A program made the translations under genes and the position numbers. The notes beneath the pieces were generated by a model. The model had not been told where the DNA came from and did not search any database. It worked only from the letters and a program-made list of their open reading frames with translations. This document shows, piece after piece, positions 1-42,720 of a stretch of DNA of 42,720 bases (its first letter is position 1; every line of letters begins with the position of its first letter). Source of the stretch: a virus; IMG/VR virus record IMGVR_UViG_3300031576_000121, positions 1 through 42,720 of that record; one strand, 5' to 3'.

Positions 1-149
1 CACTATTCTCCCAAACTTCCGATGAAGCTGCGGGGATAGAGATGTATTTTTCTATTGGGAACCTTGTCCGGTTGGTTACTTTCGTTCGGAAGTTTTCGCA
101 CCAATGTTTCCTCGTACGGTCTGACGATGGAACAGAGCAAAAAGTTCCT
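1..149. repeat. Left copy of the 149-bp terminal overlap
   Basis: These bases recur at 42572-42720 with one difference: C at 121 here, T at 42692. The overlap lies inside one small open gene that is intact when the ends are joined. A circular or circularly permuted genome is therefore the simplest explanation. A short fixed terminal repeat is less likely, because it would cut a gene. Confidence 0.95.
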
Positions 150-173
150 GCATTCAAATGCACGATTAAATAA
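1..173 (+). CDS. Small tail-region protein, 3' part (gene crosses the circular junction)
   Basis: This is the downstream part of the gene that begins at 42508; it ends at TAA 171-173. Joined, the gene encodes about 78 residues and lies directly between the tape measure and the tail-tip genes. The C-terminal part reads ...EQKVPAFKCTIK. The base that differs between the two copies makes codon 120-122 TCT (Ser) here and TTT (Phe) in the right-hand copy. I do not recognise the family. Position suggests a small tail-assembly or tail-tip protein, comparable to the short proteins between tape measure and tip in other siphoviruses. Confidence 0.75.
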   Translation, partial: LFSQTSDEAAGIEMYFSIGNLVRLVTFVRKFSHQCFLVRSDDGTEQKVPAFKCTIK

Positions 174-181
174 GGAAAGTT

Positions 182-790
182 ATGGCAATTTCGTTCCCAC
201 TGACTCTACCGAATATAAATATCAAGCGCCTCACACTTCGTGCGAACACCATAGTAGGACAAACTCGCGCCGCCTTTACCCACCAAACTCAAGTCTATGA
301 GTGGCCCGGTCAATCGTGGATTGCCGAGGTTACTTTACCCATTATGGCACGTGCCGACGCTGAACTATGGAATTGTTTTTTACTAAAACTAAATGGTCCA
401 GCAGGAACGTTCTTGCTTGGTGACCCTTCAGCTAAAACGCCGAGAGGAATTGCTAGCGGGTCTCCTAAGGTGAATGGAGCAGGACAACAAGGGAAAATTT
501 TACTCACTAAAGGCTGGACTCCGAGTTTAACAAATATTCTGCGCGCTGGTGATTATATTCAGATTGCCAACAATCTCTACAAGAATCTAAACGACGTTAA
601 TAGCGACGGAAGTGGAAACACCACACTAGATATTTTCCCCCGTCTTCGTACTGATTATGCGAATGACACAGTAATCATCACTACTAACACGGTCGGTAGG
701 TTTCGCCTATTGTTTCCTGACTTCCAGATTTACACCGTAGATGAGGCTAAAAACTATGAGATTGCATTTACTGCGGTAGAGGATTTCTGA
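182..790 (+). CDS. Tail-tip protein, possibly distal-tail-like
   Basis: The protein has 202 residues and starts at ATG 182 behind GGAAAG. Its stop overlaps the next start (TGATG). It lies after the tape measure and before two tail-tip genes, the place of the distal tail (Dit-like) or lambda M/L-type proteins. No signal peptide or membrane segment is visible. The N-terminal third contains an aromatic, beta-rich stretch (YEWPGQSWIAEV) followed by GTFLLGDPSAKTPRG, a style seen in minor tail proteins that form the ring under the tail tube. Function is inferred from position and sequence style. The family cannot be named for certain. Confidence 0.75.
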   Translation: MAISFPLTLPNINIKRLTLRANTIVGQTRAAFTHQTQVYEWPGQSWIAEVTLPIMARADAELWNCFLLKLNGPAGTFLLGDPSAKTPRGIASGSPKVNGAGQQGKILLTKGWTPSLTNILRAGDYIQIANNLYKNLNDVNSDGSGNTTLDIFPRLRTDYANDTVIITTNTVGRFRLLFPDFQIYTVDEAKNYEIAFTAVEDF

Positions 791-1473
791 TGGTTCGGCC
801 TATTATCGATACCTATACTAATTGGGACTCACTAACTCAAGGTGGAACTGTTAAACCGTTTTTTGAATTCGACCTCTTGTTTGGTAGTGGTATTGAGTTT
901 TTAGAAGTTACTCTCCTTTTCTCTACTGTTTTTTATTCTCCTTCCGGTCGAATAATTGGAATTACCTTTCCCAAAGATAATATTCTCGGTGAGAAACAGC
1001 AGTTCACTATCACTCTAAATATCCAAGATCCCACTCTTGTGTTACAACTCCAAAATTCTCGTCAGGACTCAGGCCCGTCCCCTTACAACTTGATGGTTGG
1101 AGTTTTATCGTTCTGGTTCCTAACTAGTTCAGATCAGGTCGACTCACAGTCGAATTATGTGCTTACGTACGGAATGATTGACTCCTGTGAATTAACCTCT
1201 ACTCCCGACGGAACAATTGCAGTATTAACTTTCGCTGCAAGTTCCGACTGGCAGTGGGATCGACCTATCGAGGGGAGATACACCGATGTTTATCAAAAAA
1301 ACCGTCGCAATACTGGCAATGCAAACGAAGGCGCTGAAAATCCCCATCTTGATAAAGGATTCGAGTTCGTCGAACAACTGCAGGATTGGCAACTGTTTTG
1401 GGCTAAAGGAAAAACTGCGGGGAAGAAAGGGAAGAAAACCAGAATAAAAAAACACAGGAAGAAGAATAGATGA
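790..1473 (+). CDS. Tail-tip/hub-type protein with basic C-terminus
   Basis: The protein has 227 residues, overlaps the upstream gene by one base and the downstream gene by four (ATGA). The body (residues 1-165) is beta-rich and resembles baseplate hub proteins of the DUF2163 style that sit between distal tail protein and tip. This is an impression from sequence style and gene order, not a proven match. The last 22 or so residues are extremely basic (KGKKTRIKKHRKKNR), and the next gene also begins with a very basic segment. That shared charge may mark an interaction or nucleic-acid contact at the tail tip. Confidence 0.7.
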   Translation: MVRPIIDTYTNWDSLTQGGTVKPFFEFDLLFGSGIEFLEVTLLFSTVFYSPSGRIIGITFPKDNILGEKQQFTITLNIQDPTLVLQLQNSRQDSGPSPYNLMVGVLSFWFLTSSDQVDSQSNYVLTYGMIDSCELTSTPDGTIAVLTFAASSDWQWDRPIEGRYTDVYQKNRRNTGNANEGAENPHLDKGFEFVEQLQDWQLFWAKGKTAGKKGKKTRIKKHRKKNR

Positions 1474-3638
1474 GCCATATTCCTGAAACTAACCCGCCAA
1501 TTAAAGTCGGTAGAAAGCGGGTTCAAAAGTGGCTCGCAAGACACCAACTTGCTAACACGCCTGAAAATCGCAAAAAAGCGCGCAAGGATATTCGTCGACG
1601 AAAGGAAAAACGTCTCGATCCCGAAGGAAAAGATATTACTTTTCAAGAATCCGCTGCTGACTGGCAGATTATTTACGGTTTGCAAAGAGTGGGTGGAGTT
1701 TACACTTATGCCGCCGTCGCTGACGACCCATCTACGGATCAAGAAAAAAACTCTCTCCTACTACTTGTCATCACTATCTCTTGTCATCGGATGAATGCGG
1801 TTAAGAAAGTTTTCTTCGATGATATTCAAGTTGAATTTCCAACTGACCCGCCGAATGGATGGTCCTCCGGTGCTTGGGCACCAAATGGAGATCCGAAAGT
1901 TTTTATACAGGTGAATCTAGGGTTAGGAACTCAGACTGCGCTCTCGCAGTTGATAACCGATTCGGGAGGACAGTGGACTTCAAATCACCGACAAGCTGGA
2001 TGTGGTCATGTGTACCTGAAACTTAAATACAATGAACATCTATTTCCAAACGGCTTGCCCGACATTTCCTTTGAAGTAGAAGGCCGGGTACTTAAAAGCT
2101 ATGGTGGACCGTGGACGGTTGGTTATTCGAATAACGCAGCTCGGTGCCTTTGGGATTTTATCGATAGTTCAGTTTTCGGGCCAGCACAGAACATTCAATT
2201 CATAGGAGTAATACCAAGTCTCGATTCTAATGGCGGTGGTTACGAAGCTTTTGAGGTGTGTGATGAAAATGTGCCTCTTAAGAATGGAGGAACAGAAAAG
2301 CGCTACACTTGTAATGCGACATTTTTAGGAACGGAGACTTACGCCTCGATTATCGAGCAAATGCTGAGTGCGTTCGGCGGGTCTCTCGTTGACTTTCAAT
2401 CCTTCTGGTATTGGATCTCGATCGTTGCACCCAAATACCGAACTCCGACAATTACGATTACCGAGGCGGATATTATCGGGGATGTTTCTGTTTCTACGGT
2501 AGAATCAATTTCGGAATACTTTGGTGCTCTCGGTGGAACTTACATTGATCCAAACAAGAATTGGGAAGAGACTGACTTCCCTCCTTATATCTACAAACCG
2601 GGAAGTTCTGGTAATTACCGCGACCGTGAAGATATATCCTTGCCTTGTACTACTTCAGTCACTATGGCACAGCGCCTTGCGAAACTTGCAGCTCTACGGC
2701 GTAAATTCGGATTAACTGTTCGATTCAAAGCGCGAATCACGTTCTTTCGATTATCCTCCGGCGATAATTTCATGATCACACTCGATGCTTTTGGTTGGTC
2801 CTCTAAGGTGTTTGAGGTCCAATCCATCGGACTAATTATGGAGGAAGACCAAAACGGTGCGCCTTACATGGGCGTGGAGATTTTTGGAAAAGAAAACGAC
2901 CCCGCTATTTATGATTGGTCTATTGCCGATGAAGTTGGGGTTACTACAGCACCGCCGCTTAGGTTTCCTACTCCTGCTGTCGGCATGAACTCTACTCCAA
3001 GCAGCCTTACTGCACAATCCGGGAACGGAATCGCGTTCCTTCAATCTGACGGAACTACAGTGATTCGAGTGTTCTTATCTTGGGTCGCGCCTACTGACTC
3101 TTTCGTTCAAAACGGTGGACAGATTGAAATTCAATTCAAGCGAGTTGCTGATTCTGCTTATATCTCTGCGGCTAGTGTTCCCGGCAATCAAAGCAACACT
3201 TATGTTTATAGTTTAGAAGTCGGCACCGCTTATGATTTCCGAATCCGCTCGCGACAGTCTGGAGGATCTACGAGTAACTATATTTACGTTCAACATACTG
3301 TCCAAGGAATCACATCCACCCCGCCAAATGTCAGCAACTTCGTCGGGACTGTCTCTGGTGCTCAAATTAGTCTCATCTGGGATCCAGTTTACATTGCAAA
3401 TCTACTCTACTACAGAATCAAAAAGAGCGTAGGTGGACAGAACTGGAGCAATAGCACCCTTGTAGGCGAAGTTATCGGACAACCCTTCCTAACTGCTTAT
3501 ACCGCTGGTGATACTTTCAAGATTAAGGCTGTAAATACGGCAGGAGTTGAGAGTGCAACTGAGACAGATCATGTCGCCGCTGCAACTCCGGTCACTGGAA
3601 ACCCCATTGGCATACTGATGGGCATAACTTATTCTTAA
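1470..3638 (+). CDS. Tail tip attachment protein (J-like) with fibronectin-III-like C-terminal domains
   Basis: At 722 residues, this is the largest protein of the tail-tip cluster. The first 55 residues are strongly basic. Then comes a hub-like region beginning around residue 60 with QIIYGLQRVGG, a style typical of lambda J-type central tail fibre proteins. The C-terminal part, roughly residues 505-715, contains two fibronectin-III-like repeats (LTAQSGNGIAF...GTAYDFRIRSRQSGG and SNFVGTVSGAQISLIWDPV...GDTFKIKAVNTAG). Such proteins close the tail tube and contact the host surface. It overlaps the upstream gene by four bases. The stop at 3636-3638 is immediately followed by the GTG of the HNH gene. 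Confidence 0.85.
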   Translation: MSHIPETNPPIKVGRKRVQKWLARHQLANTPENRKKARKDIRRRKEKRLDPEGKDITFQESAADWQIIYGLQRVGGVYTYAAVADDPSTDQEKNSLLLLVITISCHRMNAVKKVFFDDIQVEFPTDPPNGWSSGAWAPNGDPKVFIQVNLGLGTQTALSQLITDSGGQWTSNHRQAGCGHVYLKLKYNEHLFPNGLPDISFEVEGRVLKSYGGPWTVGYSNNAARCLWDFIDSSVFGPAQNIQFIGVIPSLDSNGGGYEAFEVCDENVPLKNGGTEKRYTCNATFLGTETYASIIEQMLSAFGGSLVDFQSFWYWISIVAPKYRTPTITITEADIIGDVSVSTVESISEYFGALGGTYIDPNKNWEETDFPPYIYKPGSSGNYRDREDISLPCTTSVTMAQRLAKLAALRRKFGLTVRFKARITFFRLSSGDNFMITLDAFGWSSKVFEVQSIGLIMEEDQNGAPYMGVEIFGKENDPAIYDWSIADEVGVTTAPPLRFPTPAVGMNSTPSSLTAQSGNGIAFLQSDGTTVIRVFLSWVAPTDSFVQNGGQIEIQFKRVADSAYISAASVPGNQSNTYVYSLEVGTAYDFRIRSRQSGGSTSNYIYVQHTVQGITSTPPNVSNFVGTVSGAQISLIWDPVYIANLLYYRIKKSVGGQNWSNSTLVGEVIGQPFLTAYTAGDTFKIKAVNTAGVESATETDHVAAATPVTGNPIGILMGITYS

Positions 3639-4175
3639 GTGAGGGTTATGCAGATAACACAATCATCAAAATCGACTCGCTTTCAGAAAGGCCAAGTTCC
3701 GCACAATAAAACCGAACACATAAAGAAAACTTGCCCAAAATGTCAAAAGCAATTTTCAGTTCGCCCTAGTTGGGACTATGTTGTTCATTGTAGTAAGTCA
3801 TGCTCAAGGACCGGCGAACCTTCGCCCATGAAAGGAAAGAAATCTAGTGAATCGACTAAACTTAAACAGCGGAAAGCTAAGTTGGGTATTCGAGGTCCAG
3901 AGCATTGGAACTGGAAAGACGGTAGCATAGCTCGCAAAAAAAGACATTTAGAAATGGGGCGTGATGAATATATCCAATGGAGAAAAGAAGTTTTCAACCG
4001 AGATAAATATGTTTGTCAAAACTGCTTCGAGCCTCAAAAATATATCCAAGCTCATCATATAAAACCTTGGAAATCGTTCCCTTCGTTGCGATATGAGATT
4101 TCAAACGGAATTACGTTATGCAAACGATGCCATCAGAATAAACATTTCGGCAGCAATAAGGGAGAACTACTTTGA
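3639..4175 (+). CDS. Free-standing HNH homing endonuclease with zinc ribbon and NUMOD-like segment
   Basis: The protein has up to 178 residues. An N-terminal zinc ribbon (CPKCQKQF...HCSKSC) is followed by a NUMOD3-like DNA-contact segment (PMKGKKSSESTKLKQRKAKLG) and a C-terminal HNH nuclease (DKYVCQNC...AHHIKPW...NGITLCKRCHQNKH). Such enzymes nick or cut DNA and spread themselves into intron-free gene copies. The start is GTG 3639 or ATG 3648; GAGG at 3641-3644 is close to the second. It fits between the tail-tip stop and the next start with no spare bases, overlapping the fibre gene at its end, as expected for a precise insertion between neighbours. Confidence 0.92.
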   Translation: MRVMQITQSSKSTRFQKGQVPHNKTEHIKKTCPKCQKQFSVRPSWDYVVHCSKSCSRTGEPSPMKGKKSSESTKLKQRKAKLGIRGPEHWNWKDGSIARKKRHLEMGRDEYIQWRKEVFNRDKYVCQNCFEPQKYIQAHHIKPWKSFPSLRYEISNGITLCKRCHQNKHFGSNKGELL

Positions 4176-5581
4176 GTGACAATATCGCGATTACTGCCGG
4201 ATCTGGAACGACTATCGCAGCCGACGAGGTTACTCGTAATGCGATTGTCGAAAAACAGCAAATCATCAAGATTGCATTTGGTCTAGATGGTGCGTTTGAC
4301 GGTCTAGTATCCCCCACTACTCCCTTACCCGTTGGAGGTTCAACCGCTTCCTGTTTAGGAAAAGCCGAAGACGCTGCACACACCACGGGTGATGTCGGTG
4401 TGATGAGTCTCGGAATCCGTCGAGACACCGCCACAGCTCTCGCTGATACCGTTGGTGATTACATTCCTTTCGCTGCCTCTCAGTACGGCGCAATTTTATG
4501 CAACATCGATTCCGGTTTTCAGGTTGCTGCCGCTACTGGAATTTTAAAACTTGAAGACGCTGCTCATGCCTCTGGTGATGCGGGTGTTTTCGCTCTTGCA
4601 GTCAGGAATGATTCACTTACTTCACTGACTTCCACAGATTTGGATTACTCTGCTATAGCGGTAGATAATGCGGGTCGAATCAAAATCGATCCCGGCACTA
4701 CTGCAACCTCTCTCGGTAAACTTGAGGATGCTGCTCACACCACAGGCGATCTTGGTGTTATGGCACTTGGAGTGCGTGCTGACACTGCTGCGTCGGCTAC
4801 TGGCACTACAGGAGACTATTCATTTTTTGCCACTAACTCCTTTGGATCTCTCAAGATTGATGTCGATAGAACATTCCAACGCTCCGCTGCCGACTGTTTA
4901 CTGAAAGCTGAAGATGCGGCTCACGCATCCGGTGACGCAGGAGTTATGTGTCTCGGAGTTAGGAACGATGCTAATGCGGCGTTTTCTGGTACAGACCTCG
5001 ACTATACCCCAATGGCTGTCACCTCTGCCGGTCAACTGAAAATTGGTGAGGTCATCCCCGGAACTGCCGCAACTGCTCTCGGTAAAGCGGAAGATGCGGC
5101 TCATACCACGGGAGATACTGGAGTGTTCACACTTGGGATCCGTAATGATGCTAGTGCTGCACTTACCTCGACTAACCTTGACTACTCAGGAATTGCCGTC
5201 GATTCTGCGGGTCGTACTAAAACGGTTTCGGAAGCGACAGCAGACCAGAACGGAACTGAAAACTATAAGAATCTTGACCTCGATGAAGTCGGGTATAACG
5301 TGAAAGGGTCTGCCGGTCAGGTTTACGGGTGGACGATAACAAACAAAGGAGCCTCTGCACGCTTTATAAAGCTCTATAATGTAGCTGGCGTTCCAGTCGT
5401 CGGGACCGATACTCCGTTTATGACGCTTACTGCTCCCCCTAACGTGCCACTCGAAAGGGATATCCCTGCCGGAATCAAATTTGCAACGGGTATAGGAATC
5501 GCCGCAACTACCGGTGTCGCTGATTCGGATACAGGCGCTCCAACTACAAACGATGTTCAGGTGAGTTTACAGTACAAATGA
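4172..5581 (+). CDS. Repeat-containing virion fibre/decoration protein
   Basis: The protein has 469 residues and starts at TTG 4172 behind AAGGGAG with seven-base spacing. The start overlaps the HNH stop. Residues 1-50 form an anchor-like domain (MSDNI...AADEVTRNAIVEKQQIIKI) shared with the 882-residue protein at 27173. About five repeats of roughly 60 residues follow, starting near residues 63, 126, 184, 246 and 304, each with a core like GKxEDAAHTTGDxGVMxLGVRxD and ending DYxxxAVDxAGxxK. The final 105 residues are a separate domain (NYKNLDLDEVGYNVKG...). No membrane segment is seen. It is probably a trimeric fibre or surface protein attached to tail or head. Receptor binding is possible but not shown. 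Confidence 0.8.
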   Translation: MSDNIAITAGSGTTIAADEVTRNAIVEKQQIIKIAFGLDGAFDGLVSPTTPLPVGGSTASCLGKAEDAAHTTGDVGVMSLGIRRDTATALADTVGDYIPFAASQYGAILCNIDSGFQVAAATGILKLEDAAHASGDAGVFALAVRNDSLTSLTSTDLDYSAIAVDNAGRIKIDPGTTATSLGKLEDAAHTTGDLGVMALGVRADTAASATGTTGDYSFFATNSFGSLKIDVDRTFQRSAADCLLKAEDAAHASGDAGVMCLGVRNDANAAFSGTDLDYTPMAVTSAGQLKIGEVIPGTAATALGKAEDAAHTTGDTGVFTLGIRNDASAALTSTNLDYSGIAVDSAGRTKTVSEATADQNGTENYKNLDLDEVGYNVKGSAGQVYGWTITNKGASARFIKLYNVAGVPVVGTDTPFMTLTAPPNVPLERDIPAGIKFATGIGIAATTGVADSDTGAPTTNDVQVSLQYK

Positions 5582-5584
5582 TCT

Positions 5585-5613
5585 TTAACTTTAATATAAA
5601 ATCTGTTTATACT
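5585..5613 (+). promoter_or_regulatory. Sigma70-like promoter before the lysis genes
   Basis: TTAACT (5585-5590) and TATACT (5608-5613) are separated by exactly 17 bases in the 73-bp gap after the fibre gene. They match 4/6 and 5/6 of the consensus. A start site near 5620 would give a leader of about 35 bases to ATG 5655. The gap also holds an AGGAG ribosome site. This could allow timed expression of the lysis module independent of the structural operon. Confidence 0.5.
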
Positions 5614-5654
5614 CTCTGCGTTAACCTTTACGAAGCGATTTACACAGGAGTGTT

Positions 5655-5996
5655 ATGAAACAATTCACCTATGCAGTCGACGTTAGTGCCCTAAAATTAA
5701 GCGATGAGGAAAAAGCACTCTTTGCTAAAGAGAATGGTAAGCAGGTATTTGAAAATATTCTTGCTCAGGCAATTAATCAGAAAAGTCCGCAAGGGATTCC
5801 GGGTCCGATTGGCCGTACTCTCGTTCGGATCCTTAATAAGCTTGATGCTTCTACAGACGGCAATATTCAACTAGAAGAAACTGAGTTCGAGTTCATTAAG
5901 GGATTTTTGATGAACGATGCTATCTTGTTTCGTCCAGCTCAGTATCGGTTAATCGCGCTCTATCAAGCTAATCTTGATGGAGCAAAAAGCATCTAA
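5655..5996 (+). CDS. Conserved-looking small protein, first gene of the lysis block
   Basis: The protein has 113 residues, starts at ATG 5655 behind CAGGAG, and overlaps the next ATG by one base (TAATG). The sequence is soluble and helix-rich (LKLSDEEKALFAKENGKQVFENILAQAINQKS) with an acidic middle. It is not a recognised holin or lysin because it has no membrane segment. Context places it upstream of a membrane protein, a lysozyme and a holin, so a chaperone-like or regulatory role is possible. Function is unknown. Confidence 0.75.
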   Translation: MKQFTYAVDVSALKLSDEEKALFAKENGKQVFENILAQAINQKSPQGIPGPIGRTLVRILNKLDASTDGNIQLEETEFEFIKGFLMNDAILFRPAQYRLIALYQANLDGAKSI

Positions 5997-6250
5997 TGAG
6001 TGACACTATGGTAGTTGACCATGCTGTGCTGGAAACTCTCTATCGGATTGATGAGCGAACTGCCAATCTTGCTCGCTCGCTTGATGAGGTGAAAGGAGAA
6101 ATGAATGCCATGAAAAGCACAGTCGAATCGAACTATGTCACTCACACAGAATTTGAACCGATTAAGAGAGTAATTCTGGGACTCGTCGGACTTACTCTCG
6201 TTTCGGTTTTTACTGCGATTGTCGCGGTAGTCTTAAAACAGACGCACTGA
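5996..6250 (+). CDS. XhlA-like membrane protein of the lysis cassette
   Basis: The protein has 84 residues. Residues 10-50 look like a coiled coil (LETLYRIDERTANLARSLDEV). A single C-terminal transmembrane helix follows at about residues 58-80 (VILGLVGLTLVSVFTAIVAVVL). This architecture is typical of XhlA-type proteins and related lysis accessory proteins that sit next to phage endolysins. It overlaps both neighbours by one base, so translation is coupled to the lysozyme. The exact role, holin partner or anchor, is inferred. Confidence 0.75.
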   Translation: MSDTMVVDHAVLETLYRIDERTANLARSLDEVKGEMNAMKSTVESNYVTHTEFEPIKRVILGLVGLTLVSVFTAIVAVVLKQTH

Positions 6251-6690
6251 TGGATCCTGAATTTTTTGCGAAAGCTCGGAAAATGCTTGTTTCGGAAGAA
6301 GGTCTGCGTCACTCCCCTTATTACGATCAGGTCAATAAACTCACCATCGGAATCGGCCATAATCTTTCCGATGTTCCCCTCTCCGATGCTGCTGTGAATC
6401 TTATCTTTCAAGAAGATCTCGAAGCTGCTCTCACTTTCGCTATGCGGCTTTTCACTCCAGAAGAATTTCATTCATGGACTTTGAGTCGACAACTTGCCGT
6501 CATTAATATGATCTTTAATCTCGGAAACCAAGGATTCTCTCGATTCATCCAAACGATTATAGCGATTAAGGATGAGAACTGGTTGGGAGCTTCACTTCAC
6601 GCTCTTGATTCGGACTGGGCGCGGCAGGTTCCTGAGCGTGCTGTGAGAGTCACTAAAATGTTACATGACGAAACTTTTCCCTACGCCTAG
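6250..6690 (+). CDS. Endolysin, T4-lysozyme type (GH24)
   Basis: The protein has 146 residues, close to the usual size. The catalytic arrangement of T4 lysozyme is visible: Glu17 in SEEGLRH, Asp26 in YYDQ and Thr32 in LTIGIGHN. The enzyme hydrolyses the glycan bond between N-acetylmuramic acid and N-acetylglucosamine in peptidoglycan. There is no N-terminal signal or signal-anchor segment, so release should depend on a holin, for which a candidate lies at 7887-8099. A weak spacer of nine bases with GGAG precedes the next gene. Confidence 0.95.
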   Translation: MDPEFFAKARKMLVSEEGLRHSPYYDQVNKLTIGIGHNLSDVPLSDAAVNLIFQEDLEAALTFAMRLFTPEEFHSWTLSRQLAVINMIFNLGNQGFSRFIQTIIAIKDENWLGASLHALDSDWARQVPERAVRVTKMLHDETFPYA

Positions 6691-6699
6691 GAGATCTCT

Positions 6700-7779
6700 A
6701 TGCTTACTGGTCAAGACATGCTTGGGCTTGCTCACCCCCTGTTTCCCGTAAAGAAAGCAGCTAAACAGATGCGTTCGGGTAGTGCTTTTGGTGTTTTTCT
6801 TGATAAGACCTTCGAGAAAACTGACGGTGATGCCGTCAAAGCAGTTCGACAATTTATAAAATCTGCGGAAAAGGAGGACATTTCAATTGCTGCAATTCGC
6901 TTCCAAGGACATTGGCATAATGATCATGTCATTGCGCCCGTGGATAAGGTTCAAGTAATCGCAAAACGCGCAGAAAAGATCGCGGTCGATTTTCCTCACA
7001 TCGCCTGTTACTTCTCGCATTCTTGTGAGTTTAACGAACAGAATAAAAAAGAGATCGGAAAGAGGATCCGAGCGATTGAAAAATACTCCCCTCACTGCAT
7101 CCCCGTAAATAATCCTTGGCAGGGTGCCTTCTTCCCCGGTGTAATCAACGAGACTCACTATGGTCACAAACAGCCACCAGCGCCCTATATTACCTCATGG
7201 GATGGACTTAATTCCTACGACTACGGCGACATTAATAAATGGCACCAACAGCATTTTGGTGCCGTGATTCGATTTATGTGGGGTCTGCGATACAACCTTC
7301 GTGAAGTCACTAAACCCGGCGATCCTCCTTACCCGCCACCGCTACAAAGAATCGCGGCACCTTCCCCTGAATACTGCGCTGCTCTTATTAGACTAGGGGG
7401 TCGCGAGGGTAATCCCCCGCTTGCCTTTCCAAACGCCAAACCCATTGTAAAACCCTTTCTTTACAAGACATTCTCGGAAGACCACCCCTTTGAAGATCAA
7501 CCTTGGGAAAACAAACCCGTTTTAATCGTGGAGGGGAACGTTCCAACTGCTGATATCGTCGACTGTAATAGCGCCTTGGTGGCTAAATTTGGCAATGGTG
7601 GAGACTTTGTGGACGGTCTGCACCGATACTACTCCGGTCGTGGCGGCAGTGGATTCTGGGGCTACCAGATTGCTCAAAAGGCATTAAAACAATCAGGCAG
7701 TGAGTTTTGTTGGGCTAAGGTCGGAGCTAAATTATACGGACCGTTCAACCCTGCTTTTCGGCGAGGATACTTCCTTTAA
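6700..7779 (+). CDS. Large protein in the lysis block, possibly glycoside-hydrolase-like
   Basis: The protein has 359 residues, starts at ATG 6700 and lies between endolysin and holin. Alternating hydrophobic strands and helices in the first 220 residues look like a TIM barrel. Candidate active-site segments are IAAIRFQGHWHND (about residue 63), HIACYFSHSCEFNEQN (about 100-115) and APYITSWDGLNSYD (about 160-175), in the style of glycoside hydrolases with acidic residues at strand ends. The last 90 residues form another region ending in GFWGYQIAQKALKQ. A sugar-cleaving role in wall or capsule breakdown would fit the place. No family is proven. Confidence 0.7.
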   Translation: MLTGQDMLGLAHPLFPVKKAAKQMRSGSAFGVFLDKTFEKTDGDAVKAVRQFIKSAEKEDISIAAIRFQGHWHNDHVIAPVDKVQVIAKRAEKIAVDFPHIACYFSHSCEFNEQNKKEIGKRIRAIEKYSPHCIPVNNPWQGAFFPGVINETHYGHKQPPAPYITSWDGLNSYDYGDINKWHQQHFGAVIRFMWGLRYNLREVTKPGDPPYPPPLQRIAAPSPEYCAALIRLGGREGNPPLAFPNAKPIVKPFLYKTFSEDHPFEDQPWENKPVLIVEGNVPTADIVDCNSALVAKFGNGGDFVDGLHRYYSGRGGSGFWGYQIAQKALKQSGSEFCWAKVGAKLYGPFNPAFRRGYFL

Positions 7780-7886
7780 TGAGTGTGAATGATCGAACCC
7801 GTCGCGGGTCTACTTCTCTCCCTTCCGTCATTCAACTTTCGAGCTATACTAACGGCAACATCCCTGAGTTAAAAAGGAGATCGCAA

Positions 7887-8099
7887 ATGAACGGATCGAA
7901 AGGTGTACTTACTTCACTCGGTTGTACGGGAAGTTTGGTAGCTTTTTTCACCTCTGCCGCTACCGCTATGGAGCATTTCGGGGTTCTCCCTCTCGGCTCT
8001 ACCCCAGCCATCGTCGGAATCGTCTGTCCGGTCGTAGGTAGTTTCATGGGGTTCTGGGGTCGACTTCGAGCGAAAAAGACCATTAAGGGTATCGTATAG
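7887..8099 (+). CDS. Holin candidate with two membrane segments
   Basis: The preferred start is ATG 7887 because AGGAG lies at 7875-7879, seven bases before it; this gives 70 residues. Two hydrophobic segments are visible: about residues 7-28 (LTSLGCTGSLVAFFTSAATAM) and 38-58 (PAIVGIVCPVVGSFMGFWG), with a basic C-terminus (RLRAKKTIKGIV). An in-frame ATG at 7779 overlaps the stop of the previous gene and would add 36 polar residues, giving a 106-residue form. A long/short pair could act as antiholin and holin, as in lambda S. The gene ends one base before the end of the convergent early operon. Confidence 0.75.
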   Translation: MNGSKGVLTSLGCTGSLVAFFTSAATAMEHFGVLPLGSTPAIVGIVCPVVGSFMGFWGRLRAKKTIKGIV

Positions 8100-8100
8100 T

Positions 8101-8433
8101 CTAGGAATCAGGGTCTTTCAGGTTATATCGTAGCCAAGTTTGAATCGAGTCAGCAAAATCTCGTTTCGTTTTATTGATTAATCCTACGTTTTCTTTTGAC
8201 ATTTCAGGAAACTCTGGAGGTCGGTCCCGTTTCAAACTGTCGTTAAGAATCTTAATAGTTTCAGTTAAATACTGGTCGACCTTAACCAACGCTTGACGGC
8301 GTGTTTTTGCTTCCTCTTTACGCTCCAGTCTCACTTTCTGCCCTCCGTTTGTAAAAAAATTGTCATCGCCTTGTCTACTTTTTGTCTTACTGGGTAGTTT
8401 TCCATGCATGAGCACTTTTTTATCTTTGGGCAT
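8101..8433 (-). CDS. Hypothetical soluble charged protein, last early gene
   Basis: The protein has up to 110 residues; ATG 8433 or a second ATG eight codons in (MHGKLPSK). It is lysine- and arginine-rich with a helical middle (VDQYLTETIKILNDSLKRD). No signal peptide, lipobox or membrane segment is seen. The first third overlaps the 3' part of the upstream membrane-protein gene by 103 bases in another frame. It ends convergently with the holin, with stop codons one base apart. Function is unknown. Confidence 0.6.
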   Translation of the reverse strand: MPKDKKVLMHGKLPSKTKSRQGDDNFFTNGGQKVRLERKEEAKTRRQALVKVDQYLTETIKILNDSLKRDRPPEFPEMSKENVGLINKTKRDFADSIQTWLRYNLKDPDS

Positions 8434-8579
8434 ATCGAGTCAGATGATTTTCCACGTGGAACAGTTTCGACAACCACTGTTTTATGGATTGAATCTAATG
8501 ACATGAGAAAAATCCCTACAACGCAGACGGCAGCAATCAAAAATACCAGCCAGTCACTTCGTGTTAATCCCAGAACCAC
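8331..8579 (-). CDS. Small single-pass membrane protein
   Basis: The protein has 82 residues from GTG 8579, overlapping the end of the PLA2-like gene by 16 bases. An N-terminal membrane helix covers about residues 8-27 (DWLVFLIAAVCVVGIFLMSL). The rest is a basic, cysteine-bearing tail (ICPKIKKCSCMENY). The topology resembles an inner-membrane spanin, but the periplasmic part is short and no partner lipoprotein is visible. I therefore leave the function open. The nested arrangement with the next gene in another frame is notable. Confidence 0.6.
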   Translation of the reverse strand: MVLGLTRSDWLVFLIAAVCVVGIFLMSLDSIHKTVVVETVPRGKSSDSICPKIKKCSCMENYPVRQKVDKAMTIFLQTEGRK

Positions 8580-8845
8580 CCTCCAAACGCTCTTGCCACT
8601 CCATAGTAAACATACGCCTTCACCTTCAAATACCGACTCTTTCGCGCCTCTGCTATACGAATCATGTCATTAAAAAAATCTCGGTCAACCTCTCGCCGCT
8701 TCACGGGATCTCGTTTCTCCCCTGAAAAGAGGTATCGGTTGTCGTGTCGCCGACATGCTTGATAAAACGGATCATCTTCGTGGGTCGCAATAATTGAAGA
8801 TATCCCACACCCTTCGAAGTCTTCATCGCTGTTTCGCTTTGCCAT
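8564..8845 (-). CDS. Phospholipase A2-like protein
   Basis: From ATG 8845 the protein has 93 residues. A longer version from ATG 8941 would lie over the upstream gene and adds no recognisable domain. Residues 24-38 read DDPFYQACRRHDNRY, matching the PLA2 active-site pattern CxxHDxxY with Cys31, His34-Asp35 and Tyr38. Asp54 in EVDRDFFNDM fits the second conserved acidic position of the family. PLA2 enzymes cleave the sn-2 ester of phospholipids with calcium. Few disulphide cysteines are present, as in prokaryotic and viral versions. Nearness to the holin and a membrane protein suggests membrane attack at lysis or entry; this is inference. Confidence 0.7.
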   Translation of the reverse strand: MAKRNSDEDFEGCGISSIIATHEDDPFYQACRRHDNRYLFSGEKRDPVKRREVDRDFFNDMIRIAEARKSRYLKVKAYVYYGVARAFGGWFWD

Positions 8846-9074
8846 CCTTCGATTTTCGATGCTTGTCAGGCGTATTGCAAGTAGCCCAATGGGGCACATA
8901 CCCGCGTTCCATCGGTGCTGGATCCTTAAGCAATACTCCATTGAAGGTAACTAGGTGTCGGATCCCTTCTGGTAAATCATTCGCCATTAATACTTTCGCA
9001 TCACACGGCATAATCCCGCCCGACTTCATACGGACAAAGGTCAGCGGCGCCCCGCAACTTTCACATAGACGCAT
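8823..9074 (-). CDS. Small zinc-ribbon-like protein
   Basis: The protein has 83 residues. The N-terminus MRLCESCGAPLTFVRMKSGG...PCDAK carries CxxC plus a further cysteine at about residue 24. A second group, HWATCNTPDKHRK, lies near the C-terminus. This is a common layout for small phage metal-binding proteins of unknown role. The ribosome site is AGAGGTGGA just before ATG 9074. It overlaps the PLA2-like gene by 23 bases and lies downstream of recT, separated by a hairpin region. Confidence 0.75.
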   Translation of the reverse strand: MRLCESCGAPLTFVRMKSGGIMPCDAKVLMANDLPEGIRHLVTFNGVLLKDPAPMERGYVPHWATCNTPDKHRKSKDGKAKQR

Positions 9075-9120
9075 CTTCCACCTCTATAAAAGTGCCCGTT
9101 GGTTACGTCCGGGCCAGACG

Positions 9121-9167
9121 GTGCGTTTTCTAGATTGATCTTGTAGGAGGCCAATAGAAAAACGCAC
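9121..9167 (-). promoter_or_regulatory. Hairpin with an anti-Shine-Dalgarno loop between recT and the zinc-ribbon gene
   Basis: Arms 9121-9132 and 9155-9167 pair over 12 bp with one bulged base, and TTG/CAA can extend the stem. On the minus strand, the direction of early transcription, the loop contains GGCCTCCTACA. This is the exact complement of the TGTAGGAGGCC ribosome-binding sequence found before the genes at 18035 and 19454. No T-tract follows on either strand, so it is not an ordinary terminator. It may mark an RNA that pairs with early-gene leaders, or simply an inverted relic of such a leader. Confidence 0.45.
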
Positions 9168-9176
9168 AAAACTTCC

Positions 9177-10211
9177 TTACAGGTTCATCTTTTCCACTGT
9201 ACCCTGCGCTTCCTTCGCCGCTCGCTCTTTAATCCGATCAAATTCCTTATCCTTACTCAAGATCGGCGATACCGTTGGAGCTACTTGCGTCTCAGGAATC
9301 ACTGCCTTTGTTTCAACCACTTCCGGTTTCGTCTCATGTTTTGCGGGAATCGGTTCAGGTTCCGGCTGACTCGTCTCTGGCATCTTAAATTTCAACTCCT
9401 CTGGGGTCTCAGGGAGTGCTGCCTGAATCGCCCCCGTAACATCAATAATGTTCCCTTTCCGCTCGGATCCGGCCAATTCCAGTTGGTTATCTAGATCAAT
9501 TGCTTGCTGTAATTCAACACTTTTCGGCACCCACTTCGCCGCTTGTTTGAACAGAGTCTTACATGCCATAGCGTCATAGTCATCGGGATTCGTGTTCCAC
9601 GGGGAAAAATCCGACCCCGACGCTTTCGACCTCCCCTTTATCCGGTCTACAAAGTCCATTCCTCTTACCTCGAAGTGATGACCGTATGCAGTTTCGATCA
9701 CGGAATAGCAGCAAGTTCGCTCTCCTCGGTCTTCGCCAAGGAACGGCTTGTGCTTCAAATACTTCGAGGTTCCTTTCGAAAAGTCGAAGTCATCTTTCTC
9801 ATACACTACTGCCGCTTGCACATCTCGCACGAATCCAGAGTTGAACGCTAACTTCACTAACCCTTGGTACATCGGCATAAAGGTCGCTTCGTATTTGCCG
9901 GTTTTGTTGTTTCGAAACGGAACGTACGCGCACTGCTGTATCGGCCCCGGATATAACTTCATTTCACAACTCGTCATAATGCATTGAGCAAAACTCTCGA
10001 ACGTACATTGCAAGAGTTGTGGAGATTTCGCCGCGACGTTTAGAGCAAGCAAGAAGATTTTCCTTGCGCTCTCTTCGTCACCGCAGAGATTTTTCAACCG
10101 CTTAAAATTATCTCGAAACCAATTTGCCGCGAGATCGTCAAAGCCTAACTTCGTCATTTTAGCTCCAGCTTTCGCCAGATCTTGACTCAATTTTGCATTT
10201 GGATTGTTCAT
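9177..10211 (-). CDS. recT: RecT-family single-strand annealing protein
   Basis: The protein has 344 residues. The RecT core is clear: FLLALNVAAKSPQLLQCTFESFAQCIM, LYPGPIQQCAYVPFRNNKTG, FMPMYQGLVKLAFNSGFV and DDYDAMACKTLFKQAAKW (about residues 48-235). RecT coats single-stranded DNA and anneals it to homologous strands, working with a 5'-3' exonuclease; the YqaJ protein at 15282 is the likely partner. The last 90 residues are rich in Pro, Glu and Thr and look disordered. ATG 10211 follows GTAGGAGG, the shared early ribosome site. Here recT and the exonuclease are separated by about 5 kb instead of adjacent. Confidence 0.95.
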   Translation of the reverse strand: MNNPNAKLSQDLAKAGAKMTKLGFDDLAANWFRDNFKRLKNLCGDEESARKIFLLALNVAAKSPQLLQCTFESFAQCIMTSCEMKLYPGPIQQCAYVPFRNNKTGKYEATFMPMYQGLVKLAFNSGFVRDVQAAVVYEKDDFDFSKGTSKYLKHKPFLGEDRGERTCCYSVIETAYGHHFEVRGMDFVDRIKGRSKASGSDFSPWNTNPDDYDAMACKTLFKQAAKWVPKSVELQQAIDLDNQLELAGSERKGNIIDVTGAIQAALPETPEELKFKMPETSQPEPEPIPAKHETKPEVVETKAVIPETQVAPTVSPILSKDKEFDRIKERAAKEAQGTVEKMNL

Positions 10212-10239
10212 AGTAGCCTCCTACTTTAAGTTAATTAAA

Positions 10240-10701
10240 CTAAAACGAGATCATTTCTGCAACTGGGATGTGAACCATCGGTTCAACATCTTCAAAGTCT
10301 CTTCTCTGTACTGTCCGACCGCCCCACCTTAAACTAATCACGTTGCTTTCGTTTACTCGGTAAAACCTATCCTCATTGTTCCATCGTACTGCGATTATTG
10401 CAGCATTGCCGCTTGTAAATGCTTTCAGCTTCAGCTCTTGATACTTGGAGTATGAAATCATGTAGGTGTTATATTGCAGAACGCAGCAATTTCGAATCTT
10501 TATTTCTAACCACGCCACCACCTGATCTTCTCTCACCGCTGCAAAGTCAATCTTGTGCGAGATAGGAAGTTTTTTTAGCTCACAATTAAATCGCTCCTGA
10601 ATTTTCTGAGCAAACTCCGTCTCTCTCGAAAGATGATCGGCTGTTTCGTAAAGCGGTCGCATTAGTTCAACCTCAGATTCGACTCGTTCGATTGCGGCCA
10701 T
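10240..10701 (-). CDS. PD-(D/E)XK-like nuclease
   Basis: The protein has 153 residues. A nuclease-like core is seen as KIDFAAVREDQVVAWLEIKIR, giving Asp52, Glu66 and Lys68 in a D-(X)n-E-X-K pattern; an earlier glutamate lies in the helix SRETEFAQKIQERF. This core occurs in Holliday-junction resolvases, VRR-type and other DNA nucleases. It is immediately upstream of recT, so a role in recombination or DNA-end processing is likely. The start at ATG 10701 overlaps the upstream gene by 40 bases; an internal ATG 13 codons later is an alternative. Confidence 0.75.
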   Translation of the reverse strand: MAAIERVESEVELMRPLYETADHLSRETEFAQKIQERFNCELKKLPISHKIDFAAVREDQVVAWLEIKIRNCCVLQYNTYMISYSKYQELKLKAFTSGNAAIIAVRWNNEDRFYRVNESNVISLRWGGRTVQRRDFEDVEPMVHIPVAEMISF

Positions 10702-10883
10702 CGGTCCAGTATAAACTGAACGTCGTCTCTCAGGTCAAGTTTCCAGATGAGCCACAACACCACTGCAATCCGAAGACGGTGACTTACCTCTAACAACATA
10801 CCTGAAAACGTATCGGCTATTTTGAAAATAGTTTCCTGCTGCACCTTCTCACTCACAAATCTCTCCTGTAATATCCAATTCAT
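10662..10883 (-). CDS. Hypothetical small protein
   Basis: The protein has 73 residues and overlaps both neighbours in the early operon (35 and 40 bases). The middle is hydrophobic (GMLLEVSHRLRIAVVLWLIWKLDL) but interrupted by charged residues, so a membrane helix is uncertain. The ribosome site is weak. No family is recognised. Tight overlaps favour a real, translationally coupled gene. Confidence 0.55.
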   Translation of the reverse strand: MNWILQERFVSEKVQQETIFKIADTFSGMLLEVSHRLRIAVVLWLIWKLDLRDDVQFILDRWPQSNESNLRLN

Positions 10884-11061
10884 CCCCGATAACTCGTAAG
10901 ATTCGATGAAACTCCTTCAGTGTGCGAATTGCGCACTCCTTTGGTTTCTGATTCAACCACGACTCTACTTCCTCCCAACTACAGTCTGACAAGCATCGAT
11001 TGAAGAACTTCCCGTCCCTCTCCACTCGAATGAAAGTACTGTCTAGCTGTCGCTCCTTCAT
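10849..11061 (-). CDS. Hypothetical small protein
   Basis: The protein has 70 residues with an AAAGG site before ATG 11061. It is soluble and helix-rich, with a WEEVESWLNQKPKECAIRTLKEF segment in the middle. It lies between a DUF3310 protein and another small gene in the early operon. No domain is recognised. Confidence 0.65.
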   Translation of the reverse strand: MKERQLDSTFIRVERDGKFFNRCLSDCSWEEVESWLNQKPKECAIRTLKEFHRILRVIGDELDITGEICE

Positions 11062-11076
11062 TGGCCTTTATGTCCC

Positions 11077-11340
11077 TCAGTCGCCTGAGTTTTTGGATTT
11101 CTCGTGATTCATACTTTCAGCAACCGTTCGCACCTCAATATCTTTATTTTCTAGGTAAAGCTCGATATACCGCTTTGCCTTCAGAATATCGACTGCCTCA
11201 TCTTCCCCTAATTTCTTCCCGGCTCTGTCAAGATATTTGATTGCATTACCAAGGCAAAATCCTCTTAACAGTCCAGCACCTTTCATAAACTTTAGGTTAA
11301 ACTCGTTATAGTGCGACGGTGATATTTTCTGTGTTGTCAT
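11077..11340 (-). CDS. DUF3310-type nucleotide-kinase-like small protein
   Basis: The protein has 87 residues. The segment SHYNEFNLKF...LLRGFCLGNAIKYLDRAGKK...ILKAKRYIELYLE matches the DUF3310 pattern widely found in phage early regions. In that pattern an HY start is followed by a GFCLGNAIKYLxRAGKK core and a helical end. These proteins are often labelled nucleotide kinase, but no catalytic role is established. ATG 11340 has only a weak ribosome site. Confidence 0.85.
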   Translation of the reverse strand: MTTQKISPSHYNEFNLKFMKGAGLLRGFCLGNAIKYLDRAGKKLGEDEAVDILKAKRYIELYLENKDIEVRTVAESMNHEKSKNSGD

Positions 11341-11361
11341 GGTTTTACACCGCTTTCAGCC

Positions 11362-11490
11362 TTAGAATTTGGATTTCTCAGTCCGATACCCGTTTAGTCT
11401 ACCAAAGAGATAGGCGGCTATCGCAGACCTAGGCCAAAACGCCGGAATCGTACTGCCGCCTCGTTCGTCCGGCTTCTCGTTAGTTGTCAT
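11362..11490 (-). CDS. 42-residue small protein coupled to its upstream neighbour
   Basis: ATG 11490 lies two bases after the stop of the 133-residue gene, and the frame is open to TAA 11362. The product has 42 residues, MTTNEKPDERGG...AFWPRSAIAAYLFGRLNGY.... Its start MTT-K resembles the start of the next gene (MTTQK). A central helix could be amphipathic. Stop-start spacing suggests translational coupling. Function is unknown. Confidence 0.5.
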   Translation of the reverse strand: MTTNEKPDERGGSTIPAFWPRSAIAAYLFGRLNGYRTEKSKF

Positions 11491-11492
11491 AA

Positions 11493-11894
11493 TCAGTCTA
11501 CTTCCAACATCGGCAATAATTTTTGAGGCATTCGACCGCTTTCCTGTGCGGCTATTAGGGCCGGAACTGCGTGCGTCGAAAGCCTGTTTCCATCAGGCAT
11601 TACGATATCTGACAAAAATTCTTCCTCGAAAGTTTTAAGCCCACATGCAAGTACCTCGAATTTCGCTTTAACGGTGAGAAGAAGCACTCTATAGCGCCTG
11701 CGGGTTTCTGTTTCATTCGAAGAAAGCGGGATTTCCATACGGACCTGCCATTGCTTGTAGAGAAAGGCGATAAAAGCTTTCTTCCCATCCTCTCCGACCA
11801 TAAATCCATGCGCACCATAACGCTTAATAGCCTCGGCAATCTTTTGTTGAGAGCGAGAAACCGGAACATTGGTGCCTTGTGCGAATTTACTCAT
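11493..11894 (-). CDS. Hypothetical early protein
   Basis: The protein has 133 residues and overlaps the upstream stop by eight bases (GAATGAGTAA). It is soluble and mixed alpha/beta. The first 35 residues (SRSQQKIAEAIKRYGAHGFMVGEDG) resemble a small helix-turn-helix-like or nucleic-acid-binding start, but this is weak. The C-terminus includes PDGNRLSTHAVPALIAAQESGRMP. The ribosome site GGGGGAG is present. No family is assigned. Confidence 0.75.
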   Translation of the reverse strand: MSKFAQGTNVPVSRSQQKIAEAIKRYGAHGFMVGEDGKKAFIAFLYKQWQVRMEIPLSSNETETRRRYRVLLLTVKAKFEVLACGLKTFEEEFLSDIVMPDGNRLSTHAVPALIAAQESGRMPQKLLPMLEVD

Positions 11895-12465
11895 TCTCCC
11901 CCGCTAATTTATCCAGTGCCTCAACATTCTCAAAGCCAAGTAGAGGTAAGAAATAATATTTCATCAGCTTTGTGTGTCCGATGATTTCAAGTGTCGCTCC
12001 GCGAACACGCCGATAGAACCAATATGCGGCGGAGGCGTGGGCAGCGTCGGCAGCGTCGCCGCTGCCGCCGACGACGTAGGCGGCGGCAGTGTCGGCGACA
12101 TAGGCGTAGGCGTAGGCGGGTTGATCTACCCAGCGCCAGAACTTAAGAATCCGCGTAGTTTCTACACCTAGAATCTTTTCGGGATTTTGCAGTACGTCCT
12201 GCGGGCAGCCATCATTCTTATCGTTTACGTGCCGCAAGAGGACAGAATGAGTAATTGAGATATTTAGCAGCCTCGCCACTTCCCTATCGGCTATATATTG
12301 TTTCATTGTTCTGAGCTCTTCGTCGGATTTCCCGGCTAGTCGCAACACATCACCTTGAGCGCAGCAGCACCCATTTTTGTCTATGAGGCATCCCCTGAAC
12401 AATGGCCGCTCCGCTGAGTCCCAGCGTCGTACGATTTTCTCTATAGTGATATTTTCGTTATTCAT
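11887..12465 (-). CDS. Early protein with an alanine/tyrosine-rich insert
   Basis: The protein has 192 residues from ATG 12465, behind a strong AAAGGAGGGG. Residues 1-110 are ordinary (cysteine cluster NGCCCAQGD, helix SDEELRTMKQYIADREVARLL). Residues of about 113-150 are low complexity: AYAYAYVADTAAAYVVGG then GDAADAAHASAAYW. The last 40 residues return to ordinary composition. The insert is encoded by a GC-rich tract unlike the AT-balanced surroundings. Alanine-rich segments of this kind occur in several phage small proteins; I cannot name the function. Confidence 0.75.
   Translation of the reverse strand: MNNENITIEKIVRRWDSAERPLFRGCLIDKNGCCCAQGDVLRLAGKSDEELRTMKQYIADREVARLLNISITHSVLLRHVNDKNDGCPQDVLQNPEKILGVETTRILKFWRWVDQPAYAYAYVADTAAAYVVGGSGDAADAAHASAAYWFYRRVRGATLEIIGHTKLMKYYFLPLLGFENVEALDKLAGENE
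12000..12122. repeat. GC-rich low-complexity tract inside an early gene
   Basis: The tract is dominated by GCC/GGC and GTA-type triplets, including tandem GGCGTA units near 12104-12118. It encodes the Ala/Tyr/Asp-rich insert of the 192-residue protein. Its composition is much richer in G+C than the neighbouring sequence and is a likely site of slippage and length variation. Confidence 0.7.
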
Positions 12466-12769
12466 ACCCCTCCTTTAGTTGCTCGATTAATATCCCTAGC
12501 TGGTGGTTCTTCCCGTACACGTACGGAAGTTCGAGGATAGCTTTCAGCTTCTCCAACACCTTCGCCTTCATCCGCTCTGCTCCGCGCTGCTCGCCCCAAG
12601 CGGCACCGGCTCGAAAAGATCGCATCATTTCAAATTCTAAATGCCCCTGAAGTGGTACAAAAACTCCTTCTGGGAAACATTTCCATGGATTAACAAACAT
12701 CGATGCCGCCTCGTTAAGATCCTCCGCTGATTTCTCTCGGTCGCTCGTTACGGCTCCTTGCTTGTTCAT
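12458..12769 (-). CDS. Hypothetical early protein
   Basis: The protein has 103 residues. A segment MFVNPWKCFPEGVFVPLQGH is followed by MRSFRAGAAWGEQRGAERMKAKVLEKL, a helical pattern often seen in small phage proteins. It overlaps the upstream coiled-coil gene by 56 bases and the downstream gene by eight. No membrane segment is seen. Function is unknown. Confidence 0.7.
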   Translation of the reverse strand: MNKQGAVTSDREKSAEDLNEAASMFVNPWKCFPEGVFVPLQGHLEFEMMRSFRAGAAWGEQRGAERMKAKVLEKLKAILELPYVYGKNHQLGILIEQLKEGYE

Positions 12770-13223
12770 TCTCTTGCGTCCTCCATCTACTATCTAATTG
12801 CGATAGTGCTAGATCTCTTTCTTTAACTACGGTTGTCAGTAAGTGGTCCTTTGTCGACATCTCTGTTTGAAATATAGGATGATTGTAGATATCTGCTGAT
12901 GTAATTTTATTTTGTACAAGTCTTTCGTACTTTTCCTTCCAGTAAAAAATTTTCCCTTCTACTTCTCTTTTGGCTTCGGAGCTATATTTAATCCGTAATT
13001 TTCTTATCGCTTCTTTTACGGTTACTTTGTGGAGTATCGCGCTTTGTTGTTTTGACATTAATGTTTTCAGTCTTTTATTCTCGCGCCGTGATTTCCTTGC
13101 AATCTCTTTGTATGTTTGTTGTATTGTAGTGTTTTCGTTTTCGAGTGTCGCCTCTCGCCCTTCAAGCCAAGCGAATTGTGCGCTTATTTCTTTAAGTAAT
13201 TTGATAGTGCTAAGTTTTTCCAT
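12714..13223 (-). CDS. Coiled-coil early protein
   Basis: ATG 13223 is preferred because AGGG lies five bases upstream; an in-frame GTG is at 13229. The product has 169 residues and is almost entirely helical, with long charged heptad-like stretches (REATLENENTTIQQTYKEIARKSRRENKRL and beyond). The end is arginine-rich. It has no enzyme motif. It may be a structural or scaffold-like protein, or a DNA-associated one. The gene is more AT-rich than its neighbours. Confidence 0.7.
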   Translation of the reverse strand: MEKLSTIKLLKEISAQFAWLEGREATLENENTTIQQTYKEIARKSRRENKRLKTLMSKQQSAILHKVTVKEAIRKLRIKYSSEAKREVEGKIFYWKEKYERLVQNKITSADIYNHPIFQTEMSTKDHLLTTVVKERDLALSQLDSRWRTQENEQARSRNERPREISGGS

Positions 13224-13230
13224 AATCACC

Positions 13231-13332
13231 CTAAGTCCCTGATTCTTGGTTAGAGGGAGAGTTTGGGTCGACTGAAGATCGTTCGTCCTGAGTCAATTGT
13301 AACCGCCGTTCTTGTGTCATCCCCATTTCCAT
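13231..13332 (-). CDS. Possible 33-residue peptide
   Basis: The frame is open from ATG 13332 (others at 13326 and 13320) to TAG 13231, and starts four bases after the stop of the 38-residue membrane ORF. The product is polar (MTQERRLQLTQDERSSVDP...). The ribosome site is weak. It fills an otherwise empty gap of the operon, which is the main support. Confidence 0.3.
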   Translation of the reverse strand: MEMGMTQERRLQLTQDERSSVDPNSPSNQESGT

Positions 13333-13336
13333 CTAC

Positions 13337-13453
13337 CTACGAATTACTCGTTTTCAATATTAGAGCGACTACTATCCAAACACATCCAGTCATTGGCTGC
13401 CCTCCGGCGCAGAAAATAGCACCACTAATTAAGAAAGCCTGAGCATCGCTCAT
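13337..13453 (-). CDS. 38-residue hydrophobic peptide, probable membrane protein
   Basis: ATG 13453 overlaps the TAA of the ribbon-helix-helix gene by one base. The product contains a long hydrophobic region, AFLISGAIFCAGG then MTGCVWIVVALIL, consistent with one or two short membrane passes. The overlap suggests coupling to the regulator. Function is unknown. Confidence 0.45.
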   Translation of the reverse strand: MSDAQAFLISGAIFCAGGQPMTGCVWIVVALILKTSNS

Positions 13454-13605
13454 TAGTTCCTTCTCCACGCCTTTGACAAAACCGCCTCTACTAAGTCACT
13501 GACGCTCGTTTCTTGCCGGTCAGCTTTCTCTCTCGCCGTTCGCTTCAATGCTGGAGTCACCCAGATTGTCATCGGCAATTTTTTTGTTCGTTTCACTTTC
13601 TTCAT
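13453..13605 (-). CDS. Ribbon-helix-helix DNA-binding protein
   Basis: The protein has 50 residues from ATG 13605, behind AAGGGAG at good spacing. The sequence reads KKLPMTIWVTPALKRTAREKADRQ then ETSVSDLVEAVLSKAW. A short basic strand is followed by two helices, the classic ribbon-helix-helix arrangement of Arc/MetJ/CopG regulators. These act as dimers on operator DNA. It overlaps the 3' end of the 89-residue gene by 86 bases in another frame. It probably regulates phage or host genes; the target is unknown. Confidence 0.75.
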   Translation of the reverse strand: MKKVKRTKKLPMTIWVTPALKRTAREKADRQETSVSDLVEAVLSKAWRRN

Positions 13606-13789
13606 TTTGGTTCTCCCTTAAAATTAACTCCTTTTGAGGATCAGACCAGTCATGCGCTCTTACGTAATCGAGTGCTTCCTCTAAACTTCGACATCCCGAA
13701 CAATTCTCCCTGTTCGCTGCTCTTTCTCGCACCACATCCCACAATCCGTCAGGACGCTTGGTAATAACGATTCGTACTAATCTAGTCAT
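13520..13789 (-). CDS. Hypothetical small protein
   Basis: The protein has 89 residues starting three bases after the upstream stop. The N-terminal 50 residues (RLVRIVITKRPDGLWDVVRERA...CSGCRSLEEALDYVRAHDW) look like a compact beta-alpha fold similar to small single-domain phage proteins. The rest is acidic and disordered and overlaps the ribbon-helix-helix gene. No catalytic motif is seen. Confidence 0.65.
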   Translation of the reverse strand: MTRLVRIVITKRPDGLWDVVRERAANRENCSGCRSLEEALDYVRAHDWSDPQKELILRENQNEESETNKKIADDNLGDSSIEANGERES

Positions 13790-13792
13790 ATT

Positions 13793-14419
13793 TCAATTAT
13801 GTATATCAACAATGGTCACTCTCTCGTCTGGCCCTACATCATTTAAAGCGCTCCAAAAATTCTGAATCCAGTTAGGATCTTTCACAAAGATTTTACCGTC
13901 CCATGTTTCTTTTTCAATCCAACCCTCTCCCTGAAGAAAACACAGAGCGCGCCAAGGTCGGTGTACTCGATTGTGATAAACTTCAAAACTTTCTCCCTGT
14001 AAAGGTTTATACTCTTCGTCGCAGTATAGCGTCTTTTTTACCTCATCAGTCATGAGTTGACAGTCATGCCAGAACATTTCATTCTCATGTCGGATCTCTA
14101 GATCCATTCCTGCGAAGTCGATTTCTTTTTTTAGAAGAGAGTCGTACCAACCGGGCTTGCGAGATAACGGAGCTGCCCCAATAAAACCACTCGGGTGTGA
14201 GTGTGGCAATCGAGGACCAACGGTTCCAGATTCAGCACCGGGGATTGCTTTTAAATTAGTTGTCCACCGCCCGCCGATTTCATACCAATCCCATTTCCCG
14301 TTAGGATTCCTATGATATTTCTCGCTGCCCTCTTCATACTCTTCAACTTTCAGATGCTTGCTGAATGGCGCTAGAAGTTTCTCGACATCCTCTCCGATAA
14401 CAACAATCTTGTAATGCAT
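13793..14419 (-). CDS. Conserved-type phage protein of unknown function (WDWYEIGGRW motif)
   Basis: The protein has 208 residues; AAGGGA precedes ATG 14419. The segment RNPNGKWDWYEIGGRWT at about residues 37-53 is a signature that I recall from phage and plasmid proteins of unknown function. It is followed by several aromatic-rich regions. The protein is soluble and acidic. It may be an enzyme, but no known catalytic pattern is evident. Confidence 0.8.
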   Translation of the reverse strand: MHYKIVVIGEDVEKLLAPFSKHLKVEEYEEGSEKYHRNPNGKWDWYEIGGRWTTNLKAIPGAESGTVGPRLPHSHPSGFIGAAPLSRKPGWYDSLLKKEIDFAGMDLEIRHENEMFWHDCQLMTDEVKKTLYCDEEYKPLQGESFEVYHNRVHRPWRALCFLQGEGWIEKETWDGKIFVKDPNWIQNFWSALNDVGPDERVTIVDIHN

Positions 14420-14457
14420 TTCTAATCCCTTGAATTAGTTAAATCCGTAAAACAAAC

Positions 14458-14640
14458 TCATTCCTTCACCACTCCCCAATTAACATCCTCGTAATTCTCA
14501 AACGCCAACACCGGCACTCGCTCCGTCTCACCTTTTTTTCTCAATACCCTTCACCCACCGCGCAGCTAAGACCCCTCTTTCCGTCCCAACTCCCGCTCGG
14601 TAGATAGCGCGGTCTCGTTCATCCGAGACCGCGCCTTTTC
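14458..14640 (-). pseudogene. Coding-like block with a frame break at an A7 tract
   Basis: Reading the minus strand from about 14629, one frame gives DERDRAIYRAGVGTERG then VLAARWVKGIEKK. It meets a stop just after a run of seven A (T7 at 14533-14539 on the plus strand). Removing one A would join it to GETERVPVLAFENYEDVNWG, ending at TGA 14458-14460. Both halves look like protein, but the 5' half has no usual start codon. It may be a decayed gene, a sequencing error in the homopolymer, or a programmed shift from the 46-residue gene. A TTG at 14544 could start the 3' half as 28 residues. Confidence 0.4.
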
Positions 14641-14706
14641 AATCTTCTGTCGCTTGGCTAGTTTCGCCCTACGCTTCGCTCTGGCTGCTCGCTTCTGTTG
14701 GTTCAT
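14566..14706 (-). CDS. 46-residue basic protein
   Basis: ATG 14706 follows AAGGAAGG and overlaps the end of the 92-residue gene by 38 bases. The product starts MNQQKRAARAKRRAKLAKRQ, a lysine/arginine/alanine-rich helix of the kind common at the start of small phage proteins. It is followed by a polar tail encoded through the 14607-14634 hairpin. It may bind nucleic acid. It could also be the 5' part of the broken block described at 14458-14640. Confidence 0.5.
   Translation of the reverse strand: MNQQKRAARAKRRAKLAKRQKIEKARSRMNETALSTERELGRKEGS
14607..14634. other. Perfect 11-bp stem-loop
   Basis: GCGCGGTCTCG (14607-14617) and its complement (14624-14634) enclose a six-base loop. On the plus strand CTTTTC follows. 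On the minus strand no T-run follows, so it is a poor terminator for the early operon. It lies within the basic 46-residue gene, just upstream of the frame break region, and could affect translation or RNA stability. Confidence 0.6.
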
Positions 14707-14947
14707 TGTCCTTCCTTGTCAACCAAACCCTATAACTACCGTCCAGTTCTCGTGCCATGACTCCACTGAAACCAAGATAGCTGAGTTTCCGAAATGCCCT
14801 TAACACTTTGGCTCCCTGCTGATAGTTCTCCGTTTTTACCGAATCCCCCGGCGACATTCTTGCTGCCATCAACAAAATATCCTGAGTAGCTTTCGACATT
14901 TTGCGGTTCGGTGGTATCGGCACACCCTTTTCAATCTGTAATTCCAT
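14669..14947 (-). CDS. Hypothetical small early protein
   Basis: The protein has 92 residues and directly follows the stop of the upstream gene, with GGAGGG seven bases before ATG 14947. The sequence PPNRKMSKATQDILLMAARMSPGDSVKTENYQQGAKVLRAFRKL followed by VMARELDGSYRVWLTR suggests a small winged-helix-like fold, but no family is certain. It may be a DNA-binding accessory protein. Confidence 0.7.
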   Translation of the reverse strand: MELQIEKGVPIPPNRKMSKATQDILLMAARMSPGDSVKTENYQQGAKVLRAFRKLSYLGFSGVMARELDGSYRVWLTRKDNEPTEASSQSEA

Positions 14948-15292
14948 TTAATTTCCCTCCGGTAAATCAAGCACTGCTCTTAATATCGCTCTGTTACGAC
15001 GAGACTTAATTGCCAACTCAAGCAACTCGAAGATTCTCTCGGCTGGCGACTCCGCTTGCAGCAACGAAATCTTCGCGCCTTTGTCCGTCTCACTTTTCAC
15101 TATAATACTAAGCTCGATAAGGTGGATTCTCGACCGGCGAACTTCATCCGGTTCCGGCTGGTCGCCCTTAAACATAGCGATCTGGTCTTCGAGTTTTTGC
15201 TCCGCAGCTTCCGCTTTCTCCTCCGAGTTGCTCATCCCCTTTGGCGGGTGGTCCATGTCGGGTGGAATATCGTCAAACGGTTCACTTCTCAT
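14948..15292 (-). CDS. Hypothetical early protein, YqaJ-adjacent
   Basis: ATG 15292 is preferred (GAGGA at eight-base spacing), giving 114 residues; a TTG at 15307 would extend it by five. It overlaps the end of the exonuclease gene by 11 bases. An acidic, proline-rich start (PFDDIPPDMDHPP) is followed by helices (EEKAEAAEQKLEDQIAMFKG). Coupling to the exonuclease suggests a recombination accessory role, but no domain is recognised. Confidence 0.7.
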   Translation of the reverse strand: MRSEPFDDIPPDMDHPPKGMSNSEEKAEAAEQKLEDQIAMFKGDQPEPDEVRRSRIHLIELSIIVKSETDKGAKISLLQAESPAERIFELLELAIKSRRNRAILRAVLDLPEGN

Positions 15293-16208
15293 CTTTCTTT
15301 TCCTCAATTGTTTTAAGGTTAAATTTTAAATGGCTCCCAGCCTTCACTTCATGCGCGGCCCGGTTAATCTGCTTGACGTTCACCAAATATTTACCTACAA
15401 CCCCAGTACTCGCCGGTCCCAGAACTTGGATCAGTTTCGCTTTGATATTGTTCCGCACCTCCTCATACTCTCGCGCCACTTTACTTGCCTCGGAGTAGGA
15501 TTTGTCAAAACTTGCGTACTGCTCGCATACTTCTAGCAGCTCATCGGGTAGCGTGATGGTCTCGTCTTTTCGTTCGTACAGTTTTTCCAGCAACTTCAAA
15601 TCACTTCCGCTCGCATCCGGTGGGACATCTCGTCTTACTAAATCACAAAACACTGCCGCTTTCTCATACATCTGAGTAAACACTTCCTTGTCAAACTTTA
15701 CTTCGGGAGTAAAAAACTCGTCGGGATTCCCTCCAACGAGACCGGCAACGTGACCCCACTCCCGCTCTCCGACTCCCATTTGCCAGATAATTTGCATCAA
15801 TGCCGACCGTGGTGGCGCTTCGTCCGACCAATATTGAATCGACCGGTAGCTGGTGTTCTTGCACTCCAGAACTCCGTCCATCGCTGTACCGGTCAATATT
15901 AGGTAGTCCGGGGTAGCAATAGCGTCAGGATACTGGTCGTTTGTCCAACACATTTGCGCTGGGAACACTTTCTTGCCGGTTCGCTTTTCAAATAACTGCG
16001 CGATAATCGGCTCCATCTTGGTTCCAAGCCACATGAAGTCATTGCCCTCTTTTGATTGTACCTTCCCTGTTTTTCTCGCCCACAATTCAAGAGGAGTTTC
16101 GAAAGGGTTCAGCCCGAACAACGTACAGACTTCACTGGATCCGATTCTCTCGCCCCTGAATTTTTTCCACGCCAATTCTACCGGCCACTGTTCGATCACG
16201 CTCTGCAC
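15282..16208 (-). CDS. YqaJ-family viral exonuclease
   Basis: The protein has 308 residues. The YqaJ/lambda-exonuclease core is clear: IGSSEVCTLFGLNPFETPLELW (23-44), Glu66 in LGTKMEPI, Asp101 in ATPDYL, Glu115-x-Lys117 in GVLECKN, and Gln139 in ALMQIIWQMG. These residues build the metal-dependent nuclease that degrades the 5' strand of duplex DNA, leaving 3' tails for RecT at 9177. The second half (180-308) is helical, including YEEVRNNIKAKLIQVLG, a common extension. The start is GTG at 16208, or GTG 16199, which is better spaced from GAGGGG. Confidence 0.93.
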   Translation of the reverse strand: MQSVIEQWPVELAWKKFRGERIGSSEVCTLFGLNPFETPLELWARKTGKVQSKEGNDFMWLGTKMEPIIAQLFEKRTGKKVFPAQMCWTNDQYPDAIATPDYLILTGTAMDGVLECKNTSYRSIQYWSDEAPPRSALMQIIWQMGVGEREWGHVAGLVGGNPDEFFTPEVKFDKEVFTQMYEKAAVFCDLVRRDVPPDASGSDLKLLEKLYERKDETITLPDELLEVCEQYASFDKSYSEASKVAREYEEVRNNIKAKLIQVLGPASTGVVGKYLVNVKQINRAAHEVKAGSHLKFNLKTIEEKKDEK

Positions 16209-16417
16209 CCCTCTACATATTCGTCTGGCGAACTATTCGATTGCCACTCCTCAAACACCAACACCTCGCATGGAAATCCTTTTCGAAGTCGTTCTTTATT
16301 GTTTAAGTCACTTTTTGCAATCAAGGCATACAACTGACAGTGGAAATTTGTCCCGTTTGCTGTCTGCCAGATGTAAAACTCAAACTTCGCTCGTCGGTAC
16401 TCCTCTCCCGCTTTCAT
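16196..16417 (-). CDS. Hypothetical small protein
   Basis: The protein has 73 residues, with GGAGG nine bases before ATG 16417. It overlaps the exonuclease start by about 13 bases. The sequence RRAKFEFYIWQTANGTNFHCQLYALIAKSDLNNKERLRKGFPCEVLVFEEW is a compact alpha/beta style domain. No family is recognised. Coupling to the exonuclease is likely. Confidence 0.7.
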   Translation of the reverse strand: MKAGEEYRRAKFEFYIWQTANGTNFHCQLYALIAKSDLNNKERLRKGFPCEVLVFEEWQSNSSPDEYVEGCRA

Positions 16418-16418
16418 C

Positions 16419-16544
16419 TCAATACCTCCATCTTAAAATTCCGTTCCACTCCAACACTCCTTGACCTATGTATAGTATCGTAAAAAGTATCACTGCCCAC
16501 GCCACTACATCCGGCCATTTACTTGCTTCTTCTTGCTGTCTCAT
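16419..16544 (-). CDS. 41-residue single-pass membrane protein
   Basis: ATG 16544 follows GTAGGAGGG, one of the strongest ribosome sites in the window. The product is MRQQEEASKWPDVVAWAVILF then TILYIGQGVLEWNGILRWRY. One membrane helix covers about residues 13-30, with an acidic N-side and an arginine-rich C-end. It ends one base before the next ATG region. Such tiny early membrane proteins may modulate host envelope processes or superinfection; the role is unknown. Confidence 0.65.
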   Translation of the reverse strand: MRQQEEASKWPDVVAWAVILFTILYIGQGVLEWNGILRWRY

Positions 16545-16614
16545 TTTTACCCTCCTACAAATTAGTGGCCGTTATTTCCGACACGGCCAAACGGAGTTGT
16601 TTCGAGGAGATCAT

Positions 16615-16857
16615 CTAGTTCACGCTCACCTGAAATTTGGCGATAATTCCCTTCAACTTCGGAGTCGCTACTACTACAAAACCGTCTTGCCGCTCAATCA
16701 GACCTGCGCTATCGAGCACTGACAAAATCTGCTTGAACTGGTCAAGGTCAACTTTTTTCATCACTCCTGCGTAAAGCACACCCTCCGGCGCATACTCCAC
16801 TTCCGCAATTGTCATTGCAATTGCATTAGCTAACTGACGTAATTCTTGATTTTCCAT
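16615..16857 (-). CDS. Small protein, winged-helix-like
   Basis: The protein has 80 residues; ATG 16857 is preceded by GTAGGAGG. Residues 1-24 form a helix (ELRQLANAIAMTIAEVEY). Then GVLYAGVMKKVDLDQFKQILSVLDSAGLIERQDGFVVVATPK looks like helix-helix-wing, as in small winged-helix proteins. The arrangement is typical of modules that bind DNA or protein, but the family is not identified. Confidence 0.75.
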   Translation of the reverse strand: MENQELRQLANAIAMTIAEVEYAPEGVLYAGVMKKVDLDQFKQILSVLDSAGLIERQDGFVVVATPKLKGIIAKFQVSVN

Positions 16858-16888
16858 TTTAGCCTCCTACATTAAGCTCTAAGATTCC

Positions 16889-17305
16889 CTAAGCTAGCGC
16901 ATCGGAACGCATCGTGCAAGATTTTTCCGCATCGATTTCAAAAAATCCTTGCTCTCTGAGGTTCCGGAACCATGTCTCGCAGAAGTCCTCCAACCCCGGC
17001 GACCGTTTATCGGTGTGGATAAACTCCTCACATCCTGCATAATCATTCCTAAAATACCTTGGAATTGCCTCCCTTCGGTCATCATCGACCGTGAAAACTA
17101 CTTCAGGATCCCGCATCGCATCACCATTTTGCTCTCCATAATGGCAAAGCGACTTAGCTGGCAATAGGTTCCCTTCGTCCGGGTGGCAATAGTCGACTCT
17201 CTCGATTACTAATGCCATGTATGGCTCACTCTCTACTCGCCGATAGGTTCGTCTACCGGGTAACAACTCATCTAGGTATCGATAAAAGCGTTCGTATCGT
17301 TTCAT
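16889..17305 (-). CDS. DUF6908-type protein
   Basis: The start at ATG 17305 is chosen because GTAGGAGG is five bases upstream; a longer open frame upstream has no site. The 138 residues begin MKRYERFYRYLDELLPGRRTYRRVES, contain MALVIERVDY..., EVVFTVDDDRREAIPRYFRNDYAG and end with a helical part. This matches the small phage-associated family that I know as DUF6908. It is a single alpha/beta domain of unknown function, common in early regions of environmental phages. Confidence 0.8.
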   Translation of the reverse strand: MKRYERFYRYLDELLPGRRTYRRVESEPYMALVIERVDYCHPDEGNLLPAKSLCHYGEQNGDAMRDPEVVFTVDDDRREAIPRYFRNDYAGCEEFIHTDKRSPGLEDFCETWFRNLREQGFFEIDAEKSCTMRSDALA

Positions 17306-17341
17306 TTTTCCTCCTACATTAACCGAGTTAATCCCGATCTT

Positions 17342-17363
17342 TGACCGCCCCTCAAGACGGTCA
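17342..17363. other. Weak 6-bp stem-loop in an intergenic spacer
   Basis: TGACCG (17342-17347) and CGGTCA (17358-17363) enclose a ten-base loop between the DUF6908 gene and its upstream neighbour. No T-tract follows on the minus strand. It may be an attenuating or processing structure, or chance. Confidence 0.3.
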
Positions 17364-17372
17364 GGGAAGGGA

Positions 17373-18035
17373 CTAATAGTTGGCTCCACCACCCGGCCCG
17401 ACACCGAAATCTCCGTTACCGAAAATCTCAGCTTCGTCCATCATGTGCTGGAACTGCGCTCTATTCCTTGCTTCGTATGCCGAATCCTTTGGAATCACCC
17501 TCACCAAAGTGAACCCGCGCTTCTCAAGTGATTCCAACTCCTCTGGGGTCTCGGTATCCTTCACAACGTATTCAATTCGGTCAGGTCGAAACGCTTGGAA
17601 AACTCCTGCCGTGAATGTTCCATTCAGATTCGTGATTGCTTTGCGATGTGCCAACCACGCCCAAGTCTCGCCGACCTTAAAGTCGCGTGGGATTTGATGC
17701 AGTCGTCGTGAGATGCCCAACTCAGCCGCCTCTTTCATAAAGGCATCTGGAGTTGCGTAAAACTTCTCGCCAATCCACAACAACCCCACCCGCTCCGGTG
17801 GTTCATTAAATGGACAGAGAATGTCGGAGCAAGTCCTGCCTTGCAGCAACGGCTTCGGGTCTATCCATGTCCAGCCGCGTGTCGGATGGATTCCTGCGTG
17901 GCAGGCCGGACATACGGTTAATTCTAGCGGAAAGAGATCGCAGTGTCGGAACGATCCGCCCGATACGAGATACTTTCCTCCACCCTTGCGGAATCCGCAT
18001 CCGCGCTTTGATTCAACTCTTGTTTCAATGTTCAT
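17373..18035 (-). CDS. Cysteine-rich conserved-type protein of unknown function
   Basis: ATG 18035 is chosen because TGTAGGAGGCC lies directly upstream; ten codons of open frame before it have no site. The 220-residue protein begins with RGCGFRKGGGKYLVSGG. It has cysteine/histidine groups (FRHCDLF, CPACHAGIHP, CSDILCPF) that probably bind zinc. The middle VGETWAWLAHRKAI and FQAFRPDRIEYVVKDTETPEEL resemble a family of phage and actinobacterial proteins of unknown role. It ends in a glycine-rich tail. Confidence 0.8.
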   Translation of the reverse strand: MNIETRVESKRGCGFRKGGGKYLVSGGSFRHCDLFPLELTVCPACHAGIHPTRGWTWIDPKPLLQGRTCSDILCPFNEPPERVGLLWIGEKFYATPDAFMKEAAELGISRRLHQIPRDFKVGETWAWLAHRKAITNLNGTFTAGVFQAFRPDRIEYVVKDTETPEELESLEKRGFTLVRVIPKDSAYEARNRAQFQHMMDEAEIFGNGDFGVGPGGGANY

Positions 18036-18053
18036 TCGGCCTCCTACAGTCGA
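18036..18053 (-). promoter_or_regulatory. Shared early leader, copy A
   Basis: On the minus strand this 18-mer reads TCGACTGTAGGAGGCCGA and sits immediately before ATG 18035. An identical 18-mer precedes the DUF2786 gene at 19456-19473. Upstream both continue with GATTAAC. It contains the ribosome site, and matches eleven bases of the loop complement at 9142-9152. Confidence 0.75.
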
Positions 18054-18081
18054 ATTGTTAATCAATATTCAACGAACGTAG

Positions 18082-18099
18082 CTCTCTTCAATTAGAGAG
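18082..18099. promoter_or_regulatory. 6+6+6 inverted repeat, operator-like
   Basis: CTCTCT (18082-18087) and AGAGAG (18094-18099) flank six bases in the gap before the gene at 18035. A TTGACT hexamer on the minus strand overlaps its start, so a promoter/operator is possible. Support is limited to the dyad and position. Confidence 0.35.
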
Positions 18100-18104
18100 T
18101 CAAA

Positions 18105-18129
18105 TAAAAAGCGCATCGTTAAGACGATG
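18105..18129 (-). terminator. Rho-independent-like terminator in the early region
   Basis: On the minus strand the hairpin CATCGT-CTTA-ACGATG (18129-18114) is followed by CGC and a run of T (18110-18106). It starts about nine bases after the stop of the gene at 18139. The stem is short, so termination would be partial. It would separate the 18139-19454 genes from those downstream. Confidence 0.5.
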
Positions 18130-18138
18130 AATTTCAAG

Positions 18139-18726
18139 CTAAATTCCTCCCTTCTTATATTTTATTTCGCCCGACCGGACTCTCTCCACATCTTTATCGA
18201 AGAATCCCAACTGTTTCGGGTTCAGTCGGTCATGTTCATCCACTATGAATTGATTCACGTTCCGTCCTTTTGCTCTCCCTTCCGGCTGATGATAGCAAAA
18301 CGCTTCGTCTGGTATCGGTTCATTCATCGCGGCGCATTCGTCAATAACCGACTTAACTTCCGCATCCGATATGGTCTTCATCTGGTATCCGAGACAGATC
18401 GCATTATCAGCATCCCGCGACTTCGGAGCACTCGCTAAAAGAATCGCGGCCTTTGTAACAAACAACCTCCCCTCTCCCCGGTCTTTTTTCTCGTATCGGC
18501 GATATGCATCATACAGTGCGTTAACTTCCTGAGTTACGAGACCTGCTACATCCTCCGCTGAGATAATTGTCAATCGTTTCCAAACATACTCCGTATAATT
18601 CGAGTCATACATCTCAAGAGCAAAGTAACTCGCCAGTCTTGCGTCACCTTTCCTGATACACTTCTGTAAAGCAGAGACTACCAGCCTTAACTTGTAGCTC
18701 CTGCGTGTCATCATCTCATTATACAT
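18139..18726 (-). CDS. MgsA-C-like replication/recombination accessory protein
   Basis: The protein has 195 residues, with CGGAGG before ATG 18726. The segment LRLVVSALQKCIRKGDARLASYFALEM...VWKRLTIISAEDVAG (about residues 13-63) matches the C-terminal domain of MgsA/RarA/WRNIP1 clamp-loader-like ATPases. In those enzymes it promotes oligomerisation and DNA contact. The AAA+ ATPase part is absent, as is usual for the phage stand-alone versions. The C-terminal half (DADNAICLGYQMKTISDAEVKSVIDECAAMNEP) continues the fold. It may alter host fork-processing during phage replication; this is inferred. Confidence 0.75.
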   Translation of the reverse strand: MYNEMMTRRSYKLRLVVSALQKCIRKGDARLASYFALEMYDSNYTEYVWKRLTIISAEDVAGLVTQEVNALYDAYRRYEKKDRGEGRLFVTKAAILLASAPKSRDADNAICLGYQMKTISDAEVKSVIDECAAMNEPIPDEAFCYHQPEGRAKGRNVNQFIVDEHDRLNPKQLGFFDKDVERVRSGEIKYKKGGI

Positions 18727-19044
18727 TTAACCTCCGATCTGAAGTCTCTTACCGCCATCGCTCGTAATCCCGTTTGCTCTCAAGCTAATATTGTTCGCGG
18801 CTTCCTTTCCTGAATTAAATGCTGCTTGATCTGACACTGAGTTTCGAGTGTTTCGCGATCTTAAATGGATACCCTGATCTCTTAAGAAACGCTTCGCTTC
18901 CTTCGCAGCTTTCTCGTAAACTGGAGCAAGGATCAGCGCCTTGCCGGTCTCGTCTTTGATCTCGTTTTTCTTGGCCCGATCTATCTCCTCTTTCACTCTC
19001 TGACTAATCCGGTGACTAAATCCTAGTTTGAAGGAAGTAATCAT
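18727..19044 (-). CDS. C-terminal half of a split DUF2786 protein
   Basis: The 105 residues start at ATG 19044, overlapping the upstream TGA by four bases (ATGA). The text SFKLGFSHRISQRVKEEIDRAKK...LAPVYEKAAKEAKRFL...SDQAAFNSGKEAANNISL is typical of the C-terminal region (DUF7168-type) that normally follows DUF2786 in a single chain. The frame upstream of ATG stays open into the G-rich junction as GWGWKM. The break may be a real gene split kept by translational coupling, a missing base in a G run, or a frameshift site. Confidence 0.8.
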   Translation of the reverse strand: MITSFKLGFSHRISQRVKEEIDRAKKNEIKDETGKALILAPVYEKAAKEAKRFLRDQGIHLRSRNTRNSVSDQAAFNSGKEAANNISLRANGITSDGGKRLQIGG

Positions 19045-19454
19045 CTTCCACCCCCACCCTTGCAGGCGGTCTTAGAAAGATTTTGCGCTAGTGGGATGAT
19101 ATAACCCACAATTGCTTTGGTTACTGCAATGTTTGATGCTCGACCTACGAGAATATAGTGTTTCTTGGCTTTTCCTTCGACCAGTAAATTTTGAGAGTAG
19201 GTTTCAGTAAAGTATAACTTGGCAATTGAAGCCCAGATTATATCTTGCCAACTCTGCCGGTTAGTCGCTTCACATTTTTCACTCTCAACTTCTTCCGGGG
19301 TCTCTTGCGCTGTCTCCACATCGTCAAGAGTCAAATTATGCTTGGCGAGAATCTCCTGCGCCAGCCGCATTGCGGTTTGCATCTCTGCTTCCGTTCCACC
19401 GCGTTTTGCAAGAGCTAATACTTTTTGAAGTTTACTGAGTAAGTCTGGGTTCAT
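19041..19454 (-). CDS. N-terminal half of a split DUF2786 protein
   Basis: The protein has 137 residues from ATG 19454 behind TGTAGGAGGCC. Residues 1-45 (LLSKLQKVLALAKRGGTEAEMQTAMRLAQEILAKHNLT) are the DUF2786 helical domain. Residues 64-125 (WQDIIWASIAKLYF...KKHYILVGRASNIAVTKAIVGYIIPLAQ) are the beginning of the second domain. It ends in KGGGGR at a run of G, where the partner at 18727-19044 takes over in the -1 frame. DUF2786 proteins are frequent in phages; their role is unknown. Confidence 0.85.
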   Translation of the reverse strand: MNPDLLSKLQKVLALAKRGGTEAEMQTAMRLAQEILAKHNLTLDDVETAQETPEEVESEKCEATNRQSWQDIIWASIAKLYFTETYSQNLLVEGKAKKHYILVGRASNIAVTKAIVGYIIPLAQNLSKTACKGGGGR

Positions 19455-19455
19455 C

Positions 19456-19473
19456 TCGGCCTCCTACAGTCGA
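19456..19473 (-). promoter_or_regulatory. Shared early leader, copy B
   Basis: This is the second identical copy of the 18-mer before the gene at 18035. It lies two bases from ATG 19454 and contains GTAGGAGGCC. The conservation extends upstream as GATTAAC, suggesting a common leader rather than only a strong ribosome site. Confidence 0.75.
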
Positions 19474-19487
19474 GTTAAGTTAATCCG

Positions 19488-19516
19488 ACGATATCAAAGT
19501 CCTTTATGTAAATCAA
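19488..19516 (-). promoter_or_regulatory. Weak promoter candidate before the DUF2786 genes
   Basis: On the minus strand TTGATT (19516-19511) and TATCGT (19493-19488) are spaced 17 bases apart, each 4/6 to the sigma70 consensus. It lies in the 72-bp gap downstream of the glycosyltransferase gene. A promoter here would allow separate expression of the lower early operon. Confidence 0.3.
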
Positions 19517-19526
19517 GTATCTTTTC

Positions 19527-20279
19527 TTAACGGGTAACGCGAATAATTAACCGCTCGCAAGTCTCTCTCTGTTGAACTTCGAGAAACTTTCCCCACTTCC
19601 TTTTTAAGTACCGAATTTCCTCCAATTGCTGCCCTCGCTCACGATTTGCACTATTCCCGCCTTTAGTATCCCACCGTCGGAATATAAAGCCGTAACGATT
19701 ATCGCCCCAAACGAACCGGTCTTTCAGTAAAGTTTGAAGAGAATAGTCGACATCCTCACCCCTGCTTCTTAGAAAACTATCATACTTGAACTTTCTGCCT
19801 ATGAATCCGATTGCTCCTCCGAACCAAGTGCATAGATTGAATGGCTTGTGAGGAATGAACTTTCGAACATCGGCTGTTTGATGGAATCCGAATAAACTCG
19901 CCCCCGCTTCAGCCGCGCACAATGCTGTTCTTGCTACAATCGCTTTCACATCTGCCGGATCTCGGTAGCTTCGATATTTCATCCCCACTATGCTGATAAA
20001 ATTTTTCATATCATCGTCAATCATCACGACCACTTCGCTATCTATATTGTCCAGCATCCATTGACGTTTCGGCCCGATACCTTTCAGCGTGTCGGGATGT
20101 AGCAATAAATTATTGGAAACCTTTCGATAATCGTCTCGCTGAGATTCGGCCACACATACAATCGCCTCCGGGAAAAATTTCAACGTATGAGATCCGATCA
20201 TGTCGGCTCGGTTGTGACTCGGAATCGTAAATCGAATTTCACTCATTCCCTTGCAACCTCTGGATTGCTTTTCCCCCAT
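19527..20279 (-). CDS. GT-A glycosyltransferase of the TET-associated (TAGT) kind
   Basis: From ATG 20279 (AGGG six bases upstream) the protein has 250 residues; ATG 20246 gives 239. The fold starts IRFTIPSHNRADMI (16-29), followed by AIVCVAESQRDDY, IGPKRQWML and VVVMIDDDM with the Asp88-Asp90 metal site. A later acceptor region reads GFHQTADVRK...FGGAIGFIGRKF...SRGEDVDYSLQ. This layout resembles TET/JBP-associated glycosyltransferases, which add sugars to modified DNA bases. The adjacent ParB-like gene supports that, as the two occur together in phage modification loci. No oxidase or hydroxymethylase is seen here, so the substrate is unknown. Confidence 0.75.
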   Translation of the reverse strand: MGEKQSRGCKGMSEIRFTIPSHNRADMIGSHTLKFFPEAIVCVAESQRDDYRKVSNNLLLHPDTLKGIGPKRQWMLDNIDSEVVVMIDDDMKNFISIVGMKYRSYRDPADVKAIVARTALCAAEAGASLFGFHQTADVRKFIPHKPFNLCTWFGGAIGFIGRKFKYDSFLRSRGEDVDYSLQTLLKDRFVWGDNRYGFIFRRWDTKGGNSANRERGQQLEEIRYLKRKWGKFLEVQQRETCERLIIRVTR

Positions 20280-20919
20280 CGATAACCCTACCTAATCCGA
20301 TCTTATGCTTACCGTGAGGAATCGGAGTTTTCACTTTTTGGATTTTCAGTAAGTCGCAAGCCGCCAAAAAGTCCTGATCTGTTTTAAACATTAAAACAAT
20401 ATAATCATAATGCTCAAAAGCTTGGAGATCCATCTCTGGGATTTCTTTATCCTCCTCTGTCACTTCCGTTTGGTCGTCATCTGAGTCGGGATCCCCTAAC
20501 TTGTCACTATGCCGGGTTACCAGTTCTCTGAGCCATAAACTATCAGTCGTAAAATGTTCTGCTAGTCTCTCGTAACTTCCGGCATCGGCTCCGGCTGCTG
20601 CTCCCAGTGGGTCCAAGGTCGCCAGTGCCTTTCGTTCGTCCTCTTCGCTTAACTCGACATAAGTGACCGGCACCTCCGTTTCTCCTCGCTGGATTGCCAA
20701 GGCTACGCGCATGTGCCCGTCTACGATTCGTCCTGTGGTTTTGTTTACGATAATTTGAGCGATCCAGCCCAGCTCTTTCAAGGTGTCGTCCATTGCCTTA
20801 CTTTGCTGTTCTGGGTGGAGTCGCCAGTTGTCAGGATTAGGAACTAGCGTTTTAGGATCTACCCTGTCGCTGCCTACTATTCGATTCTGCCACTTCGTTT
20901 TATTAGTCATAACACTCAC
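20239..20919 (-). CDS. ParB/Srx-like domain protein beside the glycosyltransferase
   Basis: The protein has 226 residues from GTG 20919, or 223 from ATG 20910. Residues of about 18-90 carry the ParB-like fold: VDPKTLVPNPDNWRLHPEQQ, ELGWIAQIIVNKTTGRIVDGHMRVALAI and VPVTYVELSEEDE. Such domains are found in DNA-modification and nuclease contexts as well as partition. No partition ATPase is present here. A second domain at about 165-226 reads FEHYDYIVLMFKTDQDFLAACDLL and HKIGLGRVIDGG. It overlaps the glycosyltransferase gene by 41 bases, so the two are coupled. Confidence 0.8.
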   Translation of the reverse strand: MSVMTNKTKWQNRIVGSDRVDPKTLVPNPDNWRLHPEQQSKAMDDTLKELGWIAQIIVNKTTGRIVDGHMRVALAIQRGETEVPVTYVELSEEDERKALATLDPLGAAAGADAGSYERLAEHFTTDSLWLRELVTRHSDKLGDPDSDDDQTEVTEEDKEIPEMDLQAFEHYDYIVLMFKTDQDFLAACDLLKIQKVKTPIPHGKHKIGLGRVIDGGKAIQRLQGNE

Positions 20920-21032
20920 TACCTTAAACCGTTACATCCCTACCTCCCAATTTCGCGGGTGTGTGTTCGAGGGTCGGGTCGCGGTTATTCCGAAACTTAC
21001 TTTAAGATACAATATCCCCCTCCCTACTTAAC

Positions 21033-21081
21033 AACTTACTACTTACCACCAGCCAGCCTACCAGCAACTAACTTACTACTT
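21033..21081. repeat. Pair of 12-bp direct repeats at the end of the HNH gene
   Basis: AACTTACTACTT occurs at 21033-21044 and 21070-21081. The copies span the last codons and stop of the HNH gene. The spacing of 37 bp and the C-terminal position suggest a small local duplication. Confidence 0.6.
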
Positions 21082-21416
21082 GATGACTCACTCTGACGCT
21101 TTCTGTCATGGCACAATGCGCACAACGTCTGAAGATTCATTTGGTCTAACATCGGACCGCCCTGCTTAATTGGTGTGATATGGTCGACAACGTAACCCGC
21201 CGCCCCACATAACGTACAAAGAGGGTTCCGAGAAATGAACCAACATCGTAATCGTCGCCATGCTGGTGTGTGATAAAACTCTGATGATTCATCCTTCAGA
21301 TCCTCTCTCGCTCTTGATAGTTCTCGTTTGTGTTCTCCACAGTAATGATCCCCCGACTTGCAGAAGTTCGGACATCCCTGTCTTCCACATGGCTTCATTG
21401 GTTTCCAAGGTGACAT
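21039..21416 (-). CDS. Small HNH endonuclease
   Basis: The protein has 125 residues. An N-terminal metal-binding group (CGRQGCPNFCKSGDHYCGEH) is followed by TPAWRRLRCWFISRNPLCTLCGAAGYVVDHITPIKQGG and LQTLCALCHDRK. The HNH residues are His in VDHI, Asn in MNLQTLC and His in CALCHD. This kind of HNH protein resembles those encoded near terminase genes, where it can nick DNA for packaging. Here it lies in the early operon, about 1.3 kb from the small terminase gene on the opposite strand. Recombination or host-DNA degradation are alternatives. Confidence 0.9.
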   Translation of the reverse strand: MSPWKPMKPCGRQGCPNFCKSGDHYCGEHKRELSRAREDLKDESSEFYHTPAWRRLRCWFISRNPLCTLCGAAGYVVDHITPIKQGGPMLDQMNLQTLCALCHDRKRQSESSSSKLVAGRLAGGK

Positions 21417-21955
21417 ACCTGACTCTCTGCTAGAAATGTTTTCAGTGTGTCTTTAACTTGAGCAAATGGTCGAATGATTATCTTGGTGAAGTCGCATTGA
21501 ATCCCTAGGCGTTGCCAAGTGATCCCGTATGCATTCACATAGGTATCATCCTCAATCAATCCAATTCCCCACGTTCTCCCTTTCTTCTTGTGCTTAGGTT
21601 CTAGCCAGTCCTTAATTGATGCGATCCCGTTATCCTCATCGAATCGCGCAGATCGTGGTGCTAGGTATGCAATAAGAAAGATAGGTTCAGTTCGGTAGTT
21701 GATAATCGAGGGGCATTCCTTATGCCAGTGAGTGGTAAGTGCTTCTAACTTAGCCGTCACATCAGGGTTGATGAAATTCATACCCGGAATTTTAGCGTTC
21801 TTCAATGATGGTATTTTGGCTAACTCTCCATATAGTCGGATCTCGATCAGGTCTGGATTCGGTAGCGCTCCTTTAACATACAGATCGAGCTTGCTCTGTT
21901 CATAGAATATTCTGAAAGCCTCTGATTTTTTTAGCCTCACTCCATTTCGAATCAT
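21395..21955 (-). CDS. RusA-like Holliday-junction resolvase
   Basis: The protein has 186 residues with AAAGGGA before ATG 21955, overlapping the regulator stop by four bases. The start IEIRLYGELAKIPSLKNAK resembles the RusA N-terminal strand. The catalytic region is ARFDEDNGIASIKDWLEP with Asp106, Asp108, Asn109 and Lys115, and IEDDTYV with Asp136/137. RusA enzymes cut four-way DNA junctions as dimers. This fits the recombination genes on the same strand. The chain is longer than E. coli RusA (about 120 residues), mainly by an N-terminal extension. Confidence 0.75.
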   Translation of the reverse strand: MIRNGVRLKKSEAFRIFYEQSKLDLYVKGALPNPDLIEIRLYGELAKIPSLKNAKIPGMNFINPDVTAKLEALTTHWHKECPSIINYRTEPIFLIAYLAPRSARFDEDNGIASIKDWLEPKHKKKGRTWGIGLIEDDTYVNAYGITWQRLGIQCDFTKIIIRPFAQVKDTLKTFLAESQVCHLGNQ

Positions 21956-22164
21956 AATCCCTTTTGAGTGAATAGATCTGGTCTGATTTTCTTCCGTGAC
22001 ACTCCCGTAATTTGTTCAATTTTAATCGCTACTAACGCGGGGCAGTTATGGTGAAGGTAGTAGGAGATTGCTGGCTGCGATACTCCTAATTTCTTTCCTA
22101 AATCTTTCTCGGATCCTTCTCTTTGAATTGCCTCTTCGATCCCTTTATTTTTGCCTCTCCTCAT
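21952..22164 (-). CDS. YdaS/Cro-like helix-turn-helix regulator
   Basis: The protein has 70 residues. Residues 10-66 read EEAIQREGSEKDLGKKLGVSQPAISYYLHHNCPALVAIKIEQITGVSRKKIRPDLF, the pattern of YdaS-type Cro-like proteins: a GS-x-LAKKLGVS helix-turn-helix and a C-terminal IExxTGVxxxxIRPDLF end. (The quoted region is split here by its features: GKKLGVSQPAISYYL is the recognition part.) It is the first gene of the leftward operon, next to the dyad-rich control region, and probably regulates its own promoter and others. Confidence 0.85.
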   Translation of the reverse strand: MRRGKNKGIEEAIQREGSEKDLGKKLGVSQPAISYYLHHNCPALVAIKIEQITGVSRKKIRPDLFTQKGL

Positions 22165-22286
22165 TCTCTGAGCATAAAAGATCTTGATATGTCGAGAAAG
22201 CTCGAATTACCAGTGAAGTTCGGTATGAATAAAATACACTTCCCAGCGACGGAAGAAGATTGGAGTGAATTGCCTACTTGAAAGCC

Positions 22287-22343
22287 GCCGGATGAATGGC
22301 AGGGCTTGGGCCTTTTAATTTGGCCCGCCCAGCCATCACCGGC
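22287..22343. other. Long imperfect hairpin in the control region
   Basis: Nested arms pair as GCCGG/CCGGC, ATGGC/GCCAT, GGGC/GCCC and GGGCC/GGCCC around a loop of TTTTAATTT, with small internal bulges. It is markedly GC-rich compared with the flanks. No T-run follows on either strand, so it is not a standard terminator. It would lie in the leader of an early leftward transcript, where it could control elongation or translation. Confidence 0.6.
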
Positions 22344-22413
22344 TAAGTGCAAATTAGATACGGCAACGAAGAATGAGGGGGTACTTAGGGGGTTTTCCCC
22401 GATCCGTGTCAAG

Positions 22414-22430
22414 TATGAAAATTTTGCGTA
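22414..22430. promoter_or_regulatory. Degenerate operator-like site
   Basis: TATGAAAATTTTGCGTA matches 14 of 17 positions of the core of the perfect palindrome at 22451-22473. It lies 20 bp away. A strong and a weak site close together is typical of Cro/repressor operators. Confidence 0.45.
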
Positions 22431-22450
22431 GTATAAGTAGTTGATTTTAT

Positions 22451-22473
22451 AGCTATGCAATTTTTGCATAGCT
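22451..22473. promoter_or_regulatory. Perfect 10+3+10 palindrome, likely operator
   Basis: AGCTATGCAA (22451-22460) and its exact complement (22464-22473) flank TTT. On the minus strand a TATACT hexamer lies about 17-19 bases downstream, so a bound protein would block a leftward promoter. The YdaS-like regulator encoded next door is the obvious candidate ligand. Confidence 0.65.
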
Positions 22474-22530
22474 GAAATATGGTGTTTGTCAATCAATGTC
22501 TCGCACCTAAAATGGTCATTCGGCGTCCTA

Positions 22531-22548
22531 TTATGTCGATGCACGATA
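22531..22548. repeat. 18-bp inverted repeat, left arm
   Basis: TTATGTCGATGCACGATA here is the exact complement of 22671-22688. The arms are 122 bp apart and enclose the 7+3+7 dyad. They may be binding sites for a phage protein, such as terminase or an origin-binding factor. Confidence 0.85.
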
Positions 22549-22593
22549 GCTGTTCTAAAATCTGGTAAAGCCGTGATCTGAATCATTGTGTAT

Positions 22594-22610
22594 CTTTAAG
22601 TGCCTTAAAG
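22594..22610. promoter_or_regulatory. 7+3+7 dyad
   Basis: CTTTAAG (22594-22600), TGC and CTTAAAG (22604-22610) form a perfect dyad halfway between the 18-bp arms. It is operator-like by symmetry; no further evidence. Confidence 0.4.
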
Positions 22611-22670
22611 TAGGTCAATTCTCTCGTTAATTCGTCCATTTGAACTATTCTAAACTTCGATCTACCCCAT

Positions 22671-22688
22671 TATCGTGCATCGACATAA
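22671..22688. repeat. 18-bp inverted repeat, right arm
   Basis: TATCGTGCATCGACATAA ends nine bases before the ATG of the small terminase gene and takes the place of a ribosome-binding site. A protein bound here would be expected to affect expression of the packaging genes. Confidence 0.85.
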
Positions 22689-22697
22689 AATCATCTT

Positions 22698-23183
22698 ATG
22701 AAAGGTCGGAAACCTAAGCCAACTGTGCTGAAACTGCTCGCCGGGAATCCCGGCAAACGCGCAATCAATTCCGTTGAACCTCAATATGAGGTGTTAGGAG
22801 TCAAAGAGCCGCACGTTTTACTTGAGGAAAAAAACGAAATTGCTCGCTCTGAATGGGTTCGGGTTGTCCCGCTCTTAGTGGCCTCTGGAGTAGCGAAAGA
22901 CATCGATTCGGTTGCGCTACTTGCCTACTGCCTAGCCTATCAGCATTGGTACAAAGCCGAGGAATTGGTCCGTATTCATGGTCCCTTGATTCGAACGTCT
23001 GCCGGGTGGCTTACAACCTCCCCTGCCATGCGTCTCGCCGACGCTCAACTCTCAAAGATGCGTGAATTTCTCTCCGACTTTGGTATGACTCCTACCTCTC
23101 GCGTCAGAATCAAATGCGATCTTCCAGCATCACACACTGACGAATTAGAGGAGTATCTGAAACGTGGGAAATCAGCTTCCTGA
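22698..23183 (+). CDS. Terminase small subunit, P27 family
   Basis: The protein has 161 residues. The start MKGRKPKPTVLKLLAGNPGK is the typical opening of P27-family small terminases. Helical segments follow (EWVRVVPLLVASGVAKDIDSVALLAYCLAYQHWYKA) with the conserved SPAMRLADAQLSKMREFLSDFGMTPTSR. It recognises packaging sites and feeds DNA to the large subunit. It overlaps the large subunit gene by 20 bases. No Shine-Dalgarno sequence is visible before ATG 22698; a repeat arm lies there instead. Confidence 0.93.
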   Translation: MKGRKPKPTVLKLLAGNPGKRAINSVEPQYEVLGVKEPHVLLEEKNEIARSEWVRVVPLLVASGVAKDIDSVALLAYCLAYQHWYKAEELVRIHGPLIRTSAGWLTTSPAMRLADAQLSKMREFLSDFGMTPTSRVRIKCDLPASHTDELEEYLKRGKSAS

Positions 23184-24843
23184 TATTGAAGAAGCTCAAA
23201 ATTACGCTCGAAAAGTTGTAGCTGGAGAAATCCCTGCCGGAAAACTCCTTCAACTCTCATGTAAGCGCCATCTTGTTGACCTCCAACACGCCCCTTCCCG
23301 TGGATTCGAGTTCGATATCGGAGCCGCTACCCACATTATTAAATTTTTCCACTTCCTCTATCACTCCAAGGGAGAGTGGGCTGGTAAGGAATTTTTCCTC
23401 GAACCGTGGCAGAAGTTTCTCCTCGCTTACACATTCGGGTGGATTAATAAAGCTACTGGGCTTCGGAGGTTCCGAACCTCGTATAATGAATTACCTCGCA
23501 AGAGCGGCAAAAGCACTATGGCCGCCGGAGTCGGTCTATATATGTTTTTTGCTGACGGTGAACCCGGTGCTGAAGTCTACGCCGCTGCTACGAAGAAGGA
23601 CCAAGCTCGAATCGTTCATTCGGAAGCTATTCGCATGGTTCGCTCATCTCCTAAATTAATGAAGCGAATTAATATTTTTCGGGATAATTTACATGTCACG
23701 CAAACTGCCTCAAAGTTCGAGCCACTCGGCGCTGATGAGGATACCCTTGATGGTCTCAATATCCACTGCGCCATTATTGATGAAGTTCACGCCCACAAAA
23801 AACGTGGCGTTTATGATGTTCTAGACACTGCAACTGGCGCTCGAAGACAGCCTTTAATATTCACAATTACTACTGCTGGGTTCGACCGGGAATCAATCTG
23901 TTGGGACTTACACTCACATGCTGAACGGGTTCTCATGGGGATTGTTCAAGATGATACATTTGCTGTCTTTATCGCTTCTGCTGATGAAGATGATGACTGG
24001 AGAGAAGAGATTACGTGGAAAAAAGCAAACCCTAATTTTGGAATTTCCGTCAAACCCGATGACCTTGCCCGAAAACGTGACGCTGCAATCTCCATGACTT
24101 CCTCACAGAACACTTTTCGCCGACTCCACCTCAATCAATGGACCGAGCAAGATGTCCGGTGGATATCGATGGATGTTTGGGATTCTATTACTACCCCTGT
24201 GAACCCGGATGAGCTTCTCGGTCTCGGTTGTTATGCCGGAATCGACCTAGCTTCTACGACTGATGTCGCTGCTCTTTCATTAGTTTTCCCTATGCTCGAT
24301 GGTGCTGTGAAGATTCTTCCTTTTTTTTGGATACCCGAAGAAAACGCCATCGCCCGTTCCAAGCGTGACCGTGTAATGTATGACCAATGGATTCGGGATG
24401 GTCATATTTTTGCGACTCCCGGCAACGTTATCGACTTCGATTTTATCCGCAAAACTGTCAACGAACTCGGAGAAAAGTATCAGATCTTAGAGATAGCCAT
24501 CGACCGATGGAACTCCACTCAATTGACTACGCAACTTCAGGGTGATGGCTACATGATGGTTCCGGTTGGTCAAGGTTATGCCACTATGTCCAGTCCATCG
24601 AAAAAACTGGAAGAATTGCTACTTAGTAAACGACTTCATCATGGCGGTCATCCCGTTCTCCGTTGGATGGCATCCAACGTAACTCTCGAACAGGACGCTG
24701 CTGGAAACATCAAGCCCTCGAAAGGAAAATCCCGCGAGAAGATCGACGGCATCGTCTCTATCGTAAACGCTCTCGGTAGGTTAATAATTAAACAGGACAA
24801 TTCGGGATCCCCATACCTTGAGCGAGGCATAGTCACACTCTGA
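23164..24843 (+). CDS. Terminase large subunit (HK97-like, Terminase_1)
   Basis: The protein has 559 residues from GTG 23164. The ATPase has Walker A at about residues 112-118 (RKSGKST) and Walker B at about 203-209 (CAIIDEVHAH). The nuclease domain has Asp in GIDLASTTD (about 359-367) and in IAIDRW (about 445), with a further acidic site expected near the C-terminus. It translocates DNA into the prohead and cuts concatemers. It overlaps the portal start by one base. The aromatic FFLEPWQKFLL segment before Walker A is typical. Confidence 0.97.
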   Translation: MGNQLPDIEEAQNYARKVVAGEIPAGKLLQLSCKRHLVDLQHAPSRGFEFDIGAATHIIKFFHFLYHSKGEWAGKEFFLEPWQKFLLAYTFGWINKATGLRRFRTSYNELPRKSGKSTMAAGVGLYMFFADGEPGAEVYAAATKKDQARIVHSEAIRMVRSSPKLMKRINIFRDNLHVTQTASKFEPLGADEDTLDGLNIHCAIIDEVHAHKKRGVYDVLDTATGARRQPLIFTITTAGFDRESICWDLHSHAERVLMGIVQDDTFAVFIASADEDDDWREEITWKKANPNFGISVKPDDLARKRDAAISMTSSQNTFRRLHLNQWTEQDVRWISMDVWDSITTPVNPDELLGLGCYAGIDLASTTDVAALSLVFPMLDGAVKILPFFWIPEENAIARSKRDRVMYDQWIRDGHIFATPGNVIDFDFIRKTVNELGEKYQILEIAIDRWNSTQLTTQLQGDGYMMVPVGQGYATMSSPSKKLEELLLSKRLHHGGHPVLRWMASNVTLEQDAAGNIKPSKGKSREKIDGIVSIVNALGRLIIKQDNSGSPYLERGIVTL

Positions 24844-26597
24844 TGAGAATATTCGGGTTTAATATTAAGCGAGGAGAAAAGAGAGCCGTCAACCAATCAC
24901 TCGAAAGCTACGCTCTTTTCGGAAACTATAATAATTCTGCGTCCGGTATTCAGGTTACACCTCAATCCGCTATGACATCTAGCGCCGTTTACGCCTGTGT
25001 TCGTGTTCTAGCTGAAACAATCGCAAGTCTTCCTTTATTTCTCTATAAGCGACTTCCTGAAGGAGGAAAAGAAAAAGATCCCTCCCATTCTCTTTTTTAC
25101 ATACTGCATGACCAGCCCAATGAATACCAAACTTCGTTCGAGTTTCGTGAGATGCTTATGGGCCATCTTGCCCTACGCGGTAATGCTTATGCTCAAATTA
25201 TGTTCAAAGGGGACGGGAAAATTGAAGCCCTCACCCCTCTTCATCCTGATTACATCAAGATGATTCGTCTTCCTGATGGTCGGTTTTTTTACCAGTACAG
25301 GGTTCCTAACGTCAACAAACAAATTAACCTCCGTTATGACGAAGTCCTGCACCTCAAGGGGTTATCTTCCGATGGTTGGGAAGGGATTTCTCCAATTGAT
25401 ACTTTACGAAATGCGGTTGGCTTAACTCTGGCCGCTGACGAACACGGCGCTCGCTTCTTTTCCAACAACGCACAACCCGGTGGAATTTTAAAATACCCTC
25501 ACAAACTTCAGCACAAAGAGTTAGATAACCTCCGCGCCTCTTGGGAGAAAGTTCACGCTGGCCCTAAAAACGCATCCAAAATTGCTATCCTTGAAAACGG
25601 GATGGAATGGATATCTATCGGGATGAACAATGAACAGGCTCAATTCCTTGAAACTCGTCAGTTTCAAGTCACAGAGATAGCTCGCATCTTCCGTGTCCCT
25701 CCCCACATGATTGCCGATCTTTCTAAGTCCTCATTCTCAAACATAGAGCAACAGTCAATTGACTTCGTCACCAATACGGTTACCCCTTGGGTAGTCCGTT
25801 GGGAACAAGCAATCAAGAAGACATTACTCACAGACAAAGAAAAGCCGGTCTACCTAGCTGAATTTCTAATCCAAGGTCTCCTGCGTGGCGATTCCAAGGC
25901 TCGCGCCGAATATTTTCAACTCGCCCGCACTAATGGATGGTTGAATGTCGATGAGATTCGAGAAATCGAAAACATGAATCCCTTGCCTGATGGAAAGGGA
26001 AAAATCTATATCCAACCTATGAACATGCAGGAAGTTGGCGCTGAACCCGAAAAGGATGCGCCCGAAGATCCGAAAGTCTCGGACGAAGAAACTGAGACAA
26101 AATCTTTTGACTTAAAGTATGTCCGATCCTCTTCAGTCCTAATGTTTGCTGACATTTATGCTCGACTTCTTAACAAAGAAAACAAGGCACTGGAAACTGC
26201 GAAAAGAAAAGATGAACTAGTTACGTGGGCTGCAAAGTTTTATCCACACCATAAGTCGGTTCTCGCAGACTCCCTCCGTTCTGCAATCTCGGTTTTCGCA
26301 GCTCACGTTTATTCCTCTCTAGGCATGAAGCCGGTTGGAGATGATCCTACGTCTATGATTGAAGACTTACTTGACCGCGCCGTCCTCGACTATATGAAAA
26401 ATCCGCGCCGCTCTGCTACTGAGCTAGGTGAGATGCTGGTTCGAGATATCGAGGATCGGGTTAGATCCGTTACGGGTAAATTAATCGAACCGATCACTCT
26501 CCCTTCTAAACCGAAACAAACAATTAAAGATGTGGAAGTATTACGGGACGAAACTGGTCGTATGATCGGGGCTAGAATCAAGGAGACTACCCTATGA
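24843..26597 (+). CDS. Portal protein, HK97 family
   Basis: The protein has 584 residues. The HK97-type core is clear: TSSAVYACVRVLAETIASLPLFLYKR, ELLMGHLALRGNAYAQI-like text (REMLMGHLALRGNAYAQIMF), ARFFSNNAQPGGILKYP, ILENGMEW and EIARIFRVPPHMIADLSKSSFSN. The usual length is about 400-430; the extra 150-180 residues at the C-terminus (after about 405) start with an acidic linker (EPEKDAPEDPKVSDEETETK) and continue as a helical domain. The dodecameric portal is the DNA gate of the capsid. The extension may help scaffolding or minor capsid functions. Confidence 0.96.
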   Translation: MRIFGFNIKRGEKRAVNQSLESYALFGNYNNSASGIQVTPQSAMTSSAVYACVRVLAETIASLPLFLYKRLPEGGKEKDPSHSLFYILHDQPNEYQTSFEFREMLMGHLALRGNAYAQIMFKGDGKIEALTPLHPDYIKMIRLPDGRFFYQYRVPNVNKQINLRYDEVLHLKGLSSDGWEGISPIDTLRNAVGLTLAADEHGARFFSNNAQPGGILKYPHKLQHKELDNLRASWEKVHAGPKNASKIAILENGMEWISIGMNNEQAQFLETRQFQVTEIARIFRVPPHMIADLSKSSFSNIEQQSIDFVTNTVTPWVVRWEQAIKKTLLTDKEKPVYLAEFLIQGLLRGDSKARAEYFQLARTNGWLNVDEIREIENMNPLPDGKGKIYIQPMNMQEVGAEPEKDAPEDPKVSDEETETKSFDLKYVRSSSVLMFADIYARLLNKENKALETAKRKDELVTWAAKFYPHHKSVLADSLRSAISVFAAHVYSSLGMKPVGDDPTSMIEDLLDRAVLDYMKNPRRSATELGEMLVRDIEDRVRSVTGKLIEPITLPSKPKQTIKDVEVLRDETGRMIGARIKETTL

Positions 26598-27034
26598 CCA
26601 TCTTCACCGGCACAATTCAATTCTATCACTCTTGGAAAGAGCAAATCGGTAAGACTGCTAACCTTGGTTCAGATACCTTTAAAATACTTCTCACTACCTC
26701 TCTTTATGTTCCCGATTTAGCTAATCACAGTGTTCTTGCAGATATCACGAATGAAGTTTCTGGGAACGGTTATGCTCGTCAAACTCTCGGCTCCGTCATC
26801 TTTAATCAATCTGGCGGTGTGGCTAAATTCGACTTTGCCGATCCGGTCTTTACTGCATCCGGCGGCAACATCGTTTCGCGTCGATGGATTATATTCGATG
26901 ACACCGTGGCTTCCCCTGTCAAACCACTTGTCTGTGTCGGTCTACTCGATAGTGCTGATCAGGATGTCACTGTTTTCGATGGAAATACTTTAACTTTCAA
27001 CGTCAATGCAGCAGGGTTGTTTACTTTATCGTGA
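26594..27034 (+). CDS. Probable virion structural protein
   Basis: The protein has 146 residues and overlaps the portal stop by four bases. The sequence IQFYHSWKEQIGKTANLGSDTFKILLTTSLYVPDLANHSVLADITNEVSGNGYARQTL is a recurrent start in phage structural proteins that sit beside fibre or decoration proteins. The remainder is beta-rich (RRWIIFDDTVASPVKPLVCVGLLD). It may form a head spike or fibre base. Family role is inferred. Confidence 0.75.
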   Translation: MTIFTGTIQFYHSWKEQIGKTANLGSDTFKILLTTSLYVPDLANHSVLADITNEVSGNGYARQTLGSVIFNQSGGVAKFDFADPVFTASGGNIVSRRWIIFDDTVASPVKPLVCVGLLDSADQDVTVFDGNTLTFNVNAAGLFTLS

Positions 27035-27180
27035 GATACTTTTTAGTTCTGATAATTCTGTTACTGACATCTTGCATCGCAGAGACCAAGCCACGCTGCC
27101 CTTATGGATATGAGTTTTTTGGGAACCGATGCGGTCGGGCCTCGATAGATTGGGTATCTTTAGAGGGGTTTCATGGCTGA
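27031..27180 (+). CDS. 49-residue lipoprotein
   Basis: GTG 27031 overlaps the upstream TGA, and the frame runs to TGA 27178-27180, overlapping the next start by eight bases. The product is MRYFLVLIILLLTSC followed by 34 residues. Residues 1-15 are a lipoprotein signal with lipobox LTSC and Cys15 as the lipidation site. The mature part has two more cysteines (PRCPYGYEFFGNRCGR). It is an unexpected gene among head genes. It may act in superinfection exclusion, or decorate the envelope late in infection. The ribosome site is weak. Confidence 0.6.
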   Translation: MRYFLVLIILLLTSCIAETKPRCPYGYEFFGNRCGRASIDWVSLEGFHG

Positions 27181-29821
27181 TAATATTACACTACCGGGAA
27201 ATGGATCGCTTGTTGCTACCGACGAAATCACTCGTTCGGCAATCCTTCAACATGCTCAATTGTTCAAAATAATTCTCGGAACCGAGAATAATTACTCAGG
27301 CATGTTGGATTTCGGTCAACAAGTAATGACGGCTAGTTTACCTGTGGTAATTGCTTCTAATCAATCGGTAATACCCATTTCAGATAACAGCGGATCTCTT
27401 ACGGTTGATGCCGTTGATCTAGATATCCGTAATCTCACTTCTACTGATGTCGTAACTGTCACAGGTGGAGCAGGTCAGACAGCGGATGTTAAAATCACGC
27501 TTGACGGTGAGGTGGTTGTTTTAGGTGCTGGGGCCGCTTCTATCGGCATTCTTGGGGCAAATTCTGGCGTTGATATAGGCGATGTTACTATCAATAACGC
27601 TAGTGGTACATCAGCAGTAAACATTCAAGATGGTGGGAATTCAATCACTATTGATGGATCCGTATCCATATCTGGAGCGGTTGATACTGAACTTCCGGCA
27701 GCCGCAACACTTACCGATAATTTTGCTAATCCTACGACTCCAGCTATTGGGGCATTTAGCATGGTTTGGGATGGTGCAACGTGGGATAGACAGCTTGGCG
27801 ATCAGACGGATGGAACATTAGTAAATCTTGGGAGTAACAACGATGTTACTATAACAAGTCAAGTTCCCGGTACAGGCGCAACAAATCTCGGTAAGGCTAT
27901 CGATTCGGTCGCGGGTACAACTGACACGGGAGTAGCAATGCTCGCGGTTGAAGATGCTTCCCTTAGTGCTACTGCAACTGCTGATGGAGATTATGCCCCA
28001 CTCCGAACCACTGCTCGCGGTGCTTTATGGAGTTCGCTTGATGAAGCTACAATTATTACTGATGCTCAGGCTGTAGATGGCAGTCCAGCGGGAACTGTTG
28101 GATTTCACATTCTCGGTACTGATGGAACAAACGCGCAGATTTTTAAAACCGACTCTAATGGTGAACTTCAAGTTGATGTGCTTACTCTTCCAGCCATCAC
28201 CGGCACAGTTACCGCTAACGCAGGCAGTGGAACTTTTGTAAATTCTGATACTGCTACTCAAGTAGATGATGCTCCATTCACTCCCGCAACTTCCAGAATC
28301 TTAATGATTGGTGCTGAATTTGATGATACTACGCCCGATTCCGTGAATGAGGGTGATGGTGGTGCGATTAGAATGTCGGCTAATCGAAATCTTTACTCCA
28401 CGATTCGAGATGCAGCAGGGAATGAAAGGGGTGTAAACGTTACCGCTGGGAACGCCTTAGTTGTTGACGGGTCTGCCGTTACTCAACCTATTTCAGGGAC
28501 TGTATCGGTCACAGAACCCGTTTCGGTAGATGATAATGCCGGAAGCTTAACTATAGATGCTCCAGTTGGGACTCCAGTAAATGTGCGAATAGGGGACGGG
28601 ACTGATACCGCTACAGTTACGGCAGGGGGCAGGCTTCAAGTTGAAGCAACTGGCTCAGGAACATTTACCGTTACTGATGATGGAGCTTTTGATGTTGTAA
28701 ATATTTCCGGCACTGTGTCGCTTCCAACCGGGGCGGCAACTTCAGCAAACCAATCAACTGAAATCACGGCACTCCAATTAATTGATGATGTTGTTCATTC
28801 AGGAGATGCTGTAGTTAGTAAGTATGCGCTCATTGGCGCTGTGCTTGATGACACATCTCCGGCAACCGTCACAGAAAATCAAGCCCAATCTTTGCGCATG
28901 TCAACCAGACGTGCGCTCCTTATTGAAGGAGTGGCAAGCGGTACAGCGGTAAATACTTCTGCTGCACAATCTGGTATTTGGAATATTAACAACGTATCCG
29001 GTACGGTTAGTTTACCGACCGGGGCAGCTACTAGCGCAAATCAAAGCACTGAAATTACCGCCCTGCAGCTTCTTGATGATGTTGTTGCGACCGATGGTAG
29101 TGCCGCATTAACCAAACTTTATCAGGTAGGCGGAACTGACGGTACAAATGCTCAAATTCTAAAGACAGATACGGCAGGAGAACTTCAAGTAGATGTTCTT
29201 ACTTCTGCGCTTCCTACTGGTGCTGCTAGTCTAACAGAGCAACAGACTCAAACCGCATCCCTTTCAGTCTTAGATGATTGGGACAATGCGGCATCGGACG
29301 GAGCAAGTATTTCCGGTGATATTGCTCATGACACAGCCGATGCCGGAGAACCTGTTAAAATCGGGTATAAGGCAATTGCTCATGGCGCTAATCCAACAGC
29401 AGTAGCGGCAAATGACAGATCGGACTCATATTCCAATCGTCACGGGATTCCGTGGGTTTTGGGCGGACATCCAAACATAGTTACTGTTCGTGCTAATTAT
29501 ACAGCCGCACAAACTGATACCGCCATTGTTACTATAGCTGGTGGGTTAAAGATTGTAGTTACTCGATGCTCAGTTACGGCGCATAACGCGAATAGTGTAA
29601 ATACCACCGTTGTGATTGGTTTTGGTGCAGTAAATACCCCAACAACTACCGGCGTGATTTTGGCGCATCCGGGAATTGCAGCAGGCTCAGGTGTGGTAGA
29701 AGGAAGTGGAAGCGGAATGTTAGGGGTTGGTGCAGATGGGGAAGATTTACGAATCACTAGTTCCGTTCCAACCGGTGGAAGTATTGATGTTGTTACGAGT
29801 TATTTTACAATTGAAAGTTAA
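27173..29821 (+). CDS. Large repeat-rich virion fibre protein
   Basis: The protein has 882 residues; GAGGGG lies before ATG 27173. Residues 1-45 (MADNITLPGNGSLVATDEITRSA...QHAQLFKI) match the start of the 469-residue fibre at 4172. The body is beta-rich and repetitive. GTVSLPTGAATSANQSTEI recurs near residues 514 and 611, and GTDGTNAQIxKTDxxGELQVDVLT near 315 and 652. A stretch around residue 235 (NLGKAIDSVAGTTDTGVAML) is like the 4172 repeats. The last 200 residues form another domain. It is probably a head or tail fibre with a shared anchor. Host binding is inferred. Confidence 0.85.
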   Translation: MADNITLPGNGSLVATDEITRSAILQHAQLFKIILGTENNYSGMLDFGQQVMTASLPVVIASNQSVIPISDNSGSLTVDAVDLDIRNLTSTDVVTVTGGAGQTADVKITLDGEVVVLGAGAASIGILGANSGVDIGDVTINNASGTSAVNIQDGGNSITIDGSVSISGAVDTELPAAATLTDNFANPTTPAIGAFSMVWDGATWDRQLGDQTDGTLVNLGSNNDVTITSQVPGTGATNLGKAIDSVAGTTDTGVAMLAVEDASLSATATADGDYAPLRTTARGALWSSLDEATIITDAQAVDGSPAGTVGFHILGTDGTNAQIFKTDSNGELQVDVLTLPAITGTVTANAGSGTFVNSDTATQVDDAPFTPATSRILMIGAEFDDTTPDSVNEGDGGAIRMSANRNLYSTIRDAAGNERGVNVTAGNALVVDGSAVTQPISGTVSVTEPVSVDDNAGSLTIDAPVGTPVNVRIGDGTDTATVTAGGRLQVEATGSGTFTVTDDGAFDVVNISGTVSLPTGAATSANQSTEITALQLIDDVVHSGDAVVSKYALIGAVLDDTSPATVTENQAQSLRMSTRRALLIEGVASGTAVNTSAAQSGIWNINNVSGTVSLPTGAATSANQSTEITALQLLDDVVATDGSAALTKLYQVGGTDGTNAQILKTDTAGELQVDVLTSALPTGAASLTEQQTQTASLSVLDDWDNAASDGASISGDIAHDTADAGEPVKIGYKAIAHGANPTAVAANDRSDSYSNRHGIPWVLGGHPNIVTVRANYTAAQTDTAIVTIAGGLKIVVTRCSVTAHNANSVNTTVVIGFGAVNTPTTTGVILAHPGIAAGSGVVEGSGSGMLGVGADGEDLRITSSVPTGGSIDVVTSYFTIES

Positions 29822-29833
29822 GGAGAATTAGTT

Positions 29834-30289
29834 ATGGCAAGATATTCAGTATTTGGTGCAGCAGGGGCGGCAAGCGCAACTGCGGCAACAGCCGGAATAA
29901 TGAAGGTAGAAAATGCCGCTACCATTCTTTCAGTACCTAAAATTTATGAGTGGTCCATAGGGCCGGGAGCTGCTGCTGAAGACTCCAATTACACCGTACA
30001 ATTGAAGCGTCAAACTACTGCGGGTACGTGGACGGCGGTCACTCCATCACCAATAGATCCAGCTTCCGCAGCTTCAAAGGCAGCTGCTGGCAGAGTATCC
30101 ACGGCGGCAGGGGCTGCTAGCACGGTGCTTGCCACACACGGATTTAATCAACGTGGGGGTCTTCGCTGGGTCGCAATTCCCGGCGGCGAGTACATTGTGG
30201 ATAGAGCAAACTCTAACGGAATTATTTTAGAGTACGTTGTGGTTCAAGGAACCGCAGTAAATTATGCCTGCATGCAGTTCGAGGAATAA
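29834..30289 (+). CDS. Small virion-associated protein
   Basis: The protein has 151 residues, with TAAGGAG before ATG 29834. The sequence is beta-rich and alanine-rich, with a jelly-roll-like pattern (VPKIYEWSIGPGAAAEDSNYTVQLKRQTTAGTW). Such proteins often follow fibre genes in environmental phages. It overlaps the next start by one base. A decoration or fibre-cap role is possible. Confidence 0.7.
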   Translation: MARYSVFGAAGAASATAATAGIMKVENAATILSVPKIYEWSIGPGAAAEDSNYTVQLKRQTTAGTWTAVTPSPIDPASAASKAAAGRVSTAAGAASTVLATHGFNQRGGLRWVAIPGGEYIVDRANSNGIILEYVVVQGTAVNYACMQFEE

Positions 30290-30549
30290 TGATACAGGGC
30301 CACAAACCATCGGGATTCCTCACTACTATAGACAACAAAGTGATTGGCGAAACTCGTCAATGTGCTCACTGTCAACGCACTTGGGTATACATGAAAGGAA
30401 GCGGAGCTAAACGTGGTTTTTGTATGAAGTGTATGGGCCTTCTTTGTGGCTCTGAAGAATGCTTTAAGGGATGTGCGCCTTTTTCTGAAATAGTAGTAGC
30501 GGATGATAACCGCTACAAACGCCAAGGCTCAGTTTTTGTGAGAAAATAA
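30289..30549 (+). CDS. Cysteine-rich zinc-binding-type small protein
   Basis: The protein has 86 residues. The core QCAHCQRTWVYMKGSGAKRGFCMKCMGLLCGSEECFKGC holds two CxxC pairs and three further cysteines, a pattern for one or two zinc sites. It lies between structural genes and overlaps the previous stop by one base. This kind of small zinc protein is common next to phage head or fibre genes; role unknown. Confidence 0.75.
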   Translation: MIQGHKPSGFLTTIDNKVIGETRQCAHCQRTWVYMKGSGAKRGFCMKCMGLLCGSEECFKGCAPFSEIVVADDNRYKRQGSVFVRK

Positions 30550-30550
30550 T

Positions 30551-31237
30551 GTGGCTATTGCATTCGATGCTTTTGCAAGTGTAGCAGCCGGAACCGGCAC
30601 CCTCTCATGGACACATACCCCTTCCGGCACCCCACGTGGGGTAATGGTTTTTATAGTTTATGCTGCCGGGACCAACCAAGTTGATTCGTGTGATTACGGC
30701 GGCGAACCAATGTATCGCAAGCCTGCCGCTGTGTTTAAAACAGCAACAGAAGCCTTGTCATGTGTTGCCTACTTTCGCGGGGCATCTCTTCCAACCGGAG
30801 CGCAAACTGTAACGGTAACGGTAAGCGGCGCAGATTCTAAAATCGCAGGGTCAATCACGGTAACTGCGGCTGCCGATGTTGAATCGGCTGACACGGGAAG
30901 AATATCGTCAGATTTAATAATTGATCCCTCTGTCATACTAAATCTTAAAGGCCGCAGTTCGTTTTGCTGTATTGGCTTCGGATCAGGAATAGGAGCAGTC
31001 GCAAACATCACTCCATTCACAAATTGGACATCGCGCTTAGAGCACGACTTTGGTAACCAGACAGCCGGAATTTATACCTACAATACAATCGGCACAGCCG
31101 ACGTAAATGCAGGGTGGACACAAGGAAGTGACGATGCGGTGATGTGTGCAATCGCGTTAACTGAGATTCTATGGGGTCCATGGTCGAGCGGCGGACATAC
31201 TCAGCCACCGCCCGCTAATCAAATTGTTGGTGTATGA
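30551..31237 (+). CDS. Beta-rich virion protein, paralogue 1
   Basis: GTG 30551 is the only start near the upstream stop. The 228-residue protein is rich in Gly, Ala, Ser and Thr, with RGVMVFIVYAAGTNQVDSCDYGG and SLPTGAQTVTVTVSG, followed by ICxIGF-like strands. The same order of segments occurs in the next gene (VLIVYVGLSVSGTVSSITYN, SNSVSITLSGALTS). The two are diverged copies of one beta-sandwich domain. They probably belong to a capsid or fibre surface structure. Confidence 0.75.
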   Translation: MAIAFDAFASVAAGTGTLSWTHTPSGTPRGVMVFIVYAAGTNQVDSCDYGGEPMYRKPAAVFKTATEALSCVAYFRGASLPTGAQTVTVTVSGADSKIAGSITVTAAADVESADTGRISSDLIIDPSVILNLKGRSSFCCIGFGSGIGAVANITPFTNWTSRLEHDFGNQTAGIYTYNTIGTADVNAGWTQGSDDAVMCAIALTEILWGPWSSGGHTQPPPANQIVGV

Positions 31238-31956
31238 GGCAACGATTTCAACTCCCGATTCCTAAAATCCATCCGCAAGCCGGGATTATTTTCGATAATG
31301 CGACATCGAGCGGCGAACAGGTTTTAACTATGTCCTATTCTTTTAGTCATAGGGTAGGGACAGGAATAACGGACCGGGTTTTGATAGTTTATGTAGGGCT
31401 TTCAGTTTCCGGAACTGTTTCTTCAATTACCTATAATAGCGTTGGACTTACCTTTATCCGGGCCGATACAAACGGGTCAATACGGACTGAATTATGGCGA
31501 TTAATTGCGCCAACTGTCGGGTCTAACTCCGTAAGCATCACTCTCTCTGGAGCATTAACCTCAGTATCTCATGCGTTAAGCTATTCTGGAGTGGATCAAA
31601 CTACCCCAATAGATGCACAAAATGGTGCAACTGGGGCTGGTTCACCTACGGTAACGGTTACAACAATAGTAACAAACGATAGAGTAGTGGCTGGAATTAC
31701 ATGTGCTACTGGTATTTCTGGACTCAGCCCTACTTCTGGTCAATCTCCAAGATTTCGGCAGGACACGACCACTATGAAAGTGTCTTCTGATGATAAGGGG
31801 TTATGCTTTCCAGCCGGACCTTTTACGCTTTCATGGACATCCGGATTAACATACGCAATAAGTGCTGCGGCCTTAAGACCTGTTGGTGGCGTTGCTCCAT
31901 CAACTTTTGTAAAGGATATAATACGCTGTGGAGGAATTATTCCGTGGAAACGCTAA
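31234..31956 (+). CDS. Beta-rich virion protein, paralogue 2
   Basis: The protein has 240 residues and overlaps paralogue 1 by four bases. It shares the order of strands described for the preceding gene, with additional segments QTTPIDAQNGATGAGSPTVTVT and GPFTLSWTSGLTYAISAAALRP. The ending FVKDIIRCGGIIPWKR is similar in position to the proline-rich end of paralogue 1. The stop at 31956 lies four bases from the end of the convergent cysteine-rich gene. Confidence 0.75.
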   Translation: MRQRFQLPIPKIHPQAGIIFDNATSSGEQVLTMSYSFSHRVGTGITDRVLIVYVGLSVSGTVSSITYNSVGLTFIRADTNGSIRTELWRLIAPTVGSNSVSITLSGALTSVSHALSYSGVDQTTPIDAQNGATGAGSPTVTVTTIVTNDRVVAGITCATGISGLSPTSGQSPRFRQDTTTMKVSSDDKGLCFPAGPFTLSWTSGLTYAISAAALRPVGGVAPSTFVKDIIRCGGIIPWKR

Positions 31957-32138
31957 TTAGGCACGCAACTTCCGGGAGTTCCGAAAGTAGCACCTTCACA
32001 ATGACAACGGTTTCCGCACTGCGAATCAATGCCGCAATTTTGTTGTTTGCAATGAACGCAGAAAGCGGGAGAAACAAGGAAGACGATCAGAGCGCCTATA
32101 ATACAACTTAATGCAGTAAGTTTTATCAATGATGGCAT
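31953..32138 (-). CDS. Secreted cysteine-rich small protein on the opposite strand
   Basis: The 61 residues start at ATG 32138 with AGGA five bases upstream. Residues 1-26 are a signal peptide (MPSLIKLTALSCIIGALIVF then LVSPAF). The mature part has seven cysteines: VHCKQQNCGIDSQCGNRCHC then EGATFGTPGSCVPN, a small disulphide-knot style. It is the only minus-strand gene within the late block, and the gene upstream ends convergently. A strong TATAAT is present at 32173-32168. I believe this is a moron-type gene. Function could be an exported toxin, envelope-active peptide or anti-superinfection factor; not known. Confidence 0.6.
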   Translation of the reverse strand: MPSLIKLTALSCIIGALIVFLVSPAFCVHCKQQNCGIDSQCGNRCHCEGATFGTPGSCVPN

Positions 32139-32167
32139 AAAGTTCCTAAATCAAAGGTTGTTTTTAT

Positions 32168-32194
32168 ATTATATTAACAAAGAGTTATCGACAA
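32168..32194 (-). promoter_or_regulatory. Promoter candidate for the cysteine-rich gene
   Basis: On the minus strand a perfect TATAAT (32173-32168) sits about 30 bases before ATG 32138, in an AT-rich stretch. TTGTCG (32194-32189) is a possible -35 at a short 15-base spacing; TCTTGT at 17 bases is weaker. It would drive the gene independently of late transcription. Confidence 0.45.
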
Positions 32195-32208
32195 GAGCTA
32201 TTAAATAA

Positions 32209-32310
32209 ATGTTTTGGGATAAGAAATCACTAGAAGAGTCTATTGAAGCTTTAAAAAGAGAAAAGCTTTGTCTCTGCTATGACGCTTACAAAAAAGTAGA
32301 GGAAGATTGA
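32209..32310 (+). CDS. 33-residue helical peptide upstream of a structural gene
   Basis: ATG 32209 opens a frame to TGA 32308-32310, overlapping the TTG of the next gene (TTGA). The product MFWDKKSLEESIEALKREKL then CLCYDAYKKVEED is helical and charged. No strong ribosome site is visible. Overlap with the following start suggests translational coupling. Confidence 0.4.
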   Translation: MFWDKKSLEESIEALKREKLCLCYDAYKKVEED

Positions 32311-32669
32311 GCTTACTGCTTCTCTATAAATCCGATGCCGTACAAGTTCAACTTCCACTCGGCGTTCTTTCGCTTTTAGGGAATATTCCTCAAGCCGATA
32401 CGATTGTTCCAGTAAGTGGCCCATCCTTTGTCAGAAAGATAAGAAGAAAGCCGCAACCACGACCAGTAATAATTACTCTCCCCACTGCACATTTTTACCT
32501 CACTCCAATGACTCCTTTTATGAAGTCAAACGCATGTCGGGTGATTCAATTCTCTGTCCCGAACTTGAAAATTACAGCACTTCCACCTTCCTTTATGGTG
32601 AAGTACGATGAACTGATAAACCTCGAAGTTTTTGAGGAAGAGCTTTTAACAATTCTAGCAGCCGCATAG
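32307..32669 (+). CDS. Hypothetical protein before the protease
   Basis: The protein has 120 residues from TTG 32307 with GAGGAAG upstream. A first hydrophobic strand pattern (SLLLLYKSDAVQVQLPLGVLSLLG) is followed by a basic, proline-rich loop and beta-rich segments (RVIQFSVPNLKITALPPSFMVKYDE). It lies just before the prohead protease. It may be a head accessory protein. No known family. Confidence 0.65.
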   Translation: MSLLLLYKSDAVQVQLPLGVLSLLGNIPQADTIVPVSGPSFVRKIRRKPQPRPVIITLPTAHFYLTPMTPFMKSNACRVIQFSVPNLKITALPPSFMVKYDELINLEVFEEELLTILAAA

Positions 32670-32677
32670 GAGTTCCA

Positions 32678-33328
32678 ATGTCAGCCAAAACGTCTACTGA
32701 AGTCATTGAACATCGGTTTTTTCAAGCTGACGAAATGCGGACCTTAGAAACCGATGGTAAGCGAATAATCTCCGGCTACGCTGCTGTCTTCGATAAACTC
32801 TCTCAAGTTATTTACAACTTTAGAGAAAAGATTCAAAAAGGAGCCTTTTCAGAGTCCATTTCCGCTGGGGATGTTCGGGCGCTATGGTCTCACAACACAG
32901 ATTTTGTTTTAGGTCGTACGAAATCCGGCACGCTCAAACTAAGGGAAGACGAACACGGGCTGTTCTTTGACATTGAACTTCCCGATACCCAAATGGGGCG
33001 TGATGCCCACACCTCCATCAAAAGAGGGGATGTTTCCGGTATGTCCTTCGGATTTAAAGTCATCGGCGAGCATTGGGAGCGTGGGAAAGAAGCACAACCT
33101 CACACCCGAACTCTCACTAAAGTTGAGCTTTTTGAGGTCTCCCCTACTGCCTTCCCTGCCTATGAACAAACATTTGTTCAGGCCCGTAGTCTCGCAGATC
33201 TTGTTAAAAAGGTTGAGACTGATTGGGCATTAGAAGATAAGGCTACTCAAGAAAAGCGTAGCTCTAAGATCGATGACATGAAAAAAGTCCTACGTTTTTT
33301 AGATTTGAAGATTCCACTCGATTCATAG
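32678..33328 (+). CDS. HK97-family prohead protease (peptidase S78)
   Basis: The protein has 216 residues. The S78 fold is visible as ISGYAAVFDKLSQVIYNFREKIQKGAF, His71 in LWSHNTDFVLGRT, and the serine in GDVSGMSFGF (about 118-127), with FEVSPTAFPAYEQTFV after it. It cleaves the N-terminal delta domain of the capsid protein during maturation. The next gene has such a domain. AGGAG precedes ATG 32678. Processing occurs inside the prohead. Confidence 0.95.
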   Translation: MSAKTSTEVIEHRFFQADEMRTLETDGKRIISGYAAVFDKLSQVIYNFREKIQKGAFSESISAGDVRALWSHNTDFVLGRTKSGTLKLREDEHGLFFDIELPDTQMGRDAHTSIKRGDVSGMSFGFKVIGEHWERGKEAQPHTRTLTKVELFEVSPTAFPAYEQTFVQARSLADLVKKVETDWALEDKATQEKRSSKIDDMKKVLRFLDLKIPLDS

Positions 33329-33390
33329 TCCATTGCGGGACTTGCAAATCCCTGATTAAATTACACTAGCAACTCCGTTGAGGTGCGCTT

Positions 33391-33411
33391 ACCGATTCCT
33401 TTGAATCCGGT
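33391..33411. other. Imperfect hairpin before the capsid gene
   Basis: ACCG-ATTC and GAAT-CCGGT pair around CTTT with one bulged base, in the 108-bp gap between protease and capsid genes. It may be a processing or stability element for the capsid mRNA. Only symmetry and position support it. Confidence 0.3.
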
Positions 33412-33436
33412 CTATTAATAAAAACTGGAGAATTTT

Positions 33437-34669
33437 ATGACAATTCGAGAACTTATGGAAAAGCGCGGTAAGCTTATAGCTGACGCTCGCGCCTTAATTC
33501 AAAAAGCCGAAACTGAGGGTCGTTCTGATTTAAACGCTGAGGAACAGGATACCTACAACAAACTTATTAAGGATCAAGACGAAATTCGCGGCCGCATTGA
33601 TAAAGAAAAAACTATTGCTGCTGCTGAAATGGAGCTTAACTCCCCGGATTCTGGCAAGAAAAAGGAAACTCCTTCTGATAAAACTCCCTCTACCCCGGAA
33701 GAGTTCCGAAACACTGTTGATTACAAGAGAGCTTTCTGTAGTTACCTCAAATATGGTGCTAGTGGAGTTTCTCCTGATGAGGTTCGTGCTCTTTCCCAAG
33801 GCAACGCCGTCCAAGGTGGTTTTCTTGTTCCCTCAGAGCAGTTCGTCAACGACTTGATTAAATTTGTCGATGACCAGTTGTTCATTCGTACTGCTGCAAC
33901 GGTCCACAAAATCAACCAAGCTCAATCCTTGGGTGTTCCTACCCTTGATACTGACCCATCAGACGCTAACTGGACTACTGAACTTGCCACCGGTTCAGAA
34001 GACTCCTCAATGACCTTCGGGAAAAGAGCACTTAACCCTCAACCTCTCGCAAAGAGGATTAAGATCTCTTTTACCCTACTGATGAACTCGGCTATGAATG
34101 TCGACCAACTCGTTATGGAGCGGCTTGGATACAAGTTTGCCGTAACTGAGGAGAAGGCGTTTTTGTTAGGAAGTGGTGCCAATGAACCTCTTGGAACCTT
34201 CACTCCTTCCGCAAACGGAGTGACGACTGCTAGAGACGTTTCGAGCGGTAACACTACAACTTCGATTGGTGTTGATGGTCTGATTAACACTAAATACTCA
34301 CTCAAGCCCCAATACTGGAACAAAGCCCTGTGGCTATTCCATCGAGACGCTATGAGTCAAATCAGCAAACTTAAAGATGGTAATGGAAACTACCTCTGGC
34401 GGGAAAGCATGACAGACGGGGAGCCTGACTCGCTGTTAGGTCGTCCGTTTTATATGAGCGAATATGCTCCGAATACATTCACTACTGGCCTGTATGTCGG
34501 AATTTTAGCTGATTGGAGCAAATACTGGATCGCTGAAACCATGAATTTCATGGTGCAGAGATTAGTTGAACTTTATGCTGAGACAAATCAGGTAGGGTTT
34601 ATCGGTCGACAAGAATTGGACGGTATGCCAGTTCTTGCTGAAGCATTTGCTCGCGTTAAACTTGCTTAA
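33437..34669 (+). CDS. Major capsid protein, HK97 fold
   Basis: The protein has 410 residues. Residues 1-85 form a coiled-coil delta domain (ELMEKRGKLIADARALIQKAETEGRSDLNAEEQDTYNKL) typical of HK97-like capsids that carry their own scaffold. The shell domain follows: QGGFLVPSEQFVNDLIKF, FIRTAATVHKINQAQSLGVPT, AKRIKISFTLLMNSAMNVDQLVMERLGYKFAVTEEKAFLLGSGANEPLG (segments). The end FIGRQELDGMPVLAEAFARVKL is also typical. Cleavage by the upstream protease is expected near residues 85-110. Confidence 0.97.
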   Translation: MTIRELMEKRGKLIADARALIQKAETEGRSDLNAEEQDTYNKLIKDQDEIRGRIDKEKTIAAAEMELNSPDSGKKKETPSDKTPSTPEEFRNTVDYKRAFCSYLKYGASGVSPDEVRALSQGNAVQGGFLVPSEQFVNDLIKFVDDQLFIRTAATVHKINQAQSLGVPTLDTDPSDANWTTELATGSEDSSMTFGKRALNPQPLAKRIKISFTLLMNSAMNVDQLVMERLGYKFAVTEEKAFLLGSGANEPLGTFTPSANGVTTARDVSSGNTTTSIGVDGLINTKYSLKPQYWNKALWLFHRDAMSQISKLKDGNGNYLWRESMTDGEPDSLLGRPFYMSEYAPNTFTTGLYVGILADWSKYWIAETMNFMVQRLVELYAETNQVGFIGRQELDGMPVLAEAFARVKLA

Positions 34670-34687
34670 TACAAAGGAGATCAAAAC

Positions 34688-35098
34688 ATGCAAGATTTAC
34701 ATAATCATATTGAAGTACGAAGGGCGATAAGTCCGGTATCCGTAGCGGACGACACTGCTCAAGTCGGCCAGATAATCGACCTATCAGGGTTCGATTCAAC
34801 GGAATTTCTAATAGCTACAGGATCAATAGCTGATTCAAATGCTACCTTTGCAGTGCTCTTGGAAGAAGGGGACAACTCTGGTCTTTCGGATGCCGCGGCT
34901 GTAGCTGACGCGGATCTCATCGGTACTGAAGCTCTTGCTGGGTTTCAGTTCGACGATGATAATGAGGTTCGCAAACTTGGCTACAAAGGTGGAAAAAGGT
35001 ATGTCAGATTAACCATCACACCAGCCGGTAATGCGAGTGCTGCTCTACTCGCTGCGGTTGTTGTTTTAGGGAATGCCATGAAAGCACCCACTCCGTAA
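34688..35098 (+). CDS. Capsid-adjacent small protein
   Basis: The protein has 136 residues. It begins with EVRRAISPVSVADDTAQVGQIIDLSGFDSTEFLI, continues with a beta-rich core (FAVLLEEGDNSGLSDAAAVADADLIG) and ends RYVRLTITPAGNASAALLAAVVVLG. This pattern is common just after capsid genes in environmental phages and suggests a decoration or head-stabilising protein. It ends 16 bases before a strong terminator. Confidence 0.8.
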   Translation: MQDLHNHIEVRRAISPVSVADDTAQVGQIIDLSGFDSTEFLIATGSIADSNATFAVLLEEGDNSGLSDAAAVADADLIGTEALAGFQFDDDNEVRKLGYKGGKRYVRLTITPAGNASAALLAAVVVLGNAMKAPTP

Positions 35099-35113
35099 TG
35101 CTCTGGATTAACC

Positions 35114-35145
35114 GAGGTGAGGTGTAACAGCCTCACCTCTTTTTT
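35114..35145 (+). terminator. Rho-independent terminator after the capsid genes
   Basis: GAGGTGAGG (35114-35122) pairs perfectly with CCTCACCTC (35131-35139) around TGTAACAG and is followed by six T. This 9-bp stem with T-tract is the clearest terminator in the window. It lies between capsid-adjacent and connector genes, so it would raise the ratio of capsid message to downstream genes, with readthrough needed for the tail block. Confidence 0.9.
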
Positions 35146-35156
35146 GGAGATCTTGT

Positions 35157-35849
35157 ATGTCCCGATTTAAAACTCCCTTCTTTACCTTAATAGCTACTTC
35201 AATTATCACCTTAGTGTTTTGTCTTCCGGTTGTTGCTCAAAATGTCGTGTGTCACATGCCGCAAGGCGGCGCTTCGATTGAAGCAGACTCAGGTTGTACT
35301 GTAAATGTAAATAGCGGCGCTAGTGTTATTGTAAAATCTGGTGGAACCTTCACTGCTCAGTCAGGATCAACCTCGTCAATTACTCGAAGTGTTGAGCGTA
35401 TGCTTGCTGCCTTTCAGGGGAAAGCGGGCTTAATTGCTGGGTGGGCATTCCCAAGTGCTCACTCTGGTTTCACCAATGCTGCTGTAGTTGGTCTCCCTGC
35501 GTCCCAAACCGCATCCACCTTCGTCATCCCGATTGATGCTGTTAAAGTTGGAGAAACTATAACTGCCTTCAGTGTCCAAGCTCAAATCGAATCAGCAGGC
35601 GGTGCTGTTACTCTGGATGCCGACCTTCGGAAGATTACAACTGTTGCAGGGGATTCTACAGATGTTTCAATCGGTGCAATTACTCAAGTAGCTGTCACCG
35701 CCGACACAAAAGTCGCTGCTTCTAAAACTCTAGCAACTCCTGAAGTCGTGGCTGCTGATGAAATGTATTATATTCTGGTTACTGGAACTACTGCTGCCTC
35801 TACGGATATACAATTGAGTGGAATAACCCTCACTGTTACGGAGAATTAA
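35157..35849 (+). CDS. Protein with a Sec-type signal in the head cluster
   Basis: The protein has 230 residues. Residues 1-28 form a signal-like segment (RFKTPFF then TLIATSIITLVFCLPVVAQ), with a cleavage-like VVA-Q. After it come a cysteine pair (CHMPQGGASIEADSGCTVNV) and a repeated strand pattern (GASVIVKSGGTFTAQSG), like the start of trimeric structural proteins. The rest is beta-rich. An exported protein inside the structural operon is unusual; it may be released or attached to the envelope, or the signal may be a hydrophobic virion anchor. Confidence 0.7.
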   Translation: MSRFKTPFFTLIATSIITLVFCLPVVAQNVVCHMPQGGASIEADSGCTVNVNSGASVIVKSGGTFTAQSGSTSSITRSVERMLAAFQGKAGLIAGWAFPSAHSGFTNAAVVGLPASQTASTFVIPIDAVKVGETITAFSVQAQIESAGGAVTLDADLRKITTVAGDSTDVSIGAITQVAVTADTKVAASKTLATPEVVAADEMYYILVTGTTAASTDIQLSGITLTVTEN

Positions 35850-36097
35850 TGCCACTTAACGCTGGAAACTCAGGGGCATTCCGTAACGGCGCTGCCATTA
35901 CTCCCTCTGATTCGGTAAATTTGACTGACATTTGCCGTGCTATTTATGTTGGGGGTGCCGGAAATATCGTGGTCGTTTGGACGGATGACACTACTTCGAC
36001 ATTTGTGGCCGTTCCGGTCGGTACAACGCTCTATGTAGCTGCTAAACGCATTAATTTAAGTAGCACCACGGCAACTAATCTATTGGCGCTCTACTAA
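35849..36097 (+). CDS. Small beta-rich virion protein
   Basis: The protein has 82 residues and overlaps both neighbours (TAATG at each end). The pattern AITPSDSVNLTDICRAIYVGGAGNIVVVWTDDTTSTFVAVPVGTTLYVAAKRI (read in parts) is known from small spike or decoration-type proteins located near capsid genes. It probably forms a trimer on the head or connector. The role is inferred. Confidence 0.75.
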   Translation: MPLNAGNSGAFRNGAAITPSDSVNLTDICRAIYVGGAGNIVVVWTDDTTSTFVAVPVGTTLYVAAKRINLSSTTATNLLALY

Positions 36098-36378
36098 TGG
36101 CTAAGAGATCCCCGAAAATGGAAGAGATTGATCTTGGACCGATGACAGCAAAGGTTAACCTCGTAACTGTTCGGATGAGAACTACGCTTGCCGGTCCTCA
36201 CGGTGTCTGCTCTGCCGGTTCTATAATCGAAGTCAGCTTAAAAGAGGCCGAAGTGCTCTCTGCTGGCGGATTTGCTGATATAGTTTCGGTGGAGCAGTCC
36301 TATCTACGAACGAATACAGGACTGGCAATGGAAACTGCCGACTCTGATATGTCGGGTTTAGAAAAACGTGATGAATGA
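36097..36378 (+). CDS. Hypothetical head-cluster protein
   Basis: The protein has 93 residues. Residues 18-68 form a small beta domain (AKVNLVTVRMRTTLAGPHGVCSAGSIIEVSLKEAEVLSAGGFADIV), comparable to short phage proteins with a KOW-like or SH3-like fold. It precedes the connector gene, overlapping by four bases. The function is not assigned. Confidence 0.7.
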   Translation: MAKRSPKMEEIDLGPMTAKVNLVTVRMRTTLAGPHGVCSAGSIIEVSLKEAEVLSAGGFADIVSVEQSYLRTNTGLAMETADSDMSGLEKRDE

Positions 36379-36974
36379 CTCTACGATACGATCTACGATT
36401 AGACACTGCACCTGCTAATCAGCCAGTCACTCTTGCTGAACAAAAAACACACTCTCGTATCACTACTTCTGCTGATGATACCTATATTGGTAATCTTATC
36501 ATTGCCGCTACCAACATAGCCGAGGCTGAATTACAACGACGACTTGTCACTCAAACATGGACGTTATTTCTTGACCAATTCCCTTGTGATGTGGAGATTG
36601 AAATCCCCTACCCACCTCTCCAGTCCGTCACTTATGTTAAATATAAAGATTTATCGGGTTCCTTAACTGCTTTAACGGTCAGTGATGATTATGTCGTGGA
36701 CGTCGTGCGAGAACCGGGTCGGGTTCGTATGTCACCCTCCACTACACAATGGCCTACTGTTCAATGGAACGCGATTCAAGAGGTTGAGATTAAATTCGTG
36801 TGTGGATACGGTGCTGCTGCGGCTGTTCCCGGTGACATTAAGCAAGCTATTATGATGATCGCTGGACACTTATATGAACATCGTGAGGATGTTTTAGTAG
36901 GTGCTTCTGTAACAGAATTGCCACAAGCCTCTAAATATCTTCTTCATCCTTGGAAAATCTACAGGATTGTATGA
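36375..36974 (+). CDS. Head-tail connector protein, HK97 gp6-like
   Basis: The protein has 199 residues. The start PVTLAEQKTHSRITTSADDTYIGNLIIAATNIAEAELQRRLVTQTW is the typical helical opening of gp6-like connectors, and LFLDQFPCDVEIEIPYPPLQSVTYVKYKD continues the family pattern. The ring lies under the portal. It overlaps the next gene by four bases. Length is within the range of the family. Confidence 0.9.
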   Translation: MTLRYDLRLDTAPANQPVTLAEQKTHSRITTSADDTYIGNLIIAATNIAEAELQRRLVTQTWTLFLDQFPCDVEIEIPYPPLQSVTYVKYKDLSGSLTALTVSDDYVVDVVREPGRVRMSPSTTQWPTVQWNAIQEVEIKFVCGYGAAAAVPGDIKQAIMMIAGHLYEHREDVLVGASVTELPQASKYLLHPWKIYRIV

Positions 36975-37288
36975 GGTCGGGTGATTTAGATGAACAAATC
37001 GTCATTCAACAGGTAAGCTTATCCACTGACGCTCTCGGGTCATCTCAAACTGAGTCTTGGAGTACCTTCGCTACCGTCTGGGCTAAAGTAATCCCCATGA
37101 CAGCCAGTGAGCGGTTTGTCTCTCAGGAAAAATACTCCGCTAACGTGAATAAATTTCAAATCCGATTCCTCTCCGGCTTACTCCCTACTATGAGGATTCA
37201 ATACAGCTCGAAAGTCTGGCGCATCTTAGGGATATCAGAAATCCGAAGATATGAAGGACATGAAATTTTAGCTGAGGTATTGGTCTGA
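36971..37288 (+). CDS. Head-tail joining/closure protein
   Basis: The start is ATG 36971, which overlaps the connector stop (ATGA); an upstream in-frame ATG at 36950 is less likely. The 105 residues MRSGDLDEQIVIQQVSLSTDALGSSQTESW and later MTASERFVSQEKYSANVNKFQIRF are typical of head-closure proteins (SPP1 gp16-like). The ending RILGISEIRRYEGHEILAEVLV fits this. It seals the connector and contacts the tail. Confidence 0.88.
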   Translation: MRSGDLDEQIVIQQVSLSTDALGSSQTESWSTFATVWAKVIPMTASERFVSQEKYSANVNKFQIRFLSGLLPTMRIQYSSKVWRILGISEIRRYEGHEILAEVLV

Positions 37289-37674
37289 TGGCAGTCACTA
37301 CCACAATTAAGAACGGAGCAATCATCCGAAAAAAACTTACTGCTTTACCTAAGAAACTTGCTCGAAACATCCTCCGACAAGCTATCCGCGCTGCTGCTCG
37401 TCAACTTGCCGACGAAGTTAGAACTCGCGCTCCCGTTGGACCGACTGGTTATTTATCCAGCTCAATCAAATCCCGCGACTCGCGTGGTGAGCGGAATCAA
37501 GTTGCTGCTAAGGTCGCCACCGATGCGTTTTACGCTCGGTTCGTAGAATATGGCACCTCTAAGATGGCCGCTAAACCCTTCATGCGGCCTGCTTTTGATA
37601 CTCAAAAAGACAAACTGGTCGATTTGGTCGGTAGGATGCTTGCGGAACGTCTGGAAAAGGAGGTCAACTCTTAA
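37288..37674 (+). CDS. Tail completion/neck protein, HK97 gp10-like
   Basis: The protein has 128 residues. KKLTALPKKLARNILRQAIRAAARQLADEVRTRAPVGPTGYLSSSIKS and FYARFVEYGTSKMAAKPFMRPAFD match the HK97 gp10-type family, read in parts. These proteins connect head and tail or complete the tail. One-base overlaps join it to both neighbours. Confidence 0.92.
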   Translation: MAVTTTIKNGAIIRKKLTALPKKLARNILRQAIRAAARQLADEVRTRAPVGPTGYLSSSIKSRDSRGERNQVAAKVATDAFYARFVEYGTSKMAAKPFMRPAFDTQKDKLVDLVGRMLAERLEKEVNS

Positions 37675-38078
37675 TGGCGCTTGCAGAAGAACATCTTTTT
37701 TCTCGACTTTCTGGTTTCGCTGGAATTACTGCCTTAATTTCATCGCGAATTTATCCCATTAAAATACCTCCAAATACCACTATGCCAGCTCTCACTTATA
37801 CTCGAATTTCAGGTCGTCGGATCGAATCACTACTAGGAAATTCAGCCCTTTGCTACGCCCGTTATCAACTTGACGCTTGGGGTCGAAAATACTCAGATGT
37901 TAAAGCTCTCGCGGAACAAGTTCGACTATGCCTTGAAGGATACAAAGGCACTCTTGCTGGAGTTATCTTCTACGGTGTAAATTACTTAGGAGACCAAGAC
38001 CTCTACGAAGACGATACCGAGGTTTTCAGAGTTTCAATGGATTTTGTGGTTCATCACAACGAAGAACAACCTGCTTAA
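37674..38078 (+). CDS. Tail completion/terminator-type protein (DUF3168-like)
   Basis: The protein has 134 residues. The start LAEEHLFSRLSGFAGITALISSRIYPIKIPPNTTMPALTYTRISGRR and the middle ARYQLDAWGRKYSDVKALAEQVR fit DUF3168-type proteins that cap the tail tube near the neck. The position directly before the tail-tube gene is the usual place. It overlaps the previous gene by one base. Confidence 0.9.
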   Translation: MALAEEHLFSRLSGFAGITALISSRIYPIKIPPNTTMPALTYTRISGRRIESLLGNSALCYARYQLDAWGRKYSDVKALAEQVRLCLEGYKGTLAGVIFYGVNYLGDQDLYEDDTEVFRVSMDFVVHHNEEQPA

Positions 38079-38090
38079 AAGGGGTAAAAT

Positions 38091-38858
38091 ATGGCAGCAA
38101 CGATTGGTACTTCAGGATTCGGGACTCTTCTTAAGAGAGGAGATGGGGGTGTTGGTGCTGGTACTCAGGCATCTAAAACAGTTGGAACCTCAAATCAAAC
38201 GATCGTTGCAAAAGCTCAAGTTGCCGGAACTGATGGAAATAGCATGTCGTTCGGTATTGTCGTCTCCGGCACAAGTACCGCCTTTTCCTACACCATTTCA
38301 TCCACATCTTTGGTCATCACTTCCGCTACCGATGGTGGTGGTTTAGCTACCACAACTGTGAATGAGGCGATTTACCAAATTCAGGATGATGTTACCTATC
38401 GTGACTTTTGGGAGCTTACGCGTGGTGGAGGTAACGGAACTGGAGTGCTCGTCGCATCTGCCGCTTCTAATCTTTCCGGTGGTACTAATGGCACTGAAGT
38501 GTTTGCTACGATTGCTGAAGTCGTCAACATCACGCTCAACGGTCCTAACCTTGAGTTGATAGATGCAACTCACATGGAATCCCCTAACGCATACAGAGAG
38601 TTTATTCCCTCACTGCTTGATGGTGGAGACGTTTCCTTCTCACTGAACTTCTTACCGGCAACTGCTTCTCAAACAGTGCTCAAAACTGACATGGAGAACC
38701 GCACTCGTCGTAATTTCCAACTTACATTCACTGATACAGGCACAACTACTTACGCATTTGCTGGATACGTAACCTCTTTATCTGCGTCGGCTGTAATCGA
38801 TGACAAACTAAGCAGTGAGTGTACGATCAAGATCACTGGACCTATTACTGTTTCTTAA
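38091..38858 (+). CDS. Major tail tube protein
   Basis: The protein has 255 residues. The N-terminal half contains a loose beta-rich insert (KTVGTSNQTIVAKAQVAGTDGNSMSFGIVVSG). The tube-type core is ITLNGPNLELIDATHMES then YREFIPSLLDGGDVSFSLNF and LTFTDTGTTTYAFAGYVTSLSAS, the usual pattern of siphovirus tube proteins. It is made in many copies. AAGGGG precedes ATG 38091. The insert probably forms a surface domain. Confidence 0.92.
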   Translation: MAATIGTSGFGTLLKRGDGGVGAGTQASKTVGTSNQTIVAKAQVAGTDGNSMSFGIVVSGTSTAFSYTISSTSLVITSATDGGGLATTTVNEAIYQIQDDVTYRDFWELTRGGGNGTGVLVASAASNLSGGTNGTEVFATIAEVVNITLNGPNLELIDATHMESPNAYREFIPSLLDGGDVSFSLNFLPATASQTVLKTDMENRTRRNFQLTFTDTGTTTYAFAGYVTSLSASAVIDDKLSSECTIKITGPITVS

Positions 38859-38872
38859 TCGGAGTGGGCTAA

Positions 38873-39217
38873 ATGAGTAACGCAAACGCAGCTCGTCCGG
38901 AGCTGGAAATCGAACTAGATCGAAAGCGTAAAATGGTTTTCGATTTCAATTCACTTTGTAAGATCGAACAGGTAACTGGCAAAAATGCTTTGTTCGACCT
39001 CTCGATTTGGCAGAAACCCTCTGCCACCGATCTTCGTGCTCTTATTTGGGCTGGTTTTAGTTCGGATGATCCCTCTTTAACTATCGAACAAACTGGTCAA
39101 CTCATCGCCGCTCATGGTCCAAAGATTAAAGAGATTATCAGCTTTGCTTTCAAAAATGCAGTTGATGCTCTTGCTCTTGAAAAAAAAAGCGACGCTCCAA
39201 AAGTTCCAACGACATAG
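38873..39217 (+). CDS. Tail assembly chaperone, short form (G-like)
   Basis: The protein has 114 residues. It begins with ELEIELDRKRKMVFDFNSLCKIEQVTGKN and continues with a helical body (LRALIWAGFSSDDPSLTIEQTGQLI). This resembles G-type tail assembly chaperones (GTA/HK97-like). Near the end the codons GAA AAA AAA AGC contain a slippery heptamer. The short form stops at TAG 39215-39217. It binds the tape measure during tail assembly and is not part of the virion. Confidence 0.9.
   Translation: MSNANAARPELEIELDRKRKMVFDFNSLCKIEQVTGKNALFDLSIWQKPSATDLRALIWAGFSSDDPSLTIEQTGQLIAAHGPKIKEIISFAFKNAVDALALEKKSDAPKVPTT
39181..39187 (+). other. Slippery site A-AAA-AAA for -1 frameshifting
   Basis: The frame before the slip reads GAA AAA AAA AGC. 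The heptamer A AAA AAA fits the X-XXY-YYZ rule. A TGA in the -1 frame lies just upstream (39178-39180), so the slip must occur here. A lambda-like G/GT pair is expected at this place. Confidence 0.88.
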
Positions 39218-39546
39218 ATTTTCTCCAACTTTTAACTATAGCCGTTTATGACTATGGCTTAACCTCTGACGCTTTTTGGCGCACTACTCCCGCTCAATTT
39301 TCTGCAATAGCACAACATTTTGATAGACGGTATGATCAGAAACAAAAGCATCTCGATTTACTGACTGGAATCATCGCTTCAACTATCGCCAATGTGAATC
39401 GAAAAAAAGGTGCCAAAGCCTTAAAACCTGAGAACTTCATGCCGAAGTATCAAAAAGATGAATTACCTAATCCCTCCGAACTTCATCTACTGTGGTCCAA
39501 GGTCATTGTTCCAACTCTAAATTCCAGAGGCAAACCCCATGGCTAA
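39187..39546 (+). CDS. Tail assembly chaperone extension made by -1 frameshift (T-like)
   Basis: The -1 frame from the slippery site is open for 119 codons to TAA 39544-39546. It has no start codon in a sensible place. The text reads SSNDIDFLQLLTIAVYDYGL, AFWRTTPAQFSAIAQHFDRR, LDLLTGIIASTIANVNRKKG and ENFMPKYQKDELP. The DAFWRTTPAQFSAIAQHF stretch is typical of such extensions. The complete fusion would have about 224 residues. It overlaps the tape-measure start by eight bases. Confidence 0.9.
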   Translation, partial: KRRSKSSNDIDFLQLLTIAVYDYGLTSDAFWRTTPAQFSAIAQHFDRRYDQKQKHLDLLTGIIASTIANVNRKKGAKALKPENFMPKYQKDELPNPSELHLLWSKVIVPTLNSRGKPHG

Positions 39547-42505
39547 AATTGCCGAATCTCTAGTCATTGATATTCGAGCTACCCTTGAGAAACTTGCCTC
39601 TGACATGAACTCTGCCTCGCGTGTTCTTGCAGGCTACGAGAAGAAATTTTCAAGTATCGGAAGAGGACTTGGAACTGCACTTAATGTTGGACTCGGTTTC
39701 GGAATCGCCGCCGGAATTAAGAAGGTTACTTCTGCCGCCTTCGAGCTTGCTAATATTGGGGATCGGATATCCGATGCGCGTGAGCAATTTGTGCGGTTCG
39801 GCGGCACTGCTGCTCACATTGATGCAGCTACTAAGGCAACTACTGGACTTGTTACTGAGATCGGTCTTCTTGATTCTGCTAACCGGTTAATGTCAGCGGG
39901 ATTCCCTCTCACAGCTGAAAATTTTGCGCTCATCACGCAACTTGGAACTCAACTCTCTGAAACTTTCGGCGGGACAGCTACCGTAGCAATTGAAAAACTT
40001 ACCAAAGCACTTACTACTGGTGCTACTCGCGGTATTAAAGAGTTTGGTATCTACCTTGAGAAAGGAGAATCACTAACTTCGGTACTCGAAAAACTGCGAG
40101 CAAAAAGCGCCGAACTTGGTCCAGTTCAGGAATCAGTAGCTAACTCCGCTGCCTCTGTTAGTGTCCAGTGGGAGAATCTTAAAGCACGACTTGGCGAGGT
40201 AATTAATGAAAATGCCACATTTCGTGGTGAACTTGATTCTCTAGCAAAACAATTATCACAAGTCGATGTTGACGCTTTTGCGGCTGCTATTGGAGGGGTT
40301 GCTCGTGCGGCTATAAGTGCTGCTAGTGCTGTCACTGGTTTTGTTTCAGCTATCTCAGGAATTGCTGCTACAACCGCTCTTTCGGTCAATGCACTTGAAC
40401 GATATGTCGAATTAATCGAACAAGGGAAAACTGCAGAAGAATCAATGGCGCAAGTTCGCCGCGAGAGTCGTGAAATAATCATCGATGCTGATAAACAACT
40501 CGATAAATACGGTAAAACACAGACTAAGGTCAACGCAGAAGTAGATAAAGGTGCCTATGTTCTCGGCGGCTTATCAAAAGAAGCGGAAGAAGCTGCAAAG
40601 GCTAACGATAAGCTTACTAAAGCGATTGAAGGAGCTAACAAAAAACTAGAGGACTTGCGACAAAATCGCATCGATAAGGCTATCTCTAGTGGGTTTCAGG
40701 ATGCCATCAACAATCTAAATGAAGCAGACTTTAAAAAATACACGGACATTCTAATCCGAGCTACTGAAGTCGCTTTCAGTAAGAGCGATGAATCTAAACT
40801 CCTCTCTCCTGCTAAAGCTCAGGAATACTTAAATATTTTAAAAAAAAATGCTCTCGATCCATTTATAGAGGATTGGGAAAAACAGCAGAAGAAAGTTGCT
40901 GAACTTAATGCCGACCAGATGAAAGAATCGTTCGAAGCTTCCGTTGAGTTTTTCGATGGAATCTTCCGAGAAGTAATTACCACCGGCACAATTGACTTTA
41001 AAGCTATGCTGATTGAGGTCGCAATCTCATTCGCTTCCACTCTTGCCGCTGCACTTACTCGCATTAGTTTCACTCCTCAAGGAATCGGCTCCGCTATCGC
41101 TCAATCCATTCTTGGTGGTGATGTCGGGGGAATCGGAACTGCGACTCTCGGCGCTGCTGGAATCGCCGGTATTGGGGCTGGTGCTGTCGGTACATACGGT
41201 GCCGGTTTCGCTGCCGGAGTAACTGGAACTACTACGGTCGCTAGTTCTGCCGCGGGTGTAGCAGGGGTTCAAGCTGGAGCTGCTGTAGCTACTGCCATTC
41301 CTTATGTCGCAGCGGCTGTCGCTGTCTTCGCTGCTGCTGAACATTTTGGAGTATTTGACAATAAAAAGCACCCCGACACACAAGCACGAAAGGATGTTGT
41401 AAATTTTCTAGAAGATCGTCTTGGAACTAATATCATTGCTGGATCCGACTCTCGTTTCAATGACGGTAAAGGATTCGAAGATCTCGATGCCCTCGACTCT
41501 AAGAGTCGTTCTGTCTTTGCTGGTGTAGGCGGTGCTCTTAACGCTCTACTCGGAATTACCGAAGACACTGGCGGTCAGATCGGAGCAATTCTTGCCAGTA
41601 ACTTTGCAACTCTCGATGACCTTAAACCTATCATTCAATCATTGGGTATCTCCCTTGAGGAGTTTCAACAATCTATTATCTCGACGGGATTACAATCAGG
41701 CGCAACTGCTCTTGAAATTCAGTCCGACTTGAATGCAATAACTGAGGCGATGACTCCGGGCCGCGCTGCTGTTGGTGATTACGCCGGAGCTATTCAAGCC
41801 TTCGCTGAATCCGGTGGACAAGCTGCTAAGGCCATTACTGCACTTCGAGACTCGGCAATTGAAGCCCAACAAGCAGGAATAACTTCGCTTGGTGAGTTTC
41901 GTCAACGACTTGAAGCGGAAGGATTACTGACTGCCGAGCAAATCCAACAGATTTTTCAATCCCTCGAAACTCACGGGATTACAAGTCTAGACCAACTCGC
42001 TAATGCTTCGGATTCCTCTCTGATTTCTATCGTAGCACTGATTCAATCTCTTGGTTTTGCCTTTCAGGAGTTAGTTGAGGACATCAAAGAAGCATCTAGT
42101 GAGATGGACAAATTTAACGGAAGCACTCCGAGCATATCTTCTCCAAGTAGTACCAATGGATTCAACAATGCCATGGGTAATGCTTTCTTTCACGGAAAAG
42201 TGTCCCGGTTCGCTAAAGGCGGAATTATCTCCAAACCTAATCTCTTTAATATGGGGTTGATGGGAGAAGCAGGACCAGAGGCGATTATGCCTCTCACCCG
42301 TCATAATGGGCGTCTTGGTGTCGATGCTTCCGGTATGGGTGGTCAGGCAATGGTAATTAACATCGATGCTCGCGGCGCAGCTCCCGGCGTAGAATATCAA
42401 ATTGAAAGGGCGTTACGCGAGATGAAACAAGATATTGTCGACGAAGCAGTTAGTGCGGTCTATCGACAGAAACAATTAGGTGGAGGGTTTGACGCGAATT
42501 TTTAA
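39539..42505 (+). CDS. Tape measure protein
   Basis: The protein has 988 residues, with GAGG eight bases before ATG 39539. Residues 1-60 are the usual beginning (IDIRATLEKLASDMNSASRVL). A long helical body follows, then a hydrophobic region at about residues 480-610 (GIGTATLGAAGIAGIGAGAV, then VAAAVAVFAAAEHFG) which can insert into the host membrane. The end RFAKGGIISKPNLFN and MGEAGPEAIMPLTR are typical. It sets the tail length; about 0.15 nm per residue would predict a tail near 150 nm. Confidence 0.97.
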   Translation: MAKIAESLVIDIRATLEKLASDMNSASRVLAGYEKKFSSIGRGLGTALNVGLGFGIAAGIKKVTSAAFELANIGDRISDAREQFVRFGGTAAHIDAATKATTGLVTEIGLLDSANRLMSAGFPLTAENFALITQLGTQLSETFGGTATVAIEKLTKALTTGATRGIKEFGIYLEKGESLTSVLEKLRAKSAELGPVQESVANSAASVSVQWENLKARLGEVINENATFRGELDSLAKQLSQVDVDAFAAAIGGVARAAISAASAVTGFVSAISGIAATTALSVNALERYVELIEQGKTAEESMAQVRRESREIIIDADKQLDKYGKTQTKVNAEVDKGAYVLGGLSKEAEEAAKANDKLTKAIEGANKKLEDLRQNRIDKAISSGFQDAINNLNEADFKKYTDILIRATEVAFSKSDESKLLSPAKAQEYLNILKKNALDPFIEDWEKQQKKVAELNADQMKESFEASVEFFDGIFREVITTGTIDFKAMLIEVAISFASTLAAALTRISFTPQGIGSAIAQSILGGDVGGIGTATLGAAGIAGIGAGAVGTYGAGFAAGVTGTTTVASSAAGVAGVQAGAAVATAIPYVAAAVAVFAAAEHFGVFDNKKHPDTQARKDVVNFLEDRLGTNIIAGSDSRFNDGKGFEDLDALDSKSRSVFAGVGGALNALLGITEDTGGQIGAILASNFATLDDLKPIIQSLGISLEEFQQSIISTGLQSGATALEIQSDLNAITEAMTPGRAAVGDYAGAIQAFAESGGQAAKAITALRDSAIEAQQAGITSLGEFRQRLEAEGLLTAEQIQQIFQSLETHGITSLDQLANASDSSLISIVALIQSLGFAFQELVEDIKEASSEMDKFNGSTPSISSPSSTNGFNNAMGNAFFHGKVSRFAKGGIISKPNLFNMGLMGEAGPEAIMPLTRHNGRLGVDASGMGGQAMVINIDARGAAPGVEYQIERALREMKQDIVDEAVSAVYRQKQLGGGFDANF

Positions 42506-42507
42506 CT

Positions 42508-42720
42508 ATGAGAGGAGCAAATAGCAGCGAAAAAATTGAAGTTCTTCCAGATGTTCTCCCTATGAACTTGTCACTATTCTCCCAAACTTCCGATGAAGCT
42601 GCGGGGATAGAGATGTATTTTTCTATTGGGAACCTTGTCCGGTTGGTTACTTTCGTTCGGAAGTTTTCGCACCAATGTTTCCTCGTACGGTTTGACGATG
42701 GAACAGAGCAAAAAGTTCCT
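42508..42720 (+). CDS. Small tail-region protein, 5' part (continues at the start of the window)
   Basis: ATG 42508 lies two bases after the tape-measure stop; the frame is open to the window edge and continues at base 150 to TAA 171-173. The joined protein has 78 residues and begins MRGANSSEKIEVLPDVLP. No family is recognised. The first copy of the overlap differs at one base, giving Ser instead of Phe. Confidence 0.75.
   Translation, partial: MRGANSSEKIEVLPDVLPMNLSLFSQTSDEAAGIEMYFSIGNLVRLVTFVRKFSHQCFLVRFDDGTEQKVP
42572..42720. repeat. Right copy of the 149-bp terminal overlap
   Basis: This copy matches bases 1-149 except for T at 42692 instead of C at 121. The identity across the gene junction shows that the two ends join. 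The mismatch implies two variants in the sampled population, or one error. Confidence 0.95.

Follow-up and report, generated by a model that had tools for sequence, protein, structure and literature searches.

How a phage could place sugars on its DNA while encoding no recognised enzyme that prepares a base to receive them is the question raised by a pair of adjoining genes in an IMG/VR contig (record IMGVR_UViG_3300031576_000121; 42,720 nucleotides, referred to here as the window). The two genes encode a ParB-like protein and a glycosyltransferase (GT) of the TAGT family. In a 2026 study, 288 of 753 phage genomes were found to have a solitary TAGT homologue, and these genes were proposed to encode novel transferases (PMC13216743). 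At least some of them may be explained by a cassette of the kind described below, in which a ParB-like protein and a dedicated small domain accompany the TAGT and no recognised hydroxylating enzyme is present. On the basis of sequence comparison, in which no known base-preparing enzyme was detected, the ParB-TAGT cassette is probably a new form of phage DNA glycosylation.

Layout of the Locus

The window appears to be a complete contig, with a direct terminal repeat of 149 bases, and a megablast comparison of the region with annotated phages gave no match. The reading frames of the initial annotation, the 226-residue size of the ParB-like protein and the IDDD motif at GT residues 87–90 were all recovered (Table 1). 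Both genes lie on the minus strand and overlap by 41 bases as annotated, a figure that holds for the annotated frames but not if the GT starts at Met12 (base 20246). The homologues and the model together point to Met12 as the probable true start, which gives a protein of 239 amino acids. GT residues 1–10 are poorly modelled (block pLDDT 47), and the DNA at Met12 reads ..AAGGGA|ATGAGTGA... Translation from this codon would reduce the overlap with the ParB-like gene to the 8 bases ATGAGTGA, the kind of overlap expected for coupled translation; the annotated overlap probably exceeds the real one.

Two reading frames, one DUF2786/DUF7168-like and one of 105 amino acids, separate the GT gene from a gene resembling the C-terminal domain of RarA/MgsA. 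Both are absent from the proteins common to the window and other carriers of the module, and the membership of each in the module is uncertain. Among the early genes, a YdaS/Cro-like regulator (21952-22164, minus strand; Pfam YdaS_toxin, 9e-12) raises the possibility of a temperate ancestry.

Table 1. Coordinates of the cassette, its motifs and domains, and nearby genes in the window.
Feature	Position	Strand	Basis
TAGT-family GT-A glycosyltransferase, 250 aa as annotated	19527..20279	-	Pfam, PHROG, AlphaFold, Foldseek
ParB-like adaptor, 226 aa, GTG start (in-frame ATG at 20910)	20239..20919	-	PHROG, ParB/Spo0J profile, Foldseek
GT IDDD (I87-D90), metal/nucleotide-sugar motif	20010..20021	-	Conservation among homologues
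GT E175-D176, putative catalytic-base motif	19752..19757	-	Conservation among homologues
GT G207-G208 motif	19656..19661	-	Conservation among homologues
GT invariant R213	19641-19643	-	Conservation among homologues
ParB/Srx N-terminal domain, residues ~11-100	20620..20889	-	pLDDT, conserved motifs
Flexible linker of ParB-like protein, residues 146-163	20431..20484	-	pLDDT < 50
Small ParB C-terminal domain ("dom1"), residues 165-226, proposed GT docking	20242..20427	-	ParBs upstream of window-type TAGTs; model
RarA/MgsA C-terminal-domain-like protein, 195 aa, candidate third component	18139..18726	-	Pfam, structure profiles, co-occurrence
DUF2786/DUF7168-like ORF	19041..19454	-	Pfam DUF2786, 3.6e-10
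105-aa ORF, no assigned function	18727..19044	-	ORF list

The Glycosyltransferase

The GT matches the Pfam TAGT family PF20691 with 47.3 bits against a gathering cut-off of 27.5 (E=3.1e-12), its residues 18–208 aligning to positions 4–205 of the 205 in the profile. It also matches PHROG 842, annotated as beta-glucosyl-HMC-alpha-glucosyltransferase (E=8e-16). The NCBIfam and PADLOC collections returned nothing specific to the GT. The single-chain AlphaFold model (pLDDT 91, pTM 0.88) resembles GT-A enzymes of the PDB in Foldseek with a TM of about 0.5, and viral TAGTs with about 0.7–0.8; a phage beta-glucosyl-HMC-alpha-glucosyltransferase is among these structural neighbours (TM 0.78). Across 40 non-redundant homologues, D88, D89, D90, G208 and R213 are present in all, G207 in 39, D176 in 38 and E175 in 35, while R72 is nearly invariant. 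The window protein keeps every one of these residues and thus combines a predicted GT-A fold with the DDD, ED and GG motifs of the TAGTs. The TAGT-type identity first proposed for this gene is therefore borne out by Pfam, PHROG and viral TAGT folds, and membership of the family with intact motifs is strongly supported by both sequence and model.

The ParB-Like Protein

No Pfam family was matched by the ParB-like protein itself. It matches PHROG ParB-like families (6e-15), the N-terminus of the ParB-methyltransferase PHROG 498 (9e-19) and, by profile, solved ParB/Spo0J structures (6e-13). In PADLOC/NCBIfam, its match is to the N-terminal portion of a model for type II methyltransferases, and the best Foldseek match of its own model is ParB-CDP (6sdk). 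The ParB/Srx-like identity suggested at the outset is thus upheld by family, profile and fold.

The N-terminal domain is confidently modelled (block pLDDT 83–97 over residues 11–100) and carries two conserved motifs, N31-x-R33 (N31 in 34 and R33 in 33 of 35 sequences) and G68-[HN]-x-R71 (G68 in all 35, R71 in 31). These NxR and GxxR motifs, together with the fold, are those of the ParB/Srx superfamily and are consistent with putative nucleotide binding. A linker with pLDDT below 50, predicted to be disordered, leads to a small alpha/beta C-terminal domain modelled as strand-helix-strand-helix, in which Y173 and R211-V212 are conserved. When compared with partition ParBs, the protein has this small predicted C-terminus and an adjacent GT gene, and no ParA family occurs among the Pfam matches of the window.

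Conservation of the Pair

When the GT served as a single-protein query against IMG/VR and genome contigs, no relative was confirmed, and a three-member GT alignment was therefore used instead. This recovered 82 more loci in the same collections, giving 84 with two annotated phages; they are partly redundant, 40 sequences being left at <75% identity. In 78 of the 84, the GT is preceded on its own strand by a ParB-like ORF, a count obtained with a query built on ParB-linked sequences. These ORFs nearly always match the profile into the C-terminal domain. Four of the six exceptions are cut at a contig start or end, L090 has a ParB recognised by eye, and only L063 truly lacks one, so that the association holds in 79 of 80 testable loci. 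The two genes usually overlap or abut, with a gap of 169–581 bases in nine loci.

Since the original seed was ParB-linked, a Pfam-seeded TAGT survey was run on 395 Bacteroidota genomes. It yielded three TAGT loci. In each, a ParB-like gene precedes the GT and overlaps it, as judged by eye for one of the three (L094). The pair is found in carriers associated with Streptococcus, Microbacterium, Bacteroidaceae and Chlorobiaceae. A TAGT relative occurs in 56 Microbacterium phage records, and the cultured carriers also include Streptococcus prophage Javan291. The coupling noted in the window is thus not a peculiarity of one genome but a general feature. Text searches of the literature for TAGT together with ParB, which did not take in Iyer 2013 and Burke 2021, returned no paper on the pairing. 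The identity of the two proteins and their conservation as a module are strongly supported by these comparisons. In seven loci (L015-L020 and L022; e.g., L017 6043-7353), an extra ORF of ~410-436 amino acids with two ParB domains lies directly upstream of the pair.

A Small Domain in a Second TAGT Clade

A second clade comprises 80 loci related to a T-even-like TAGT. A small domain of ~65 amino acids (W.GMPEF...VHF...FA.LIGQ...KTK.IW.P) is present in 75 of these, and its placement varies. It forms the C-terminus of an upstream ParB in 33 loci, a stand-alone adjacent ORF in 25 and an N-terminal fusion to the TAGT in 12; in four it lies elsewhere in the locus, and in one a ParB-domain-TAGT fusion of 515 amino acids, confirmed by PHROGs, unites all three parts. 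Straboviridae such as Ah1 and POP12 also have this domain, fused to their TAGTs. A ParB is lacking in more than half of the clade. This varied placement suggests that the small domain is the dedicated partner of the TAGT and that the ParB is a swappable DNA-binding module.

The C-terminal domain of the window ParB occupies the same position as the second-clade domain. The likeness is one of positional analogy only, as hhalign gives a probability of 6% over 25 columns between the two types. L076 and L077 have the two TAGT types in tandem, and the ParB that precedes each of them carries the corresponding type of C-terminal domain. A radical-SAM-like ORF, recognised by eye, was seen just upstream of a stand-alone small domain and TAGT (L110 1525-2616).

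Other Enzymes Partnered by Related ParB Proteins

Relatives of the window ParB N-domain accompany several other enzymes. One is fused to an N6/N4 methyltransferase (L005, 4492-5760), and others adjoin Mom genes in two close relatives of that phage (L003, E 7.5e-45; L002, E 7.8e-51). A further relative stands beside a queuine-transferase/DpdA-like gene in L006. Methyltransferase, Mom and DpdA partners all modify DNA as a polymer and, by analogy, DNA is the likely substrate of the TAGT as judged from its context.

A published counterpart of such a pairing is the DpdA/DpdB 7-deazaguanine system, where DpdB is the ParB-like partner of DpdA (PMC12839542, PMC6392294). It resembles the window-type cassette, as does L006, in joining a ParB-superfamily protein to a DNA-modifying enzyme; it differs in that DpdA exchanges a base, whereas the window-type partner is a glycosyltransferase. 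ParBc proteins also accompany CmoX, with their function given as unknown (PMC12783734). The ParB-methyltransferase fusions, ParB-Mom pairs and ParB-CmoX contigs likewise place a related ParB N-domain beside or within a DNA modifier, but their chemistry is different, and the window-type ParB has a GT-associated C-terminal domain.

The GT is almost always coupled to a ParB module that is found elsewhere beside DNA-modifying enzymes. This makes it improbable that the target is something other than DNA, e.g., a protein of the phage or host, a tRNA or a glycan of the cell envelope, with the ParB serving some other purpose. GT-A/GT2 enzymes do mostly act on glycans, and acceptors are not readable from sequence; set against this are the natural ParB-domain-TAGT fusion, the homology to DNA-acting T-even TAGTs, and surroundings in which UDP-glucose dehydrogenase was the sole glycan-pathway neighbour noticed.

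The region downstream of the common ParB N-domain is exchanged among these closely related phages: L002 (6614-8162) has a Mom and one ParB C-terminus, L003 (9953-11228) a different Mom and another ParB C-terminus, and L005 the fused N6/N4 methyltransferase. In L006 (7794-12481), two adjoining ParB-like ORFs precede the queuine-transferase/DpdA-like gene, which was identified by profile; neighbours resembling QueD, QueE and FolE were recognised by eye only.

A RarA-C-Like Candidate Component

The RarA-C-like protein matches Pfam MgsA_C (4e-8) and RarA-family structures (1.8e-11 to 1.5e-7) and is 34–44% identical to its counterparts. All 10 records of the window-type GT subclade contain it, against 0 of 36 others (Fisher p 2.5e-10, without phylogenetic correction and with five of the ten belonging to one phage group). 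The carriers group together in a single clade of the GT tree (support 0.978). Four clade members initially appeared to lack the gene; L097 and L014 proved positive with more sequence, and L013 and L054 are fragments.

At E<=1e-5, the ParB, the GT and the RarA-C-like protein are the only proteins common to the window and L008, L010, L012, L018 or L023. The GT and the RarA-C-like protein are common to the window and L017, L021 and L090; one further protein is common with L011, and structural genes are also common with L009. The two-gene unit originally described is real as a pair, but the unit appears to be larger, taking in the ParB C-terminal domain as a putative TAGT partner and the RarA-C-like gene.

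The reading that this is merely a common phage gene was rejected as a sole explanation, because the gene is rare (65 of 50,697 phage records) and divides by clade as above. Of the 65, 56 come from Microbacterium phages, and the TAGT relative is likewise found in 56 Microbacterium records. The T4 alpha-GT is believed to act together with the replisome (PMC13216743), which makes a replication role for the RarA-C-like protein conceivable by analogy, if speculative. The family is not exclusive to the cassette, as it occurs with no nearby TAGT in a few phages, e.g., Arthrobacter phage KellEzio (L091 4929-5648).

Base-Preparing Enzymes and the Acceptor

The lack of an oxidase, hydroxymethylase or base kinase noted in the initial annotation was confirmed: Pfam families for Tet_JBP, thymidylate synthase, C5-methyltransferase and base kinases have no match among about 60 window ORFs. 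For the first two, the absence is general over 80 TAGT records. Neither Tet_JBP nor thymidylate synthase was matched in any of 30 window-type records (window included) or 50 second-clade records, with positive controls for the latter enzyme, and no C5-methyltransferase match was obtained in the 30 window-type records. The same kind of search detects TAGT in 23 of the 30 records and the TET of Mycobacterium phage Nigel (E=4e-8). Fragments may make up many of the IMG/VR records, but those of the window, Jayden and Javan291 are complete records.

The only clear TET case found is a TET-TAGT-methyltransferase operon in Nonlabens phage P12024L. Like the window-type cassette, this is a short phage operon with a TAGT family glycosyltransferase; in contrast to it, a PF12851 dioxygenase lies directly upstream of the TAGT and there is no ParB. 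The pairing with ParB therefore does not simply belong to the TET/JBP system, and the two contexts look like alternatives at the sequence level. The initial association of ParB-like domains with TET/JBP-type loci survives in part: the TAGT is coupled to a ParB, but the TET operon has none.

To our knowledge, no TAGT acts on an unmodified base. In the biochemistry described for the family, a sugar is added onto an already glucosylated cytosine (PMC13216743), and T-even phages glycosylate hydroxymethylcytosine that is made in the nucleotide pool (PMC13216743, PMC13390438). The T-even beta-glucosyl-HMC-alpha-glucosyltransferase (T6, with a relative in Aeromonas phage Ah1) shares the TAGT fold, and the Straboviridae relatives of Ah1 and POP12 share the small domain, but fused at the TAGT N-terminus. 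The window-type records differ in having no thymidylate-synthase-family match and in carrying the partner domain on the ParB.

An ordinary two-step hypermodification, in which the GT acts on a hydroxyl handle that comes from the host or from a phage gene that escaped recognition, would agree with this biochemistry and with the existence of the TET-TAGT-methyltransferase operon. Several early ORFs of the window have no family assignment, and an unrecognised base-forming enzyme among them is possible. Such a handle is nonetheless considered rather unlikely. What unrelated carriers have in common with the window is mostly limited to the ParB, the GT and the RarA-C-like protein, so that no common handle enzyme is visible, and the searches for TET and thymidylate synthase (80 records) and C5-methyltransferase (30 records) were negative. 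The carriers span hosts as diverse as Streptococcus, Microbacterium, Bacteroidaceae and Chlorobiaceae, which makes a single host-made base unlikely as well.

It is put forward as a tentative possibility that ParB and TAGT, with the RarA-C-like protein in the subclade, are self-sufficient and transfer a sugar directly onto an unmodified base of duplex DNA. ParB would then provide the targeting for which a base modified beforehand is otherwise needed. Such a route to glycosylated phage DNA, if real, would involve two or three proteins and dispense with hydroxymethylated bases.

Proposed Mechanism and Sugar Donor

The window cassette is rather probably a ParB-targeted phage DNA glycosyltransferase. 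The ParB/Srx N-domain would bind DNA, probably under nucleotide control, while the C-terminal domain would dock the TAGT enzyme, which the overlapping gene would supply through coupled translation. The GT-A enzyme could then move a sugar from a nucleotide-sugar onto the bases of the phage DNA after replication, and this sugar may shield the DNA from host nucleases. In the window subclade, the RarA-C-like protein may assist, perhaps as a scaffold or in coupling to replication. We infer the docking, the role of the third protein and the protection of the DNA from the arrangement described above. If the reading is correct, the ParB would represent a natural swappable targeting module used across methylation, Mom, deazaguanine and sugar chemistry.

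In Quhwahvirus, the GT is followed by a UDP-glucose/GDP-mannose dehydrogenase-like gene, and so it is in L012, which is otherwise unrelated; this order of genes hints at a uronic-acid donor in some carriers. A search of the window found no UDP-glucose dehydrogenase-like gene. In these two unrelated phages, the dehydrogenase-like gene lies directly after the GT (L012 1237-1986; L008 8717-9502).
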